From NCBI GenBank assembly GCA_017792345.1, contig CP051228.1:124001-188000 (forward strand): a stretch of DNA of 64,000 nucleotides, in the 5' to 3' direction. Both the position numbers and the translations under genes were made by a program. The notes beneath the pieces are model-generated. The model had not been told where the DNA came from, did not search any database, and was given only the letters and a program-made list of their open reading frames with translations. This DNA comes from Mesoflavibacter sp. GTDB lineage: Bacteria > Pseudomonadota > Alphaproteobacteria > UBA8366 > Aestuariispiraceae. Shown piece by piece: positions 1-64,000 of this stretch. Positions within the stretch are counted from its first letter, which is position 1. Each line of letters starts with the position of its first letter.

Positions 1-410
1 AGAACACGGCATAGTTCCACGCTGTTCTGGTTCGGCGCGGCACCGGTATAGATCACGTTCGGAGAATACTCGAAGCCTTCATAGAGGGTCGGATACCACA
101 GCAACCCGTTCAGCCGTTCGACCACCGGCAGGACCGCTTTCCGGCTGCTGGACGTGTAGCAGCCGAAGATCGTATTGACTCCGTCCTCCACCATCAGGCG
201 CTTCGCCAGACGCCCGAAGGCGCGGGATTCCGATCCCGGGTCATAGATGACCGGCTCCACCTCGCGGCCGTTTATGCCTCCGGCCGCGTTGATTTCCTCA
301 ATGGCCGTCAAGGTGCCGCGAAGCTGCGTCTCCTCGATCACCGCCATGAAGCCGCTTTGAGAGAACAGTACGCCGACACGCCAAGGTTCGGTCGTCTTCG
401 TTGTTTCCAT
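1..410 (-). CDS. AmiC-like amide/urea-binding sensor (partial, N-terminal part)
   Basis: Periplasmic-binding-protein fold of the AmiC/UrtA group (Peripla_BP_5). The gene starts at the ATG ending at 410 and runs off the window edge, so about 136 N-terminal residues are visible. The stretch VLFSQSG, then INAAGGINGREVEPV, then WYPTLYEGFEYSPN and APNQNS matches the start and first lobe of Pseudomonas AmiC, the ligand-sensing partner of the antiterminator AmiR. No signal peptide precedes the domain (it starts METTKTTEPWRVG), which favours a cytoplasmic sensor over a secreted transporter subunit. The next gene downstream, outside the window, would show whether an ANTAR partner (AmiR/NasT type) or an ABC transporter follows. 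Family call is firm; role is inferred. Confidence 0.85.
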   Translation of the reverse strand, partial: METTKTTEPWRVGVLFSQSGFMAVIEETQLRGTLTAIEEINAAGGINGREVEPVIYDPGSESRAFGRLAKRLMVEDGVNTIFGCYTSSSRKAVLPVVERLNGLLWYPTLYEGFEYSPNVIYTGAAPNQNSVELCRV

Positions 411-799
411 CCCGGTCGTCTCCCGTCGTCGGACTGCCTGTTACAGTCAACACGATTGGACAGGTCTTGCCGCCTTGTATTTTTGCGGTCATTGCACCCG
501 TCCAACTTGCGGAACGTCGATTTCCCGGCCGATCGTTCCCCTGCCCCCTCCCCAAATCCAGACCGGAGGATGCGGGAGCAGGACATCCGGGCCGTCGTCT
601 CATTACCGGCCGGATGGACAAACCAGCGGCAGATAATGAAAAAGGGCGAAGGGGCTTCCACACGGCCCTGCGCAATGCAGAGTCATCCGGAGGCCACTTC
701 GCCCTGATATTTTGCGCGGCGCCAATGCCGCCGGCCCGCATCGCGAACCATCTGAAACGCTAACCCCGCCAGAAAGGCAAGTCAACGCCCTTACGCGGA
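411..799. other. Intergenic region between marR and the amiC-like gene
   Basis: About 390 bases with no convincing gene; the short open frames lack ribosome-binding sites and family resemblance. It contains the hairpin plus U-tract at 639-704, annotated separately. Between that hairpin and the amiC-like start codon (about 230 bases) must lie either the amiC-like promoter or, if transcription reads through from marR, a long leader. I could not assign a promoter. Confidence 0.6.
639..704 (-). terminator. Rho-independent terminator or attenuator
   Basis: Read on the minus strand, an 8-bp perfect stem (GGGCGAAG at 704-697 with CTTCGCCC at 651-644) closes a 45-base loop and is followed directly by five U (643-639). 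Further imperfect pairing (GGCCTCC with GGAAGCC) extends the stem inward, and a small CTGC/GCAG hairpin sits at the top. It lies about 95 bases after the marR stop, so the simplest reading is the terminator of the dctP-iorB-marR operon. It is also the leader side of the amiC-like gene, and AmiC-type systems are classically controlled by leader antitermination, so an attenuator is possible. Confidence 0.6.
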
Positions 800-1297
800 T
801 CAGGATTTCAGGGGATAGGTGTCCAGATTGGCGCGCATGACGGAAATCAATCGTTCCAGCGCCGATTTCTCTTCTTCGGACAGATTCAACAGGGCGCGTT
901 CCGCGTGCGCCATGGTGATCGACTGAACCTGCGTATAGATCTCCCGGCCCTTATCCGTCATGGAGATGGAACGAACCCGACCGTCCTGATCGATACGGTC
1001 CCGCCGGACCAAGCCCTCCTCCTCCATCCGCGTGATCAGGCGACTGACGGTCGATTGCTCAATCATCGCATAGGAGACGAGTTCATTGATCGAGGCGGAT
1101 TCGTTGTAGTCCAGCACCGCCAAAAGGCGCCAATTGGAAATCGTCAGCCCCAGCTTGCGCAAATCCTGGTTCAAGAGCTGGTTCATCCGGAATGTCAGGC
1201 AGTTCATCAGATAGGGCAGAATGCTTTCCAGCACGATCCCCGATTTGGGCTGCTCAGGCATTGCCGCAACATCCATCTTTTCCGCCGTATCCGCCAT
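800..1297 (-). CDS. MarR family transcriptional regulator
   Basis: Winged helix-turn-helix repressor of the MarR type, 165 residues, normal for the family. The recognition region reads ISNWRLLAVLDYNESASINELV followed by the wing EEEGLVRRDRIDQDGR and the dimerisation helices at both ends. I chose the ATG at 1297 because GGGAGGGGG lies at the right distance upstream; a start 27 bases further upstream lacks a ribosome-binding site. It is the last gene of the minus-strand run dctP-dctQ-dctM-iorA-iorB-marR, separated from iorB by 70 bases. Regulators in this position commonly control their own operon in response to the transported substrate; that link is an inference. Confidence 0.9.
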   Translation of the reverse strand: MADTAEKMDVAAMPEQPKSGIVLESILPYLMNCLTFRMNQLLNQDLRKLGLTISNWRLLAVLDYNESASINELVSYAMIEQSTVSRLITRMEEEGLVRRDRIDQDGRVRSISMTDKGREIYTQVQSITMAHAERALLNLSEEEKSALERLISVMRANLDTYPLKS

Positions 1298-1367
1298 GGG
1301 TTCGAACCCCCTCCCATCATTCATTCAAAACCGCCTATACCGGAATATCAGGAGTCCAGAAAGCCGA

Positions 1368-2963
1368 TCAATTCGTAGCGCCGGGCACGGAGTCGTCGAT
1401 GAAGCTGCGGATGGTCGCCAGCGCCCCGTCCAACGCCTCCCCCTTTTCGTCGGCCAGGGCGGCCTCGCGCAGTCGCCGCACCCAGTCGGCGGCATCCGGT
1501 CGACCGGCCACCAGATCGGCGCCGTCCAACACTCGGTCGAACTTCGACAGGCTCCGCGCATGCGTATCGCTGTAGCCCTTCACCAAGCGGCGGCAGGTCA
1601 GAATCTCGACGGCAAATGCGTAATCCAGTCGCAATGCGGTTTGCGCCCGGTCAATCCAGCTTTCCCAATGCGCCTTCTCCCGGCGATGGCGCAGGGTACC
1701 GCGCCGCCACCGCCTCAGACCGCCGACGTAATAAAGGCTGAGAAACGGCAGAAGCGAGTCCGTCCGGATTCTGCGGCCCCGGTTCACCAACCGGTCCACC
1801 AGACGATACAGGCCCGGCCGCGCCTCGACCGCCGCGCCTATGCGCCAGGGCATCAGGCCGCAGATCTCGGCGGCACCGGGATGCATGAATTCGGTAATCC
1901 GGAGCAAATTGCCGTCGGACGCGCCGGCATGATCGCGCACCCGGCGGAACCGGGCCGACCGAACCTTCAGATCCGCGACCCGGATAACATCGTCATAGGC
2001 CATCGCATTGGCTAGATACTTCGCCAGTGTCCGGGCATAGGCGAAGCCGTGCGACGCCCCGCCTGCCCGGCTGTCCGCCAGGGCCGCGCGTTCGACAGCA
2101 TCCAGATAGTCGTCGCCATAATCCGGGTCCTGATAATCCACGACCTTCCGCACCCCCCGGCGCGCAATGTCGCGGACCGGTTCCGGCAGATCGGCAATCC
2201 GGGCGTTCAAGGCGGACCAGCGTACAAGCATTCGCCGCGGTCCGGTCACCGGCTCTTGCGGATCGGCAGACACCGGCGGGGCGGATTCGGTGGCCTCGGC
2301 CTCCCCTGTCGCGGCGGCATAGGCGCGGTCGAAGGCGCGCAGGCTCGCCTCGACACCGCGCCCCGCGGCACGGATCGTTTCCTCGAAACTTTCCTTGGAG
2401 AAGGGCAGCGCGCCCGACCCCGCCAACCCGCCCAGCAGACAGGCGGAGATATGGCTGCGCGTCTCGACCGCGATACTGTCCATCGGGAAACAGACGAAAT
2501 GGCGGGACGCCTGTTGCGCGCTGCGCAGCACCACATCGACATCGGCGCGGCCATCGCCCGGCACGATCTTTTCGGACACCGCGTACATCCGGTGGTTCGA
2601 CGCAATCAGCGTAGTCCGGTCCGGCGTTACAAACCCGCGGGTAATCGCGCGCCCGGCCTCCATGATCTCGGCCGCGACCAGCACATCGACATCACCCGGT
2701 GCCGGCATCAGGGCAAAGACCGGCTCCCGTTCCGTCGCGGGCATCATCTCGACATAATAGATCGTCGCACCGGTGCGCTGGGCGACGCCGGGCACGGAGG
2801 TCGACTGCGCATGATAGCCGTTGCGTTCCGCCACATCGACGATCCAGTCGGTCAGAACGCCGCCGCCCTGCCCGCCGACGGCCAGCACCGCGACCTTGAT
2901 AATGCCTTCGGTTTGATCCTGGCCGGCCGTTGCTGTGAAGTTTCGGATTGCCGCGTCGATCAT
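1368..2963 (-). CDS. iorB: Indolepyruvate:ferredoxin oxidoreductase, beta subunit (long form)
   Basis: Second subunit of a 2-oxoacid:acceptor oxidoreductase, 531 residues. Residues 20-200 form the POR-gamma-type domain: VLAVGGQGGGVLTDWIVD at the start is the glycine-rich signature, and SVPGVAQRTGATIYYVE follows. The remaining 330 residues are the extra C-terminal region (DUF6537-like) typical of proteobacterial long-form IorB, absent from the roughly 200-residue archaeal subunit. The enzyme decarboxylates aryl pyruvates such as indolepyruvate to acyl-CoA with reduction of ferredoxin or another acceptor. The start overlaps the iorA stop by four bases (ATGA), so translation is coupled. Exact substrate is not shown by the sequence. 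Confidence 0.93.
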   Translation of the reverse strand: MIDAAIRNFTATAGQDQTEGIIKVAVLAVGGQGGGVLTDWIVDVAERNGYHAQSTSVPGVAQRTGATIYYVEMMPATEREPVFALMPAPGDVDVLVAAEIMEAGRAITRGFVTPDRTTLIASNHRMYAVSEKIVPGDGRADVDVVLRSAQQASRHFVCFPMDSIAVETRSHISACLLGGLAGSGALPFSKESFEETIRAAGRGVEASLRAFDRAYAAATGEAEATESAPPVSADPQEPVTGPRRMLVRWSALNARIADLPEPVRDIARRGVRKVVDYQDPDYGDDYLDAVERAALADSRAGGASHGFAYARTLAKYLANAMAYDDVIRVADLKVRSARFRRVRDHAGASDGNLLRITEFMHPGAAEICGLMPWRIGAAVEARPGLYRLVDRLVNRGRRIRTDSLLPFLSLYYVGGLRRWRRGTLRHRREKAHWESWIDRAQTALRLDYAFAVEILTCRRLVKGYSDTHARSLSKFDRVLDGADLVAGRPDAADWVRRLREAALADEKGEALDGALATIRSFIDDSVPGATN

Positions 2964-5113
2964 GCCGCATCCCCGAAACGAAGGCGCCTCGATTCCCGCC
3001 GGGCCTGCAGCCAGCCGATCAGGCGGGCGGACTGGCGCGCCGCCCAGGACTCGAACCGGCCGGGATTATGGACAGTGTCCGCGCGATAGAAGGAAGGACA
3101 CAGCACCGCCGCATCCGCGACCTCCCCGCAATTGCCGCAACCGACACAGGATTCGTCGATCGCGGCGACCGGGTCATCGCGCAAAGGGTCGTCCAGTTTC
3201 TTCATCGTCAGGGATGGGCAACCGGACAGGCGCATGCAGGCATGGTCGCCGGTGCAGACATCCTCGTCGACACCGAATTTCGGCACCTCGACCCGGCCGC
3301 CGTCCCGCATCGTCTTTGCGCGAACCGGCCGTTCCCGGCGCTGGCGGTTCAACATGCATTCCGACGACGCGATGATGACCTTCGGTCCCTCGGCGTCGGT
3401 GGTCAGGGCATCCTTCAGCGTGTCCCGCACCTTTGTCACGTCATAGGTCCGGTCGATCTGGCGCACCCATTTGACGCCGACCCCGCGCACCGCGCTTTCA
3501 ATGGAATGCTGCGTCGACTTCGACTTGTTCTCAGCCCGGGACGACAGGATGTCCTGACCGCCGGTCGCGGCCGAATAGTAGTTGTCGACGATCATCACGA
3601 CGCCGTCGGACTTGTTATAGACCGCATTGCCGATGCTGGACGTCAGACCGTTATGCCAGAAACCGCCATCGCCCAGGATGGAGATCGGCCGCCGTTCGCC
3701 GCCGCCGTCGAAAGCCGCGTTCGAGGCGGGCCCCAGCCCGAAGCCCATCGTCGTGCCGCCGATTTCGAAGGGCGGCATGATTGAGAACAGGTGGCAGCCG
3801 ATATCCGCCGCGATCTGATGCGGACCCATTTCCTGTTCGACCAGCTTCATCGCCGCGAAGATCGGTCGTTCCGGACAGCCGGTGCAGAAGCCCGGCGGCC
3901 GCACCGGCACGGTCTTCGTCAGGTCTTCGCCATAGGAATCCGGGGTCGGCTTGTTCGGCGCCCGGTCCTTCGCCTGCAACAGTGACGGGTCGAAATCCTT
4001 CAGGAAGGATGAAATACCGTCCAGCATCGCGGCCCCGGTATATTCCCCGGCGGGGGGCAGCACGTCCTTGCCGATCAGTTTCGTCACCGCCCCGGACTTG
4101 TAGAGCATGGCGCCGAACGCCTGCTCGATATAGGCAGGCTGGCCCTCCTCCACGACCAGAACGGCGTCCTTGTCGCGGCAGAAATCCAGGAACTCCTGAT
4201 CGATCAGTGGATAGGTCACATTCAGGACGTAAAGCGGGATCGCCGTATCGCCGTGAACATTCGCAAGGCCCAGACGCTGCAACGCGCGAATGACGGTGTT
4301 GTACATGCCGCCTTGGAGGACGATCCCGGTCTTCGCCGATTTCGGGCCGAAGAACTCGTTCAGCCCACGCTCGCGAATGAATTTCACCGCGGCGGGCCAG
4401 CGCTCGGTCACCTTCTCCTGCTCGTGCTTGAAAGCGGCCGGCGGCAGGACGATGCGGTCGGTCTTTCGTTGCGGGTTCTTCAGCGCGTCGCGCACCGACA
4501 GGGGCGGCGGCACATTGTCCTTGGCGGTGAAGCGGCCATGGACATGGCAGGCCCGGATGCGAACCTCCAGCATGACCGGCGTATTCGAGGCTTCCGACAG
4601 TTCGAACCCGTCATGCACCGCCTGCACCATGGACGGCAGATTCGGGCGTGGGTCCAAGAGCCAGATCTGCGACTTCATCGCGAAGGCGTGGCTGCGCTCC
4701 TGCATAATGGAGGAGCCTTCGCCGTAATCCTCCCCGACGATGACCAGCGCCCCGCCGGTCACGCCGCCCGACGCCAGATTGGCCAGCGCGTCGGAGGCGA
4801 CATTGGTGCCCACCGTCGACTTGAACGCAACCGCGCCACGGATCGGATAATGCACGGACGCGGCCAGCATCGCCGCCGCCGCGGCTTCCGATGCATTGGC
4901 TTCATACCGCACGCCCAGTTCCGCCAGGATGTCCTGCGCGTCCGCCAAGACGTCCATCAGATGCGAGATCGGCGCGCCCTGATAGCCGCCGACATAGCCG
5001 ACCCCCGCCTCCAGCAGCGCCTTGGTGATCGCCAGAATGCCCTCGCCGCGGAACTCCTCGCCCGCGCCGATGCGCAATTGCTGAACCTCTTTGACGAAGG
5101 ATCTTTCGGCCAT
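2960..5113 (-). CDS. iorA: Indolepyruvate:ferredoxin oxidoreductase, alpha subunit (TPP and 4Fe-4S)
   Basis: Catalytic subunit, 717 residues. The N-terminal half carries the pyrimidine-binding and transketolase-like domains (GYQGAPISHLMDVL; AVAFKSTVGTNVASDAL). The middle holds the TPP pyrophosphate-binding signature, GDGGFWHNGLTSSIGNA then DNYYSAATGGQD, with Asn/Tyr positions typical of metal-bound TPP. CTGCPERPIFAAM precedes it. The C-terminus has two cysteine clusters, CTGDHACMRLSGCP and CVGCGNCGEVADAAVLCP, for [4Fe-4S] centres. Encoded directly after a TRAP transporter (13-base gap) and overlapping iorB, so transporter and enzyme are probably expressed together. An uptake-and-oxidation route for an aromatic or branched 2-oxoacid is the natural inference. 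Confidence 0.95.
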   Translation of the reverse strand: MAERSFVKEVQQLRIGAGEEFRGEGILAITKALLEAGVGYVGGYQGAPISHLMDVLADAQDILAELGVRYEANASEAAAAAMLAASVHYPIRGAVAFKSTVGTNVASDALANLASGGVTGGALVIVGEDYGEGSSIMQERSHAFAMKSQIWLLDPRPNLPSMVQAVHDGFELSEASNTPVMLEVRIRACHVHGRFTAKDNVPPPLSVRDALKNPQRKTDRIVLPPAAFKHEQEKVTERWPAAVKFIRERGLNEFFGPKSAKTGIVLQGGMYNTVIRALQRLGLANVHGDTAIPLYVLNVTYPLIDQEFLDFCRDKDAVLVVEEGQPAYIEQAFGAMLYKSGAVTKLIGKDVLPPAGEYTGAAMLDGISSFLKDFDPSLLQAKDRAPNKPTPDSYGEDLTKTVPVRPPGFCTGCPERPIFAAMKLVEQEMGPHQIAADIGCHLFSIMPPFEIGGTTMGFGLGPASNAAFDGGGERRPISILGDGGFWHNGLTSSIGNAVYNKSDGVVMIVDNYYSAATGGQDILSSRAENKSKSTQHSIESAVRGVGVKWVRQIDRTYDVTKVRDTLKDALTTDAEGPKVIIASSECMLNRQRRERPVRAKTMRDGGRVEVPKFGVDEDVCTGDHACMRLSGCPSLTMKKLDDPLRDDPVAAIDESCVGCGNCGEVADAAVLCPSFYRADTVHNPGRFESWAARQSARLIGWLQARRESRRLRFGDAA

Positions 5114-5125
5114 CGGATGCCTCCT

Positions 5126-6442
5126 CTAGCGCGTGATCAGGGCGGGCAGCCAGGTGCCCAGCGCCGGTACCGCGACGACCAGCGCCAGTACCAGCAGCTT
5201 GATTGTCAGGAAGGGCGCAACGGCCGCATAGATCTGTTTCATCCGGATCGATTCCGGCACCACGCCGCGCATGACGAACAGCAGCAGCCCGAAAGGCGGC
5301 GTCAGCAGTGCGATTTCCATTGTCAGCAGATAGACGACGCCCAGCACCAATTCGTCGATCCCGACCGCTTTCGCCAGCGGGATGAAGATCGGGATCGTCA
5401 CCATCAGCATGCTGACCTGGTCGATGACGCAGCCGAGGAACAGCAGGATCAGGATCATGCCCACCAGTACCTGCAACGCCGTCAGATCCCAGCCGTTGAT
5501 CAACCCGATCAAGCCGGATGTCGCGCCGCTGAAGGACAGAATCTGGCTGAAGGTCTGGCTGGCCGCGATGATGAACATGATCATGACGGTCAGCAGCACC
5601 GTCTCCCGGACAGCCGCGATCAGGTTGTCGAGCGACAGGGAGCGATAGGCGGCACTGGCCACCACCGCCGCCAGACAGCCCAGCGCCGCGGCGTCGGTCG
5701 GCGAGGCAATGCCGATCAGCAGGCTGCCGATCACCACCATGAAGATGCCGGACAGCGGCAGGACATAGATGCAGAACGGCCGCCAGCGCTCCCACAGGGT
5801 CATGTCCGGCAGATCGTCCGCCGGGGCCAGATCGGGCTTCGCCACCGACGCGGACACGATCAGGATCACGAACAGCGTCGACAACAGGATCGCCGGCAGG
5901 ATGCCCGCGACCAGCAGTTTCGAAATCGAGATTCCCGCCAGGCTGCCCAGCAGCACCGCCAGCGCCGAGGGCGGGATCAACATCGCAATTGCGCCCGACG
6001 CCATGATCGGCCCCATGGCGAGCGTCGGGTGATATCCCTTCTTCAACATGCTGGGCATCAGGGTCGACCCCAGCATGGCGGTATTCGCGATGGTGGATCC
6101 GGACAGCGCCGAAAAGATCGTGCCGCCGAATACGGTGACGACGGACAGGCGACCCGGCACGCGGGTCACGATCCGCTCAATCGCGTCGATCGCCCTGTGT
6201 GCGACCCGGGATTGGAACAGAATCTCGCCCATCAGGATGAACAAGGGAATCGGCGCCAACTGGAAGTTGGAGACGGAGCGCGTCGCGTTGCGCGCCATTT
6301 GTACCAGGCCGTTCTCGCCGCCGAGGATGAAGAAAGCACCGACGACATTGACGGCGATGAAGGCAAAGGCGACGGGCAGGCCCAGGGCCAGCAACACGAC
6401 CAGCGCGCCCAGCATCGCCACCAGGATCATGATCCAATCCAT
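5126..6442 (-). CDS. dctM: TRAP transporter large permease (DctM family)
   Basis: 438-residue hydrophobic protein with about 12 predicted membrane segments, the ion-coupled transport subunit of a TRAP system. Family signatures include the N-terminal GLPVAFAFIAVN, PLFILMGEILFQSR, SGSTIANTAMLGSTLMPSM and the second repeat GCVIDQVSMLMVTIPIF. The two inverted repeats typical of DctM are both present, so the gene looks intact. It starts four bases after the small permease stops and is followed 12 bases later by iorA. Works in the inner membrane with the DctP receptor to import a carboxylate using the sodium or proton gradient. The cargo is not determined by sequence alone. Confidence 0.95.
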   Translation of the reverse strand: MDWIMILVAMLGALVVLLALGLPVAFAFIAVNVVGAFFILGGENGLVQMARNATRSVSNFQLAPIPLFILMGEILFQSRVAHRAIDAIERIVTRVPGRLSVVTVFGGTIFSALSGSTIANTAMLGSTLMPSMLKKGYHPTLAMGPIMASGAIAMLIPPSALAVLLGSLAGISISKLLVAGILPAILLSTLFVILIVSASVAKPDLAPADDLPDMTLWERWRPFCIYVLPLSGIFMVVIGSLLIGIASPTDAAALGCLAAVVASAAYRSLSLDNLIAAVRETVLLTVMIMFIIAASQTFSQILSFSGATSGLIGLINGWDLTALQVLVGMILILLFLGCVIDQVSMLMVTIPIFIPLAKAVGIDELVLGVVYLLTMEIALLTPPFGLLLFVMRGVVPESIRMKQIYAAVAPFLTIKLLVLALVVAVPALGTWLPALITR

Positions 6443-6446
6443 GATG

Positions 6447-6947
6447 CTACAATCCCGTCTGCATGCGTTCGATTCTGGGCTGGGCCATGGCCTTGGCGAT
6501 GAATTCCGCCGCCAGCAGCACGCCCGCGATCGACGGGGCCATCAAGGGCACCCATTCCGGAAAGACCAGAATGCCGCGCACCATCGACCCACGCTCGACG
6601 GCGGTGATCAGCGCGGTGATCGACGACCAGGACAGGACCGCCGACATCACCGCACCGAACAGCATCATCGCTACGGTCAATCTGCGGCGCCCGGTCTCGG
6701 GCAGGGTCGTCAGGACGATGTCCACCGCCACATGCCCGTTGCGCCGAAGGACCCATGGCGCCGCCAGGAAGGTCGTCGCCATCAACCCCAACTCAATCGC
6801 GTCCACCATGCCGTAGAGACCGCCATAGCCCATCGCCCGGAACGCCACATTGACGATCAGGGCCAGCGTCATGGCGGTCAGGACCGCGCCCGCCGCGATG
6901 GCGAACGCGGTCACGATCCGCTGGTGAACAGATACCAGAAAACGCAT
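6447..6947 (-). CDS. dctQ: TRAP transporter small permease (DctQ family)
   Basis: 166-residue membrane protein with four hydrophobic segments (near residues 12-34, 50-65, 88-108 and 128-152), the usual DctQ layout. The conserved WVLRRNGHVAVDIVLTTLP motif in the loop before the third segment is characteristic of the family. It lies between the receptor gene (10-base gap) and the large permease (4-base gap) in the standard dctP-dctQ-dctM order. It binds the large permease in the inner membrane. Confidence 0.92.
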   Translation of the reverse strand: MRFLVSVHQRIVTAFAIAAGAVLTAMTLALIVNVAFRAMGYGGLYGMVDAIELGLMATTFLAAPWVLRRNGHVAVDIVLTTLPETGRRRLTVAMMLFGAVMSAVLSWSSITALITAVERGSMVRGILVFPEWVPLMAPSIAGVLLAAEFIAKAMAQPRIERMQTGL

Positions 6948-6957
6948 GGCCTTACGG

Positions 6958-7929
6958 TCAGCGCATGCAGGACTGCAGGGCCGCCGCAGTGTCCGCGTCG
7001 ATCGCGGCCACCTTCTCCCACCCGGCGTCGCGGGCGGTGTTCAGCCATTTTTCCTTATCGCCGCCACCCAGTTCTATGACTTCGATGCCGGCCTCGGCCT
7101 GTTTCGCCGCTTCGGCCTGGTTGATGTTCAGGTTCTCGGCGTTGCGCTCTTCCAACCAGGCGATGCCCTTTTCCAGCAGCGCGCGCTGTTCGTCGGACAG
7201 GGACTGCCAGCGGTCCAGATTGACCAGCACATCAACGTCGACCTGATAGAAGCCCGGATCGACGCGGTATTTGGTCTGCTCGTCCCAACCGAGGTCGAGC
7301 ACGCCCTGGATCGGCCAGCCATAGCCGTCGATCGTGCCACGCTCCAGCGCGGTGTAGACGTCGCCCGGGGGCGTACGGATCAGCGTCGCGCCCAGCTTTT
7401 CGAACATCGCCTGATAGACCGGCGTGGTCCGGATCGTCAGACCGGAAAGGTCGGCGCCGGCCAGCGGTTTGGTCAGGTACAGGTGGAAGCTGATGTGATC
7501 CCCGGTGCGGCCCAGATATTTGACGTTCATCTGCTCCTGGTGCATCGCGTCGATCTTGTCATAGCAGCCATTCGCGCGCTGATCCTGGATCCTGTTCTCC
7601 GCCAGTTTCAGGGCGTCGCCCATCGGCAGGATATTGGTGTAGAACGCCGCCGTGACATTCGCGATGTCGACAACGCCGGTCGAAACAGCATTCCCGACTT
7701 CGAAGGGCGGCATGGCTTCCGGACCGCCGACGGTCTGGATCTGCAGCACGCCCTTGCCGTTCTCATTGATCCACTCGACGAAGGCCTCATAGGGGCGCGA
7801 GAAGGTCGTACCCTGCGCGAAAGCCGTCGTGCCGCGCAGCGTCACCTCGTCCGCCGCCGCGCTGCCGGCCGCCAGGCCACCCGAAACCAGCGCCGCGGCC
7901 AGCGTGGCGCATACAAACTTGCGATTCAT
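6958..7929 (-). CDS. dctP: TRAP transporter substrate-binding protein (DctP family)
   Basis: Periplasmic receptor, 323 residues. I chose the ATG at 7929, which has GGAGGAG at ideal spacing and gives a clean signal peptide (MNRKF, a hydrophobic stretch, cleavage near GSAAA-DEV); an in-frame ATG 39 bases upstream lacks these. The mature part has the DctP hallmark LSGLTIRTTPVYQAMFEKLG, whose arginine usually salt-bridges the substrate carboxylate, then GDVYTALERGTIDGYGWP. First gene of the operon, so it carries the promoter. The downstream indolepyruvate-type oxidoreductase suggests a 2-oxoacid ligand, perhaps aromatic. Confidence 0.94.
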   Translation of the reverse strand: MNRKFVCATLAAALVSGGLAAGSAAADEVTLRGTTAFAQGTTFSRPYEAFVEWINENGKGVLQIQTVGGPEAMPPFEVGNAVSTGVVDIANVTAAFYTNILPMGDALKLAENRIQDQRANGCYDKIDAMHQEQMNVKYLGRTGDHISFHLYLTKPLAGADLSGLTIRTTPVYQAMFEKLGATLIRTPPGDVYTALERGTIDGYGWPIQGVLDLGWDEQTKYRVDPGFYQVDVDVLVNLDRWQSLSDEQRALLEKGIAWLEERNAENLNINQAEAAKQAEAGIEVIELGGGDKEKWLNTARDAGWEKVAAIDADTAAALQSCMR

Positions 7930-7994
7930 GTTGTCTCCTCCCTCTGGAAATTGGATCGGTTTTCGCACCCCTGACCGGGATATTCGTATTCGGG

Positions 7995-8022
7995 CAAACT
8001 ATACCCATTTGCATATAGTTTG
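7995..8022. promoter_or_regulatory. Perfect 9-bp inverted repeat upstream of the TRAP/ior operon
   Basis: CAAACTATA (7995-8003) and TATAGTTTG (8014-8022) are exact reverse complements separated by 10 bases, about 65 bases upstream of the dctP start. The size and dyad symmetry suit a dimeric repressor such as the MarR protein encoded at the end of the operon. The A+T-rich TATAGT could also be part of a minus-strand -10 element, so a bound repressor would overlap the promoter. The rest of the 288-base gap up to 8217 shows no gene. Confidence 0.55.
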
Positions 8023-8217
8023 ACGGATTTTCTGAAACGGTCAATGAAGAACCTGCAAACGAAATTAAATTTCGCGTCCGAATGCCAAAGGATCGGAAAC
8101 GTACGCCGAACACCTCGCGCCCTTCCGGCGCCGCCTCGCCAAAGGCGGCGCGCCGTTCGAATCGAAAACTCGAACGGCAGCGAATACAAGGACCTTCCGA
8201 CGTTGAAAGCGCTAGGA

Positions 8218-9363
8218 CTAGCTCGCCCTGAACCGGCCTTCGGTCACCAATGCGCGATAGCTTGAGCGCATTTCGGCCCGGTCTGCATAGGTGCCCCGCA
8301 GATAACGCTCACCGCTTGTGGCGCTATAAGCCGCGCGACCGTGAACGATGCGGTGATTGTCGAACACGATGCATTCACCGGCGTTCAGGGTGAACCGCAT
8401 GATATACCGGTCGTCCTGCAGCAGCTTCCCGAAGCGGCAGAATGCCGGGTACCAGGCATCGAGTTGTTCCTGCGGTAGGTCCATCAGATCGAGCATGTGC
8501 TGGCTGATCGTCACTCCTTCCACCGCACCATGCCGGTCCAATTCGATGATCCGCTGATGGGACCGCATGTCATAGGTGTCGTGTTCGCAATAGAAGGGCA
8601 CGTCGGTTTCGGCCAACAGGCGAAACCCTTCCGGGTCGATGCGGCGAAAATCCTCGGCGGCAGCGACGCCGTCCCCGAAAAGATTCCGTCCGCCGGTGAC
8701 GGTGTTCGCGCGCATATGCAGGAATTGGACGCCGGGCGCATGCTCTTCCGCCGGCGTGTCCGTATGCAGCTCCAGCGCCCCGGCCGTATAGGCGGAGTTC
8801 GTCGGCTTAATATGGGTGCGCACATCGAAATAGGTGCCGAAGAAGGTCGGCCGCACCTGCCCCATCAATTCCACCAGTTCCGTCAGGGCGGCATCGGAAT
8901 CGGGCATGTCGCGCACGATTGCGATTCCTTCGACCAGGATCGCCTCCAGCCAGTCGCGCACGGCGGTCTTGTCTGACAGCAATTGCGCATGGGTGAAACG
9001 GGCTACAGCGTCATAATGATCCCCGTACCAGGCCTTGCGCGGCAGATCGGCGGGATCGGCGCGGCGCTTACCTTCCGCATAGGCCTCAAGCCATGCGACC
9101 GGCATGCGTGTCACGTGATCCTCCTCCGCCCAGTTGATCACCAGCGCATCCCAGTCCAGATAGGCCGAACGCGCGGTCGGCGGCGCGACAAGGTGAAAGA
9201 TATCGAAGGTCCGCTCCCGCGTTTCGGAACTGAAGCTGGACGGGCAATTGTCCCGTAACCAGAAATAGTTGAAGTATCTGGGGCCGGACGACAGCGGGAC
9301 CGTAAGACCGGTCTTTCCAAGGGTCACATCGGCGGCACTGGTCGCGGGATTCAAGAAGCTCAT
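8218..9363 (-). CDS. Gamma-butyrobetaine hydroxylase-like Fe(II)/2-oxoglutarate dioxygenase
   Basis: TauD/TfdA-superfamily enzyme with the small N-terminal GBBH-like domain (residues about 1-90, FNYFWLRDNCPS) and a double-stranded beta-helix catalytic domain. Iron ligands are visible as H-T-D in ELHTDTPAEEHAPGVQ and the distal histidine in NHRIVHGRAAY, with the 2-oxoglutarate-binding arginine in GERYLRGTYAD. I use the ATG at 9363 (381 residues, normal for the family); a TTG 39 bases upstream is an alternative. Known members hydroxylate gamma-butyrobetaine to carnitine or hydroxylate trimethyllysine. Divergent from a LysR gene, and close to a CntA-like Rieske oxygenase, which supports a trimethylammonium substrate. 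Confidence 0.88.
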   Translation of the reverse strand: MSFLNPATSAADVTLGKTGLTVPLSSGPRYFNYFWLRDNCPSSFSSETRERTFDIFHLVAPPTARSAYLDWDALVINWAEEDHVTRMPVAWLEAYAEGKRRADPADLPRKAWYGDHYDAVARFTHAQLLSDKTAVRDWLEAILVEGIAIVRDMPDSDAALTELVELMGQVRPTFFGTYFDVRTHIKPTNSAYTAGALELHTDTPAEEHAPGVQFLHMRANTVTGGRNLFGDGVAAAEDFRRIDPEGFRLLAETDVPFYCEHDTYDMRSHQRIIELDRHGAVEGVTISQHMLDLMDLPQEQLDAWYPAFCRFGKLLQDDRYIMRFTLNAGECIVFDNHRIVHGRAAYSATSGERYLRGTYADRAEMRSSYRALVTEGRFRAS

Positions 9364-9437
9364 CGGGGGCGGCCTCGGATCGTGATCAACGCCGGAAAGC
9401 AATCTTATTTTGCAGTGCGGGAAAAGGCGGATAAAAC

Positions 9438-9450
9438 TAACCCTATGTTA
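9438..9450. promoter_or_regulatory. LysR-type operator (T-N11-A)
   Basis: TAACCCTATGTTA fits the T-N11-A LysR consensus exactly, with inverted TAAC/GTTA arms. It sits in the 106-base gap between the divergent dioxygenase gene (starts at 9363, minus) and the LysR gene (starts at 9470, plus), about 20 bases before the LysR start. This position suits autoregulation and control of the dioxygenase. Confidence 0.5.
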
Positions 9451-9469
9451 ATCTGAAGGTTTACTTTCC

Positions 9470-10381
9470 ATGGACCGATTGCCCCCGCTTCGCTTGCTGA
9501 CGATCTTCGATGCCGTACACCGGCTGGGGTCGATGCAACTCGCCGCGGCCGAACTCAACGTGACCCGACCGGCGGTATCGCAAGCGATTCGGGCGCTGGA
9601 GGACCATGTCGGCGCCCAACTGGTGGACCGCAGCGTCAAGCCGGCCGTCGCGACCGAGGCCGGCGAACGATTGGCCAGATCGACCAGAAGCGGTCTGGCG
9701 CAGATTTCAGACGCCATCGAAGAAATCCGCTTTGCAGCCGGATTGGCCGAACGGCAGGTCACCGTGTGCTGCACGCTCGGCATGGCGACCCAATGGCTGA
9801 TGCCCCGCATCGCCGGCTTCTATTCCGAGCATCCGGGGATCATGGTCAATGTGCAGGCACCGCCCTCCGACCTGCCGCATTTCGCGGTCGGGGTCGATAT
9901 CGCCCTGCGCTACACCGCCAAACCGTCGGAGGATGGCGTCACCGAACTGTTATTCCCGGAACGGGTCTGTCCGGTCGGCAGCCCCAAGGTCATGGCGGCG
10001 CTGATGGACGCTCCGGCGAACCTGCGGGACGCGACACTGATCCATGTACGTGTACCGCAAAGCTATGGCTGGCCCGGCTGGTCCGAGTATCTCGCGTCGA
10101 AAACGCTTCCGCGCCCGAAGGGTCCGAAACAGGTGTACGACAACTACATTCAGGCGGTGCAGGCAACCCTGGACGGACGGGGCGTCATGCTGGGATGGCG
10201 GTCGATCACATCGGCCTTGGTCGTGGAGGGCAGGCTGGTTCCCCTGCCGGGCGGCGTCCACGATTTCGGCACGTCCTATTGGGCGACCTGCGCGCCCGAC
10301 AGTCACCACAAACCCGCCGCCCGCATATTCATGGAATGGGTCACCAAAGCCGCCCAGCCTATGCGAGAGGGGGCCGCCTAG
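9470..10381 (+). CDS. LysR family transcriptional regulator (GcvA-like)
   Basis: 303 residues. The N-terminal helix-turn-helix reads LGSMQLAAAELNVTRPAVSQAIRALE (about residues 18-45), followed by the linker helix and a periplasmic-binding-like effector domain with the GcvA-type core (LGMATQWLMPRIAGFY; VDIALRY). Divergent from the gamma-butyrobetaine hydroxylase-like gene with a T-N11-A site between them, so that dioxygenase is its likely target. One of three LysR genes within 6 kb; they are different proteins, not recent duplicates. Confidence 0.93.
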   Translation: MDRLPPLRLLTIFDAVHRLGSMQLAAAELNVTRPAVSQAIRALEDHVGAQLVDRSVKPAVATEAGERLARSTRSGLAQISDAIEEIRFAAGLAERQVTVCCTLGMATQWLMPRIAGFYSEHPGIMVNVQAPPSDLPHFAVGVDIALRYTAKPSEDGVTELLFPERVCPVGSPKVMAALMDAPANLRDATLIHVRVPQSYGWPGWSEYLASKTLPRPKGPKQVYDNYIQAVQATLDGRGVMLGWRSITSALVVEGRLVPLPGGVHDFGTSYWATCAPDSHHKPAARIFMEWVTKAAQPMREGAA

Positions 10382-10527
10382 GCGCCACATGCCCGACCGC
10401 CCGTCGGAAGGTTCCGATTGCTTAGGGAGGGCTCAGAAATCAAGCGATGCCGATTGCCAGCCCCACGCAGCGATTGGGCCAGGCATCGGCCCCCGGCGGG
10501 GAGGATAAATCTTATCATCGGGGAAAG

Positions 10528-10616
10528 TGGCGGAGGGACCGGGACTCGAACCCGGGGACCGCTTTAACACGGTCACGGATTAGCAATCCGCTGCATTACC
10601 GCTCTGCCACCCCTCC
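10528..10616 (-). tRNA. tRNA-Ser (GCU anticodon)
   Basis: On the minus strand the sequence folds as a class II tRNA. The acceptor stem starts GGAGGGG and pairs with the 3' TCCCTCC, the D arm is GGCAGAGCGG, and the anticodon stem-loop has loop TTGCTAA, giving GCU for AGC/AGU serine codons. A long variable arm and a T arm with GGTTCGAGTCC follow. The CCA end is encoded (complement at 10528-10530). 89 bases including CCA, normal for serine. It stands alone between a LysR gene and the Rieske gene. Confidence 0.97.
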
Positions 10617-10733
10617 GCATGACGGGCCGCTACGGTCTGTCGGAGGCGGTGCAATAGCGGCTTCGGGGGGCGCTTGTCAATGCGCCTTACGCCGTCCATT
10701 CACCGCCGCCGCGACCGGGGCGCATTTGGCGCC

Positions 10734-11879
10734 TCAGGCGCGCATCCGGCCCGCGACCCAGCGATGGAACATATGGGTCGGCCCATCCATTGCCGGGGCG
10801 AAATGGCCGCCGTCGAATCCGGGAGCGTGGCGCCCCTGCTGCATGCCTTCGACGACGAAGACATCCTCGACGAATATCCCCTTCCACTGCCGGGAATTTC
10901 GGTCGCGCAGATCGGCGTAATTGCCGTCCAGCATCGCTTCCGAGGCATAGTAGATTTCGACCCGCTCCACGGTCCTGTCGAATCCATGCGGTTCCAACAG
11001 GATGGCATAAACATGGTCGCGATGAACACCGAACAGGACATTCGGGTAGAGCGCGATGTATTCCGCGGCCGTGTCCCATTTGTCCGACAGACCGTCGAAA
11101 TTCACGAAGGCCCGGCCGGATCCGTCGAGTTGAGGATTGTAGACCAAGGTGCCCTGGCCGGAAAATTTACCGTCCTGTTCGATATGGTAATGATCCTCCA
11201 GCCGCGAATAGCTGTTCAGGCCGGGATGGACCATCGGCAGGTGATAGCTTTCGCAGTAATTCTCGACCGCCAGTTTCCAGTTGCATTTCACCTCGAGCTG
11301 GAACGAGCTTTCCGGCCCGCCATGGAAGATCGGCCGGTCGAATTCCGACCAGCGCCCGATCAGTTCGGCGGCATATTCCTCGAAGGACGGTGCGTCGCCC
11401 GACAGGTTGACGAAGACGACGTCGTGGAACATCGCCGCGCGCACCTCGACCAGCCCAAGTTCGGATTTGTTGAAATCCGGATGCTCGTTGACGCCCGGCC
11501 CGCCGACATCCGGCGTCGTGCGCAGGCTGCCGTCCAGCCCATAACACCAGGAATGATACGGGCAGCGGATGACGCCGCGGATCGTCGTCGGTTCCTGGAC
11601 CAGGATCATGCCGCGATGACGGCAGATATTCTGAAACACCCGGACCGCGCCCGACCGGTCGCGCAACATTAGAAGCGGCATGCCCTGGAAATCCAAGGGC
11701 ACGGCGTCGCCGGTGCGCGGCACGTCCTTACCGAAGCCGATCCCCGCCCAGGTCTCGAAGAAGACCTTCTGCCTTTCACGTTCAAAGGTTTGCGGGTCTA
11801 TATAGGCGGCGTTGGGAAGCCCCGTCGCCTGACCGATCGGTTTCAGTACATTGTCGAGTTCGACGGCATCCAGGGGCAT
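10734..11879 (-). CDS. Rieske non-heme iron oxygenase, CntA/GbcA-like (quaternary amine type)
   Basis: 381 residues from the ATG at 11879, which has GGAGG six bases upstream; an ATG 15 bases further up is less likely. The Rieske [2Fe-2S] ligands are C86/H88 (CRHRG) and C106/H109 (CPYHSW). The catalytic iron site is in NWKLAVENYCESYHLPMVHP, with H213 and H218, plus an aspartate in VEDVFVVEGMQ. The bridging residue between the Rieske and iron centres is glutamate (E210), not the aspartate of aromatic-ring dioxygenases. Carnitine monooxygenase CntA has the same Glu-x2-His-x4-His spacing, and related enzymes act on glycine betaine, choline or stachydrine. The cognate reductase is probably the PDR-type gene at 13096-14052. 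Confidence 0.9.
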   Translation of the reverse strand: MPLDAVELDNVLKPIGQATGLPNAAYIDPQTFERERQKVFFETWAGIGFGKDVPRTGDAVPLDFQGMPLLMLRDRSGAVRVFQNICRHRGMILVQEPTTIRGVIRCPYHSWCYGLDGSLRTTPDVGGPGVNEHPDFNKSELGLVEVRAAMFHDVVFVNLSGDAPSFEEYAAELIGRWSEFDRPIFHGGPESSFQLEVKCNWKLAVENYCESYHLPMVHPGLNSYSRLEDHYHIEQDGKFSGQGTLVYNPQLDGSGRAFVNFDGLSDKWDTAAEYIALYPNVLFGVHRDHVYAILLEPHGFDRTVERVEIYYASEAMLDGNYADLRDRNSRQWKGIFVEDVFVVEGMQQGRHAPGFDGGHFAPAMDGPTHMFHRWVAGRMRA

Positions 11880-11962
11880 AACGGACCTCCGCATATTGGC
11901 GATTGCTGTACGACCGGTACTGCCGAACGGCCGGCACGCTCAATAGCGAAAAACCGCAATAT

Positions 11963-11983
11963 CGATTGAACTCAACTCAATCG
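11963..11983. promoter_or_regulatory. LysR-type operator upstream of the Rieske oxygenase
   Basis: CGATTGA (11963-11969) and TCAATCG (11977-11983) are perfect inverted repeats with a 7-base spacer, and the element contains a T-N11-A match (11967 to 11979). It lies about 85 bases upstream of the Rieske start codon and just past the stop of the LysR gene at 11989, so it is best read as the activator site of the Rieske gene. Confidence 0.55.
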
Positions 11984-11988
11984 TAATT

Positions 11989-12882
11989 CTACTGGGTCAT
12001 CACCCAGTCACGAAACGCGACCATGGCGGGGGTCACCACCCGGTCCGCCGACCAGACCAGGTAATGCGCGCCGGGGGCCGGCATGGCCAGGTCCGTCAGC
12101 CGCACCAACTCACCGGATTCGATCATGGGGCCGACCAACCTCTCCCAGCCGAGCGCAACCCCCTGCCCGTCCCGCGCGGCCTGAATCACGACCGTGTAAT
12201 TGTTCAAGCTGCGGCCGCTCGACGGCCGTTCGATGGGCCCCAGACCGGCCCAGGCCAGGAAGCTGTCCCAGTCGATCCAGGCCGGGTCGACGCCTTTCAA
12301 CCGCAGTAGCGGCAGGCGGGACAGATCGCCCGCACGCACGCCGGCATGGGCCGCCTTGAAAGCGGGCGAGCAAACGGGAAACAGGCGATCGCCGAACAGC
12401 TTGATCCGGTCCGTTCCGGGCCAGTCGCTCATCCCGTATCGCAGCGCCAGATCCACCGGACCGCGCCGAAGATCTATCGGATCGTCCGACACCGCATGAT
12501 TGACCGTGATTTCAGGGTGGTCCTGCCAGAAGGCACCGATCCTGGGGATCAGCCAGAACCCGGCGAAGGCGGTCGTCGCGCCGATGGTTAGGCTGGGCCC
12601 GTCGGTGGCATCCCGGATGCGCCGGCAGATATCGGCGACATGGGTGAAGCCGCGCGCCAGCGCTTCCGACAGTTCCGCCCCATCCAGCGTCAGTTCGATG
12701 CCCCGATGGACACGCACGAAAAGCGGCCGGCGCAGCTCACCTTCCAGCGCCTTTACCTGGCGACTGACCGCGCCCGGCGTGACATTCAGCTCCGCCGCGG
12801 CGTCTTTCATGCTGCCGTGGCGGGCCGCGGCCTCAAAGGCGGCGAGCGTTGTCAGCGGCGGCAGATCGTAGGGTCGTCTCAT
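11989..12882 (-). CDS. LysR family transcriptional regulator (GcvA-like)
   Basis: 297 residues. It starts MRRPYDLPPLTTLAAFEAAARHG and has the HTH GSMKDAAAELNVTPGAVSRQVKALE and the effector domain TTAFAGFWLIPRIGAFW, closest in style to GcvA. The reading frame stays open far upstream, but that extension is antisense to the reductase gene at 13096 and is not part of this protein; the ATG at 12882 is where LysR homology begins. Located between the Rieske oxygenase (downstream, same strand) and the reductase (divergent, 213-base gap), so it probably regulates both halves of that enzyme. Confidence 0.93.
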   Translation of the reverse strand: MRRPYDLPPLTTLAAFEAAARHGSMKDAAAELNVTPGAVSRQVKALEGELRRPLFVRVHRGIELTLDGAELSEALARGFTHVADICRRIRDATDGPSLTIGATTAFAGFWLIPRIGAFWQDHPEITVNHAVSDDPIDLRRGPVDLALRYGMSDWPGTDRIKLFGDRLFPVCSPAFKAAHAGVRAGDLSRLPLLRLKGVDPAWIDWDSFLAWAGLGPIERPSSGRSLNNYTVVIQAARDGQGVALGWERLVGPMIESGELVRLTDLAMPAPGAHYLVWSADRVVTPAMVAFRDWVMTQ

Positions 12883-13095
12883 CCCGTCTTTCCCGATCTG
12901 AATCCAGAGGGCGAGGCAGTAAGTCCATACGAATGAGTTTGACGCAAGCGTACTTCGTCGCAAAAGGAACATGGAACGGCGCTCGGCGTGCTTGCGGGAC
13001 GGTGCGGATTGCGGCACCGTCCGACCTTCGTGACCGGGTCCGAAGGCCCGTTCTATCCGCAACGCCCGCCCCGCGATCTGACTACGGAGTGCGCG

Positions 13096-14052
13096 ATGAC
13101 CCCCGTTCCCTTTCCCGCGATCCTGAAAGACGTATCGGATCTGTCCGACGAGGTGCGCAGTTTCACCTTCGAAGCGCGCGGCGGCGCCCCCTTTGCCGCG
13201 GCACAGGCCGGCGCGCATGTGGACGTTGCCCTGCCCGGCGGCCTGCAGCGACAATATTCGCTGTGGCAATGGGACCCGGACGGCTCTTGGGGCAGCGTCG
13301 CCGTCAAGCGAGAGGATTCCGGCCGGGGCGGTTCGCGCGCGATGCATGCACTGACGCCGGGCACGGAACTGTCCCTGGTCGGACCGCGGAACCAATTCAC
13401 CCTGGACGAAAGCGCCACGCATTCGATTCTGATTGCGGGCGGCATCGGGGCGACGCCGATCTATGCCATGGCCGCGCGTCTCGCCAAGCTGGGCAAATCG
13501 CAGCAGGTGCATTACCTGACCCGCAGCCGGGCGCATGCCGCGTTTCAACCCGCTTTCGAAGGGTTGGGGCTCGGCGGGGCGCTGGAATGTCGGTTTGACG
13601 ACACGCATGGTCTGATCGACCTGAAAGCGCTGTTCGACGCTGCCTCGAAAGACAGCCATGTCTATGTCTGCGGCCCGGAACCGCTGCTGGCTGCCGTGCT
13701 GGAGGTGGGCCGCGCCCATTTCCCGGATTCTCAGGTTCATTTCGAACGCTTCTCCGCCGATCCCAGCGCCCTGGAAGGCCCGTCCGACGCGTTCGAGGTG
13801 GAACTGGCGCAAAGCGGCAAGACCCTGTCCGTTCCGGCGGACAAATCGATTCTGGACGTGCTCCTGGAGAACCGGGTCAGTGTGGACTATAGCTGCACCG
13901 AAGGGGTGTGCGGGGCCTGTATCGTCGATGTACTGCAAGGCGAGATCGACCACCGCGACAGCGTGCTGACCCCCGACGAGCAGGCGGACAACGAGCTGAT
14001 GTGCGTTTGCGTGTCCCGGGCAAAGAGCGGGAAGTTGATCCTGGATATCTGA
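13096..14052 (+). CDS. PDR/VanB-type ferredoxin-NAD(P)H reductase (CntB/GbcB-like)
   Basis: 318 residues from the ATG at 13096, with CGGAG upstream. Domain order is the phthalate-dioxygenase-reductase type. It begins with a flavin-binding barrel (QRQYSLWQWDPDG, the RxYS flavin signature), then a nucleotide-binding domain (ILIAGGIGATPIYAMA; VYVCGPEPLL). The C-terminus is a plant-type [2Fe-2S] ferredoxin domain with CTEGVCGAC and a last cysteine in NELMCVCVS. Such proteins feed electrons to Rieske oxygenases. The Rieske partner is encoded 1.2 kb away on the other strand with a LysR gene between, so the pairing is inferred from type and proximity. The C-terminal iron-sulfur domain matches CntB and GbcB. 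Confidence 0.92.
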   Translation: MTPVPFPAILKDVSDLSDEVRSFTFEARGGAPFAAAQAGAHVDVALPGGLQRQYSLWQWDPDGSWGSVAVKREDSGRGGSRAMHALTPGTELSLVGPRNQFTLDESATHSILIAGGIGATPIYAMAARLAKLGKSQQVHYLTRSRAHAAFQPAFEGLGLGGALECRFDDTHGLIDLKALFDAASKDSHVYVCGPEPLLAAVLEVGRAHFPDSQVHFERFSADPSALEGPSDAFEVELAQSGKTLSVPADKSILDVLLENRVSVDYSCTEGVCGACIVDVLQGEIDHRDSVLTPDEQADNELMCVCVSRAKSGKLILDI

Positions 14053-14059
14053 CCAGGAT

Positions 14060-14965
14060 CTAGGCGCGCGCGGCCGGCCCTGTCCTTTCCGCCAGCAGCC
14101 AGGTCCGGAATCGCTTCGCCGCGCCGGACATATCCGCACGGACCGGAAAATTCAGGAAGTAATGCGCACCGGTATCGACCGTGATCGGGAAGGGCCGCAC
14201 CAGCCGCCCGCATTCCAAATCCTCGGCAACCAGATCGTGGCATAGCAGCGCGAATCCATCGCCGTTCAGCGCGATCCGCCGCAGCGCGTGGGTGTCGTCG
14301 ATCCGGGTCGTGGCGCATCCTTCCGACCCTGCAACACCGGCCTCCTCGAACCACCGGGTCCAGTCACCCCGGGCGAACTCATAGAACAGGCGTTCCGACA
14401 TCAGCGCGCCCGGTCCGTTCCGCAGCAGGGCCGGATCCACCCGGCCCGGCGCCGCGACCACGGTCAGGCCGCCATCCATCACCTTGACCGCCTCGACGGC
14501 CGGCCATTGTCCATTGCCCCAATTGATCCCCAGATCGACACGTTCCCGCGCGTAATCCGGCGGCGCATAGGAATGGTGCAGGCGCAGATCGATATCGGGA
14601 TTGGCGCCAATGAAACCCATGACCCTGGGCGTCAGCCAGACCGAGGAAAAGAACGGTGCGACGCTGACCGTCAGCATCGCGCGCGCCGGCCAGGCCGATA
14701 CGGAGCGAACCGCATCCTCGATCCGGTTCAGACTGTCGCATAGCGGGGTATAGAGTGACCGACCGGCCTCTGTCAGGTCGTTGCCGCCCGGCCGCCGGAC
14801 GATCAAAGGCACACCCAACACCTCCTCCAGCGCCTTGATCTGACGGCTGATCGCCGCCTGGGTGACCCCCAGTTCCGCTGCCGCTTCCGTAAAGCTGCCG
14901 GTCGCCGCCACCGCCTCGAAGGCCCGAAGTGCGGAAAAGGAGGGAAGTTTTCGCATCAATATCAT
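14060..14965 (-). CDS. LysR family transcriptional regulator
   Basis: 301 residues with HTH TGSFTEAAAELGVTQAAISRQIKALE and an effector domain beginning MLTVSVAPFFSSVWLTPRVMGF. Its stop lies eight bases from the end of the convergent reductase, and it is divergent from the ornithine cyclodeaminase-like gene, its likely target. A T-N11-A match with near-inverted arms (CATTAC at 14963-14968, GTTATG at 14974-14979) overlaps the proposed start codon. If the second in-frame ATG, at 14956, is the true start, that site sits immediately upstream of it. Start therefore uncertain by nine bases. Confidence 0.92.
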   Translation of the reverse strand: MILMRKLPSFSALRAFEAVAATGSFTEAAAELGVTQAAISRQIKALEEVLGVPLIVRRPGGNDLTEAGRSLYTPLCDSLNRIEDAVRSVSAWPARAMLTVSVAPFFSSVWLTPRVMGFIGANPDIDLRLHHSYAPPDYARERVDLGINWGNGQWPAVEAVKVMDGGLTVVAAPGRVDPALLRNGPGALMSERLFYEFARGDWTRWFEEAGVAGSEGCATTRIDDTHALRRIALNGDGFALLCHDLVAEDLECGRLVRPFPITVDTGAHYFLNFPVRADMSGAAKRFRTWLLAERTGPAARA

Positions 14966-15075
14966 TACCTTTTGTTATGCCGCATGACGGGGAACTCATT
15001 TGAAACCCCTTACTGACAGGCATCCTATCGGTGTTCCAACAAATCCTCGATAACCTTAGCGACAGGAGCCAGACC

Positions 15076-16071
15076 GTGGAACGCCCCAATCGCAGAAGCG
15101 CCGCCGAAATCGTGAAAGGCGAACAATCCGTTCTCACGATCAGCGAAGCCGACGTCGAGAGACTTCTCGACCCGCAAAGCCTGATCGATGGGTTGGCGGA
15201 GGGCTTCCGGGCCCTGGGACGGGGCGAAATTCAAACGCCCGACCGGCCGGAGATCACCGTCCCGGGCAAGGGTTTCATGCTGTCCATGCCGGCCTGGCAG
15301 CCAGGGGGCCCGCTGATGGTCAAGATGGTCTGCGTCTTTGAAGGCAATCTGGACCTCGACCTGCCGAACCACCTGGCGCTGATCACCCTGTTTGACGCCG
15401 ATACCGGCATGCCGGTCTGTGTCATGGACGGCACATACATCACCGCCATCCGGACGGCAGCGGCGGCGGTTCTGTCCGTGCGGGAACTGGCGCGCCGGGA
15501 TGCCAGGGTCGCGACCATCATCGGCGCGGGCGTCCAGGGGCGGCAACATCTGCATCTGTTGCCACTGGTCCGGGATTTCGACGAGATTCAGATCTGTTCG
15601 CTCTATCCCGAAGATGCCGAGACGCTGGCGGCAACGGTCCCGAATGCCCGGGCCGTACGCGATGTCGAAGCGGCGGTCCGTCGATCCGACGTTGTGTGCC
15701 TATGCAGCCACGCTTACCAGCCCGTGATCGAAGCCGATTGGGTGCGTCCTGGCACTCACGTCTCCTCGGTCGGATACACGCCCTGGCCCGGAGAATTGCC
15801 GCAGGACCTGATCCGCCGGAACACCCTTTTCGTGGAGGACGAAGCCGCGTTCAAGCCACAACCGGTCGGCTGCGCCGAGTTGGATGGGTTGAACCCGTCC
15901 ATCGCCATTACGCTGGGCGATATGTTGAACGGCACGGCCCCCGGCCGAACGTCGTCCGGACAGATCACGGTCTATAAAGCCATGGGCATTGCCATGGAGG
16001 ATCTGGTCGCCGCGACACTGGTCTATCAACGGGCCTTGGATCAGGGGGGACAGGCCAGCGCCCGCTTCTGA
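15076..16071 (+). CDS. Ornithine cyclodeaminase/mu-crystallin family protein
   Basis: 331 residues from a GTG at 15076 preceded by AGGAG at seven bases; a longer GTG start at 15031 lacks this. The Rossmann NAD(P) motif is IIGAGVQGRQHLHLLPLV, preceded by the family signature DGTYITAIRTAAAAVLSVRELARRD cut into two parts around residue 130. Members convert ornithine to proline or act as ketimine reductases or N-methyl amino acid dehydrogenases. Beside the betaine-type oxygenase genes, a role in handling a proline- or amino-acid-derived product (for example from stachydrine) is possible but unproven. Divergent from its presumed LysR regulator. Confidence 0.88.
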   Translation: MERPNRRSAAEIVKGEQSVLTISEADVERLLDPQSLIDGLAEGFRALGRGEIQTPDRPEITVPGKGFMLSMPAWQPGGPLMVKMVCVFEGNLDLDLPNHLALITLFDADTGMPVCVMDGTYITAIRTAAAAVLSVRELARRDARVATIIGAGVQGRQHLHLLPLVRDFDEIQICSLYPEDAETLAATVPNARAVRDVEAAVRRSDVVCLCSHAYQPVIEADWVRPGTHVSSVGYTPWPGELPQDLIRRNTLFVEDEAAFKPQPVGCAELDGLNPSIAITLGDMLNGTAPGRTSSGQITVYKAMGIAMEDLVAATLVYQRALDQGGQASARF

Positions 16072-16158
16072 CAGGGTCACCATTTTGCGCGCCGCCGGGT
16101 TTTCCGTGCCTCCCCCCTCCATAAGCGTTTATGATGCGGGGCCAAGTCGGGGAAGGGA

Positions 16159-16755
16159 ATGATGCGCAATTTCATACTGATAACCGCCGCCTGTGTTGCC
16201 GTTCTGGGGGCGGCCGCCACCGGTCACGCCGAAACCATCCGTTTCTTCGAACCGGGCGAAGCGACCGCCGAAGATCTGATGGACGCCATGACCGGTCCGC
16301 AAAGTAACGGCGTCGGGTTGACCCGGGGGGCGACCAGGAGCGGCGCCAAAGACGCCGACGGCGGGGGGCTGCGCGGCCTGCCCGGCGCAAGTCCGGAAAC
16401 CACCCCCGCACAGAGCGGCGGCGTTGTCGGATATCGGATTCGCTTCGACTTCGATTCCGACCGGATCTCTCAGCGCGACGCCCCGTTTCTGTCGGAGCTC
16501 GCCCGCATGCTGGCCTTCCCGGAAATGCGCGACCGGATCCTGGTAATCGAGGGCCATACGGACGCGGTAGGCAGCGATTCCTATAACCTCAATCTATCCA
16601 AGAGGCGGGCGTTATCCGTCAGGGATTATCTGACCGACCGCTATGGTGTCGATCCGTTGACCCTGCAGATCATCGGGCGCGGCGAAACCGCGCCGATCGA
16701 TCCCATCGACCCGGAATCCGATGCCAACCGGCGGGTTCAATTCTATCTGCGCTGA
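16159..16755 (+). CDS. OmpA-family peptidoglycan-binding envelope protein
   Basis: 198 residues: signal peptide (MMRNF, hydrophobic core, GHA-ET cleavage), a 65-residue Gly/Ser-rich low-complexity linker, then an OmpA_C domain from about residue 88. The domain shows RIRFDFDSDRIS, VIEGHTDAVGSDSYNLNLSKRRA and the final ANRRVQFYL, including the aspartate and arginine that bind diaminopimelate. GGAAGG precedes the start. There is no beta-barrel, so this is a periplasmic or peripherally attached protein. It ends 27 bases from the end of the convergent CHAT gene. Confidence 0.88.
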   Translation: MMRNFILITAACVAVLGAAATGHAETIRFFEPGEATAEDLMDAMTGPQSNGVGLTRGATRSGAKDADGGGLRGLPGASPETTPAQSGGVVGYRIRFDFDSDRISQRDAPFLSELARMLAFPEMRDRILVIEGHTDAVGSDSYNLNLSKRRALSVRDYLTDRYGVDPLTLQIIGRGETAPIDPIDPESDANRRVQFYLR

Positions 16756-16782
16756 TCCCGCCCATAGGCATACGTCCCGCTC

Positions 16783-19236
16783 TTAACCCCCAGTCAGTTG
16801 AAACGCGGCCCAATAGAAAGGATGCTCGAAGCGACGGCGCGTTTCGATTTGTGCCTGTCGCAACGCATCCGCATGGGAAGCGCCTTTGCCTAGCTCGGCA
16901 TAGAGCACGCGCATCAACGCCTCCGTCGCGTCGTCTGATACGGACCACAAGCTGGACACGATCCCGCGGGCACCGGCATAGAGGAAGCCCCGGTTCAACC
17001 CGACAACATCATCCCCGGTCGATACATCGCCCAGGCCCGTCTCGCAGGCCGAAAGGGTCACAAGGTCCGCCCGCAGGGCCAGACCATAGATTTCCGGCAC
17101 AGTCAGACTGCCGTCATCCCCCTCGCCCGGCGCCAACAACAATCGTGAGCTCAGCGGATCATTCGCCACGAATTCCCCATGGCTCGCCAGATGCAGCATG
17201 CCAAAGCCGGACGCGGTTCGTTTGAATGCGGATTCCGTCGCTACCTCGCGCAAGAGTACATGAGCCTTGTCGAATGAGGCGCGGATGGCCATCGATTCCC
17301 GTTGGGCACCAGGCAGATCGAACTTCGGATCGCCCAGATCCGGGTTTCCGAAAATCAGCAACCCTGCACCATCGCTCTGGATGCCCTCCGTCTTCAGGAA
17401 GGGCAGGACGTTGGCACTGGGCAGCAGGCGGATCTTGTGGCGATCCATCAAATAGCCGCTTCCGTCCCATAGGGCGGCGAAAGGCAGATAGTGCAGCGCG
17501 CCATGCGGTACGATCGATACCATCCCGGTGCGCAACTCGCCCGAGACCGGCCGGATCAGCAGATCGAATAGCGCGGCCGCATGTCGGCGCCAAGTTTCGC
17601 CCTTGGTCCGCCGCAGGGCCTCGCGCAAAGCCACCACTTCACGCTCCAAGCCCGGCGCTTCCAGTTCCTTTGCAGTGATCTTGTCACGGGTCGCTATCAC
17701 GGCGAAGACCTTGTCCGAGCCCGGATTGAAGAAGAATTCCAACAGGGTCTCGTCCGCTCCCAATAGGAGCTGGATCTTTTCAGCCGGCACCGGACGGACC
17801 GCAACAAGGCTGGCCAGTTCGGCATCAACGGCGGACAATTTGTCCAGCGCGGCGGCGCGTAGGGTCGCGCCATCAACGGCCGTGGTGGCCTGGAGGCTCT
17901 GTTTCTCCAGCCGGTCGATTTCAGTCAGAAGCGAAGCGGTCTGAACCGGATCGCGCCGACCTTTGGTCATTTCGGTACGTTGTGCCAGCAGATCGACCAG
18001 CGCCCGCCCCTTGGCCCGCTCGGCGAATTCCAGCGCGGCGGCCCCGTCTCCTGCCGCCACGGCCGCTGCGACAGCGTCGGCGTACAGCGCTGTTTTGTCA
18101 CCGGCGAAACCGACTTTGTAGGCGTCTATGTTAATGGAGGACCGCTGCGCTTCGATCACATCCGCACTCTGGCGGAACAGTACCAGCGCTGTCGCATAAT
18201 CACCCTGCGCGGCCAGGCTCTCCGCAAGACCATGCAGCGCCAGGTAATGCAGCTCCCCAAAATCCTTGGATCGCGGCTCCGCGAGGATCTCCTGGAAACC
18301 CGCTTTCGCCTGGTCGACCTTACCGACCCGCAGCCTCGCCCGGTTCAGCATCAACTCCCCTTCGAAGCCCTGCACGAACTCCCAGGTTTGCGGCGACATG
18401 CCATAGGCGGCGTAAAGCGGATAGGCGATTGGATTCAACTTCGCATGCAGGACCAGTATCTCCCACAAGGCGCCGCCGGCCCCGACCTTGCCGCTGCCTT
18501 CCAGGGATTCCACCACGCCGGCAAAATCGCCCATATCGTATTGTACGCGGGCCAGCCAGTGGCGCCGTCCGGAATCGGTCGCGCGCGTGAAGAAACCGCC
18601 GGTATCGAGCTCCTTCAACGCGGCGATCGCGTCTTGGGCCCTGGCCGTGTCGCCCACTCGCGCGGCCGCCATACCGACCACACCCAGCGACCGGGCACGC
18701 ACCAGCGTATTCGTCGACCCTCTTTGCCCTTCGCTGACGCCCAAGGTGAACAGGGCCATGAGTTCGCGGTTGTCTTCCGATGGGCGATCCACAAATTGGT
18801 TCTCGACCGCCAGACGATCCGCCTCGGACGCCAGAGCGAGGGCTTCGGTGTTGCGGCCAAGCCCCAGCAAAGCCTCGGCCTTCAAAATTTTCAGATAGAA
18901 CTGGCCATAGGGCCGGTTCATGTAATTGCCGGCGGGGTCGGCGTTCAGGAAGACATCGTCGTTGCGGGTTTTGATGTATCCATCCTTCGCGGCGACGCGT
19001 TGGGTCAGGACGTCGTGGCAGGTAAAGAAGGGTTCGTACCGGCGAAATTTCAGATAGGCGTCGCAGAGATTATAGACCTCCGACGTATCCAAAGCGGCGA
19101 AGGAACTTTCATCCCGAGCCGTCCCGGCAACACTGCCATAGTTCCCCGTCAGAACCGCTCGTTCCGCCTCTCCTCCCGTTTGACACCCGGTCAGAACCAG
19201 GCCTGCCGCCACCAAGAACCCCCACCGCCTATTCAT
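16783..19236 (-). CDS. TPR-CHAT domain lipoprotein (caspase-like peptidase)
   Basis: 817 residues. The N-terminus MNRRWGFLVAAGLVLTGC is a lipoprotein signal with lipobox LTGC, so the mature protein is membrane-anchored and faces the periplasm. About residues 60-430 are helical tetratricopeptide-like repeats, then a coiled region (LTEIDRLEKQSLQATT), then a C-terminal CHAT domain from about residue 560. The presumed catalytic dyad is H686 in HLASHGEF and C731 in LSACETG, both present. VGLNRGFLYAGARGIVSSLW is typical of CHAT. CHAT proteins include separase-like and Craspase-type peptidases, often activated through their TPR part; here the partner is unknown. GGGGGG precedes the start. Confidence 0.9.
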   Translation of the reverse strand: MNRRWGFLVAAGLVLTGCQTGGEAERAVLTGNYGSVAGTARDESSFAALDTSEVYNLCDAYLKFRRYEPFFTCHDVLTQRVAAKDGYIKTRNDDVFLNADPAGNYMNRPYGQFYLKILKAEALLGLGRNTEALALASEADRLAVENQFVDRPSEDNRELMALFTLGVSEGQRGSTNTLVRARSLGVVGMAAARVGDTARAQDAIAALKELDTGGFFTRATDSGRRHWLARVQYDMGDFAGVVESLEGSGKVGAGGALWEILVLHAKLNPIAYPLYAAYGMSPQTWEFVQGFEGELMLNRARLRVGKVDQAKAGFQEILAEPRSKDFGELHYLALHGLAESLAAQGDYATALVLFRQSADVIEAQRSSINIDAYKVGFAGDKTALYADAVAAAVAAGDGAAALEFAERAKGRALVDLLAQRTEMTKGRRDPVQTASLLTEIDRLEKQSLQATTAVDGATLRAAALDKLSAVDAELASLVAVRPVPAEKIQLLLGADETLLEFFFNPGSDKVFAVIATRDKITAKELEAPGLEREVVALREALRRTKGETWRRHAAALFDLLIRPVSGELRTGMVSIVPHGALHYLPFAALWDGSGYLMDRHKIRLLPSANVLPFLKTEGIQSDGAGLLIFGNPDLGDPKFDLPGAQRESMAIRASFDKAHVLLREVATESAFKRTASGFGMLHLASHGEFVANDPLSSRLLLAPGEGDDGSLTVPEIYGLALRADLVTLSACETGLGDVSTGDDVVGLNRGFLYAGARGIVSSLWSVSDDATEALMRVLYAELGKGASHADALRQAQIETRRRFEHPFYWAAFQLTGG

Positions 19237-19428
19237 GCGACCCCCCGTGTGAATGATCCATTCAAATCTCGCTATGCCACTGCGAAACGTCCGTCAACTT
19301 TTTGTTTTTAGGGATTTTTTCGGGAAAATCTTATGTCTATGGAAGCTCTGGAAATGGTTTGCGGTTGATTCGATCCATCACGAACGACACGCTGTAGGAA
19401 GAGTGTCCGAAACAGCTAACGGCGGCTC
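19237..19428. other. Divergent promoter region, CHAT gene and flavodoxin-like gene
   Basis: 192 bases without a gene. A short perfect dyad, TGAATG/CATTCA with three bases between (19250-19264), lies 14 bases upstream of the CHAT start and could be an operator or chance. A T-rich stretch (about 19299-19321) lies in the middle. No promoter could be assigned with confidence. Confidence 0.4.
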
Positions 19429-19890
19429 ATGAAACGGCTTTTGATTGTCACGCACGCCCCGTCACCCAATACGCGGAAACTACGCGATGCCGCGATCGAT
19501 GGCGCACGGGAAGGCGGCGACGGTGCCGTGGAAATCGTCGCGAAACCGGCCCTGGAGGCAGGACCGGAAGACGTGCTGGCGGCCGACGGCATCCTGTTGG
19601 GCACGACCGAAAACCTGGGATACATGTCCGGCGCGCTGAAGGATTTCTTCGATCGGTCCTATTACGGCGTGATCGAGGAAAAGCAGGGCCTGCCCTTCGC
19701 GCTGTATATCCGCGCAGGCTTGGATGGGACGGGAACGCGACGGGCGGTGGAGAGCATTGCCACCGGCCTTCGCTGGAAGCCGATGCGCGATCCCTTGATC
19801 TGCCGGGGCGACTGGCAGGACGCATTCGTCGACGAATGCCGGGAGCTGGGCATGCTGGCTGCGGCGGGACTGGACGCCGGCATCTACTGA
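19429..19890 (+). CDS. Flavodoxin-like/NAD(P)H-dependent FMN reductase family protein
   Basis: 153 residues with a flavodoxin fold. The N-terminal strand and phosphate-binding loop read LLIVTHAPSPNTRKL, followed by DGILLGTTENLGYMSGALKDFFDRSYY, the FMN-contacting loop typical of WrbA/FMN-reductase relatives. No membrane segment or signal. Short for the NADPH reductases and close to flavodoxin size. Upstream is the CHAT gene (divergent); the downstream PAS_5 gene is 99 bases away on the same strand. Function beyond flavin binding is not assigned. Confidence 0.8.
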   Translation: MKRLLIVTHAPSPNTRKLRDAAIDGAREGGDGAVEIVAKPALEAGPEDVLAADGILLGTTENLGYMSGALKDFFDRSYYGVIEEKQGLPFALYIRAGLDGTGTRRAVESIATGLRWKPMRDPLICRGDWQDAFVDECRELGMLAAAGLDAGIY

Positions 19891-19989
19891 TTTGCCGGTC
19901 CCTGTATCAAATTGTCTTAGGCACAAGTCCGTTCTTTCGGTGCGATTCGAATTGGGGTATCCCTGTACGCGCGCGATCGAAAGAGTGAC

Positions 19990-20511
19990 ATGGCTGACGA
20001 TATCCTGACCGACCGCCACCGGCGATTGCTATCGCATTGGCGGTCCCTGATTCCTGCGGGGCGAGATATTCCGCCACGCCGCAGTTTCGATCCTGTCGAT
20101 ATCCCGGACATTCTGTCTTTCCTGGTGCTCGCCGACATCGAGGGGCAGGAACTGCGCTTCCGCGTCGTCGGGACCGAAATGACGGAAGCCTGGGGCAAGG
20201 ACTATACCGGCCAAACCCTGTCCCAGATCATGGGCGGGGAGTATCACGACTTCATCCGGGATCTGTTCGACACCTGCATCTCAAGCCGGGCGCCGGTAGT
20301 GTCGCACAGCCGGTTCCAATGGGACCGGGGCCGTCATTTGGATACGATCCGGATCATGGTGCCGTTGGCCTCAAACGCCGATCCCGACCGGGTGGGCCAT
20401 GTCGTGGTGGGTCAGTCCTTCGACTATTCCCAAACGGGGCCCCAATCGCCCCGCGTCTACAGTTTGAAGGACGGCAACTTCGCGGAGATCTCGCGCACGA
20501 TCCTGTCGTGA
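19990..20511 (+). CDS. PAS_5 domain protein
   Basis: 173 residues, one domain, of the alphaproteobacterial PAS_5 (DUF1696-like in style) type. It reads PPRRSFDPVDIPDILSFLVL, ELRFRVVGTEMTEAWGKDYTGQTLSQI and a C-terminal beta strand set ending VVGQSFDYS. No output domain is attached, so it is either a stand-alone sensor or an adapter. The family is common as multi-copy single-domain proteins in this class and few members have a known ligand. Confidence 0.75.
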   Translation: MADDILTDRHRRLLSHWRSLIPAGRDIPPRRSFDPVDIPDILSFLVLADIEGQELRFRVVGTEMTEAWGKDYTGQTLSQIMGGEYHDFIRDLFDTCISSRAPVVSHSRFQWDRGRHLDTIRIMVPLASNADPDRVGHVVVGQSFDYSQTGPQSPRVYSLKDGNFAEISRTILS

Positions 20512-20534
20512 CAACCGCCTTGGGGCGATTGCGA

Positions 20535-20939
20535 CTATTCCTGCGGCGCCGGGGTTTGCGGGTCCTTGCAGTCGAGAAGCCAGACGTCATAGACGGCGTG
20601 TTCGACGGCGTTCAAGCCCGGGCTGGACGCGAACATCCAACCGGTGAACAGGACATTCTGTTCCTGCCCCGGGCGCAGTTCATCGATTTCAATGAATGCC
20701 GCCGCCTCGGGGCGTTCTTCCGGCGGCGTGCGGTCGCAATGCCGGACCCGGATGCGCAGAGCGCCGAAATCGATCGGCTGATCGATCTGAACCTCGAAAG
20801 TCGAAACCCGCGCGGTAACCTTGTCCAATCCCTGCAGGACGGCAATCGACTTCGGATCCGCCGATGCCGTGCCAGCACCGGCCGCCAGAGCGGCGGTGAA
20901 GGCAACGCCGGAAGCGAGACGCGCAAACCAAACGGTCAT
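20535..20939 (-). CDS. DUF2155 domain periplasmic protein
   Basis: 134 residues from the ATG at 20939, which overlaps the methyltransferase stop by four bases. N-terminal signal peptide (MTVWFARLASG, hydrophobic core, TASA-DPK). The mature part has the DUF2155 core: VLQGLDKVTARVSTFEV, IRVRHCDRTPPEE and NVLFTGWMFASSPGLNAVEH, with cysteines in RHC and LLDC. Conserved in Alphaproteobacteria, often near ndufA12 and aat; function unknown. Last gene of the ndufA12-led operon. Confidence 0.88.
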   Translation of the reverse strand: MTVWFARLASGVAFTAALAAGAGTASADPKSIAVLQGLDKVTARVSTFEVQIDQPIDFGALRIRVRHCDRTPPEERPEAAAFIEIDELRPGQEQNVLFTGWMFASSPGLNAVEHAVYDVWLLDCKDPQTPAPQE

Positions 20940-21694
20940 TGGGGCAACTCCGCCGAGAACCGGAGGCGCACATAGTCGGCAATCCAAACCCCATCCGGGT
21001 CGGTCAGCATCGGGCGCAGTGCCTCGCGGATCTGATCGATCGCGGCGGGCCGGTCCGACGCGTCGATCCGGTTCAGGAAGCTCTCCCCAAAGACCGCCAG
21101 CCACCCGTCGACATCGCCCGGCAAGGGTGTGGGCCGGTCGATCAGTTCAATGGATTTGACCACGAATCCGGCGTTCTTCAGAACGGCACTGTAAACCTCG
21201 GTGGTCGGGAAATACCAGGGGTCGGCGGCGTCCGGGTCGACACCGCGCGCCGCGACCGCGACGCGCAGCGCCGTGCGAAGTGTCTGCACATTGCCGGCCC
21301 CACCGAATTCGCCGACGAAACGTCCGCCCGGTTTCAGGGCGCGCCGGACCCCGGCGGCGACAGCGGCGGCATCCTTCATCCAATGCAGCGCGGCATTGGT
21401 GAAGACCGCATCGAATTCGGCATCGAAAGTCAGGTTCTGACCGTCGACCACTTGGGCGTTCAGGCCTTCTTCGCGCGCCTTTCGGATCTGGTCCGCGCTG
21501 GCATCCGCACCGATGACGTCGCAACCCAGCGCCGCCAGTTTTCGGGTCAGGGCCCCGTCGCCGCAGCCTAGATCCAGAATGCGCTCGCCCGGGCGCGGGG
21601 CCAGAAGGTCCACGACCGGCATGCCCAGTTCCGCAACGAAACCGGCATTCTTGCGATATCGGTCCGGGTCCCAATGTTGATCGGCGACCGTCAT
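20936..21694 (-). CDS. Class I SAM-dependent methyltransferase
   Basis: 252 residues. SAM-binding motif I is ILDLGCGDGALTRKLA with the acidic end of strand 2 at VIGADAS; later motifs are FDAVFTNAALHWMKD and LKPGGRFVGEFGG. The pattern resembles trans-aconitate methyltransferase (ALHWM), but substrate cannot be read from the sequence. It sits inside the ndufA12-mce-mlaD-DUF2155 run, 24 bases after mlaD and overlapping the DUF2155 gene by four bases. Confidence 0.88.
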   Translation of the reverse strand: MTVADQHWDPDRYRKNAGFVAELGMPVVDLLAPRPGERILDLGCGDGALTRKLAALGCDVIGADASADQIRKAREEGLNAQVVDGQNLTFDAEFDAVFTNAALHWMKDAAAVAAGVRRALKPGGRFVGEFGGAGNVQTLRTALRVAVAARGVDPDAADPWYFPTTEVYSAVLKNAGFVVKSIELIDRPTPLPGDVDGWLAVFGESFLNRIDASDRPAAIDQIREALRPMLTDPDGVWIADYVRLRFSAELPQ

Positions 21695-21718
21695 GCGGCG
21701 GCTCCTTTCCCTTGGGGC

Positions 21719-22168
21719 CTATTCCTCGGTGATCAGGAAGATCGCCCGGCCCAGCAGGTCCTCCAGCGCGACGACATCTCGTGTGTCCAAGATCTCGTCG
21801 CCATCGGCCAGAACTTCACTGTCCTGGCCCGGGACCAGTTTCACATACATCCCGCCCAGCAATCCGTCGCCGGTAATGGACACGGTCGAATCGGCGGGCA
21901 CCTGCACCCCATTCTGGATCGTCATCTCCACAACCGCTTGATACAGCTCGGGATCGATCGAGGTATCGGTGACGGTCCCGACCTTGACGCCGCCGATGCG
22001 GACATCGGCCCCCAGGGTCAGGCCGTCCACCGCGCCGAAACGGCCGGACAGTTTGAAGCCGCTGCGGTCGGCGGCAAGATCCGTCGCCTGATAGGCGAGA
22101 TATAGGAACAGGCCCGCAACGATCAGGACGACCGCGCCCATGATGGTTTCGATGACGCTGCGCTGCAT
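21719..22168 (-). CDS. mlaD: MlaD-type MCE lipid-transport protein
   Basis: 149 residues: one N-terminal membrane segment (IMGAVVLIVAGLFLYLAY) and one MCE domain (VDGLTLGADVRIGGVKVGTV; STVSITGDGLLGGMYVKLVPG). This is the MlaD architecture, a hexameric ring carrying phospholipid across the periplasm for outer-membrane asymmetry. The ABC permease and ATPase (mlaE, mlaF) are not in this window. It starts six bases after the preceding MCE gene. Confidence 0.9.
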   Translation of the reverse strand: MQRSVIETIMGAVVLIVAGLFLYLAYQATDLAADRSGFKLSGRFGAVDGLTLGADVRIGGVKVGTVTDTSIDPELYQAVVEMTIQNGVQVPADSTVSITGDGLLGGMYVKLVPGQDSEVLADGDEILDTRDVVALEDLLGRAIFLITEE

Positions 22169-22173
22169 GGCCC

Positions 22174-22659
22174 CTACTCCGCCGGTTCTTGCTGTTCGGT
22201 GCGGCGCGCTTCCGCCATCAGGATGATCTTTTCGAACAGGTCGAAAAACGAGATCGAGTTGCGCGTGAAGTCGAAAGCGCCGCCGGGGGGCAGAATGTCA
22301 TAATCGCCGCCCGGAACGACCCGGATGTATTTGCCGCCTGCCAAACCGTCACTGATGATCGACGCCTCGCTGTCGACGGGAATTTCGAATCCGTCATGGA
22401 TGTTCAGTTCGACGACGACCTCATTCGTGGCCTTGTCCAATCGCATGGCGTGGACATTGCCGATGGGCAGCCCCGCCATCAGAACGCGGCTGCCGGTACT
22501 GAGACCGGCCGCGGATTCGTAATAGGCAAACAGGCGATAGCCGTCCGCCCCGCGATTGGTCGGTTCACCCAGATAGCCCAGCACAAAAAACGCCGCCAGC
22601 GCGGTACAGGTCGCCGCACCGATAAGGCAATGTCTGGCATCGCGGGAAAGGCGGGCCAT
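22174..22659 (-). CDS. MCE domain protein (MlaD-like)
   Basis: 161 residues from the ATG at 22659, with GGAG five bases upstream. N-terminal membrane segment (CLIGAATCTALAAFFVLGYL), then an MCE domain with SAAGLSTGSRVLMAGLPIG and ASIISDGLAGGKYIRVVPGG. A second, divergent MCE protein directly before mlaD suggests a mixed ring or two versions of the same carrier. The C-terminal region (SISFFDLFEKIILMAEARR) parallels the C-terminal helix of its neighbour (DLLGRAIFLI). Confidence 0.88.
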   Translation of the reverse strand: MARLSRDARHCLIGAATCTALAAFFVLGYLGEPTNRGADGYRLFAYYESAAGLSTGSRVLMAGLPIGNVHAMRLDKATNEVVVELNIHDGFEIPVDSEASIISDGLAGGKYIRVVPGGDYDILPPGGAFDFTRNSISFFDLFEKIILMAEARRTEQQEPAE

Positions 22660-22708
22660 GGCTACTCCGTCAACAAGGGCCGGCGCGGCATGCGCGCCCG
22701 CGATCGCG

Positions 22709-23071
22709 TCATTCCGGCGACCAGGCCTCGTAATCGCCCGTGGCCGAGGCGCGGCGACCGCCGGCAAGCGTATGTCCGGGCGGACGATAGGCCTCGACCG
22801 TGCCGGTCAGATTCGGAACATGGTCCCGCTGCCAGTCGAATTTGGGGCGGCTTTGTGCCGAAGGGAAGGCATCGATCGTGTAGTGCAGCCAGGCATGATG
22901 CTGCGGCGGGACACGGGACGCCTCGTCCAGGCCGTCCTTGTAGATGACCCAACGGCGGCGGCGCGATCCGGCCGACGTCTTACGATCCTGATAATAGACA
23001 TTGCCGTGCTCGTCCTCACCCACGCGTTCGCCGCGCAGCCAAGTCGTCAGCCGGGTAATCGCATTGGCCAT
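22709..23071 (-). CDS. NADH:ubiquinone oxidoreductase subunit NDUFA12
   Basis: 120 residues, the bacterial homologue of the complex I accessory subunit NDUFA12 (B17.2). Signatures are GERVGEDEHGNVYYQDR near residue 15, RRRRWVIYKDGLDEASRVPPQHHAWLHY split over residues 37-63, and the C-terminal YRPPGH. Cytoplasmic, bound to the peripheral arm. It is the first gene of the minus-strand operon leading into the MCE genes and shares a 339-base upstream region with nrdJ. Confidence 0.92.
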   Translation of the reverse strand: MANAITRLTTWLRGERVGEDEHGNVYYQDRKTSAGSRRRRWVIYKDGLDEASRVPPQHHAWLHYTIDAFPSAQSRPKFDWQRDHVPNLTGTVEAYRPPGHTLAGGRRASATGDYEAWSPE

Positions 23072-23208
23072 GGCCGGTCGTATCCTTGAATCTGAATGCC
23101 TTCCTGATTGCCGCGACTATGGCAAAGCCGCGCCCTTCCGTCCAGCCTGCAGGCGGCCAATCCGGGCGCCCGCCGCAGAATTCCGCACAAACCCGAGAGT
23201 CGTGAAAA

Positions 23209-23314
23209 AATCAATATATAGAATGCAATCTAATTCTCTGCGGTTTGGGGATACTGCATATTGTATCTGTCCACAGATGGTGTACCATCGTCGACGGTTC
23301 ACAATATATAGCGC
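23209..23314. promoter_or_regulatory. Two NrdR-like boxes upstream of nrdJ
   Basis: Two copies of CAATATATAG occur in the 339-base gap: at 23212-23221 (AATCAATATATAGAAT, 23209-23224) and 23302-23311 (TCACAATATATAGCGC, 23299-23314). Both resemble the NrdR consensus (roughly ACACWATATWTWGTGT), which represses ribonucleotide reductase genes. The spacing is 90 bases rather than the usual tandem 30 or so. A further dyad GATGGT/ACCATC lies between them at 23276-23289. The rest of 23072-23410 has no gene. Confidence 0.55.
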
Positions 23315-23410
23315 GTCGGTCGGCAAATGCAGGCGGGGAGTTAAGCCTGTCGCCGAGAAACGGTCGTCCCGGCGCTCGGCAATCTGGCAGCCAAGGGGGT
23401 CAGCGTACTC

Positions 23411-26400
23411 ATGCGTATCGCGAGACGGTTCACCAATAAAAACGAGTCGCCCTATGCGGCGATCCAGTTCCGCAAGACCAATTCGGAAATCCGGAACCCG
23501 GACGGAACCGTCGTCTTCCAATTGAAGGATATCGAGATCCCTTCGAATTACAGCCAGGTTGCGGGCGACGTCCTGGCCCAGAAGTATTTCCGCAAGGCCG
23601 GCGTCCCCGCCGCGACCAAGCCGGTCAAGGAAAAGGACGTTCCGGAATTCCTGTGGCGCCGCGTCCCCGATGAGGGCGCGCTCGACAAACTGCCCGAAGA
23701 CACGCGTTACGGCAGCGAGACCAGGGCGACGCAAGTTTTCGATCGTCTGGCCGGCACCTGGACCTATTGGGGCTGGAAGGGCGGCTATTTCGATGCCGAA
23801 GAGGATGCCCAAGCCTATTTCGACGAAATGCGCTTCATGCTGGCGCGCCAGATGGCCGCGCCGAACAGCCCGCAATGGTTCAATACCGGCTTGCATTGGG
23901 CCTATGGCATCGACGGGCCGAGCCAGGGCCATCACTATGTCGACTATAAGACCGGCAAGCTGGTCCGGTCCAAATCGGCCTATGAACATCCGCAGCCCCA
24001 TGCCTGTTTCATCCAGTCCGTCGACGACGATCTGGTGAATGACAACGGCATCATGGACCTCTGGGTCCGCGAGGCGCGCCTGTTCAAATATGGCAGCGGC
24101 ACCGGCACCAATTTCTCGCGCATTCGCGGCGCCAACGAACCGTTGGCGGGCGGCGGCAAGTCCTCCGGCCTGATGAGCTTCCTGAAGATCGGCGACAAGG
24201 CCGCGGGCGCAATCAAGTCCGGCGGCACGACGCGCCGGGCGGCCAAGATGGTCGTCGTCGATATCGATCACCCCGACATTGAGAAATTCGTCGACTGGAA
24301 GGTGATCGAGGAGCAGAAGGTCGCCGCCCTGGTCGCCGGATCGAAACTGCACGCCCAGCATCTGAACGCGATCATGCAGGCCTGTAACGAGGGCCGCCTA
24401 GACGATGGCGCGGTACTGACCGGGGACGCCCGCTTCGATCCGAAGCGCAACCGCACCCTGAAGGCCGAGATCCGCGCCGCGCGCCGCGCCCAGATCCCCG
24501 AAAACTATGTCCAACGCGTCATCCAATTCGCGCGTCAGGGCTATACCGGTATCGAGTTCCCGACCTATGACACGGACTGGGATTCGGAGGCCTACAGCAC
24601 CGTTTCCGGTCAGAACGCCAACAATTCCGTCCGTGTGACCGACGATTTCCTGCGCGCGGTCGAAACCGGCGGCGATTGGAAGCTGACCAACCGGACCGAT
24701 GGCAAGACGGCCAAGACGATCAAGGCGGCGGATCTTTGGGAAAAGATCGGTCACGCGGCCTGGGCCAGCGCCGACCCCGGTATCCAATACGACACGACCA
24801 TCAACGACTGGCACACCTGCACGAATTCCGGCCGGATCAACGCGTCGAACCCGTGTTCGGAATACATGTTCCTGGACGACACGGCATGCAATCTGGCCTC
24901 GCTGAACCTGATGCAGTTCCGGCGACCGGATCGCGGTTTCGACATCGAAGGCTTCAGCCACGCCGTTCGCCTGTGGACCGTGACGCTGGAAATCTCCGTC
25001 CTGATGGCGCAGTTCCCGTCCAAGTCCATTGCGGAGCTGTCCTACAAATACCGCACGCTGGGCCTGGGCTTTGCCAATATCGGCGGTCTGCTGATGGCGG
25101 CCGGCCTGTCTTATGACAGCGATGAGGGCCGGGCGATCTGCGGCGCGATTTCCGCCCTGATGACCGGCGTCTCCTACGAGACCTCCGCCGAGATGGCTGC
25201 CGAGCTTGGCGCCTTCCCCGGTTACGAGGAAAATCGCGACGCCATGCTGCGCGTCATGCGCAACCACCGCGTTGCTGCCCATGGCTGGGGCGACGGCTAT
25301 GACGGGCTGGCCGTGACGCCGGTGCCTCTGGATGTGCCGAACTGCCCGGACGAAGTTCTGGCGAAGGCCGCCGCCGATGCCTGGGACCGCGCCGTGAAAG
25401 CGGGTGAACAGCATGGCTACCGCAATGCCCAGGCCACTGTCATCGCGCCCACCGGCACGATCGGTCTGGTCATGGATTGCGATACGACGGGGATCGAGCC
25501 GGACTTCGCGCTGGTGAAATTCAAGAAGCTGGCCGGTGGCGGCTATTTCAAGATCATCAACCGCACCGTACCGGAAGCCCTGAAAACTCTGGGCTACAGC
25601 GAACGGGAAATCGGTGAGATCGAACGGTATGCCGTCGGGCACGGCACCCTGGCCGGCGCGCCGGGCGTCAACCATGACAGCCTGATGGCCAAAGGGTTCG
25701 GCCCGGAGGAAATCGCCAAGCTGGAATCCGCCTTGGGCAATGCCTTCGACATCAAGTTCGTGTTCAACAAGTGGACGTTGGGCGAAGCCTTCTGCACCGA
25801 CATGCTGGGCTTCGACGCCGACGATCTGAACAACATGAGCTTCGACATGCTGGCCGAGCTGGGTTTCGAGCGGCATGAGATCGAGGCCGCGAACACCTAT
25901 TGCTGCGGGGCGATGACCCTGGAAGGTGCACCCCATCTGCGCAGCACCGATCTGCCGGTCTTCGACTGCGCCAATCCCTGCGGCAAGAAAGGCACCCGCT
26001 TCCTGACCGCGGAAAGCCATATCCGCATGATGGCGGCGGCGCAGCCCTTCATCAGCGGCGCCATTTCCAAGACGATCAACATGCCGAATTCGGCCAGCGT
26101 CGAGGATTGCAAGGCGGCCTATATCCTGAGTTGGAAGCTGGGCCTGAAAGCCAATGCGCTCTATCGCGACGGCTCCAAGCTGTCCCAGCCGCTGGCCTCC
26201 AGCCTGCTGGACGACGACGACCTGCAGGACGATCTGGCCGACGCGACACCGGCCGAAGCCATTCCGATGGTCGCGGAGCGGATCGTCGAACGCATTATCG
26301 AGAAACGCGCCGACCGCAAGAAACTGCCGCATCGTCGCAAGGGCTATACCCAGAAGGCGATCGTCGGCGGCCACAAGGTCTATCTGCGCACCGGCGAGTA

Positions 26401-27118
26401 CGAAGACGGCAGCCTGGGCGAATTGTTCATCGATATGCACAAGGAAGGCGCCGCCTTCCGCTCGCTGATGAACAATTTCGCCATCGCCGTCTCCATCGGC
26501 CTGCAGTACGGCGTGCCGCTGGAAGAATATGTGGAGGCCTATACCTTCACGCGCTTTGAACCGTCGGGGATGGTCGAGGGCAACGAGGCGATCAAGATGG
26601 CGACCTCGATCCTGGACTATATCTTCCGCGAAGTGGCGATCAGCTATCTGGGCCGCGACGACCTGGCCCATGTGCAGCCCGAAGACATGCTGCCGGACAC
26701 GACTGGCGGCGGTGACAAGGAAAGCGAACTGGCGGAAGAGACCGCCCAGGCCATTCAGGCGATCCAACGGATCACCAGCCGGGGCTTCGTCCGCAAGTCG
26801 GACCTGACCGCCTATACCAGCGTCGTGACCCAGTTGGGCGGCGGAGGCGCCGCCGGCAGCATGACCAATTCCGCGCCTACCGCGTCTCGCGGCGGTGCGG
26901 GCACACAGTTTGTGGAGACCGGGGCGGTCGGCGACACCGCCGTCCAGGTCGGCGAAGCGGTGCGCGAACAAGTGGACGGCCGTCTGGAACGGATCCGCGA
27001 AGCGCGCGCCAAAGGGTATGAGGGCGATCCCTGCGGTGACTGCGGGAACATGACCCTCGTGCGGAACGGCACCTGCCTGAAATGCGTCACCTGTGGCGCC
27101 ACCAGCGGGTGTTCGTAA
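23411..27118 (+). CDS. nrdJ: Vitamin B12-dependent ribonucleotide reductase (class II)
   Basis: 1235 residues, full length for the alphaproteobacterial class II enzyme, no intein. It reduces ribonucleotides to deoxyribonucleotides using adenosylcobalamin to generate the thiyl radical, and needs no oxygen. Visible features: N-terminal [16 protein letters not shown], the active-site region [19 protein letters not shown] (Asn, Cys and Glu of the catalytic set), [27 protein letters not shown], and a cysteine-rich C-terminal tail ([22 protein letters not shown]) that passes electrons. The start is backed by AAGGGGG upstream. No other reductase lies in the window, so DNA synthesis here may depend on cobalamin. 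Confidence 0.97.
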
Positions 27119-27194
27119 GGGCCCGGCCCTTCCTTTTTCGTCGGGCCCTCGGCGCGGATATCCCTACTCCGCGCCACGGTGCTCCCTGTGACCT

Positions 27195-27223
27195 TGCCCC
27201 CGGCACGCGCCGGGGGCATTTTT
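27195..27223 (+). terminator. Rho-independent terminator of nrdJ
   Basis: Perfect 10-bp stem TGCCCCCGGC (27195-27204) and GCCGGGGGCA (27209-27218) with a four-base loop, followed by five T. It lies 77 bases after the nrdJ stop. A weaker GGGCCCG/CGGGCCC dyad lies between (27119-27148). Confidence 0.88.
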
Positions 27224-27286
27224 CGATGCGAGCGTCCCCTCCTTAAGATACAACCAGAATAATGAATGACGTCGGGGGACCGCATT

Positions 27287-28393
27287 GTGAAGAAAGTAGC
27301 ATTCGGCGCGGCCGGCGCCCTGGCCGCAGCAGCGGCATTGTTCATCCTGTTGCAGACACAAAAGTCAGGCAGCAGCGGCTACGTCCCACTGCCGAAGCTG
27401 CCCTCGAACGGCACGATCGAGCTTCGCGTCGCCCTTATCGAAAATCCACGCCTGACGACTTTCTCCGCCGCGGAGTGGCAACAGGTGCTGGAGACCACGA
27501 GAGATCTGACGCAGGAACATTTTGGCCTGGACGTGGATTTCACGGATCCGGCTCCGTTGTCCCTGGAAGACGTCTTCGACCGGTTGGACAACAACCTATC
27601 GGATGCTCACAAGGATCATATTGCCGGCCTCGATCCCGATCGGATCGATTGGAACCGAATGGCAGAGGCTATTCTGCCTACGCTCCCCACTCATGACGAA
27701 GGCCTCTCCGCCGCCTTTGAGACCGTGAAAGCGCATACCGGCGCGAGCTATAGTGAGATGACGTCGGTTGCCGTGGAAACGCGCCGGCGGCAATTGGCGC
27801 TAATTCTGGCCGATCTCTTGAAAGAAAAACTAGCGGCCTATCGATCCGGAGACAGCGCAAAGGCCATTCAAGATTCCGAGCGTCCCGGCAAGCCCGGATA
27901 CAATGAATGGATCTATTGGGACGCGCTGCCGTCCTTGTCGTTGCCCTACGACATCTATCTTACGAACCAGCCGGTCATCAGCGTGGAGTACACTCAATAC
28001 CCGATCCATGCCGTCATTGGCGGCGGCGTGACCGCCGGCACGACGAGCGGCGCCACGCAAGGACAATTCGGAACTGCGGCTTGGGTGACGAACTTTTTCA
28101 ACATGGCCAGCGACCCAGTATATGCCGCTATTCGCGGTGGTACGGAAACGTCGCGTACACAGGCGATCAGGATGACCGCGCTGACGCTGACCCACGAAAT
28201 CGGGCATGTCCTGTTTCACTTCGGGCATCCCTGGGAGAACCCGTCCTGCATCATGGCGCCATCCCGCTTCGAATCCGCGGAAGGGGCGTTTCGCCGGATC
28301 GATGCGAACGCCTGTCAAATCGGCTCCAGTCCCGATATGACCCCCGGCGCGGCTAGAATACCCGCTCCCTACTTTAAGGAGATGGACCGTTAA
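27287..28393 (+). CDS. Membrane-anchored HExxH putative metallopeptidase
   Basis: 368 residues from the GTG at 27287, which has GGGGGA eight bases upstream; an ATG at 27266 has no such site. The N-terminus (VKKVAFGAAGALAAAAALFILL) is a signal anchor. Near the C-terminus is LTHEIGHVLFHFGHPWENPS (H303, E304, H307) followed by CIM at 321-323, recalling the HExxH plus Met-turn of metzincins. The third zinc ligand is displaced: the usual position 11 is glycine, with histidines at positions 9 and 12 (H311, H314). Two cysteines (C321, C343) may form a disulfide. No closer family recognised; likely periplasm-facing. It follows the nrdJ terminator, so it has its own promoter. Confidence 0.65.
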   Translation: MKKVAFGAAGALAAAAALFILLQTQKSGSSGYVPLPKLPSNGTIELRVALIENPRLTTFSAAEWQQVLETTRDLTQEHFGLDVDFTDPAPLSLEDVFDRLDNNLSDAHKDHIAGLDPDRIDWNRMAEAILPTLPTHDEGLSAAFETVKAHTGASYSEMTSVAVETRRRQLALILADLLKEKLAAYRSGDSAKAIQDSERPGKPGYNEWIYWDALPSLSLPYDIYLTNQPVISVEYTQYPIHAVIGGGVTAGTTSGATQGQFGTAAWVTNFFNMASDPVYAAIRGGTETSRTQAIRMTALTLTHEIGHVLFHFGHPWENPSCIMAPSRFESAEGAFRRIDANACQIGSSPDMTPGAARIPAPYFKEMDR

Positions 28394-28463
28394 CCCCGGA
28401 GAGTTCCGATACCGGACACTCACCACCACCTAACCAAAACCGTTTCAGGTCAGGTCGATATCG

Positions 28464-28934
28464 ATGGAAGAGAATGCCACCCCTCTCACCGGCGGCTGCA
28501 TGTGCGGATCGGTGCGGTATGAAGCGCGGGGAGAGCCGTTGGTCGTCGGACATTGTCATTGCCAAAGCTGCCGCCGCCATACCGGCGCGCCTGTCGTGAC
28601 ACTGGTGGCCTTCACCGCCGACCGGATACGGTTCACCGGCCGGACGCGCAGCATCTACAACTCCTCACCCGGCGTGAAACGGGCCTTCTGCGACCAATGC
28701 GGCACGCCATTGACCTGGGAAGGGTTCTCCCGGGCCAGCAATGCCGAGGTCATCGAGGTTCATGTCAGCACCCTGGACGATCCGGCGCGCGTATCCCCCA
28801 CCGAACATTGGCTGCATGACGAACGGATCCCCTGGTTCGACACCGCCGACGGGCTTCCGCGGTACCGCGGCAAGGGTGCTGCGGGAGAAGAGCCCTATCG
28901 CCACGGCCCTGTCGAAGACGGACTGCCCGATTGA
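28464..28934 (+). CDS. GFA family (CENP-V/Gfa) zinc protein
   Basis: 156 residues. Zinc-binding cysteines appear in the family order: GGCMCGSVRYEA near the N-terminus, CHCQSCRR near residue 30 and FCDQCGTPL near residue 75. The family is named for glutathione-dependent formaldehyde-activating enzyme, though most members have no proven reaction; S-hydroxymethylglutathione handling is a general guess. Downstream HAD gene follows after 34 bases on the same strand, so the two may be cotranscribed. Confidence 0.88.
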   Translation: MEENATPLTGGCMCGSVRYEARGEPLVVGHCHCQSCRRHTGAPVVTLVAFTADRIRFTGRTRSIYNSSPGVKRAFCDQCGTPLTWEGFSRASNAEVIEVHVSTLDDPARVSPTEHWLHDERIPWFDTADGLPRYRGKGAAGEEPYRHGPVEDGLPD

Positions 28935-28968
28935 TCGATTGTCACATTTCCGCGTTACAGGACCATTC

Positions 28969-29562
28969 ATGAAAATAGACACCTATCTGTTCGACATCGG
29001 CGGCGTTCTGGTCGATTGGAACCCCGATCACCTGCTCCGCGGCCTGCTACCGGACGACGCCGCCATTCGCGCCTTTCGCGCGGAGGCCGTGACCCAGGAC
29101 CGCATCCTGAAGATGGATCGCGGCCAAACCTGGGACGACCAACTGGCGGAGATCGCGGCGAGTGCGCCGCAGCACCTCGACACGGCGCGCGCATATCGCG
29201 ACCGATGGGTCGAGACAATCGCCGCGCCGATCCAGGAAACCGTGGACCTCATGCTGGCGCTTAAAGGCGAAGGGCACCCGATCTACGCCCTGTCCAATTA
29301 CGGGGCCGAGAATTTCGAGCGCTCCGTCGATGTGTATCCCTTTCTGGACGCGTTCGACGGGCGGGTGGTTTCGGCCTATGAAGGCGTAATCAAGCCCGAC
29401 CCGGCGATCTATGACATCGTCATCGAGCGTTTCAGCCTGACGCCGGAAACAACGCTGTTCATCGACGACCGCCCGGAGAACACCGACGCGGCCGCCGAGA
29501 AGGGCTTTCAGGTGCATACGTTCACGACAGCCGAAAGCCTGAAACGTTTTCTGGGACGGTAG
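28969..29562 (+). CDS. HAD superfamily hydrolase, subfamily IA
   Basis: 197 residues from the ATG at 28969 (AGGA six bases upstream). All four HAD motifs are present: FDIGGVLVDWN (I, with nucleophile Asp9), ALSNYG (II), KPDPAIYD (III) and FIDDRPEN (IV). The motif I version with GG and a valine-rich end resembles YihX-like phosphatases and 2-haloacid dehalogenase relatives; phosphatase activity on a small phosphate ester is the likely reaction. Ends just before an extragenic palindrome and convergent lrp. Confidence 0.88.
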   Translation: MKIDTYLFDIGGVLVDWNPDHLLRGLLPDDAAIRAFRAEAVTQDRILKMDRGQTWDDQLAEIAASAPQHLDTARAYRDRWVETIAAPIQETVDLMLALKGEGHPIYALSNYGAENFERSVDVYPFLDAFDGRVVSAYEGVIKPDPAIYDIVIERFSLTPETTLFIDDRPENTDAAAEKGFQVHTFTTAESLKRFLGR

Positions 29563-29578
29563 GCGGCGAACGCCGTGT

Positions 29579-29649
29579 TCCTGCGAAAGCAGGAACCTTC
29601 ATCGATCCGGCACGGTGCAGACACATCGAAGGCTCCTGCTTCCGCAGGA
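29579..29649. repeat. Extragenic palindrome between convergent genes
   Basis: A 22-base arm at 29579-29600 and its inverted copy at 29628-29649 match at 20 of 22 positions; the 27-base loop is unremarkable. Each arm itself contains a small CCTGC/GCAGG hairpin. It lies between the HAD gene and convergent lrp, as expected for a dispersed repetitive extragenic palindrome; it may stop transcription from both sides. Only one copy was noticed in this window. Confidence 0.7.
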
Positions 29650-29665
29650 GCACGGACTGAGCAGG

Positions 29666-30124
29666 TCACCGCACCGGTGGCGGCTTTCGGACGATGCGGC
29701 GCAGGGCCATGTTGGATTGAATTCGGCTGACATGGGGCAGGCGCGAGATGTGGGTCTTGTGGATGCGTTCGAAATCGCGCATATCGCGGACGACCAGGCG
29801 GAGCAGATAATCCGCCTCCCCCGCCATCAAATGACATTCGACCAGTTCGGGAATGGCGGCGACCGCGCGTTCGAAATCGGTCAACACCGCCTCGCTTTGG
29901 CCGCTCAGCGTAATCTGCACGATGACGCTGCCGTCGAACCCCAACCGCTCTTCATCCAGAAGCGCGGTATAGCCTTCTATGATCCCCTCCTCCTCCAACC
30001 GGTTGAGCCGGCGCTGGCATGTCGACGCGGAGATCGCCAGGCGCTGACCCAGTTCGGCCAAGGTCAGCCGGGCGTTTTGCTGCACCGCATCCAAAAGGGC
30101 GATATCGGTATCGTCTAAACGCAT
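29666..30124 (-). CDS. Lrp/AsnC family transcriptional regulator
   Basis: 152 residues from the ATG at 30124. N-terminal helix-turn-helix (DIALLDAVQQNARLTLAELG; ISASTCQRRLNRLEEEG) followed by the RAM ligand domain (FDGSVIVQITLSGQ; VECHLMAGEADYLLRLVV). Divergent from alanine dehydrogenase with a 167-base gap, the arrangement known for AldR-type regulators that activate ald in response to alanine. A longer start (30217) would place 31 unrelated residues in front and is rejected. Confidence 0.93.
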   Translation of the reverse strand: MRLDDTDIALLDAVQQNARLTLAELGQRLAISASTCQRRLNRLEEEGIIEGYTALLDEERLGFDGSVIVQITLSGQSEAVLTDFERAVAAIPELVECHLMAGEADYLLRLVVRDMRDFERIHKTHISRLPHVSRIQSNMALRRIVRKPPPVR

Positions 30125-30143
30125 CTTGCAAGATTCCGTCACA

Positions 30144-30168
30144 AAGAAATTGAGATTGCACGTTTCTT
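30144..30168. promoter_or_regulatory. Possible Lrp-type site between lrp and ald
   Basis: AAGAAA (30144-30149) and TTTCTT (30163-30168) form an inverted repeat with 13 bases between, in the A+T-richer divergent region. Lrp-family sites are degenerate A/T-rich dyads, so this is only a candidate. A further AAGAACCTTCTTCG stretch lies about 20 bases on. Confidence 0.35.
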
Positions 30169-30291
30169 CGATTTGGTACCGCTTTAAGAACCTTCTTCGC
30201 AAGCACATTTCGGGCAATTCGACGTATCATCCAAACTTCCGAAACAGGCGGCTCTCACGGGCTGGAAAGACGAATACCAAGGGGTGGATCA

Positions 30292-31419
30292 ATGCTCATC
30301 GGCGTGCCGAAAGAGATCAAAAATCATGAATACCGCGTCGGCCTCGTGCCCTTCGCGGTCCGCGAGCTGGTGCATAACGGCCATAAGGTCGTCATAGAGA
30401 CCCAGGCCGGGTCCGGCATCGGCGTCAGCGACGACGACTACCGGGCGGCAGGCGCGGAAATCCTGGGCGACGCGAAAACGGTCTTCGAAAAGGCCGAGAT
30501 GATCGTCAAGGTGAAGGAACCGCAGGCGGTCGAATGCGAGATGCTGCGCGAAGGCCAGTTGCTGTTCACCTATCTGCATCTGGCGCCGGACCTGCCCCAG
30601 ACGGAAGGCCTGCTGAAATCCGGCTGCGTCGCCATTGCCTATGAAACTGTGACCAGCCCGCGCGGCGGCCTGCCGCTGCTGGCGCCGATGAGCGAGGTCG
30701 CAGGACGCATGGGTCCGCAGGCCGGCGCCCATTGCCTGGAGAAGGCACAGGGCGGCCGCGGCGTGCTGATGGGCGGCGTTCCGGGCGTGGCCCCGGCCAA
30801 GGTCGTCGTCATCGGTGGCGGCGTCTCCGGCACCAATGCGGCCCGGATCGCGCTGGGCATGGGGGCGGAAGTCACCGTTCTGGAACGCAACATCGCCCGC
30901 ATCGCACAGCTGGACGACATGTTCCGCGGCACCGGCATGAAGACCCTGTATTCGACCGTGGATGCGGTTGAAAAAAGCGTTCAGGACGCGGATCTGGTGA
31001 TCGGTGCGGTACTGGTTCCCGGCGCGGCGGCACCGAAGCTGATCAACCGCGAGATGCTGAAATCCATGCCGGACGGCTCGGTCGTGGTCGATATCGCGAT
31101 CGACCAGGGCGGATGCCTGGAGACCTCCCGGCCGACGACCCATGCCGACCCGACCTTCGTCGAGGAAGGCGTCGTGCATTACTGCGTCGCCAATATGCCG
31201 GGTGCCGTGGCCCGCACGTCGACCTTCGCGCTGAACAACGCCACCCTGCCCTTCGCGGTGGCCCTGGCGAACAAGGGATATCGCGGCGCGCTGGCCGAAG
31301 ATCCGCATCTGCGCCAGGGGCTGAACGTGGCCGAAGGCAAGATCACCTACAAGGCCGTCTCCGAGGCACATGGCCTGGGATACACCGCCCCGGAAGAAGC
31401 CCTGGGCATTTCTTTCTGA
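30292..31419 (+). CDS. ald: Alanine dehydrogenase
   Basis: 375 residues, the normal length. NAD-dependent reversible deamination of L-alanine to pyruvate and ammonia, cytoplasmic. Key residues line up with characterised enzymes: Arg15 ([10 protein letters not shown]), Lys75 (VKVKEPQ), His96 (TYLHLAPD) and the aspartate in [12 protein letters not shown]. The Rossmann motif [20 protein letters not shown] is at about 172-190. AAGGGG precedes the start, and a strong terminator follows. Divergent from the lrp-type gene, its likely regulator. Confidence 0.97.
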
Positions 31420-31444
31420 ACCGGATCCTCCCGGTGACGAGCCT

Positions 31445-31477
31445 GCGGCCCCGGCGCATCGCCGGGGCCGCTTTTTT
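31445..31477 (+). terminator. Rho-independent terminator of ald
   Basis: Perfect 11-bp stem GCGGCCCCGGC (31445-31455) and GCCGGGGCCGC (31461-31471) with a five-base loop and six T. It lies between ald and the convergent glutamine synthetase-like gene. Confidence 0.92.
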
Positions 31478-31482
31478 CGCCG

Positions 31483-32826
31483 TCAGACGTTCAACAGAAG
31501 GTTCTCGCGTTCCCAGGAACTGATGACCCGCTGATACAGATCGTATTCGTGGTTCTTCACATCCATATAGGCGCGGGAGAAATTCTCCCCCAGCGTATCC
31601 TTCAACGGCTTTGCATAGTTGAACTTATGCAGCGCGTCGCCCTGGTTCCGGGGCAGCGCAAAGGCAAAACGATAGGCATCGCCCTCGACCGGGTTGGACG
31701 GTTCGATCTTTTCCTTCATGCCCAGATAGCCACAGGCCAACGTCGCCGCCATCGCCAGATACGGGTTGGCGTCGGACCCGGCCAACCGGTTCTCGATGCG
31801 CCGCGCCTGGGGTGAGGAATCAGGCACGCGCAACCCGCAGGTCCGGTTGTCATGCCCCCAGTGAACGTTGATCGGCGCATCGGAATAACGCGCGATCCGG
31901 CGATAGCTGTTCACGTTCGGGGCCATCAGCGGCATCGCCGCCGGCAGATAGCGCTGCAGCCCGCCGATATAGTGCAATAGCGTCTTCGAATCCTTACCGG
32001 ACTTGGTCGCGAAGACGTTCCTGCCGGTATACATGTCGACCAGCGATTGGTGGATATGCATTGACGATCCCGGCTGATGCTGGTGCGGCTTCGCCATGAA
32101 GGTCGCATAGATATCGTGCTTCAACGCCGCCTGGCGGACCAGACGCTTGAACAGGAAGACCTGGTCGGCCAGTTCCAGCGGATCGCCGTGGTTGAAGTTG
32201 ATCTCCATCTGCGCCGCGCCGGCCTCATGCGCCATCGTGTCGACGTCCAGATTGGCCGCCTCGCAGAAGTCGTAGATATCCTCGACAATCGGATCGAACT
32301 CGTTCGCGGCCTCGATACCATAGGCTTGGCGACCGGATTCCTGTCGGCCGGACGCGCCGATCGGCGGTTCCAGCGGATAGTCGGGATCCAGGTTCTTCTT
32401 CACGAAATAGAATTCCAGTTCCGGCGCCACGACCGGACGCAGCCCCTTCTTCGCATAGAGTTCCAGGATCCGGCGCAGCAGATAGCGCGGGGAGATGTCG
32501 ACCGGCTTTCCGTTCAAGTGGAAGGCGTCGCAAATGACCTGCGCCACCGGTTCCGGGTACCAGGGGACCAGGCGGATCGTGTTCGGGTCCGGCACCATGG
32601 CGATGTCCTTGTTCGTATCCGCCACCACATCGGTTTCGAACACGAAATCGCCGGTCACCGTCTGAATGAACAAGCATTCCGGCACCCGCAAACCGCGGTC
32701 GCCCAGGCCGTCGATGAATTTCTGCGTCGGCAGGATCTTGCCCCGCGCGATCCCGGACATGTCCGGCAACAGACATTCGACCTCGTCGATGTTCCGTTCC
32801 TTAACCCACTCGATCAGATTACTCAC
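31483..32826 (-). CDS. Glutamine synthetase family protein (gamma-glutamylpolyamine synthetase type)
   Basis: 447 residues with the GS fold: beta-grasp N-terminus (DEVECLLPDMSGIARGK), then the metal and ATP motifs APELEFYFV, AGAAQMEINFNHGDPLE, ATFMAKPHQHQPGSSMHIHQSL, NVNSYRR and RIENRLAGSDANPYLAMAA. The tyrosine adenylylation loop of classic GlnA is absent, as in PuuA/GlnA3-type enzymes that ligate glutamate to amines. Divergent from a second GS-like gene and near a PuuB-like oxidase, so a polyamine or amine substrate is likely. Paralogue of the gene at 33011, not a recent duplicate. Confidence 0.88.
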   Translation of the reverse strand: MSNLIEWVKERNIDEVECLLPDMSGIARGKILPTQKFIDGLGDRGLRVPECLFIQTVTGDFVFETDVVADTNKDIAMVPDPNTIRLVPWYPEPVAQVICDAFHLNGKPVDISPRYLLRRILELYAKKGLRPVVAPELEFYFVKKNLDPDYPLEPPIGASGRQESGRQAYGIEAANEFDPIVEDIYDFCEAANLDVDTMAHEAGAAQMEINFNHGDPLELADQVFLFKRLVRQAALKHDIYATFMAKPHQHQPGSSMHIHQSLVDMYTGRNVFATKSGKDSKTLLHYIGGLQRYLPAAMPLMAPNVNSYRRIARYSDAPINVHWGHDNRTCGLRVPDSSPQARRIENRLAGSDANPYLAMAATLACGYLGMKEKIEPSNPVEGDAYRFAFALPRNQGDALHKFNYAKPLKDTLGENFSRAYMDVKNHEYDLYQRVISSWERENLLLNV

Positions 32827-32903
32827 GTTACCCTACCTCTACCGCGCCCCAGGCAGGTGTCGGTATGAGCCCCCCAGACAGAAAAAAGCGCAGCGCCAAA
32901 GAT

Positions 32904-32913
32904 TGTGATCACA
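32904..32913. promoter_or_regulatory. Perfect palindrome TGTGATCACA between divergent GS-like genes
   Basis: A 10-base perfect palindrome in the 184-base divergent region, followed by an A+T-rich run (TTTTTTATGCC). It is about equally placed for both genes. The half-site TGTGA resembles CRP/FNR- and GntR-type sites; which protein binds is unknown. Confidence 0.4.
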
Positions 32914-33010
32914 TTTTTTATGCCTTATAGTCTCGTCCGACCGCAAGGGGGAATCGGCTTGCGGTATCCGATGTCCGCTTCAAGGACGCTTCTCAGCAAC
33001 GGTGTGTTCC

Positions 33011-34396
33011 ATGACTGCCTGGCTCAGTAAAAAAGAAGTCGACGCCTTCGTGAAGGCCAATCCCGGATTGAAGGGCGTCGACATGCTCGTGCCGGACATG
33101 TGCGGGATCCTGCGTGGAAAGCGGATCGGCGTCGAGGCGATCGACAAGCTGCATGAAGGCGGCGTCGCCCTGCCCGGATCGACCTATCTTTTGGATGCGA
33201 CCGGCCAGAACTGCGACACGATCGTCTATGGCACTTCGGACGGCGACCCGGATTTCAACTGCCTGGGCGTCGCCGGCACGCTGAAGCCGGTACCCTGGGC
33301 CCATGCGCCGACGGGCCAGGTCATCGCCAGCATGGTGACGGCGGAGGGAGACCCCTTCTTTGCCGATCCGCGCTTCATCCTGGCGCGCGCGACCCAGCCG
33401 CTGGTCGATATGGGCTATACGCCCGTCACCGCGATTGAGCTGGAATTCTACCTGATGGACGCGAAGCTGGGCCCGTCAGGCATTCCGAACACGGCCAGTT
33501 CCCCCGCGACCGGACAGCCGCAGACCACGACCCAGGTCTACGGCATTGAAGAACTGTACGAATTCGAGGATTTCCTGACCGATGTCGAGGATGCTTGCGT
33601 CGCGCAGGACGTTCCCGCCGACACGGCCACGGCGGAATACGGGCCGGGCCAGTACGAAATCAATCTGCATCACGTCGACGATCCGATCAAAGCCTGCGAC
33701 GACGCGATCCTGCTGAAACGCATCATCAAGGGCGTCGCGCGCAAGCACGGCATGATCGCGACCTTCATGGCCAAGCCGTTTTCCGAACGCGCGGGCTGCG
33801 GCATGCATATCCATCTCAGCCTGTTGGATAAGAACGGCAACAACATCTTCGCCGGGCCGATGGACAAGGAAATCGGCCTGCCGGCGTCGAAGGCGCTGCG
33901 CCACGCCATCGGCGGCCTGGCCGCGACGACGGCCGATTCCATGGCTGTCTTCGCCCCGAACGCCAATTCCTATCGCCGGTTCCAGGCAAATTCCTATGCC
34001 CCGATCAACACGGCATGGGGCGTCGACAATCGCACGGTGTCGTTGCGCATTCCGCGCGCGGACGAGAAGGGCATGCGGGTCGAACATCGGGTCGCGGGCG
34101 CGGATGCAAACCCCTATCTGACCATGGCCTGTGTCATGGCCGGCGTGCATCACGGCCTGACCAAGAAGCTGGATCCGGGTCCGATCGAGAAAAGCAACGC
34201 CTATGAAAAGCCGGTGACGGAACTGCCGCTGCGTTGGTGGCAGGCGCTGCAGACCTTTGGCGAAAGCAAGATCCTCCCGAAATATCTCGGCGCGCATTAT
34301 TGCGAGACCTACGCAGCGGCGCGCAGCTTCGAGAATGACGCGTTCCAGGCGCAGATTCCGCCCCTGGATTACGAATGGTACCTGCGCACGGTGTAA
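33011..34396 (+). CDS. Glutamine synthetase family protein (PuuA-like, gamma-glutamylputrescine synthetase type)
   Basis: 461 residues from the ATG at 33011 (GTG at 33002 is an alternative). N-terminal MLVPDMCGILRGKRI, then the GS motifs AIELEFYLMD, EYGPGQYEINLHHVDD, TFMAKPFSERAGCGMHIHLSL, NANSYRRFQ and VEHRVAGADANPYL. First gene of a plus-strand pair: the FAD oxidase starts three bases after it ends. In E. coli PuuA attaches glutamate to putrescine and PuuB oxidises the product, and this gene order matches that pathway. Exact amine is inferred. Confidence 0.9.
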   Translation: MTAWLSKKEVDAFVKANPGLKGVDMLVPDMCGILRGKRIGVEAIDKLHEGGVALPGSTYLLDATGQNCDTIVYGTSDGDPDFNCLGVAGTLKPVPWAHAPTGQVIASMVTAEGDPFFADPRFILARATQPLVDMGYTPVTAIELEFYLMDAKLGPSGIPNTASSPATGQPQTTTQVYGIEELYEFEDFLTDVEDACVAQDVPADTATAEYGPGQYEINLHHVDDPIKACDDAILLKRIIKGVARKHGMIATFMAKPFSERAGCGMHIHLSLLDKNGNNIFAGPMDKEIGLPASKALRHAIGGLAATTADSMAVFAPNANSYRRFQANSYAPINTAWGVDNRTVSLRIPRADEKGMRVEHRVAGADANPYLTMACVMAGVHHGLTKKLDPGPIEKSNAYEKPVTELPLRWWQALQTFGESKILPKYLGAHYCETYAAARSFENDAFQAQIPPLDYEWYLRTV

Positions 34397-34399
34397 GAC

Positions 34400-35677
34400 A
34401 TGGCAAAGTTCGACGATACCCGATCCTATTACCGGGCGACCGCCCATACCGCCCCCAGCCACCCCCGGCTGGAAGGCGAGCACAAGGCCGATATCGCCAT
34501 TCTCGGCGCCGGCTATACCGGGCTTTCCGCCGCGCTGGAACTGGCGGAGGCCGGTTATTCCGTAATTGTTGTCGAAGCGGAGACGGTCGGCTTCGGTGCG
34601 TCCGGCCGCAATGGCGGGCAGGTCTGCAGCGGCTTCAACAAGTCGATGCATCACGTCGAGAAGGTCGTCGGCAGCGAGGGGGCGAAAGTCGCCTGGGAAA
34701 TCGCGGACGGCGCGCCCAAACTGGTCGGCGAGCGCATCAAGAAATACGGCATCGATTGCGACCTCAAATGGGGTTATCTGCATGCCGCCGAGAAGAAGAG
34801 CCAGTTCGAAGGCCTGAAGGAAGACCAGGCGGAGTGGGAAAAATGGGGCTATACCGGCTCCAAACTCTATGAAGGTTCCGCCGTCCGGGAAAAGATCGGG
34901 ACCGACCGCTATGTCGGCGCACTGTGGGAACCGGGTGCCGGCCATGTCCATCCGCTGAACTATTGCCTGGGCCTCGGCAAAGCCGCGCATGAGGCCGGCG
35001 CCCAGATTTTCGAGAACAGCCGCGCCATTCGCCTGGATACCGGCGACAAGCCCGCGATCCATACCGAACATGGATCGGTGCATGCCGAACACCTCATTCT
35101 GGCCGGCAATGCCTATCTGCGCGAGACGGAGCCCTATCTGTTCAGGCGCCTGATGCCGGTCGGCAGCTATATCGTCGCGACGGAGCCGTTGGGCGACAAC
35201 CGGGCGAAGACGCTGCTGCCCACCGACGACGCGGTTTCGAACTGTAACTTCATCGTCGACTATTACCGGCTCAGCGCGGACAAGCGCATGCTGTTCGGCG
35301 GCCGTGCAACCTATTCAGGGCTGGAGCCGAACGATCTGGGCGGTTTCGTGCGCCCGCGCATGCTGCATGTCTTCCCGGAACTGGACGATGTGAAGATCGA
35401 TCATGTCTGGGGCGGCTATATCGGCATCACGGTCGATCGCATGCCGCATGTCGGGCGCATCGGCAACCGCACCTATTTCAGCCAGGGTTATTCCGGACAC
35501 GGCCTAGCGCTCAGCAATATGTGCGGGAAGATTCTGGCGGAGGCCATCAAGGGCCAGACGCAGAAGTTCGACATCATGCACAAATTCAAGCACCCGATCT
35601 TCCCCGGCGGCCGGTTCCGGACGCCCCTCCTGACACTCGGCATGTTTTGGTATCGCCTGAAGGACGCTTTGGCGTAA
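34400..35677 (+). CDS. puuB: FAD-dependent amine oxidase (gamma-glutamylputrescine oxidase, PuuB-like)
   Basis: 425 residues, DAO family. The FAD-binding dinucleotide fold IAILGAGYTGLSAALELAEA is at about 32-51, followed by VVEAETVGFGASGRNGGQVC, characteristic of PuuB/OrdL-type oxidases. The C-terminal FAD contact is GYSGHGLALSNMCGK. It oxidises gamma-glutamyl amines to the aldehyde with release of ammonia and hydrogen peroxide. Starts three bases after the PuuA-like gene, so cotranscribed. The later pathway genes (aldehyde dehydrogenase, hydrolase) are not in this window. Confidence 0.9.
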   Translation: MAKFDDTRSYYRATAHTAPSHPRLEGEHKADIAILGAGYTGLSAALELAEAGYSVIVVEAETVGFGASGRNGGQVCSGFNKSMHHVEKVVGSEGAKVAWEIADGAPKLVGERIKKYGIDCDLKWGYLHAAEKKSQFEGLKEDQAEWEKWGYTGSKLYEGSAVREKIGTDRYVGALWEPGAGHVHPLNYCLGLGKAAHEAGAQIFENSRAIRLDTGDKPAIHTEHGSVHAEHLILAGNAYLRETEPYLFRRLMPVGSYIVATEPLGDNRAKTLLPTDDAVSNCNFIVDYYRLSADKRMLFGGRATYSGLEPNDLGGFVRPRMLHVFPELDDVKIDHVWGGYIGITVDRMPHVGRIGNRTYFSQGYSGHGLALSNMCGKILAEAIKGQTQKFDIMHKFKHPIFPGGRFRTPLLTLGMFWYRLKDALA

Positions 35678-35751
35678 GCTCCCGTCCGGCACGATTCCTG
35701 CTTGCCCGACGAGCGGGAGGGCGGATCGACCGCCGTATCGAGGAAACCAGC

Positions 35752-36087
35752 ATGTTCAGCCGCCTGATGCGCATCATCAAACCGGGCGACCGGCGTAAGG
35801 AACGCCGGGTCAAGGTCCGGTTCCCCGCGGAAGTGGGCGGCCTTAAGGGCCGGGTCACCGATGTCAGCCTGGGTGGTTTCGGGTTCTACCCGGATCAGGA
35901 AGGGCTGGCCGAGGGCGACGAGGTCATGGCGGTTCTGATGCCGGACGAATTCACCACCATCGAAATCCCCTGCCGAGTGGTCGGCGCGGATGACGAGGGC
36001 ATGGTGGTCTGTGTCGCCTTCATCAAGGTGACCCCGGACCAGTTCGATCCGCTTCAGGACATTATCGCCCATCAGGCGCTGGGCTGA
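35752..36087 (+). CDS. PilZ domain protein
   Basis: 111 residues from the ATG at 35752 (AGGA seven bases upstream). The c-di-GMP-binding motif is seen as RRKERRVKVRFPAEV (RxxxR) and DVSLGGFGFY (the D/NxSxxG motif), both intact, so c-di-GMP binding is expected. A single domain, so it must act on a partner. The reading frame is open upstream, but that overlaps puuB and is not used. Cytoplasmic. Confidence 0.88.
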   Translation: MFSRLMRIIKPGDRRKERRVKVRFPAEVGGLKGRVTDVSLGGFGFYPDQEGLAEGDEVMAVLMPDEFTTIEIPCRVVGADDEGMVVCVAFIKVTPDQFDPLQDIIAHQALG

Positions 36088-36105
36088 GCCGCGCCGGAAT
36101 TCCGC

Positions 36106-36531
36106 CTACAGGAAATCTTCCAGTTCGAGGCCCAGCACGTCGCAGATGGCCTCGCACTGGGCGCGCTCGCTTTCCAGGAAAACGCCGTCGGCGCGGCTGA
36201 TCGCCAGGGCGACTTTGACCAAAAGTACGGCGTCCCCGGCCTCATGCCGCATTTCCTTGACCGCTTCCAGCGCGTGACGGCGGCCCTTGGCTTCGGCCTG
36301 GACAATGCCGTCGACATAGCCGTTGAACAAATCCACGGCCTCATGCACGTCGAAAAAGCGCAGTTTGTCGATGGCTTCCAGGATCTGGTCGACGCGCCCG
36401 CGTTCCGACAGGGAAACTTCGCCATCGGCAATCGCGACCAGGGCACAGCACGCCATGCACGCCTCTAGGAACGGCCGGTTCCTGCGCCGTGCCGTTCGCT
36501 CTTCGATTGCGTGCCGAACCCCCTCAAACAT
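36106..36531 (-). CDS. TerB-family protein
   Basis: 141 residues from the ATG at 36531, all-helical. EACMACCALVAIADGEVSLSERGRVDQIL is the first metal-site helix pair of TerB (split here for length: CALVAIADGEVSLSER) and VKVALAISRADGVFLESERAQ the second, both with acidic residues for metal binding. Originally described in tellurite resistance clusters; stand-alone copies have no settled role. Convergent with the PilZ gene 18 bases away. Confidence 0.8.
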   Translation of the reverse strand: MFEGVRHAIEERTARRRNRPFLEACMACCALVAIADGEVSLSERGRVDQILEAIDKLRFFDVHEAVDLFNGYVDGIVQAEAKGRRHALEAVKEMRHEAGDAVLLVKVALAISRADGVFLESERAQCEAICDVLGLELEDFL

Positions 36532-36682
36532 ACCGATCCCCCGACCAGGCGCCATCCCCGGATTGGCGCAGGCCGACAATGTGCCCTTGCCGCAGTGCAG
36601 CGGTCAAGTGACGGGTCTGCGCGCAAGCAGGTCGTTTTTTCCTTAGTCACCGCCCCGAATTACATTAGAGTGATGCCACTGA

Positions 36683-36876
36683 GAGAGCGGTTCCCCGCAA
36701 GGGGATCAAAAGGGAATTCGGTGTGGCGACGGACGCAATGTCCCGACCCGAGGCCGAAGCTGCCCCCGCAACTGTAAGCGGCGAGCCGACCGCCACGTCC
36801 AGGCCACTGACGGGATACCGTTGGGAAGGCCAGGCGGACCGGCACCGACCCGCGAGCCAGGAGACCTGCCGCTCAC
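36683..36876 (+). promoter_or_regulatory. Cobalamin riboswitch
   Basis: The conserved core is present in order: AAAAGGGAATTCGGTG, GCTGCCCCCGCAACTGTAAGC (the B12 box region at 36759-36779), CCACTG, GGGAAGGC and GAGCCAGGAGACCTGCC at its 3' end. The closing helix can form between GAGCGGT-like sequence near 36684 and the ACC..GCTC at the end. Downstream, a CCGGG/CCCGG hairpin (36896-36913) abuts the ribosome-binding site GGAGGAGG of the next gene, a plausible translational expression platform. The RNA faces the unknown 105-aa gene at 36926, so adenosyl- or other cobalamin should repress it. Confidence 0.96.
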
Positions 36877-36925
36877 TGAAACGCAACCCTATTGTCCGGG
36901 CGGGGTGTCCCGGGAGGAGGTTTCT

Positions 36926-37243
36926 ATGAGTAGTGTTCCGTCCGCATTTCCGGCTGCGGAAATCGATATTGCGGCGTTCGACCCTGGACAGAGCCTGTCC
37001 GCCCTTTACATGGCAGAAGAACCTTTGCCGCGCGGTGCGGCGGAAGGGGCAATTCTGTCCTGGCTCCTCGCCCTGCCCGATGGCACCGATCCGGCGCGGG
37101 CTGCCCAAATTCTCGGCGAAACGTCGCCTTTCTCCGATGCATCCGGCGGCGAAGCCGGCAAGGCGAGCGAGTTGCTGAGGCAGATCGCGCAGTTTCCGGC
37201 TGAACGTCTGGCCCGGCCGAGACGCCGGCGGGTCAGGAACTAG
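36926..37243 (+). CDS. Unknown small protein under cobalamin riboswitch control
   Basis: 105 residues. Start at ATG 36926 with a strong GGAGGAGG five bases upstream. No family recognised. The sequence is acidic in the middle and ends in a basic tail (RPRRRRVRN); no signal peptide, no membrane segment, no cysteine or histidine to bind metal. The stretch LPRGAAEGAILSWLLALPDG and AGKASELLRQIAQFPAERLA suggest helices. The gene is read directly from the riboswitch, and the neighbouring yciB gene starts 80 bases on. Being controlled by B12 and not resembling known transport or synthesis proteins, it may be a new cobalamin-linked factor. Codon use looks like that of its neighbours. Confidence 0.75.
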   Translation: MSSVPSAFPAAEIDIAAFDPGQSLSALYMAEEPLPRGAAEGAILSWLLALPDGTDPARAAQILGETSPFSDASGGEAGKASELLRQIAQFPAERLARPRRRRVRN

Positions 37244-37322
37244 AACGTTCCATCGGCATTCAGGGACCGGTGGCGTGAAGGAACGGATGACGCGGCCAAC
37301 CGCATCGCCTATATAGCCTCCT

Positions 37323-37913
37323 ATGACGGATGTTCCTTCCCGCCCCGGTCCTCCCTGGCTGACCCAACTGGTCGATTTCGCGCCGCTGGCAGCCTTTGTC
37401 GTCACCTACTTCCTCAGTAACGATCTGTTCCTGGCAACGAAGGTCGTGATGGGCGCCAGCGCGGCGGCCGTCGTGCTGTCGCTGGTGGTTGCCCGTCGGA
37501 TTCCGTGGATGCCGCTATTGACGGCCGTCCTGGTCGGGGTATTCGGCGGTTTGACGCTCTATCTGAACGATCCCAGCTTCATCAAGATGAAGCCCAGCAT
37601 CATCAATACGCTGTTCGGGATCGGCCTGCTGGCGGCCCTGGCTTTCGGCAAGATGCCGCTGCGATCGGTCATGGGCGGCAGTTTCACCATGCCGGACCGT
37701 GCCTGGAAGGTGCTGACGCTGCGTTGCGCCATCTTCTTCCTGTGTCTCGCCCTGCTGAACGAGATCGTCTGGCGCAGCGTATCGGAAGAGATTTGGGTCT
37801 ATTTCCGGTTTCCCGGTCTGATCGCGATCACCTTCCTGTTCTTCATCGCCCAGGTGCCCTTCATGATGCGGCACAGCGAAACCGACACGGCGGAAGAAGC
37901 CGGAGATCAGTAA
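37323..37913 (+). CDS. yciB: Inner membrane-spanning protein YciB (septation protein A family)
   Basis: 196 residues with five to six hydrophobic segments. Family signatures: LVDFAPLAAFVVTYFLSNDLF near the N-terminus (given here in part as LVDFAPLAAFVVTYF), NDPSFIKMKPSIINTLFG in the middle and LLNEIVWRSVSEEIWVYFR towards the end. Inner-membrane protein linked to envelope synthesis and septation. Its stop overlaps the convergent NUDIX gene by seven bases. Confidence 0.93.
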   Translation: MTDVPSRPGPPWLTQLVDFAPLAAFVVTYFLSNDLFLATKVVMGASAAAVVLSLVVARRIPWMPLLTAVLVGVFGGLTLYLNDPSFIKMKPSIINTLFGIGLLAALAFGKMPLRSVMGGSFTMPDRAWKVLTLRCAIFFLCLALLNEIVWRSVSEEIWVYFRFPGLIAITFLFFIAQVPFMMRHSETDTAEEAGDQ

Positions 37914-38458
37914 TCCCCGGTCTCGCCGTCCGGATTGCCGAATGGCGCGGACGGAACCGGCCCGGTCATCGACCGGCGGTGGGCCAAGGCCCAATGCACC
38001 GACGGGAAGGCGATCTCCACCGTCGGGATTTCATCCCAGTCGAAGAATCGGACCTCCAGGCTTTCTTCTCCCGCGGCAACGCCGGGTGACGCCAGATGCG
38101 CGGCATAGATCAACTGTACCTGGCTGATCCTGGGGATCGTGTAGACCGCCAAAAGGCCGTCGATCGCGATATCGGCGCAGGCTTCTTCGCGTGCTTCGCG
38201 CCGGGCCCCGTCTTCCACCGTTTCGTTCAGTTCCAGATAACCGGCCGGGATCGTCCAGAAGCCACGGCGCGGTTCGATCGACCGGCGGCACAGCAATACC
38301 TTGCCGTCTTCGACGACGACGGCGCCGGCAACGATCAAGGGGTTTTCATATTGGATGAAGCCGCAATCCGGGCAGGTCAGGCGCGTACGGTTATCGCCTT
38401 CCGGAACCTTTCGAACCGTCGGGCCGCGCGCAGTGATCTTGTCGGATTTGTCGCCCAT
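37907..38458 (-). CDS. NUDIX hydrolase with N-terminal zinc ribbon
   Basis: 183 residues from the ATG at 38458; a TTG 45 bases upstream is possible. The zinc-ribbon-like start (RLTCPDCGFIQYENP) has only one CxxC, so it may be degenerate. The Nudix box reads GYLELNETVEDGARREAREE, with cysteine where the last conserved glycine usually stands. NudC-like or ADP-ribose pyrophosphatase-like substrates are possible. Overlaps yciB at the stop codons (convergent). Confidence 0.88.
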   Translation of the reverse strand: MGDKSDKITARGPTVRKVPEGDNRTRLTCPDCGFIQYENPLIVAGAVVVEDGKVLLCRRSIEPRRGFWTIPAGYLELNETVEDGARREAREEACADIAIDGLLAVYTIPRISQVQLIYAAHLASPGVAAGEESLEVRFFDWDEIPTVEIAFPSVHWALAHRRSMTGPVPSAPFGNPDGETGDY

Positions 38459-38564
38459 CGCGGGCCGATCATGCGACTTGGGCTTGTCCGTCGCAAGTGA
38501 CAACTGCTATTCGCTTGGCGCGGCGCGGGGATCGCCCCCGGGGCGCGGCGAGGGGGATTATCGC

Positions 38565-39680
38565 ATGGCCGATCTGCGGCGTATTATCGACGAGGCGGAA
38601 GAACATTACCGGCGCGGGCGCCTGCACGAAGCCGCCGAGGCGTATCAGCGTGTCCTGGAACGGCGACCCGACGATGTCGAGGCCCTGGAATGGCGCGGCG
38701 AGATCGCGGTCCAGTTGGACGACTACGAGACGGCGGTCGAAGCGCTGGGCCGGGCGCGGGAACTGCGCGGCGACGATTCCTTCACGGAATACACCAATCT
38801 CGGCCTGTCTTATTATGAGCTGAACCTGCCGGCGGAAGCGGTCGAAACCCTATGGCAGGCCGTGCGCCGGGACGCGACCGACCTGGTCTCGCATTCCAAT
38901 CTGGGTAAGGCGCTTTACGACCTCTACGCCAACAATGGCGAGGAAGACGCTGTGCGGATCGCGGCGGAATGGATGCGGCGGTTTCCGGAAGTCCCGGACG
39001 CCCAGCATATCGGTCCCGCGATTTCCGGCCAGGGTCTGCCCAAGACCGCCAGCGCGGCCTATGTCGAGGATATCTTCAACGATTATGCGCCGATATTCGA
39101 CGAGAAGCTGGCCGAACTGGGATACCGCGCCCCGGCGCTGATCCTTAAGGCGCTGCAACCGCATCTGCCGCCGCCGAACCGGGACCTGGTCGTACTGGAC
39201 GCCGGCTGCGGGACCGGCTTGTGCGCCCCGCTGCTGTCGCCCCTGGCGCAACACCTGGACGGTGTCGACCTGTCGCCGAAGATGCTGGAAAAAGCGAAGA
39301 CCAAGAACCTGTATGACCGGCTCGAAAAGCGGGAGCTGACCGCCTTTCTGAACGACGCGCCCGATACCTATGACCTGATCGTGGCAGCCGATGTCCTGTG
39401 CTATTTCGGCGATCTGGCCGAGGCGGCGGACGGGTTCCGGCAGGCCCTGGTCCCCACCGGGCGTCTGGGATTCTCGGTGGAGCGACTGGCGGATGACGAC
39501 GCCGTCGCCGGGGGGTACCGCCTGGATCAAAGCGGTCGATACAAGCATGACGAGGCCTATGTCGCCCGCGTCCTGGAAGAGGCCGGATTGATCCTCATCG
39601 ACATCGCCCGGGAAGACCTGCGCAGCGAATACGGCATCCCCGTCGGCGGGCTGATCGTGACCGCCGCGAAGCCCGCTTGA
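38565..39680 (+). CDS. TPR-methyltransferase fusion protein
   Basis: 371 residues from the ATG at 38565. N-terminal 130 residues hold TPR repeats (AEEHYRRGRLHEAAEAYQRVL; TNLGLSYYELNLPAEAVETL in part). Then a class I methyltransferase with motif VVLDAGCGTGLCAPLLSPL and DGVDLSPKMLEKAK. Similar TPR-methyltransferases are widespread in Alphaproteobacteria, with unknown substrates, probably protein or small molecule. The 3' neighbour, another TPR protein, begins 43 bases on. Confidence 0.85.
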   Translation: MADLRRIIDEAEEHYRRGRLHEAAEAYQRVLERRPDDVEALEWRGEIAVQLDDYETAVEALGRARELRGDDSFTEYTNLGLSYYELNLPAEAVETLWQAVRRDATDLVSHSNLGKALYDLYANNGEEDAVRIAAEWMRRFPEVPDAQHIGPAISGQGLPKTASAAYVEDIFNDYAPIFDEKLAELGYRAPALILKALQPHLPPPNRDLVVLDAGCGTGLCAPLLSPLAQHLDGVDLSPKMLEKAKTKNLYDRLEKRELTAFLNDAPDTYDLIVAADVLCYFGDLAEAADGFRQALVPTGRLGFSVERLADDDAVAGGYRLDQSGRYKHDEAYVARVLEEAGLILIDIAREDLRSEYGIPVGGLIVTAAKPA

Positions 39681-39723
39681 ACAGCACTTTCCCGCCGCCC
39701 CGCACACAGTGTATGGTCTGACG

Positions 39724-41517
39724 ATGGACGATAAGGACGCAACCCAGGGCGGCGAAATTCAGACACCGTCGACCGCCGACCCGAACGGGACCGGCGGAAC
39801 CGAGACCGACCGCGCCACACCGCCCGCCAATCCACCCGCCGTGAAGGCACGGCCGGTCGCGAAAGCCATCGTCAAGAAGCCCGGCGCCCGCACAGGTGGG
39901 GCGAAAATCCAACCGGCCAAAGTCGTCGCCAAGGCGATCCCCGTGAAAAAGGCGGTCGCCAAGGCTCGCCCGGTCGCAAAGGCGATCGTAAAGGCGGCAC
40001 CCAAGAAAGTCCCCGTACCGCAACAATCCGCCCCGGAACAACCGGGCGCGGCGCCCGCGGTTCCCGAACCCGCCGGCGCCCCGGCCACTCCCCCGACAGA
40101 AAAGATCGCCCGCCCGCCTCAACCTGTGGCTCAGGTCGTGGCCCGACCGGAAGCCGATCCGCAATTGCTGATGCGCCGCGCCCTGCGCGCCCATGGCGAG
40201 GGGAAGCTGGACGAGGCCTCGGATCTTTACGGCCGAATTCTGTCCATCGACCCGGAATTCGCACCGGCCTGGATCAATCTCGGCGTTCTGTTGCGCCGGA
40301 TCGGCAAACTGAATTCCGCCGTGACCTGTCTGAAGCGCGGCATCGCCCTGAAACCCAATGACGGGCCGGCCTGGTCCAATCTGGGTAACGCCCTGCGGGC
40401 CGTGAACCGGCTGGACGATGCCATCTCCGCCCAGCGCCGGGCACTGGACCTCTCATCGGATGTTGCACGCATCCACTACAATTACGGGCTAACCGTTCGC
40501 GACAAGGGCGATTTGACGGAGGCTGGCAATGCGATCCGCCGGGCAAGCCTGCTCGGCTACGATGCGCCGGAACTGCCGTGGGATCAGTCGCTGACGCAGC
40601 TGCTGTCCGGCAATCTGGCGCAAGGCTTTCAGACCTATGAAAGCCGATGGAAACTGCCGGAGATCAAGCGGCTTCACACCAATGCGCCGGATTGGGACGG
40701 CGCACCCCTGGACGGCAAGACGCTGCTGGTCTGGGCAGAGCAAGGCATGGGCGACACGCTCCAATTCTGCCGCTATGTCATCGATTCCTCGGACGGAATC
40801 GCCGGGGCCGGCGGCAAGATCGTCCTGGAGGTTCAGGCCCCGCTGGCACGCATTCTTCAGCGATCGCCGGAGTTCTCCAAGGTCACGGTCATCCCGCGCG
40901 GCACAAGGTTGCCGAAGTTCGATTTCCAGGTACCGCTGCTCAGCCTGCCGCGCCTGCTGGGCACCACATTGGATTCGATCCCGGACCACTGCCCTTACAT
41001 CCTGCCGCCGCCCGATGCGGAAAAGCCTGCCGGTCTGCATCCCGAACGCATGAAGGTCGGGCTGTGCTGGGCGGGGAAGCCCAGCCACAAGAACGACCGA
41101 AACCGGTCCGTCTCGCTGGAGGAATGCGCCACGCTGTTCGACCTGCCGAAGACGGATTTCGTGTCGCTGCAGAAAGGTCCCGCCGTCCAGGACATCGCCA
41201 ACCTGTCCCTCGGCCCGCTGCTGCGGGATCTGGGCAGCGGATTTCGCGATTTCGCCGATACGGCGGCGGCGATCCGGGCCCTCGACCTCGTCATCACCGT
41301 CGACACCTCCGTCGCGCATCTGGCCGGCGCGATGGCGCGACCGGTCTGGGTTCTGCTGCCCTATGCCCCGGATTGGCGCTGGATGCTGCACCGGGACGAC
41401 AGCCCCTGGTACCCGTCCATGACGCTGTTCCGCCAGACCAGCCCCGGCGATTGGAGCGAGGTCTTCAGTCGGGTCCGTCACGCCTTGATCCGCAAACTGC
41501 GTATGGCCAACAGGTAG
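39724..41517 (+). CDS. TPR protein with histone H1-like N-terminus and glycosyltransferase-like C-terminus
   Basis: 597 residues from ATG 39724 (GTG 39709 is an alternative). Residues 1-40 are polar; 41-96 are a Lys/Ala/Pro/Val-rich basic tail in which ARPVAKAIVK occurs twice exactly, like histone H1 or AlgP tails; 97-140 is a Pro/Ala hinge. From about 145, TPR repeats (LDEASDLYGRILSIDPEFAP; WINLGVLLRRIGKLNSAVTC). The last 280 residues resemble a GT-B glycosyltransferase of family 9/41 (VWAEQGMGDTLQFCRY; VGLCWAGKPSHKNDRNRS; VITVDTSVAHLAGAMARPVW). Function unknown; the combination is unusual. Confidence 0.78.
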   Translation: MDDKDATQGGEIQTPSTADPNGTGGTETDRATPPANPPAVKARPVAKAIVKKPGARTGGAKIQPAKVVAKAIPVKKAVAKARPVAKAIVKAAPKKVPVPQQSAPEQPGAAPAVPEPAGAPATPPTEKIARPPQPVAQVVARPEADPQLLMRRALRAHGEGKLDEASDLYGRILSIDPEFAPAWINLGVLLRRIGKLNSAVTCLKRGIALKPNDGPAWSNLGNALRAVNRLDDAISAQRRALDLSSDVARIHYNYGLTVRDKGDLTEAGNAIRRASLLGYDAPELPWDQSLTQLLSGNLAQGFQTYESRWKLPEIKRLHTNAPDWDGAPLDGKTLLVWAEQGMGDTLQFCRYVIDSSDGIAGAGGKIVLEVQAPLARILQRSPEFSKVTVIPRGTRLPKFDFQVPLLSLPRLLGTTLDSIPDHCPYILPPPDAEKPAGLHPERMKVGLCWAGKPSHKNDRNRSVSLEECATLFDLPKTDFVSLQKGPAVQDIANLSLGPLLRDLGSGFRDFADTAAAIRALDLVITVDTSVAHLAGAMARPVWVLLPYAPDWRWMLHRDDSPWYPSMTLFRQTSPGDWSEVFSRVRHALIRKLRMANR

Positions 41518-41547
41518 GCTCGGTCACCCCCGGGCCAACTTTGTTCC

Positions 41548-41581
41548 GTTTTGTTCTCTTTAGTAAAAATGGGAACAAAAC
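41548..41581. promoter_or_regulatory. Inverted repeat GTTTTGTTC/GAACAAAAC
   Basis: Perfect 9-bp arms (41548-41556 and 41573-41581) separated by 16 bases, 31 bases after the upstream TPR gene. The A+T-rich arms and the lack of a T tract make a terminator unlikely on the sequence seen; an operator is possible. The nearby GTTC pair is spaced by six bases, not the seven of the alphaproteobacterial LexA box. Confidence 0.4.
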
Positions 41582-41665
41582 AAGAATTACCTCACCGCTT
41601 CTGACACTGATCACTTTCCAACGGCTTGTCGGACCCCTTGTTCCTTTCCGAACGGGCCGCTTTGT

Positions 41666-41686
41666 CTTGTCTGAATATTCGACAAG
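41666..41686. promoter_or_regulatory. Near-palindrome CTTGTC/GACAAG around GAATATTC
   Basis: CTTGTC (41666-41671) and GACAAG (41681-41686) are exact inverted copies, and the palindrome GAATATTC lies between, offset by half a base pair. About 35 bases upstream of the proposed mraZ promoter -35 element. Candidate upstream activator or repressor site. Confidence 0.4.
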
Positions 41687-41721
41687 AACTTCAAATGCGC
41701 CGGATTTCCAGGGCTTATTCA

Positions 41722-41749
41722 TTGACGAATAGCAAGTTCCCATGATATC
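41722..41749 (+). promoter_or_regulatory. Candidate dcw promoter upstream of mraZ
   Basis: TTGACG at 41722-41727 is a good -35; a weak -10 (GATATC, 41744-41749) lies 16 bases after it. This -10 region falls within the first MraZ box repeats, so MraZ binding would occlude it. The remaining 160 bases to mraZ would form an untranslated leader. Other promoters in the 388-base gap (41518-41905) are possible. Confidence 0.4.
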
Positions 41750-41768
41750 CCATGATTACCCATAGACG
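41739..41768 (-). promoter_or_regulatory. MraZ boxes (three TGGG repeats, 10-bp spacing)
   Basis: CCCATGATAT, CCCATGATTA and CCCATAGACG start at 41739, 41749 and 41759. On the minus strand this is three TGGG units exactly 10 bases apart, the spacing of the MraZ operator described in E. coli (TGGG plus one base, with five-base spacers). MraZ, encoded at 41906, represses its own dcw operon, so this is the expected autoregulatory site. The motif is on the minus strand relative to mraZ. Confidence 0.7.
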
Positions 41769-41905
41769 TGCGTGGTGGCAAAATGTGGTCGGACTACGTC
41801 CGCATCACGCACTGAAGGGAGTTGGAACCCGGGAGAACCGGGGGTTCCGACGGAGGAACGGCGATCCGGACGCGGACCGCCAGGCGACAAAGGGGTGACG
41901 GCGAC

Positions 41906-42361
41906 ATGGCGCTGTTTACCGGCACGTTCGAAAACAAGGTCGATCGGAAGGGACGCGTTTCCCTGCCGGCCGATTTTCGTGCCGAACTGCCGGAAGGCGG
42001 AGAGCGAGTCGTCTACATCTACCCCTCGCCCAAGCACGATGCGCTGGAAGCCTGCGACAAGGCCTTCATGCAGCGCCTGGTGCAAGCCATCGAGGAGCAG
42101 CCGCTCTATTCCGATGAAGAGGAAGACCTGAACCAGTCCATCGTCGCCCAGGCCCGCAAGGCCTTGCTGGACGAGACGGGTCGCCTCGTACTGGCGCCGG
42201 AACTGGCCGGCCACGCCGGGATCGACGACAAGGCCGTGTTCGTCGGCCAGGGTTCGCGGTTCCAGATCTGGTCGCCCGAGCGCTATTCCGATCACAGCGA
42301 GCGCGCCCGCGCCCGCGCCAAGGGCCGCACATTGGCTCTGAAACCGGCGGGGGGTGCATGA
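41906..42361 (+). CDS. mraZ: Transcriptional regulator/division protein MraZ
   Basis: 151 residues from ATG 41906, preceded by AAGGGG. Two SpoVT/AbrB-like repeats are visible (MALFTGTFENKVDRKGRVSLPADFR in part; LLDETGRLVLAPELAGHAG). Forms a ring-shaped DNA-binding complex and represses the dcw cluster it heads. The MraZ boxes lie 140-165 bases upstream. The stop overlaps the rsmH start (ATGA). Confidence 0.95.
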   Translation: MALFTGTFENKVDRKGRVSLPADFRAELPEGGERVVYIYPSPKHDALEACDKAFMQRLVQAIEEQPLYSDEEEDLNQSIVAQARKALLDETGRLVLAPELAGHAGIDDKAVFVGQGSRFQIWSPERYSDHSERARARAKGRTLALKPAGGA

Positions 42362-43335
42362 CCATGCAAACACAGCACGCCCCGCATCTTCCCGTCATGC
42401 TGCCTGAGGTCCTGGAGGCCCTGGTCCCGGCGGAAGGCGAAACGCATCTGGACGGGACTTTCGGCGCCGGCGGTTACACGCGCGGCATCCTGGAGGCCGC
42501 GCCGACCCGCGTCTTTGCAATCGACCGAGACCCCGACGCGATCCGGCGCGGCGAGCCTTTGGTCGAGCAGTTCAAGGACCGGCTGACCCTGCTGTGCGGA
42601 ACCTTCGGCGACATGGAAGCCCTGCTCGGCGATGTCGGCGTGACGCGGCTGGACGGCGTCGTGCTGGATCTCGGCGTCTCCTCGCCGCAGATCGACACGC
42701 CGGAACGCGGCTTCTCCTTCCGTTTCGACGGGCCCCTGGACATGCGCATGAGCCAGAGCGGCCCTAGTGCCGCCGATGTCGTCAACGACTGGCCGGAAGC
42801 CGAACTGGCCCGGATCATCTGGGAATATGGCGAGGAGCGGTTCTCCCGCCGGATCGCGAAGACCATCGTGCAGGAACGCGCGTCGGAACGCATCGAAACG
42901 ACCAGTCGGCTGGCCGATATCGTTCGGCGCTGCGTGCCGCGCGCGAAGGACAAGATCGACCCGGCTACCCGGACCTTCCAGGCGCTGCGCATTCAGGTCA
43001 ATGACGAGCTGGGTGAGATCGACCGTGCTCTGGCGGCGGCGGAACGTCTGCTGATTCCGGGCGGGCGCCTGGTCGTGGTCGCGTTCCACAGCCTGGAAGA
43101 CAAGCGCGTGAAGGCCTTCATGAAGGCCCGTGCCGGCCGGACCGGGGGCGGATCCCGTCACCTGCCGCCAGGTCAGGGTGGGGAGCGCGCGCCGTCTTTC
43201 CAGATCGCATCGACCGGCGCCCGCAAGCCGGGCCGCGCCGAAGAATCCGTCAATCCCCGGGCCCGTTCCGCGCGGCTGCGTGCCGCGACGCGGACTGAGG
43301 CCCCGGCCTGGCCGACCGAAGGAGGATCCCGATGA
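42358..43335 (+). CDS. rsmH: 16S rRNA (cytosine-1402-N4) methyltransferase
   Basis: 325 residues (ATG 42358; 42364 is a close alternative). SAM motif: HLDGTFGAGGYTRGILEA. Further family features: VVLDLGVSSPQID, GFSFRFDGPLDMRMS and RTFQALRIQVNDELGEID. Methylates N4 of C1402 in the decoding centre of the 30S subunit. Second gene of the dcw cluster, overlapping mraZ and ftsL by four bases each. Confidence 0.97.
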   Translation: MTMQTQHAPHLPVMLPEVLEALVPAEGETHLDGTFGAGGYTRGILEAAPTRVFAIDRDPDAIRRGEPLVEQFKDRLTLLCGTFGDMEALLGDVGVTRLDGVVLDLGVSSPQIDTPERGFSFRFDGPLDMRMSQSGPSAADVVNDWPEAELARIIWEYGEERFSRRIAKTIVQERASERIETTSRLADIVRRCVPRAKDKIDPATRTFQALRIQVNDELGEIDRALAAAERLLIPGGRLVVVAFHSLEDKRVKAFMKARAGRTGGGSRHLPPGQGGERAPSFQIASTGARKPGRAEESVNPRARSARLRAATRTEAPAWPTEGGSR

Positions 43336-43712
43336 GAGCTTTGATAATCGCCGTCTGGGTCGTGATGGTTGGCGTGACCGGCTATGCCCTGTTCCACATC
43401 ACCTTTCAGGTCGAAGCGCTGGAAGGACAGCTGGCGGAATTGAACCGTCAGATCCGCGAGGAACAGGAACGCATCCACAATCTGAAGGCGGAATGGTCGT
43501 ACAACAGCCGCCCGGACTGGATCGAAACCCTGGGCGAGGAATACATGCCGGACATGAACCGGATGCACCCGGCCCAGGTATTGCGCATTCAGGATATTCC
43601 GTTCCGCCGGCCGGAAAACGAGGGGCTTCCCGCCTCCGTTGAGACGCCGGCGACGACCCCCAAGGCACCGGCAGAAGCCGTGCCCGCAACCTTGATGAGG
43701 ACATCGCAATGA
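43332..43712 (+). CDS. ftsL: Cell division protein FtsL
   Basis: 126 residues: short cytoplasmic N-terminus, one membrane segment (IIAVWVVMVGVTGYALFHI), then a coiled coil (VEALEGQLAELNRQIREEQE) with heptad leucines, and a Pro/Ala-rich tail. Low sequence conservation is normal; position between rsmH and ftsI and this layout identify it. Forms the FtsQLB complex at the septum. Confidence 0.9.
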   Translation: MRALIIAVWVVMVGVTGYALFHITFQVEALEGQLAELNRQIREEQERIHNLKAEWSYNSRPDWIETLGEEYMPDMNRMHPAQVLRIQDIPFRRPENEGLPASVETPATTPKAPAEAVPATLMRTSQ

Positions 43713-45493
43713 TCGGACCGTTCAGAAAGACACGGCGTCCGAAACCGCCGGAGTTTTCCCCGCGAGGGCGCATGACGCATGACCGCAGATGCGCCGTCCT
43801 GCCCCATGTTCCGACGCGCACCGACGGCACCTTCCGCCGGGCGATCGAAACCGGACGCTCCCGCCTGCTGATCACCGGCGCAGTGATGGCCTTCGCCTTT
43901 GCCGCCGTCGGCGTGCGGCTGGTCGATCTGGGGGCCTTCGCCTCCCCCGCGACGCAGGCCGAAACGACCCATGCCGTTACCGAAACGGCGATGGCGACCG
44001 ACCGCGCGACCATCGTCGACCGCAATGGCGTCATTGTCGCGACCAGTCTGACGACCACGGCATTGGCCGCACGTCCGGATCGCCTGCTCGACCCCGTTCA
44101 GGCCGCCCGCCGCCTTGCGCGCGTCTTCCCGGAACTGGATGTCGCCGATCTGGAAGCCAAGCTGACGTCGGATTCGCCCTTCGTTTACATTCACCGGAAG
44201 CTGACGCCGAAAATGGAAATGGCGGTCATGCAGCTCGGCATTCCGGGGTTGGAATTCGAGCGTGCGGAATCCCGGGTCTATCCGCAGGGCCGCCTGATGG
44301 CGCATGTCCTGGGCTTCACGGATATCGACGGCCGGGGCCTCGCCGGGATCGAACAGGGGCTGGAAACCCGCCTTAAGGAAAGCGATGAGCCGCTGCGCCT
44401 CAGCCTGGATGTACGTTTCCAGCATGTCGCCCACCAGGAACTGGCGGCGGCGATCGAAACCTATGACGCCATCGGTGGCGCCGCCCTGGTCATGGACGCA
44501 CGCACCGGCGAGGTTCTGTCGCTGGTATCGCTGCCCGATTTCGACCCCAACAAGCCAGCCGCATCGCCGGATGTGAACCGGTTCAACCGGGCGACCTTCG
44601 GCACCTATGAGCTGGGCTCGACCTTCAAGATCTTTAATACGGCCATGGCGCTGGAAAGCGGCGCGGCGACGCTGTCCGACGGATATGACGCAACCAATCC
44701 GATCCAGGTCGGCCGCTTCCTGATCCGCGACTATCATGGCAAGGGCCGGTATCTGACCGTGCCGGAAATCTTCGTCTACAGCTCCAATATCGGGTCCGCC
44801 AAGATGGCGCTGGATGTCGGTCCGCCGGCCCAGAAAGCGTTCATGGGCGCCCTGGGCATGCTGCAGCCGATCGCCCTGGAGATCCCGGAAACCGGCCGTC
44901 CGCAATTCCCGGAAACCTGGCGTCCCGTCAATACGATGACGGTTTCCTATGGACACGGTCTATCGGTGACCCCGCTGCATCTGGCGTCGGGCGTCGCGTC
45001 CATGGTCAATGGCGGCATCCTGTTCCCGCCGACGCTGTTGGCGCGGGACGAAATGCCGATCGGACGCCGGATCGTCTCCGAACCGGTCAGTTTCGATATG
45101 CGCCGCCTGTTGCGCTTGAACGCGGTGGCCGGTTCGGGTAAGCGCGCGCTGGTGCCGGGTTACATGGTCGGCGGCAAGACCGGAACGGCCGATAAGCCCA
45201 ATGGCAGCGGCTATAACCGGCGCTCCCGGATCTCGTCCTTCGTGGCGTCCTTCCCGATGAACGACCCGCGTTATGTGGTCTATGTCGTGCTGGATGAACC
45301 GCAGGGCACCAAGGAGACCTTCGGCTTCGCCACCGGCGGCTGGGTCGCCGCACCGGCGGTCGCGGCCATCATCGAACGGATCGGCGCCATCGCGGGTATT
45401 CAGCCCGTCGAGGAGGACGCGCCCGAACTGCAACACGCCTTCGCCATCGAATTGCCGGAGGAAACAAAGAGGCTCGCCTCCCTGCAGCAATAG
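43709..45493 (+). CDS. ftsI: Peptidoglycan transpeptidase FtsI (PBP3)
   Basis: 594 residues. A cytoplasmic basic N-terminus, one membrane anchor (LLITGAVMAFAFAAVGVRL), a pedestal domain and the transpeptidase domain with all three active-site motifs: SxxK in ELGSTFKIFN, SxN in VYSSNIGSA and KTG in VGGKTGTADKP. Crosslinks septal peptidoglycan with FtsW. Overlaps ftsL by four bases; murE follows after 14 bases. Confidence 0.96.
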   Translation: MIGPFRKTRRPKPPEFSPRGRMTHDRRCAVLPHVPTRTDGTFRRAIETGRSRLLITGAVMAFAFAAVGVRLVDLGAFASPATQAETTHAVTETAMATDRATIVDRNGVIVATSLTTTALAARPDRLLDPVQAARRLARVFPELDVADLEAKLTSDSPFVYIHRKLTPKMEMAVMQLGIPGLEFERAESRVYPQGRLMAHVLGFTDIDGRGLAGIEQGLETRLKESDEPLRLSLDVRFQHVAHQELAAAIETYDAIGGAALVMDARTGEVLSLVSLPDFDPNKPAASPDVNRFNRATFGTYELGSTFKIFNTAMALESGAATLSDGYDATNPIQVGRFLIRDYHGKGRYLTVPEIFVYSSNIGSAKMALDVGPPAQKAFMGALGMLQPIALEIPETGRPQFPETWRPVNTMTVSYGHGLSVTPLHLASGVASMVNGGILFPPTLLARDEMPIGRRIVSEPVSFDMRRLLRLNAVAGSGKRALVPGYMVGGKTGTADKPNGSGYNRRSRISSFVASFPMNDPRYVVYVVLDEPQGTKETFGFATGGWVAAPAVAAIIERIGAIAGIQPVEEDAPELQHAFAIELPEETKRLASLQQ

Positions 45494-45507
45494 CAAGGAG
45501 GTATGAG

Positions 45508-46971
45508 GTGAAAGAGGAAACCGAAGCGGAGATGAACGCGGACAGAATTTTGCCCGACATCCCTCTCACCGGACTGACGGCCGACAGCCGTCAAGTCCGG
45601 CCGGGCTTTCTGTTTGCCGCGATCCCGGGCACCGTCGCCGACGGTGCCGCCTTCATTCCGGACGCCATCGCCAAGGGCGCAGTTGCCGTGCTGGCCCCGC
45701 CCGGCATCGGCGCGGGCACGGTCGGCGCCGGGGTCACCCTCGTCACCGACGCCAATCCCCGTCGCCGACTGGCCCGGATGGCCGCCGCCTTCCACGCGCC
45801 GCAACCGGACACGGTCGTCGGCGTCACCGGGACGAACGGCAAAAGTTCCGTCGCCGGGTTTACCCGCCAGATCTGGGCCGCGACCGGATTGAAATCGGCC
45901 AGCATCGGCACCTTGGGCATCGAAGGCCCTGGCTATACCGGCGGCGAAGGCCTGACGACACCCGACCCGGTCGACCTGCACCGCGAGATGGCGGCCATGG
46001 CGGCATCCGGCATCGACCACGTCGCGATGGAGGCCTCCAGCCACGGTCTCGATCAACACCGGATGGACGGCGTGCGCTTCGCCGCCGCCGCCTTCACCAA
46101 TCTGAGCCACGAACATCTGGATTATCACGCCACGATGGAGGCCTATCGACAGGCGAAACTGCGCCTGTTCGAGGAACTGGTCCCGCGTGGCGGGGCCTGC
46201 GTGGTGAATACCGGCGCCGCCGAGCACGATTGCATCCATAACATTGCCGGAGAACGCGGCCTGCGGGTCTTCTCCTATGGTCTGGTCAACGGCATGGTCC
46301 GGGTCATCTCGGCCACGGAAAGCCGGGGCGGCTATGCCGCGACCCTGGATGTGATGGGAGAACGGGTCGAGGTCGACTTCCCCCTGCCCGGCCGCTTCCA
46401 GTTGGAAAACGCCCTGGCAGCCCTAGGCCTGGTCATCGCGACCGGCACCGAGGGCCGCCGGGCAGCCCAATCGTTAAGCCGCCTGGAAGGCGTGCGCGGC
46501 CGCATGCAGCTTGCCGGCACGCGGCGCAACGGCGCGCGGGTCTTCGTCGACTATGCCCATAAGGCCGAGGCGTTGAAGACGGTTCTGAATACCCTGCGAC
46601 CCTTCGTGAAGGGCAAGCTAGTGGTCGTGTTCGGCTGCGGCGGCGACCGCGATACCGGCAAGCGGCCGGTCATGGGCCGCTACGCCGCCGAAGCCGCCGA
46701 CCGCGTCATCGTCACCGACGACAATCCCCGCACCGAGGACGCCGCTACGATCCGCAAAGCCGTCCTGGCGGGCTGCCCCGATGCATTGGAAATCGGCGAC
46801 CGCGCCGCCGCCATCGCCGAGGGCGTCGCGACCCTCAACGATGAAGACGTTCTGTTGATCGCGGGCAAGGGGCACGAGACCGGCCAGAAGATCGGCGACA
46901 CGGTGCTGCCCTTCGACGATGTCGAGGAAGCGCGCAAGGCCATTGCCCTGGCGGATGGAGGGGCGGCATGA
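45508..46971 (+). CDS. murE: UDP-MurNAc-L-Ala-D-Glu:meso-DAP ligase
   Basis: 487 residues, cytoplasmic ATP-dependent ligase adding the third stem amino acid. GTG start at 45508, with AGGAGG well placed. ATP loop VVGVTGTNGKSSVAGFTRQ; LTTPDPVDLHREM; carbamylated-lysine region HEHLDYHATMEAYRQAKLRL. The specificity motif DDNPRTED (DNPR) marks meso-diaminopimelate. Its stop overlaps the murF start. Confidence 0.97.
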   Translation: MKEETEAEMNADRILPDIPLTGLTADSRQVRPGFLFAAIPGTVADGAAFIPDAIAKGAVAVLAPPGIGAGTVGAGVTLVTDANPRRRLARMAAAFHAPQPDTVVGVTGTNGKSSVAGFTRQIWAATGLKSASIGTLGIEGPGYTGGEGLTTPDPVDLHREMAAMAASGIDHVAMEASSHGLDQHRMDGVRFAAAAFTNLSHEHLDYHATMEAYRQAKLRLFEELVPRGGACVVNTGAAEHDCIHNIAGERGLRVFSYGLVNGMVRVISATESRGGYAATLDVMGERVEVDFPLPGRFQLENALAALGLVIATGTEGRRAAQSLSRLEGVRGRMQLAGTRRNGARVFVDYAHKAEALKTVLNTLRPFVKGKLVVVFGCGGDRDTGKRPVMGRYAAEAADRVIVTDDNPRTEDAATIRKAVLAGCPDALEIGDRAAAIAEGVATLNDEDVLLIAGKGHETGQKIGDTVLPFDDVEEARKAIALADGGAA

Positions 46972-48404
46972 CCAATCGCCCCGTTCTCTGGACCTCCGAC
47001 AGTGCCGGCGCGGCGACCAAGTCCCGCAGTTCGGTCAAATGGGAAGCGACCGGCGTGACCATCGATAGCCGCGCCGTCGCGCCGGGCGACCTGTTCGTCG
47101 CGCTGAAAGGCCCCAACCATGACGGGCACAATTACGTGCCGCAGGCCCTGGGCGAAGGGGCGGCGGCCGCGCTGGTCAATGCCGACTGGGCCGACGACAA
47201 GTCCCAGAACCTGCCGCTGATGCCGGTGGCCGACACGATGAACGCCTTGATCGACATGGCCCGTGCCAAGCGCGCCGCGACCGGGGCGAAGGTCATCGGC
47301 GTAACCGGCAGCGTCGGGAAGACCGGCACCAAGGAAAGCCTGTCCGCCGCCTTGTCCAAACTGGGCGAGACCCACAAGACGATGGGCAATCTGAACAACC
47401 ATATCGGCCTGCCCCTGACCCTGGCCCGTCTGCCGGATACGGCAAAATTCGCGGTCCTGGAAATGGGCATGAACCATACCGGCGAAATCGACGTTCTGTC
47501 CCGGTTGGGCCGGCCCCATGTCGCGATCATCACCACGGTCGAGGCGGTGCATCTGGAATTCTTCAACAGCGTCGAAGGCATCGCCGACGCGAAGGCGGAA
47601 ATCTTCGATGGGATGGAGCCGAACGGCACCGCCATCCTGTTCCGGGACAGCCCCTTGTTCGGCCGTCTGTCCGCCAAGGCGGAGGCCGCCGATGTGCGCC
47701 GGATTTTGAGCTTCGGCACGGATGCCGACGCGGATGTCCGTTTGGTCGACAGTTCGCTTCACGCATCCTGCAGTGCGGCGACGGTCCGGATCGGCAACGA
47801 CACCTTCGATTACTGCATCGGTGCGCCTGGCATTCATTGGGTCATGAACAGCCTCGCGGTTCTGGCCGCGATCAAGGCGCTGGGCGAAGACCCGGTCGCC
47901 GCGGCGGCGACATTTACCGACGTGCGTGCCCCGCGCGGGCGTGGCGCCTATCGCAACGTCGCCCTGCCGGATGGCGGCAGTTTCGGCCTGATCGACGAAA
48001 GCTACAATGCCAGCCCCGCCTCCGTCCGCGCGGCCATCGCGGTTTTGGGCCGCACCCACCCGAAACAGGGCGGCCGCAAAATTGCGGTTCTGGGCGACAT
48101 GCTGGAACTGGGCGAGGCCGGACCCGGCCTGCATGCCAGCCTGGCAAAGGACCTGATCACGGCGGAAATCGACGCTGTTTACTGCTGTGGCCCGCTGATG
48201 AAGTCCCTTTGGGATCAACTGCCGCAGACCATGCGCGGCGGTTACGCCGAAAACTCGGACGGCCTCGTCGCACCGGTGCGGGATGTCGCGGCCAATGGCG
48301 ACATCATCACGGTCAAGGGATCGCTGGGGTCGAAAATGGCCCCGATCGTAAAGGCGCTCGACGGGTTGGCGGCGGAAACCGCCAGCCGTGCGTCGGGCGC
48401 GTGA
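46968..48404 (+). CDS. murF: UDP-MurNAc-tripeptide:D-Ala-D-Ala ligase
   Basis: 478 residues. ATP loop [45 protein letters not shown]; the C-terminal part begins near [15 protein letters not shown]. Adds D-Ala-D-Ala to complete the pentapeptide precursor. Overlaps murE by four bases; mraY starts 16 bases after its stop. Confidence 0.97.
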
Positions 48405-48420
48405 GAGGAAACGGAACCCA

Positions 48421-49506
48421 ATGCTTTTCACCCTCCTCTCCCCGCTCGCGACAGACTTCCAGGGTTTCAACCTGTTCCGCTACCTGACCTTCCGGACGGG
48501 CGGCGCGATCATGACCGCGCTTGTGATCAGTTTCCTGATCGGACCGTCGGTCATCCGCTGGCTGCGCTCAAAACAAGGCGGCGCCAGTAATATTCGCGAA
48601 GATGTGCCGGAAAACCATCTGTCGAAGGCCGGAACGCCGACCATGGGCGGCTTTCTGATCCTGGTCGCGCTGGTTCTGTCGACCCTGCTATGGGCCGATA
48701 TCCGGAACCCCTATGTCTGGATCGTACTGCTGGTGACGGTCGGATTCGGCGGTATCGGTTTCGCCGACGACTTCCTGAAACTGACGAAGCGCAACTCCAA
48801 GGGCCTTCCCGGTAAGCTGAAACTGCTGGGGCAGATCCTGATCGGCTCGGCGGCGGCGATCTGGTTCGTTTCCGTGACCAACTCCCCCATTGCCGAAGGA
48901 TTGGCCGTTCCCTTCCTGAAGGACACGCTGATCAACCTCGCCTGGTTCTTCATCCCCTTCGCCGTTTTCGTCATGGTCGGCGCGTCCAATGCGGTCAACC
49001 TGACCGACGGTCTGGATGGCCTGGCGATCGTTCCGGTGATGATCGCGGCGGGCTGTTTCGGCTTCATCGCCTATCTGGTCGGCAACACCGTCTATTCCGG
49101 TTATCTGGGCATTCATTATGTCGAAGGAAGCGGCGAACTGGCCGTGTTCTGCGGCGCGGTCCTGGGCGCGGGTCTGGGTTTCCTGTGGTTCAACGCGCCG
49201 CCGGCCATGGTCTTCATGGGCGATACCGGGTCCCTGTCATTGGGCGGCGCGCTCGGCGCGATTTCGGTGGTCACAAAGCACGAGATCGTGCTGGCCATCA
49301 TCGGCGGACTTTTCGTGCTGGAAACCGTTTCCGTGATCGTTCAGGTCGCCAGCTTCAAGCTGACCGGCAAGCGCGTTTTCGCGATGGCGCCGCTGCACCA
49401 CCACTTCGAAAAGAAGGGGTGGAAGGAGCCCACTATCGTCATCCGCTTCTGGATCATCGCCGCCATCCTGGCCCTCGTCGGCCTCGCCACGCTGAAATTG
49501 AGGTGA
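48421..49506 (+). CDS. mraY: Phospho-MurNAc-pentapeptide translocase
   Basis: 361 residues from ATG 48421 with about ten membrane segments. It transfers phospho-MurNAc-pentapeptide to undecaprenyl phosphate, forming lipid I. Signatures: [42 protein letters not shown] and the HHHFEKKGW loop. An upstream extension in the same frame overlaps murF and is not used. Confidence 0.97.
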
Positions 49507-49510
49507 CGGG

Positions 49511-50878
49511 ATGACGATCCAGAAAGACAGCACCACCATCACCCTCTATGCCGGTCGCCGCGTGATCGTGGTTGGCCTCGGCCGTTCCGGGATGGCCGCC
49601 GCCCACGCCCTTCGCGGCGGCGGGGCGACTGTCCTGTGCTGGGACGATGGCGAGGCCGCCCGCACCACCGCCGCATCCGACCGATTCGATATCGTCAATC
49701 CCACCGATTCCGGCGCGTTGGTCGGGGTCGCCTGTATGATCCTGGCGCCCGGCATTCCCCTGACGCATCCCCGCCCGCATCCGGCCGTCAAGGCAGCCCG
49801 CGACGCAGGTGTGGAGATCATCGGCGATATCGAACTTCTGTTCCGCGCCCGCCCGGCGGCGCGTTATGTCGGCATTACCGGTACCAATGGCAAATCCACG
49901 ACGACGGCGCTTATCGGCCATATCCTGACATCGGCCGGGATTAACGCCGCGATCGGAGGCAACATCGGCATACCAGCCCTCAGCCTGCCGGATGCCGACG
50001 TCTATGTGCTAGAAATGTCGTCCTATCAGCTGGACCTGACACCCAGCCCGGCCTTCGACATCGCCGTGCTTCTGAACATCACCCCCGATCACCTGGATCG
50101 GCACGGCGGGATGCCGGGATACATCGACGCCAAGCGCCGGATCCTGCGTCCCCGGACCGCAGACAGCCTGGCCGTCATCGGTACCGACAGCGACATCACG
50201 GCGGAAATCGCCGCCGACCTGCGCGGGCGCAATCCCGCAGGGATCGCCGACATCGGCCGGACATCGCAGCCGGTCGCGGATCTGATCGCCGCCGGCCGCT
50301 GCCCGGCAATCGCAGGCGATCACGGCATTCAGAACGCCGCCGCCGCCTTCGCCGTTGCAAAACGCCTGGGCCTGGCCGAGGCGGATATCGTGCGCGGTCT
50401 GGAATCCTTCCCAGGATTGGCGCATCGGCAAGAGCGCGTTGCCACCCTGGACGGGATCACCTTCATCAACGATTCCAAGGCGACGAATGCCGAGGCCGCG
50501 GCGCGCGCCCTGTCGGCGTTCGACGGCATCTATTGGATCGCCGGCGGACGCGACAAGAATGACGGCTATGCCCCGCTGGATCCTTATCTTCCCCGCATCC
50601 GGCAGGCATTTCTGATCGGCGAAGCGGCAGACGCCATCGACCTGTGGATCGCCGGCCGCGTCCCGACCACCCGGTCCGGCGATCTGTCGGCCGCGATCCA
50701 TGCCGCGCGCGACGCAGCCCGGAATGACGACAAGCCGGGCCCGGTGCTGCTGTCTCCGGCCTGCGCGTCCTTCGACCAGTTCCCGAACTTCGAAATTCGC
50801 GGCGAGACCTTCAAGAATATCGTTCTCGCCCTTCCGGCCACGACCCGGATCGTACACGGCGCGAAGGAGGCGGCGTGA
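49511..50878 (+). CDS. murD: UDP-MurNAc-L-Ala:D-Glu ligase
   Basis: 455 residues. N-terminal Rossmann domain (VIVVGLGRSGMAAAHAL), ATP loop YVGITGTNGKSTTTALIGH, LEMSSYQLD, NITPDHLDRHG and the C-terminal FINDSKATNAEAAARAL. Adds D-glutamate to the nucleotide precursor. Stop codon overlaps the ftsW start region. Confidence 0.97.
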   Translation: MTIQKDSTTITLYAGRRVIVVGLGRSGMAAAHALRGGGATVLCWDDGEAARTTAASDRFDIVNPTDSGALVGVACMILAPGIPLTHPRPHPAVKAARDAGVEIIGDIELLFRARPAARYVGITGTNGKSTTTALIGHILTSAGINAAIGGNIGIPALSLPDADVYVLEMSSYQLDLTPSPAFDIAVLLNITPDHLDRHGGMPGYIDAKRRILRPRTADSLAVIGTDSDITAEIAADLRGRNPAGIADIGRTSQPVADLIAAGRCPAIAGDHGIQNAAAAFAVAKRLGLAEADIVRGLESFPGLAHRQERVATLDGITFINDSKATNAEAAARALSAFDGIYWIAGGRDKNDGYAPLDPYLPRIRQAFLIGEAADAIDLWIAGRVPTTRSGDLSAAIHAARDAARNDDKPGPVLLSPACASFDQFPNFEIRGETFKNIVLALPATTRIVHGAKEAA

Positions 50879-51993
50879 TGGCTATCGCACGGAATGACAC
50901 ATCCGTTCTGGGACGCTGGTGGTGGACCGTCGACCGGTGGACCCTGGCCGCCCTGATGACGCTGGCCGTGCTGGGCCTGTTGATGACCCTGTCCGCCAGC
51001 CCCTCAGTGGCCGAACGGATCGGCGCGGATTCGATGCATTTCGTGCGCAAGCAGGCGATCCTGCTGGCACCGGCTGTCCTGGCCATGATCGGCGTGTCGC
51101 TGATGGAGCCGCGCGCGGTACGCCGCCTTGCGCTGCTTATGCTGGGCGGGTCGATGCTGCTGCTGGTCGGAACATTGTTCCTTGGCGCGGAAATCAAAGG
51201 CGCGACGCGTTGGATTTCGATCGCCGGTTTCACCATTCAGCCGTCCGAATTCGTCAAACCGGCCTTCGCCGTCATCGCGGGCTGGATGTTCGCCGCCCGG
51301 CGTCTGGGGGAACCGATCCCCGGCTATACCATTGCCTGCACGCTCTATCTGGCCGTGGTCGGGTTACTGTTGCTGCAGCCCGATGTCGGGCAAGCCGCCG
51401 TCGTGACCGCGATCTTCGGGGTCCAGTTCTTCCTGGCCGGATTACCGATGATCCTGGTGATCTTCATGGTCATCGGCGGGATCGGACTTCTGGTCGGCGC
51501 CTATTTCGTCTTCCCCCATGTCCAGAGCCGCATCGACCGGTTCCTGGACCCGGCGGCCGGCGATACCTATCAGATCGACCGCGCCCGCGACGCCTTCATG
51601 AATGGCGGGTTGTTCGGGCGTGGCCCGGGCGAAGGCACGGTGAAAGCCTATCTGCCGGATAGCCATGCCGATTTTGTCTTCGCCGTCGCGGGTGAGGAAT
51701 TCGGCACCATCGCCTGCCTGATCATCGTCGCGATCTTCGCCTTCGTCGTGCTGCGCGGTTTCGCGCGCGTGCTGCAGGATAACGATCTGTTCGTGGTCGT
51801 GGCGGCGACCGGCCTTCTGGTTCAGTTCGGCCTGCAGGCGCTGATCAACATGGCCTCGACCCTCAGCCTGATCCCGACCAAGGGCATGACCCTGCCCTTC
51901 CTGTCCTATGGCGGATCGTCGTTGCTGGCGCTCGGCCTCGGCATGGGCATGCTGCTCGCCCTGACGCGCAAACGGCCGGGGGTGCTGTCATGA
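50878..51993 (+). CDS. ftsW: Septal peptidoglycan polymerase FtsW
   Basis: 371 residues, SEDS family, about ten membrane segments. ATG at 50878 overlaps the murD stop and has GGAGG seven bases upstream; GTG 50875 is an alternative. Motifs: QPSEFVKPAF, VVTAIFGVQFFLAG, GPGEGTVKAYLPDSHADF, AGEEFGTIAC and PFLSYGGSSLLALG. Glycosyltransferase that works with FtsI. Confidence 0.96.
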   Translation: MAIARNDTSVLGRWWWTVDRWTLAALMTLAVLGLLMTLSASPSVAERIGADSMHFVRKQAILLAPAVLAMIGVSLMEPRAVRRLALLMLGGSMLLLVGTLFLGAEIKGATRWISIAGFTIQPSEFVKPAFAVIAGWMFAARRLGEPIPGYTIACTLYLAVVGLLLLQPDVGQAAVVTAIFGVQFFLAGLPMILVIFMVIGGIGLLVGAYFVFPHVQSRIDRFLDPAAGDTYQIDRARDAFMNGGLFGRGPGEGTVKAYLPDSHADFVFAVAGEEFGTIACLIIVAIFAFVVLRGFARVLQDNDLFVVVAATGLLVQFGLQALINMASTLSLIPTKGMTLPFLSYGGSSLLALGLGMGMLLALTRKRPGVLS

Positions 51994-53120
51994 CCGGCGA
52001 TAAGCTGATTGTTCTGGCGACCGGCGGCACCGGCGGTCACGTCTTCCCGGCCCAGGCCCTGGCCGGGGAGCTGAAGAAACGCGGATACCGCCTGGCGCTG
52101 ATCACCGACCGGCGCGGCGACGCTTATTCCGGACCGTTGGGTGAGTTGGACGCCCATACGATCAGCGCCGCCGGCGTTTCCGGCAAGGGAATCAGCGCCC
52201 GCATCTCGGCGGTCCTGAAGCTCATGGTCGGGTACTTCCAGGCCCGGTCGCTGCTGCGGGCGATGCGCCCGTCGGTCGTCGTCGGGTTCGGCGGGTATCC
52301 CAGCGTGCCGACGATGCTGGCGGCCAGCCACCTGAAAATCCGCACCGCGATCCACGAACAGAATGCCGTCCTGGGACGCGCGAACCGTCTGATGGCAGGC
52401 CGCGTCGACCGCATCGCGCTCAGCTTCAACGAGACCGACGGACTGGCGGCCAAGGATCGCGAACGCAGTGTCCTGACCGGCAATCCGGTCCGACCGGAAA
52501 TCGCCGCCCTGTCCGGACGCGCCTTCCGCCTGCCTTCCGGGGATGGTCCTTTACATGTCCTGATCGTCGGCGGCAGCCAGGGCGCGCAAATCCTTGGCGA
52601 AGCGGTACCGGCCGCCGTGGCAAAACTGTCGGCGGGGCTGAAGGCGCGCCTGAAAATCGAACAACAGGCACGGCCGGAGCAAACGAAGGCGGTTATCGAT
52701 GCCTACCGGCAGGCGGGTATCGACGCCGACGTCCGGACCTTCTTCGACGATATGCCGGCACGGCTGGAACGGGCGCATCTGATGATCGGCCGCGCAGGGG
52801 CTTCCACCTTGGCTGAACTGACCGCCGTGGGCCTGCCCGCCATCCTGATCCCCTATGCCTATGCCATCGACGACCATCAGGCCGCCAATGCAGCGCGCCT
52901 CAGCGACGCCGGCGGCGCCTGGGCCATCCCGCAACGCGATGTGACGGCCGACGACCTGGCCCGGCGGCTGGAGCAACTATTGGGCAACCCGTCGGTTCTG
53001 GGTGCGGCTGCGCAGGCCGCCGCCCGAACCGGTATCCCCGACGCCACCAAACGCCTGGCGGACGCGGTGCAGGGCTTGTCCGACGGAAATGGCGGTAACT
53101 CGATGAAGGAGGCCGCGTGA
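51990..53120 (+). CDS. murG: UDP-GlcNAc:lipid I GlcNAc transferase
   Basis: 376 residues, GT28 glycosyltransferase on the inner face of the membrane, making lipid II. N-terminal [51 protein letters not shown]-terminal [11 protein letters not shown] and [20 protein letters not shown]. Overlaps ftsW and murC. Confidence 0.97.
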
Positions 53121-54526
53121 TGCGTATGCCATTGACCCTGGGCCGTCTTCACTTCGTCGGGATCGGCGGCATCGGCATGTCCGGGATCGCCGAGGTCATG
53201 CACAATCTGGGCTATACCGTCTCCGGCTCGGACATGGCCGACAACGCCAATGTGAAACGCCTGCGCGGCCTGGGCATCGATGTGAAGATCGGGCATGAGG
53301 CCGCCCATGTCGAAGGTGCGGCGGTCGTGGTCGTGTCCACAGCCGTCAAACGTGAAAATCCCGAAGTGTCGGCCGCCCGCGCCGCCCTGGTTCCCGTCGT
53401 CCGGCGCGCCGAGATGCTGGCCGAACTGATGCGCCTGAAATGGTCGGTCGCCGTCGGCGGTACCCATGGCAAGACGACCACCACGTCCCTGGTCGCCCAA
53501 ATGCTGGACACGGCCAAGAAGGATCCGACGGTCATCAACGGCGGCATCATCAATGCCTATGGCACCAATGCGCGCCTGGGACAGGGCGACTGGCTGGTCG
53601 CGGAAGCGGATGAAAGCGACGGCACTTTCGTGAAACTGCCCGCGACCATCGCGGTCGTGACCAATATCGATCCGGAGCATATGGATCATTACGGCAGTTT
53701 CGATGCCCTGCGCGACGCGTTCCGGACCTTCGTACAGAACATCCCCTTCTATGGCTTCGCCGCGCTGTGCCTGGATCACCCCGAAGTGCAGGCACTCATC
53801 GGCCGGATCGAAGATCGCCGGATCGTCACCTACGGGTTCAGTCCCCAGGCGGAAATCCGCGCCCTGTCCTATGAGCCGGGGCCCGACGGTTACGACATGT
53901 CCGTCGAAATCGCCCGGCGCGGAGAACAGAAACGGCGGATCGACAATATCCGCCTGCCGATGCATGGCGACCACAATGTCCAGAACTCTCTGGCAGCCAT
54001 CGCCGTGGCGGTCGAAATGGACATTTCCGACGACGTCATCCGCGCCGCCCTGGCCGGTTTCTCGGGCGTGAAGCGCCGTTTCACCAAGACCGGCACCTGG
54101 AACGACGTCACGGTCATCGACGATTACGGTCACCATCCGGTCGAAATCGCGGCCGTCCTGCGCGCCGCGCGTCAGGCGACCCGCAACCGCGTCATCGCTG
54201 TCGTCCAACCGCATCGCTATACCCGGCTGCACGATCTGTTCGAAGATTTCTGCACCTGTTTCAACGATGCCGACACCGTTCTGGTCGCGCCGGTCTACAC
54301 GGCGGGTGAGCAGCCCATCGAAGGCGCGGACCGCGATCATCTGGTCGAGGGCCTGCGCGCGCGCGGTCACCGGTCGGTGCGTGCCATCGACGGCGAGACC
54401 GACCTGCCGGACGCTGTTCGCGATGTGGCACAGCCGGGCGACATGGTGATCTGCCTGGGTGCCGGGTCGATCACCGCCTGGGCCAACGCCCTGCCCGAAC
54501 GTCTGGCGGCGGGAGGTGCGGCATGA
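53120..54526 (+). CDS. murC: UDP-MurNAc:L-Ala ligase
   Basis: 468 residues, starting at ATG 53120 inside the murG stop (GTG 53117 is the other choice). [22 protein letters not shown] (shown in part: [13 protein letters not shown]), ATP loop [29 protein letters not shown] and [12 protein letters not shown]. First committed amino acid addition to UDP-MurNAc. Confidence 0.97.
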
Positions 54527-55449
54527 TGGCGATGCGTGCGACCGGTGGGACCGACCTTCCGTCCCGGCTGCCGCAAGTGCGGGGCCGGATCTCGGAGGGC
54601 AGCCCACTGTCCAAGGTCACCTGGTTCCGTGTCGGCGGCCCGGCGGAGGCACTGTTCAAGCCGGCCGACTTGGCGGATCTGCAGTCGTTCCTGGCGGCAA
54701 CGCCCAAGGATATCCCCGTCACCGCGATCGGTGTCGGGTCGAACCTCTTGGTCCGCGACGGCGGGGTCGACGGTGTGGTCCTGCGCCTGGGCGGCGCCTT
54801 CGCCGATATCGCGGTCGACGGGCATGAGATCGAGGCCGGGGCCGCGGCACTGGACGCCAATGTTGCGAAAACCGCCGCCAATCACGGTCTGGCCGGGCTG
54901 GAATTCCTCTCCGGCATCCCGGGCACGATCGGCGGCGCCCTGCGCATGAATGCGGGCGCCTACGGCACCGAAACCAAAGACGTCCTGATCTGGGCGGAGG
55001 CGCTGGACCGCGATGGCGTGTTGCACCGGATCGCCGCACCGGACATGGATTTCGACTATCGTCATTGCGGTATTCCGATGGATTGGACCTTCGTACGCGG
55101 CCGCTTCCGCGCCGAACCGGGCGTCGAGGACACGATCCGCGCGCGAATGGCGGAAATCCAGGAAAGCCGCAGCGCCAGCCAACCGATCCGCAGCCGGACC
55201 GGCGGGTCGACCTTCCGCAATCCGCCCGGCGGCAAGGCCTGGCAGACCATCGACGCGGCCGGATGCCGGGGCCTGAAGGTCGGCGGCGCGCAGGTGTCGG
55301 AACAGCATTGCAATTTCCTGATCAACACCGGGGACGCCACCGGCGCGGATCTGGAGGAACTGGGCGAGGAAGTCCGTCGCCGGGTGCGGGACAGCCAGGG
55401 CGTGGAACTGACCTGGGAAATCAAACGAATTGGGAGGACCGCGGAATGA
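54523..55449 (+). CDS. murB: UDP-N-acetylenolpyruvoylglucosamine reductase (type I)
   Basis: 308 residues, FAD-dependent. [16 protein letters not shown], then [13 protein letters not shown]-type FAD loop ([15 protein letters not shown]), [39 protein letters not shown] with the catalytic serine, and [14 protein letters not shown]. Reduces UDP-GlcNAc-enolpyruvate to UDP-MurNAc. Overlaps murC and ddl by four bases. Confidence 0.97.
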
Positions 55450-56351
55450 CGAAATCGGTCGCGGTGCTGATGGGCGGCTGGTCCGCCGAGCGCGAGGTCT
55501 CCCTGATTTCCGGCAAGGCCTGTGCCGACGCACTGGAGAATGCCGGCTATGCCGTGACGCGGATCGATCTGACCCGCGATGTGCGCGGCCTGTTGGATGC
55601 GCTGGAGCCACGGCCCGACGTCGTTTTCAACGCCCTGCACGGCCGTTGGGGCGAAGACGGCGCGATCCAGGGACTGCTGGATATGATGGCGATCCCCTAC
55701 ACCCATTCGGGACGCATGGCCTCGACCCTGGCCATGGACAAACCGCTGTCGATCCAATTGTTCCGTCAGGCCGGGCTGCCGACGGCAAATCATGTCGTCA
55801 CCGACATCGACGCCTTGAAATCAGGCCCAGAGCCCATGCCCCGCCCCTTCGTCGTCAAGCCGGCGCATGAGGGTTCGTCCGTCGGGGTCTACATCGTCCT
55901 GGACGGCACGAACGGCCCGGACTATTCGGCCTGGTCCTATGGCACGGCGATGGTGGAAGAATATGTCGCCGGCCAGGAACTGACCGTGTCCGTCATGGGC
56001 GGCAAGGCCCTGGCGGTGACCGAACTTCGGCCGAAGCAGGGCTTCTATGATTATGAGGCCAAGTATACCGACGGCAAGACGGTCCATCTGTGCCCTGCAC
56101 CGGTATCCGACACGCTGGCCCGGACCTGCCGCGATCTGGCGGAGCGAGCCCATATTGCGCTGGGCTGTCGCGGGGTGACGCGATCCGACTTCCGCTATGA
56201 CCCGGAATCGGGCCGACTGATCATTCTGGAAGTGAATACGCAACCCGGCATGACGCCCCTCAGCCTCGTTCCGGAGCAGGCGAAGCACCTTGGCATTTCC
56301 TTCGAGGAACTGGTGAGTTGGATGGTGGAGAACGCGTCATGCGATTCCTGA
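55446..56351 (+). CDS. ddl: D-alanine--D-alanine ligase
   Basis: 301 residues from ATG 55446, overlapping the murB stop. ATP-grasp enzyme. [43 protein letters not shown]-type site ([18 protein letters not shown]), [11 protein letters not shown] and [14 protein letters not shown], whose two Asn/Glu metal ligands are present. Makes the D-Ala-D-Ala used by MurF. Confidence 0.97.
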
Positions 56352-57232
56352 TGCGCGCCAAGAAGCCGACCGGAAAGGCGGCGAAGGCCGACACGAAAGG
56401 GCGCAAGAGCCCGCGCAAGCCGGACGCCGATCTGGAAAGCGGCCGCGCGCGCGCACCGCTGGCTATCGGGGCACTCGTCGCGGGCACATTGGCGGTCCTG
56501 GGTGCGGGCGTCTACGCCTGGCAGGTCGATGCGCCGAACCGTATCGCGTCCTGGGCCTATGACGGTTTCATGGGGGCGACGGCCGGGCTGGGCCTGTCCG
56601 TGCGCGAGGTCTATGCCGTCGGCCGCACCGAAACGGCACGGTCCGACATTCTGGCCGCACTGGGACTGAAAATCGGCGACCCGATCCTGGACTTTTCCCC
56701 GGAAGAGGCGCGCGAGCGGTTGGAGACCTTGGGCTGGGTGCGCGCGGCAGAAGTGCGCCGGACCTTCCCCGACAAGATCGTGATCCGTCTGGAGGAGCGC
56801 GAAGCCATCGCCATCTGGCAGCATGACCAGCGCTTTGTCCTGATCGATTCGAACGGTATCGAGATCGGCGAGAAGGACGTTCACCGGCACAGCCATCTGA
56901 AGATCGTCGTCGGACCCGACGCCCCGCAGCATACGGCAGAACTGCTGGCCCTGCTGGGCAGCGAACCGGAGCTGGAAGACCGGGTCGTCGCGGCGGTGCG
57001 GGTCGGCGCGCGGCGCTGGAACCTGCGGCTGGAAGGCGGCATAGACGTCAGCCTGCCGGAACAAGGCGCTTCTATCGCCTGGCGGAAGCTGGCGGATTAT
57101 CAGCGCGAACATGAAATTCTGTCGCGGGCAGTGGGCGAAATCGACCTGCGCCATCCCGACCGCATGACAGTGCAATTGACGGAACCCGGACTGCAGGAAG
57201 TGATGGGCCGCGGTAAGGGTGAGGAAACCTAA
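56339..57232 (+). CDS. ftsQ: Cell division protein FtsQ
   Basis: 297 residues from ATG 56339, overlapping ddl by 13 bases, with GGTGGAGAA in front; ATG 56351 (TGATG junction) is an alternative. Basic cytoplasmic tail, one membrane segment (LAIGALVAGTLAVLGAGVYA), POTRA domain (ALGLKIGDPILDFSPEEA; LGWVRAAEVRRTFPDKIVIR) and the FtsQ beta domain (VLIDSNGIEIGEKD). Links FtsL/B to the divisome. Confidence 0.93.
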   Translation: MRFLMRAKKPTGKAAKADTKGRKSPRKPDADLESGRARAPLAIGALVAGTLAVLGAGVYAWQVDAPNRIASWAYDGFMGATAGLGLSVREVYAVGRTETARSDILAALGLKIGDPILDFSPEEARERLETLGWVRAAEVRRTFPDKIVIRLEEREAIAIWQHDQRFVLIDSNGIEIGEKDVHRHSHLKIVVGPDAPQHTAELLALLGSEPELEDRVVAAVRVGARRWNLRLEGGIDVSLPEQGASIAWRKLADYQREHEILSRAVGEIDLRHPDRMTVQLTEPGLQEVMGRGKGEET

Positions 57233-57292
57233 AGGGGCAACCAGGACGCGGGCGCGGTAAGGGCCGGCCCGGCTATTCGAGGAAGAACGACG

Positions 57293-58528
57293 GTGGCGAC
57301 GACACGTAAACTTACGGCTTTGGATGTGGGATCGACGAAGATCTGCTGCTTTATCGCAGAGGTCTCGGATGCCGGGCGCATCCGTGTGACCGGCATGAGC
57401 CATCAGCAATCCGCCGGATTGAAGGGCGGGGTCGTCGTCGACATGGAAAGCGCCTATCGCGCAATCCTGTCCGCCGTGCATTCCGCTGAACAGATGGCCG
57501 GTACGACGATCGAAGACGTCATCGTTTCGATCAATGGGGCAAAGCCGAAAAGCACCACGCTGATGCGCGAAATGACGATCGGCGGCGGCGCAATCCGCGA
57601 CCCCGACATCGCGCGCCTGCTACAGGAAGCGAAAGAGGCCGAGAGCCAGGACAACCGGATGCTGCTGCACGCCATCCCCATCGGCTATTCCGTCGATGGC
57701 GGGCCGCTTCTGAAAGAGCCACGCTCCATGCATGCCCAGACGCTGGGTGTGAAGATGCATCTGGTGACGGCGAATGAAGGTGCGGTGCAGAACCTGGTGA
57801 ACTGTGTCGCGCGCTGCCATTTGAAAGTCTTCGACTTCGCCCTCTCCTCCTATGCGGCCGGCCTGTCGGCCCTGGTGGAGGACGAAAAGGATCTGGGCGC
57901 CACGGTCATCGACATGGGCGGCGGCACGACCAGCTTCAGCGTGTTCTATGAGGGCGCGGCGGTTTACGGCGACTGCATCCCGGTCGGCGGCCAGCATGTC
58001 ACATCGGATATCGCACGCGGCCTGTCGACAACCATCCACCAGGCCGAGCGCCTGAAGACCCTCTATGGGTCCTGCCTGCCCGCCCCGTCGGATGACCGCG
58101 ACATGATCGACGCCCCGCGAATCGGCGAGGAGGACGACGCCTCCCCCAACCGGGTGCCGAAGAGCTACCTGGTTTCGATCATCGCGCCGCGGCTGGAAGA
58201 GACCTTCGAACTGGTCAAGAAGCGCCTGGATGCCTCCGGCGCGGCCGGCATGGCCGGTCAGCGGGTCGTCCTGACCGGCGGCGCAAGCCAATTGCCGGGC
58301 GTTCGCGAGATGGCCGGGCGTATTCTTGGCAAACAAGTTCGGCACGGCCGGCCCCTCAAGGTGTCGGGCCTCGCCGAAGCAACGGGAGGCCCGGCATTCG
58401 CCACTGCAGCCGGCCTTCTGCACTTCGCTGTGGATGATTGTGGGGAGGCGCGGAGCACCGCGTCGCAGCCCGCGGCGAATCAGGGGGGAATCATGGCGCG
58501 TGTGGGAGGGTGGTTTCGTGGCTTTTAA
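57293..58528 (+). CDS. ftsA: Cell division protein FtsA
   Basis: 411 residues, GTG start at 57293 with GAGGA upstream. Actin-fold ATPase: ALDVGSTKICCFIAEV phosphate-1 loop, GGGAI SHS2-type domain region, VIDMGGGTTSFSVFYEG (phosphate-2), VLTGGASQLPGVREMA (adenosine motif). The end MARVGGWFRGF is the membrane-binding amphipathic helix. Tethers FtsZ filaments to the membrane. Confidence 0.95.
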   Translation: MATTRKLTALDVGSTKICCFIAEVSDAGRIRVTGMSHQQSAGLKGGVVVDMESAYRAILSAVHSAEQMAGTTIEDVIVSINGAKPKSTTLMREMTIGGGAIRDPDIARLLQEAKEAESQDNRMLLHAIPIGYSVDGGPLLKEPRSMHAQTLGVKMHLVTANEGAVQNLVNCVARCHLKVFDFALSSYAAGLSALVEDEKDLGATVIDMGGGTTSFSVFYEGAAVYGDCIPVGGQHVTSDIARGLSTTIHQAERLKTLYGSCLPAPSDDRDMIDAPRIGEEDDASPNRVPKSYLVSIIAPRLEETFELVKKRLDASGAAGMAGQRVVLTGGASQLPGVREMAGRILGKQVRHGRPLKVSGLAEATGGPAFATAAGLLHFAVDDCGEARSTASQPAANQGGIMARVGGWFRGF

Positions 58529-58592
58529 GCAACACCCAAACAAAAAACGCACAAAAACCCGCAGTGAATTCGCTGAAAAACGGTCCAAATCC

Positions 58593-58639
58593 CGCGAATC
58601 ACTAGAGACTCCATTCTGGAACACAGGTCTCGCGAATCA
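58593..58639 (+). promoter_or_regulatory. Clustered GANTC sites in the ftsA-ftsZ gap
   Basis: Three GANTC sites (GAATC 58596-58600, GACTC 58607-58611, GAATC 58634-58638) lie within 43 bases of the 150-base ftsA-ftsZ gap. The two GAATC copies sit in a repeated CGCGAATCA (58593-58601, 58631-58639). GANTC is the CcrM methylation site, and ftsZ transcription in Caulobacter depends on such methylation, so a methylation-sensitive ftsZ promoter is likely here. Confidence 0.5.
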
Positions 58640-58678
58640 GGACCGGCTGAAGACATCGTCGCTCGAAGGAGGCGCATC

Positions 58679-60373
58679 ATGAGTATTAATTTCACGGCAC
58701 CCGAGGCCGAAGTCGACCTGAAGCCGCGTATCGTTGTCGTCGGGGTCGGCGGCGCGGGCGGCAACGCCGTCAACAATATGATTCGCTCCAACCTGGAAGG
58801 CGTCGAATTCGTCGTCGCCAATACAGACGCCCAGGCGCTGAAACATTCCCAGGCGGACCGCAAGATCCAGCTCGGCGCGGACGTCACCCGCGGTCTCGGT
58901 GCCGGCGCCCGGCCGGAAATCGGCCGCGACGCCGCGATGGAATCCCTGGACGACGCGCTGGAGCACCTGACCGGCGCCAACATGGTCTTCATCACCGCCG
59001 GCATGGGCGGCGGCACCGGCACCGGCGCCGCGCCGGTACTGGCCGAGGCCTGCCGCGATCACGGCATGCTGACGGTCGGTGTCGTGACCAAACCGTTCCA
59101 TTTCGAAGGCGCGCACCGCATGCGGGCCGCCGAACAGGGCATCGAGGAACTGCAGCAGTTCGTCGACACCCTGATCATCATTCCGAACCAGAACCTGTTC
59201 CGGGTCGCGAATGAGAAGACGACCTTCGCCGATGCCTTCAAGATGGCGGACGATGTCCTGTATTCCGGCGTGCGCGGCGTGACCGACCTGATGGTCATGC
59301 CCGGCCTGATCAACCTGGACTTCGCCGACATCCGCACCGTGATGAGCGAAATGGGCAAGGCCATGATGGGTACCGGCGAGGCCGATGGCGACAACCGCGC
59401 CATCCTGGCCGCCGAAAGTGCGATTTCCAACCCGCTGCTGGAAGACGTGTCGATGAAAGGCGCGCGCGGCGTGCTGATCAACATCACCGGCGGCCCGGAC
59501 ATGACGCTGTTCGAAGTCGACGAAGCGGCCAACCGGATCCGCGAAGAAGTCGACGCCGACGCGAACATCATTTTCGGCTCGACCTTCGAGGAAAACCTGG
59601 AAGGCAAGATGCGAGTTTCGGTCGTCGCGACGGGTATCGAATCGGAAGCCGGCGTGTCGCCGCGTCCCCTGTCGCAACGTGCGTCGGTGACGCCGCTGCG
59701 TCCGCGCAAGGTGGAAGCGCCGGTCGAAGAGGTCGCCGAAGTTTCCGAAATCGTCGCCGAGGCCGATCCCTACGACGCCGGCCATATGGCCGAGGCCGAA
59801 GAGATCGCCGAAACCGCCGAAATGATGGCAGCCGAGCCGGAAGCGGCCCAGGAGCCGATGCCTGAAACCGAAGAGTACGATCCGGAACCGGCCCTGTTCG
59901 ACGATCCGCCCGCGCAAACTGCGCAGCCGGCCGCCGCTGAAATGGAGGCTGAAAAGCCTGCTCAGCCCGGCACGCCGGAAGCGGTGCGGCCGAAGGATGC
60001 CTTCATTCCGCCCCGTCCGGTTCGTCCGGAGGAACTGAAGCGTGGTCCGGCCCGGGAAGCCGAGCCGTTCCGCGAAGCGGATATGATGAATGGCGGCGAC
60101 GGTCAGCGTCCGCGCGGCAAGACCAGTCTGTTCAGCCGGGTCACCGGCCTGGGTCTGGGCCATGCCAAGACGGCCCCGTCGAAGCCGAACGAGCCGTCGC
60201 TGATGCGCGGCGAAGCCAAGCCGGCGGAACAACAACGCCCGGCCGCCCCGCGTCCGATGCCGGCACAGCGGACCGTCGAAGCAGCCAAACCGGCGGAAGC
60301 CGATCTGGCCCCGTCCAAGGCGGACGAGGAAATGCTGGAAATCCCGGCCTTCCTGCGGCGTCAGGCGAATTGA
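58679..60373 (+). CDS. ftsZ: Cell division GTPase FtsZ
   Basis: 564 residues from ATG 58679 (GGAGG upstream). Tubulin-like GTPase domain about 1-320: [14 protein letters not shown], the tubulin signature [18 protein letters not shown] and the synergy loop [15 protein letters not shown]. Then a long Glu/Pro/Ala-rich disordered linker (about 330-545), as in other Alphaproteobacteria, and the conserved C-terminal peptide [12 protein letters not shown] that binds FtsA. Longer than the roughly 380-residue E. coli protein because of the linker. Confidence 0.97.
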
Positions 60374-60394
60374 CGCCGCCTCGCATAGATACTG

Positions 60395-60435
60395 ACCGGC
60401 CGCCGCCCATCCCGGGTTGGCGGCCGGTTTGCGTT
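60395..60435 (+). terminator. Terminator after ftsZ
   Basis: Perfect 10-bp stem ACCGGCCGCC (60395-60404) and GGCGGCCGGT (60419-60428) with a 14-base loop, followed by a short T-rich tract (TTGCGTTT). It starts 21 bases after the ftsZ stop and separates the dcw operon from lpxC. The U-tract is weak, so termination may be partial. Confidence 0.65.
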
Positions 60436-60529
60436 TGGGCCAAATCGGGCAGGGGTGATTCTATCCCTGATCCTACGTTATCCAGCGAAATGAAACAGTT
60501 ACCGACAGTGTGTTCGATTTCGCGCGCAT

Positions 60530-60602
60530 TTGCGGCAAACACGCCGCAATGCAACATTGTGTAACACTAGTTGATTTGTTGCCTTGCGGGGCGGGTGTTA
60601 CA
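60530..60602. promoter_or_regulatory. Two dyads in the ftsZ-lpxC gap
   Basis: TTGCGGC/GCCGCAA (60530-60549, six-base loop) and TGTAACAC/GTGTTACA (60560-60567 and 60595-60602, 27 bases apart) are both perfect. They lie in the 314 bases between ftsZ and lpxC, which hold no gene beyond the ftsZ terminator. The second, about 85-125 bases before lpxC, is a plausible operator for lpxC control; the first may be a hairpin in the leader. Confidence 0.4.
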
Positions 60603-60687
60603 TCCATCAGCGTGCCGAACAGCGCGGCGCGGGGGTGACGTAAAAGCGCTGACTCTGGTAAGCGATCGATAGGGTGTGGTGGTGACA

Positions 60688-61623
60688 ATGTTGGATGGGA
60701 TGAGCGAACTGACGGAAATGGCGGAACGGTCCGTTACGGCCGGTCTGCTGCAGCGTACGCTGAAAGCTCCGATCAACTGTCGCGGCATCGGCCTCCACTC
60801 CGGCGCGCCGGTCAATATGACACTGACCCCGGCCGATCCAAACACCGGCATCATCTTTCGCCGTGTCGACCTGAAGAACGGCGCCCGCGACATCCCGGCG
60901 CGCTTCGACCTGGTCACCGACACGCGGATGTGCACCAAGATTTCCAACGACCATAACGGTTCCGTTGCGACCATCGAACACCTGATGGCAGCACTGGCGG
61001 GCTGCGGCGTCGACAATGCGATCATCGAACTGGACGGACCGGAAGTGCCGGTCATGGACGGCAGTTCCGAACCTTTCGTCTTCCTGGTCGAATGCGCCGG
61101 CGTGGTCGAACAATCCGTCGAACGCAATGTCATCAGCGTGAAACGCGCAGTGCGCGTCGGCACCGACGAAAGCTTCGCGTCGCTGGAGCCGGGCCGCCGA
61201 TTTACCATGGCAATGGGCATCGACTTCCAAAGCCGCGCCATCGGTCGTCAGGACATCTTCCTGGAAGTCAGCGACCTGACCTTCAAGCGGGAATTGTCCA
61301 AGGCCCGCACCTTCGGCTTCGCCCATGAGGTCGAGGCAATGCGCGCGGCCGGTCTGGCCCGCGGCGGCAGCCTGGAGAATGCCGTCGTCATCGATGGCGA
61401 CACGGTCCTGAACAAGGATGGTCTGCGCTTCGAGGACGAATTCGTGCGTCACAAGGCCCTGGACTGCGTCGGCGACCTCGCACTTGCGGGCGGACCGATC
61501 CTGGGTCACTTCCGCGGACGCCGCACCGGGCACGCGCTGAACAACCAGCTTCTGCGCGCCCTGTTCTCCGATTCGGAAAACTATGTGCGGATGCCGGCGT
61601 CCGACTATCTCGGCACGCTCTGA
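60688..61623 (+). CDS. lpxC: UDP-3-O-acyl-N-acetylglucosamine deacetylase
   Basis: 311 residues from ATG 60688; GTG 60676 and ATG 60700 are alternatives. Zinc deacetylase, first committed step of lipid A synthesis. GIGLHSGAPVNMTLTPA, the zinc motif VATIEHLMAALAGCG, the EGPE-type region LDGPEVPVMDGSSEPF, second and third zinc ligands in RHKALDCVGDLAL, and GHFRGRRTGHALN with the catalytic histidine. Shows the cell makes lipopolysaccharide. Confidence 0.97.
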   Translation: MLDGMSELTEMAERSVTAGLLQRTLKAPINCRGIGLHSGAPVNMTLTPADPNTGIIFRRVDLKNGARDIPARFDLVTDTRMCTKISNDHNGSVATIEHLMAALAGCGVDNAIIELDGPEVPVMDGSSEPFVFLVECAGVVEQSVERNVISVKRAVRVGTDESFASLEPGRRFTMAMGIDFQSRAIGRQDIFLEVSDLTFKRELSKARTFGFAHEVEAMRAAGLARGGSLENAVVIDGDTVLNKDGLRFEDEFVRHKALDCVGDLALAGGPILGHFRGRRTGHALNNQLLRALFSDSENYVRMPASDYLGTL

Positions 61624-61764
61624 TCCTTTCACCGAAAACCGCACCGTTCCGCGCCGAATTTACCAGGAATTCGACGAACCCGATTGCCGTTTTGATCCTT
61701 CGGGGCGGATGGTATATTCACCCAGGATGTCTTGGTCGATTTCCTGGAAAATGAGCGGCCCACG

Positions 61765-62592
61765 ATGCGTGTAAGCGAGTTCCTCAATCTCCGTCGTCTG
61801 CTTGCCCTCGGGCTGATCCTGTTCAGCTTGGGCCTCGCAGCCTGTTCCGAGGACGATCCGGAATATATCGAACGCCCGGTGGAGGAGCTCTATAACGAAG
61901 CGATGGACATGCTTGAAGTCCGGAACTTCGATGCCGCGATCCTGGCCTTCGAGGAGGTGGACCGCCAGCACCCCTACTCCGTCTGGGCGACAAAGGCGCA
62001 GTTGATGTCCGCCTATGTCAACTATCGTGCGGACAAGTATGACGAGGCGATCATCGCCCTGGACCGGTTCATCGATCTGCACCCCGGCAACCGCGACATC
62101 GCCTATGCCTATTATCTGCGCGCGATCGCCTATTACGAACAGATCGTCGATGTCGGCCGCGACCAGAAGATCACACGGCTGGCGCTGGACGGGCTGCGCG
62201 ATGTGGTGCGCCGCTTCCCGAACAGCGAATATGCCCGCGACGCCAATCTGAAGATCGATCTGACCCAGGACCACCTGGCCGGCAAGGAAATGTCCATCGG
62301 CCGCTTCTATCAGCGCCGCGAGGAGCATGTCGCCGCGATCAACCGGTTCAAGACGGTCATCCAACAATACGACACGACAACCCATGTGCCCGAGGCACTT
62401 CACCGTCTGGTCGAAAGCTATGTTGCGCTGGGTATCCGACCGGAAGCGGAACGCACCGCCTCGGTGTTGGGTTATAACTTCCCCGGCAGCGACTGGTACG
62501 CCAATTCCTATGCGTTGCTGGAGGGCGGACGCAATCTGGACGCCCCGGACGAGGATTCCTGGCTGAGCTGGACCTGGTCCTGGATTTTCTGA
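61765..62592 (+). CDS. bamD: Outer membrane assembly lipoprotein BamD
   Basis: 275 residues from ATG 61765; an upstream TTG extension is unlikely. Lipoprotein signal with lipobox LGLAAC. Five TPR-like repeats (VEELYNEAMDMLEVRNFDAA; ADKYDEAIIALDRFIDLHPG; DVVRRFPNSEYARDANLKID), as in ComL/BamD. Essential lipoprotein of the BAM complex that inserts outer-membrane proteins. Between lpxC and recN, a common alphaproteobacterial order. Confidence 0.95.
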   Translation: MRVSEFLNLRRLLALGLILFSLGLAACSEDDPEYIERPVEELYNEAMDMLEVRNFDAAILAFEEVDRQHPYSVWATKAQLMSAYVNYRADKYDEAIIALDRFIDLHPGNRDIAYAYYLRAIAYYEQIVDVGRDQKITRLALDGLRDVVRRFPNSEYARDANLKIDLTQDHLAGKEMSIGRFYQRREEHVAAINRFKTVIQQYDTTTHVPEALHRLVESYVALGIRPEAERTASVLGYNFPGSDWYANSYALLEGGRNLDAPDEDSWLSWTWSWIF

Positions 62593-62611
62593 TCGGAGAC
62601 CGGCGGTCATC

Positions 62612-64000
62612 ATGCTGACGGGGCTCACGATCCGGGACATCGTACTGATCGACAGACTGCGCCTCTCCTTTTCCGGCGGGCTCGCCGTATTGACCGGCGA
62701 AACCGGCGCCGGAAAATCCATCCTTCTCGATTCCCTGGGGCTCGCGCTGGGACGGCGGTCAGAGGCCAAACTGGTCCGACCGGGCGCCGACAAGGCGTCG
62801 ATCACCGCCGAATTCGAACTGCCCGAAGACCATGCGGTCCATGCGATCCTGGATGAGAACGACCTGCCCCGCGAGGACCATCTGATCCTGCGTCGAACAG
62901 TGTCCGCGGACGGGCGCAGCAAGGCCTTCGTCAATGATCAACCCGTCGGCATTGCCCTCCTGAAGCAGATCGGCGAGCGACTGGTCGAGGTCCAAGGCCA
63001 GTTCGATCAGCACGGTCTGCTGGACGCCGCCACGCATATCGATTTGCTGGATGCCTTCGGCGGCCTGGATGCCGAACGCGGACAGGTCGAGCGCCTTTTC
63101 GGCGGCTGGCAGGCGGCGCGGCGCGAGTTTGACAAGGCCGCAGCCAAGGCCGAAGCCGCTCGCAAGGAAGAAGATTACCTGCGCTTCGCGGCGGAGGAAC
63201 TGGACAAGCTCTCCCCGCAGCCCGGCGAGGAGGAAGACCTGGCCGAACGCCGGACCTTGCTTCAGAACGCCGAACGTTTGACCGAATCCATAACGGCGGC
63301 GGTCGACTTTCTGTCCGGCAATGGCGGCGCGGATGACGGCCTGCGCCAGGCGCAACGGGCCCTGGACCGTGTCGCGGACAAGATGGGCGAACGCCTGAAC
63401 GAAGTCGTTGCGGGTCTGGATCGCGCGGCGGTGGAAATCGAGGAGGCGATTGGTCAGCTGAACCGGATCGGTTCGGACCTGAACGCCGATTCCGGGGCGC
63501 TGGAGGACATCGAAGAACGGTTGTTTGCGCTGCGCGACATTGCCCGGAAACATGGCACCGGCGTCGACGATCTGCCGCGCCTGCGTGAGGATATCGCCGA
63601 ACGCCTGACCTTCATCGACGCCGGTGAGGAGCGCCTGGCCGCCCTGACCGCCCAGGCCGAAGCCGCCCGCAAGGAATACGAACGCGCGGCGGAAACGCTG
63701 AGCGCCAAACGCCGGTCGGCCGCGGAACGGCTGGATGCGGCGGTCAATGCGGAACTGCCGCCGTTGAAACTGGAACGGGCCCGGTTCGCCACGGAGATTC
63801 ATCCTTTGGAACCCTCGAGATGGGGACCGAACGGCCGGGACCGGGTCGGTTTCGCCGTGACGACCAACCCGGGGATGCCCGGCGGTCCGCTGGACAAGAT
63901 TGCGTCCGGCGGGGAATTGAGCCGCTTTCTGCTGGCCATCAAGGTCGCGCTGGCCGAAGTCGGGACCGTCCCGACCCTGGTCTTCGACGAGGTCGATGCC
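62612..64000 (+). CDS. recN: DNA repair protein RecN (partial, N-terminal 463 residues)
   Basis: Open to the window end without a stop. ATG at 62612, 19 bases after bamD. SMC-like ATPase: MLTGLTIRDIVLIDRLRL, Walker A LTGETGAGKSILLDSLGLAL, QGQFDQHGLLD, a long coiled coil (about residues 150-390), then the ABC signature ASGGELSRFLLAIK and the start of Walker B (LVFDEVDA) at the very edge. Acts in double-strand break repair; missing part is roughly the last 90 residues. Confidence 0.96.
   Translation, partial: MLTGLTIRDIVLIDRLRLSFSGGLAVLTGETGAGKSILLDSLGLALGRRSEAKLVRPGADKASITAEFELPEDHAVHAILDENDLPREDHLILRRTVSADGRSKAFVNDQPVGIALLKQIGERLVEVQGQFDQHGLLDAATHIDLLDAFGGLDAERGQVERLFGGWQAARREFDKAAAKAEAARKEEDYLRFAAEELDKLSPQPGEEEDLAERRTLLQNAERLTESITAAVDFLSGNGGADDGLRQAQRALDRVADKMGERLNEVVAGLDRAAVEIEEAIGQLNRIGSDLNADSGALEDIEERLFALRDIARKHGTGVDDLPRLREDIAERLTFIDAGEERLAALTAQAEAARKEYERAAETLSAKRRSAAERLDAAVNAELPPLKLERARFATEIHPLEPSRWGPNGRDRVGFAVTTNPGMPGGPLDKIASGGELSRFLLAIKVALAEVGTVPTLVFDEVDA

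Follow-up and report, generated by a model that had tools for sequence, protein, structure and literature searches.

A cobalamin riboswitch upstream of a nameless family of small alphaproteobacterial proteins

In one comparative survey, the genes behind cobalamin riboswitches were assigned to four categories, namely those for B12 biosynthesis, for the transport of B12 or its precursors, for cobalt transport and for isozymes of B12-dependent enzymes (PMC3766115). For this riboswitch class, a kissing loop between L5 and L13 has been described (PMC9600662). In Mycobacterium tuberculosis, the uORF uPPE2 relays the signal of a B12 riboswitch to ppe2; it is partially conserved and overlaps ppe2 by AUGA (PMC11260477).

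We analysed a 64,000-nucleotide stretch of contig CP051228.1 from Mesoflavibacter sp. (GCA_017792345.1), hereafter the window, in which a cobalamin riboswitch precedes the gene for a 105-residue protein, P0001. Like uPPE2, P0001 is the product of a small ORF that immediately follows a B12 riboswitch, in this case probably also of the OFF type. Unlike uPPE2 as described in PMC11260477, the P0001 family is spread over several families of alphaproteobacteria and shows purifying selection, and its window member has no overlap with the gene that follows. Both the window gene and the protein family it represents fall outside the four categories of PMC3766115. A family that recurs behind cobalamin riboswitches while lying outside these categories would add a new output to the B12 response, and would concern B12-dependent alphaproteobacteria such as the one studied here, which has NrdJ and gave no MetE match.

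The riboswitch and its expression platform

The RF00174 aptamer was located by cmscan at 36671..36887 on the forward strand, with the complete model (1-189) matched at 115.9 bits (E 2.4e-28) against an Rfam gathering threshold of 31.5 bits. It starts 12 bases ahead of the coordinate given in a preliminary description (36683), whose claim of a core cobalamin riboswitch leading into a gene with a ribosome-binding site is confirmed by this score and by a Shine-Dalgarno sequence, GGAGGAGG, at 36913..36920, followed by the ATG at 36926. The B12 box AGCCAGGAGACCTGCC was found as an exact match at 36855..36870. Motif searches further identified, on the same strand, an L5 stretch GCTGCCCCCGCAACTGTAA from 36759 and an L13-type stretch GGGCGGGGTG from 36898. 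Within these, the L5 segment CCCCGC (36764..36769) and the loop segment GCGGGG (36900..36905) are complementary in sequence, as would be expected if L5 and L13 form the kissing loop (PMC9600662). The window contains a single copy of the motif CCGGGCGGGGTG, compared with 0.03 expected. With its full-length match, its B12 box, its complementary L5 and L13 and a Shine-Dalgarno at the base of P13, the window leader resembles translational RF00174 riboswitches that use the kissing loop, and within its class it is unremarkable.

The expression-platform hairpin P13/L13, CCGGG-CGGGGTGT-CCCGG, was placed at 36896..36913 (forward strand) by an alignment of 23 leaders that we chose from 43 listed. Its last base is the first base of the Shine-Dalgarno, and the 3' end of P13 meets the Shine-Dalgarno in the aligned leaders (n = 23). 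The five P13 pairs are formed in 90.4% of the alignment cells. The covariation score of 0.280 exceeds both the shuffled value of 0.115 (none of 500 shuffles equalled it) and six slid versions of the hairpin, with the proviso that kinship among sequences can beat such shuffles even without structure. Three of the five pairs changed on both sides, a value reached by 11 of the 500 shuffles. The loop motif, GCGGG followed by G or C, is present in 37 of the 43 leaders and was not found in the other six. ViennaRNA run without pseudoknots did not return the proposed P13 hairpin from either the local stretch or the full leader: in the former it gave a hairpin in a different register with part of the Shine-Dalgarno paired, and in the full window leader the P13 and Shine-Dalgarno bases pair elsewhere.

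This leader is best read as a translational B12-OFF switch, because the hairpin that carries the L13-type loop shows covariation and directly adjoins the Shine-Dalgarno. When adenosylcobalamin is sufficient, the aptamer would fold and L5 (CCCCGC) would kiss L13 (GCGGGG); this contact would hold P13 against the Shine-Dalgarno, so that the 105-residue protein is not made. When cobalamin is low, the ribosome-binding site would open and the protein would be produced. We regard this regulatory part of the reading as very probable.

No sigma-70-type promoter was found in 36450-37500. A terminator-like stem lies upstream of the aptamer at 36614-36633 on the forward strand, one of two such stems found in all, compared with 0.8 expected. 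A TerB-domain gene (36106-36579, reverse strand) is transcribed away from the riboswitch, and what appears by eye to be a similar TerB-type gene adjoins the small gene in G003 and G007.

P0001 and its family

The ORF of P0001 runs from the ATG at 36926 to the TAG at 37243 (36926..37243, forward strand) and is a real protein gene under protein-level selection. Its product is 80% identical to that of the congener G003, with a dN/dS of 0.082 (at a dS of 1.53, hence near saturation) and with 20, 7 and 54 differences at the first, second and third codon positions, respectively. Shifted frames of the same ORF pair gave dN/dS values of 1.55 and 5.58. A second species pair within the genus gave 0.109.

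Searches of P0001 against Pfam and NCBIfam returned no family even at E values up to 10, in agreement with the preliminary description of a product unlike known B12 families. PHROGs and PADLOC likewise gave no family match, and no sequence match was found to a curated cobalamin-regulon family for synthesis, transport or isozymes. Among ten members of the A1 alignment, Pfam gave no match and NCBIfam a single weak one for one member (Frankia-40 domain, E 0.046); 10 further members gave matches in Pfam and NCBIfam below curated cut-offs only. One relative without a riboswitch showed similarity to LcrG (E 0.0065 and 0.0021), which is below the cut-off and not common to the other members scanned. 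A literature search found no title or abstract describing the family, most subscription papers being outside its reach. The family is thus nameless in the libraries searched, and it is alphaproteobacterial.

P0001 contains neither Cys nor His, as expected from the earlier remark that metal-binding residues are absent, and no signal or membrane segment is apparent by eye, the model containing short helices only. AlphaFold2 places these helices at residues 20-29, 38-49, 56-64, 75-88 and 92-96, with modest confidence (pLDDT 68.8, pTM 0.58, six sequences in the input). Foldseek and VIA-align gave no telling PDB match for the predicted helical fold, and a sequence-profile search of the PDB gave a single match at E 0.94. 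The basic tail noted previously in P0001 holds for most of the family: a net charge of at least +4 over the C-terminal 15 residues was found for 56 of 66 members, compared with 13 of 174 ORFs of at least 150 residues called by our own script. It does not extend to the remaining ten members, where the tail is weak or absent (below +4); seven of these belong to the family labelled f134, in which the gene usually lies beside CobW.

With overlaps removed, the family was found in 86 genomes, including that of the window. A single-sequence search (E <= 0.01) gave matches in 15 of 59 genomes, of which 10 were kept, all with RF00174 directly upstream. The five dropped matches (L015, L016, L018, L019 and L020; E 0.003 to 0.01) have no riboswitch alongside, and three of them resemble, by eye, the reverse strand of an actin-like gene. 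Their genomes were not returned by the profile at E <= 0.01 (G022, G034 and G011) or E <= 0.001 (G043 and G046). The profile search identified 12 of 43 genomes in the order of the window (E <= 0.01) and, at E <= 0.001, 21 of 385 in a sample of the class, 49 of 61 from G374's order and 13 of 31 from that of G273, some matches being weak (near 4e-5 in G430 and G431; 4e-5 in G489). All carriers except G445 have a single match per genome. A tblastn search of plasmids with one relative as query gave no match.

Riboswitch linkage and gene neighbourhood

An RF00174 match over the gathering score lies directly upstream of the small gene in 43 of the 86 carriers and is absent in 40. One carrier, G445, is ambiguous: its main match has no riboswitch, and a weak second match (L176) has RF00174 upstream with a gap and frame that look wrong. 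Two (G435 and G450) are untestable, having only 4 and 111 bases of contig ahead of the match. Presence and absence were checked by cmscan or genome search, as the motif search alone misses G478, which the covariance model finds. The linkage spans six of the tool's family labels (f1, f2, f41, f134, f158 and f182). It holds for all 12 carriers in the window's order, 4/4 in f41, 12/13 in the order of G273 and 15/49 in the order of G374, and for none of eight comprising the four f26 genomes with G113, G128, G240 and G366. At least one RF00174 match occurs somewhere in 70 of the 76 genomes scanned. No other Rfam family was reported directly before the small gene in the loci scanned.

The riboswitch label is clustered on a tree of 66 members (40 with and 26 without a riboswitch, labelled by motif), requiring 5 changes compared with 20.5 in shuffles; the resolution of this tree is poor, and neither one gain nor one loss can be read from it. 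A comparison of 17 family loci in the order of G374 placed the same methyltransferase gene next to the small gene in 11, both with a riboswitch (G374, G456 and G479) and without (for example G469 and G440). Because this position is common to carriers of either kind, the two forms appear, judging by gene order, to be positional orthologues. With 40 of 86 carriers devoid of an upstream riboswitch, the protein can therefore work outside riboswitch control.

Several arrangements were observed in passing. In the four f41 genomes (L038, L039, L040 and L042) the riboswitch and a serC leader (RF00517) on the opposite strand are arranged back to back. G478 has a second cobalamin riboswitch (L157:9346-9554, reverse strand) about 4 kb from that of the small gene. 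In G021 (L032 / L144:11185-11586, reverse strand) a 25-codon ORF starts at the ATG behind the riboswitch and stops just short of the family ORF, for which GTG would be the start codon.

In f134, a CobW gene (TIGR02475, over cut-off) is the next same-strand gene in 11 of 13 carriers (G273, G482, G489, G490, G493, G494, G495, G496, G505, G506 and G507, not G483 or G484), with 8-64 bases between the profile matches. The small gene and CobW have a riboswitch in common in 10 of these 11 pairs, G493 having none. In G021 the small gene is followed by metE (1123 bits). In the four f26 genomes it lies directly behind glnE. The next gene in the window encodes septation protein A (IspZ; best NCBIfam match 192.6 bits, cut-off 196). 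Within the genus the sequence downstream of the small gene differs, being another sequence in G001 and a manganese riboswitch (RF00080) in the congeners G002, G004 and G005 (L008:1297-1455, L009:1851-2014 and L010:1822-1981).

A role in the low-cobalamin response

The linkage to the riboswitch, to CobW and to metE points to a low-cobalamin response. Our overall reading, to which we give about an even chance, combines the translational cobalamin OFF switch, ahead of a single small gene, with a product that acts as a small adaptor or regulator in this response; its functional part, taken separately, is put at somewhat less than even. The product would be a soluble bundle of helices whose N-terminus is flexible and whose tail is usually rich in arginine, most likely a binding protein rather than an enzyme or a transporter. 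A small binding protein, whether adaptor or regulator, would fit the size, the predicted fold and the charge, and the regulator, chaperone or adapter role suggested in the preliminary description is compatible with the sequence data. We infer the direction of control, the kissing loop and the whole molecular role of the protein. More tentatively, P0001 may represent a class of cobalamin-scarcity effector that has gone unrecognised, a small adaptor of helical fold found in several alphaproteobacterial orders under B12 riboswitch control, that redirects the supply of B12 or the enzymes that depend on it (CobW, methionine synthase, ribonucleotide reductase) without itself being an enzyme, a transporter or a replacement isozyme.

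A shortage of cobalamin should be of consequence to this organism, since its genome gave no MetE match and has NrdJ, the B12-dependent enzyme that the preliminary description had already noted; it is encoded in the window at 23411-27118 (NF005736, 2194.9 bits, cut-off 1737). A general link of the family to MetE was considered and failed, as only 6 of 80 genomes have a MetE match over cut-off, including four carriers (G021, G428, G429 and G484). B12-binding domains were found in all 51 genomes examined, non-carriers included, and do not discriminate.

The CobW linkage could also mean that the protein is an accessory factor for cobalt insertion, helping the CobW GTPase to deliver cobalt to the cobaltochelatase at low cobalamin. 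The f134 pairs with their common riboswitch argue for this, and the window genome has both CobN (1646 bits) and CobW (518 bits). However, CobN, CobW and the small gene are far apart there (1500233, 1332509 and 160926, respectively). P0001 itself, with no family match and no Cys or His, is unlike CobW. CobN is over cut-off in 69 of 80 genomes, and co-occurrence of the small gene with CobN and CobW is not obligate: G007 and G021, which have both the riboswitch and the small gene, show only lower-scoring CobN matches and no CobW over cut-off, and G200 and G427 carry the small gene with no CobN or CobW match whatsoever. Conversely, G008 and G011 have CobN and CobW without the small gene. The absences of CobN, CobW and MetE rest on genomes listed as 96-100% complete. 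Carriers without CobN and CobW over cut-off indicate a role that extends beyond B12 synthesis, and we consider the accessory-factor explanation unlikely.

The existence of carriers without a riboswitch speaks against limiting the role to B12 starvation. The protein might have a general housekeeping role, for instance in translation or nitrogen metabolism, and have been put under cobalamin control separately in several lineages as a sensor of slow growth. The single match per genome (except in G445) with or without a riboswitch, the methyltransferase neighbour in both kinds of carrier and the position behind glnE in f26 are in line with such a role. Recurrence of the riboswitch in six families, with no other Rfam family reported directly ahead of the gene, and the linkage to CobW and metE speak against it, and we give it a similarly low probability.

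By analogy with uPPE2, the ORF could be a regulatory uORF that, by being translated, passes the riboswitch signal on to the gene behind it, while its product is inert. The close, same-direction arrangement with CobW in f134 and with metE in G021 would allow this, but in the window IspZ starts 79 bases past the stop codon with no overlap, and the differing downstream content within the genus leaves no conserved dependent gene. Selection acts at the amino-acid level and the protein is kept in genomes without the riboswitch, and a regulatory uORF is thus very improbable. The fallback offered in the preliminary description, a short ORF without function ahead of a longer transcript, is contradicted by the dN/dS values, by conservation in 86 genomes with at least 40 carriers lacking a riboswitch in front, and by the changing downstream neighbour.

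Five cobalamin riboswitches were found in the 4.9 Mb genome. The other four precede genes for a DUF1636 protein, a GbcA-like Rieske oxygenase, a Peripla_BP_2 ABC binding protein and CbtA, the last with an intervening 63-codon ORF taken by eye for CbtB. These genes share both riboswitch family and genome with P0001, which matches none of their families. The DUF1636 protein (L145:12316-12879, reverse strand) and the Rieske oxygenase (L145:10654-11892, reverse strand; 512 bits, cut-off 670) lie behind separate riboswitches less than 1 kb apart, that of the oxygenase being G000:C1:948033-948239. GbcA is a glycine betaine monooxygenase, making the GbcA-like oxygenase an unusual riboswitch target that perhaps provides a B12-independent route for betaine demethylation.
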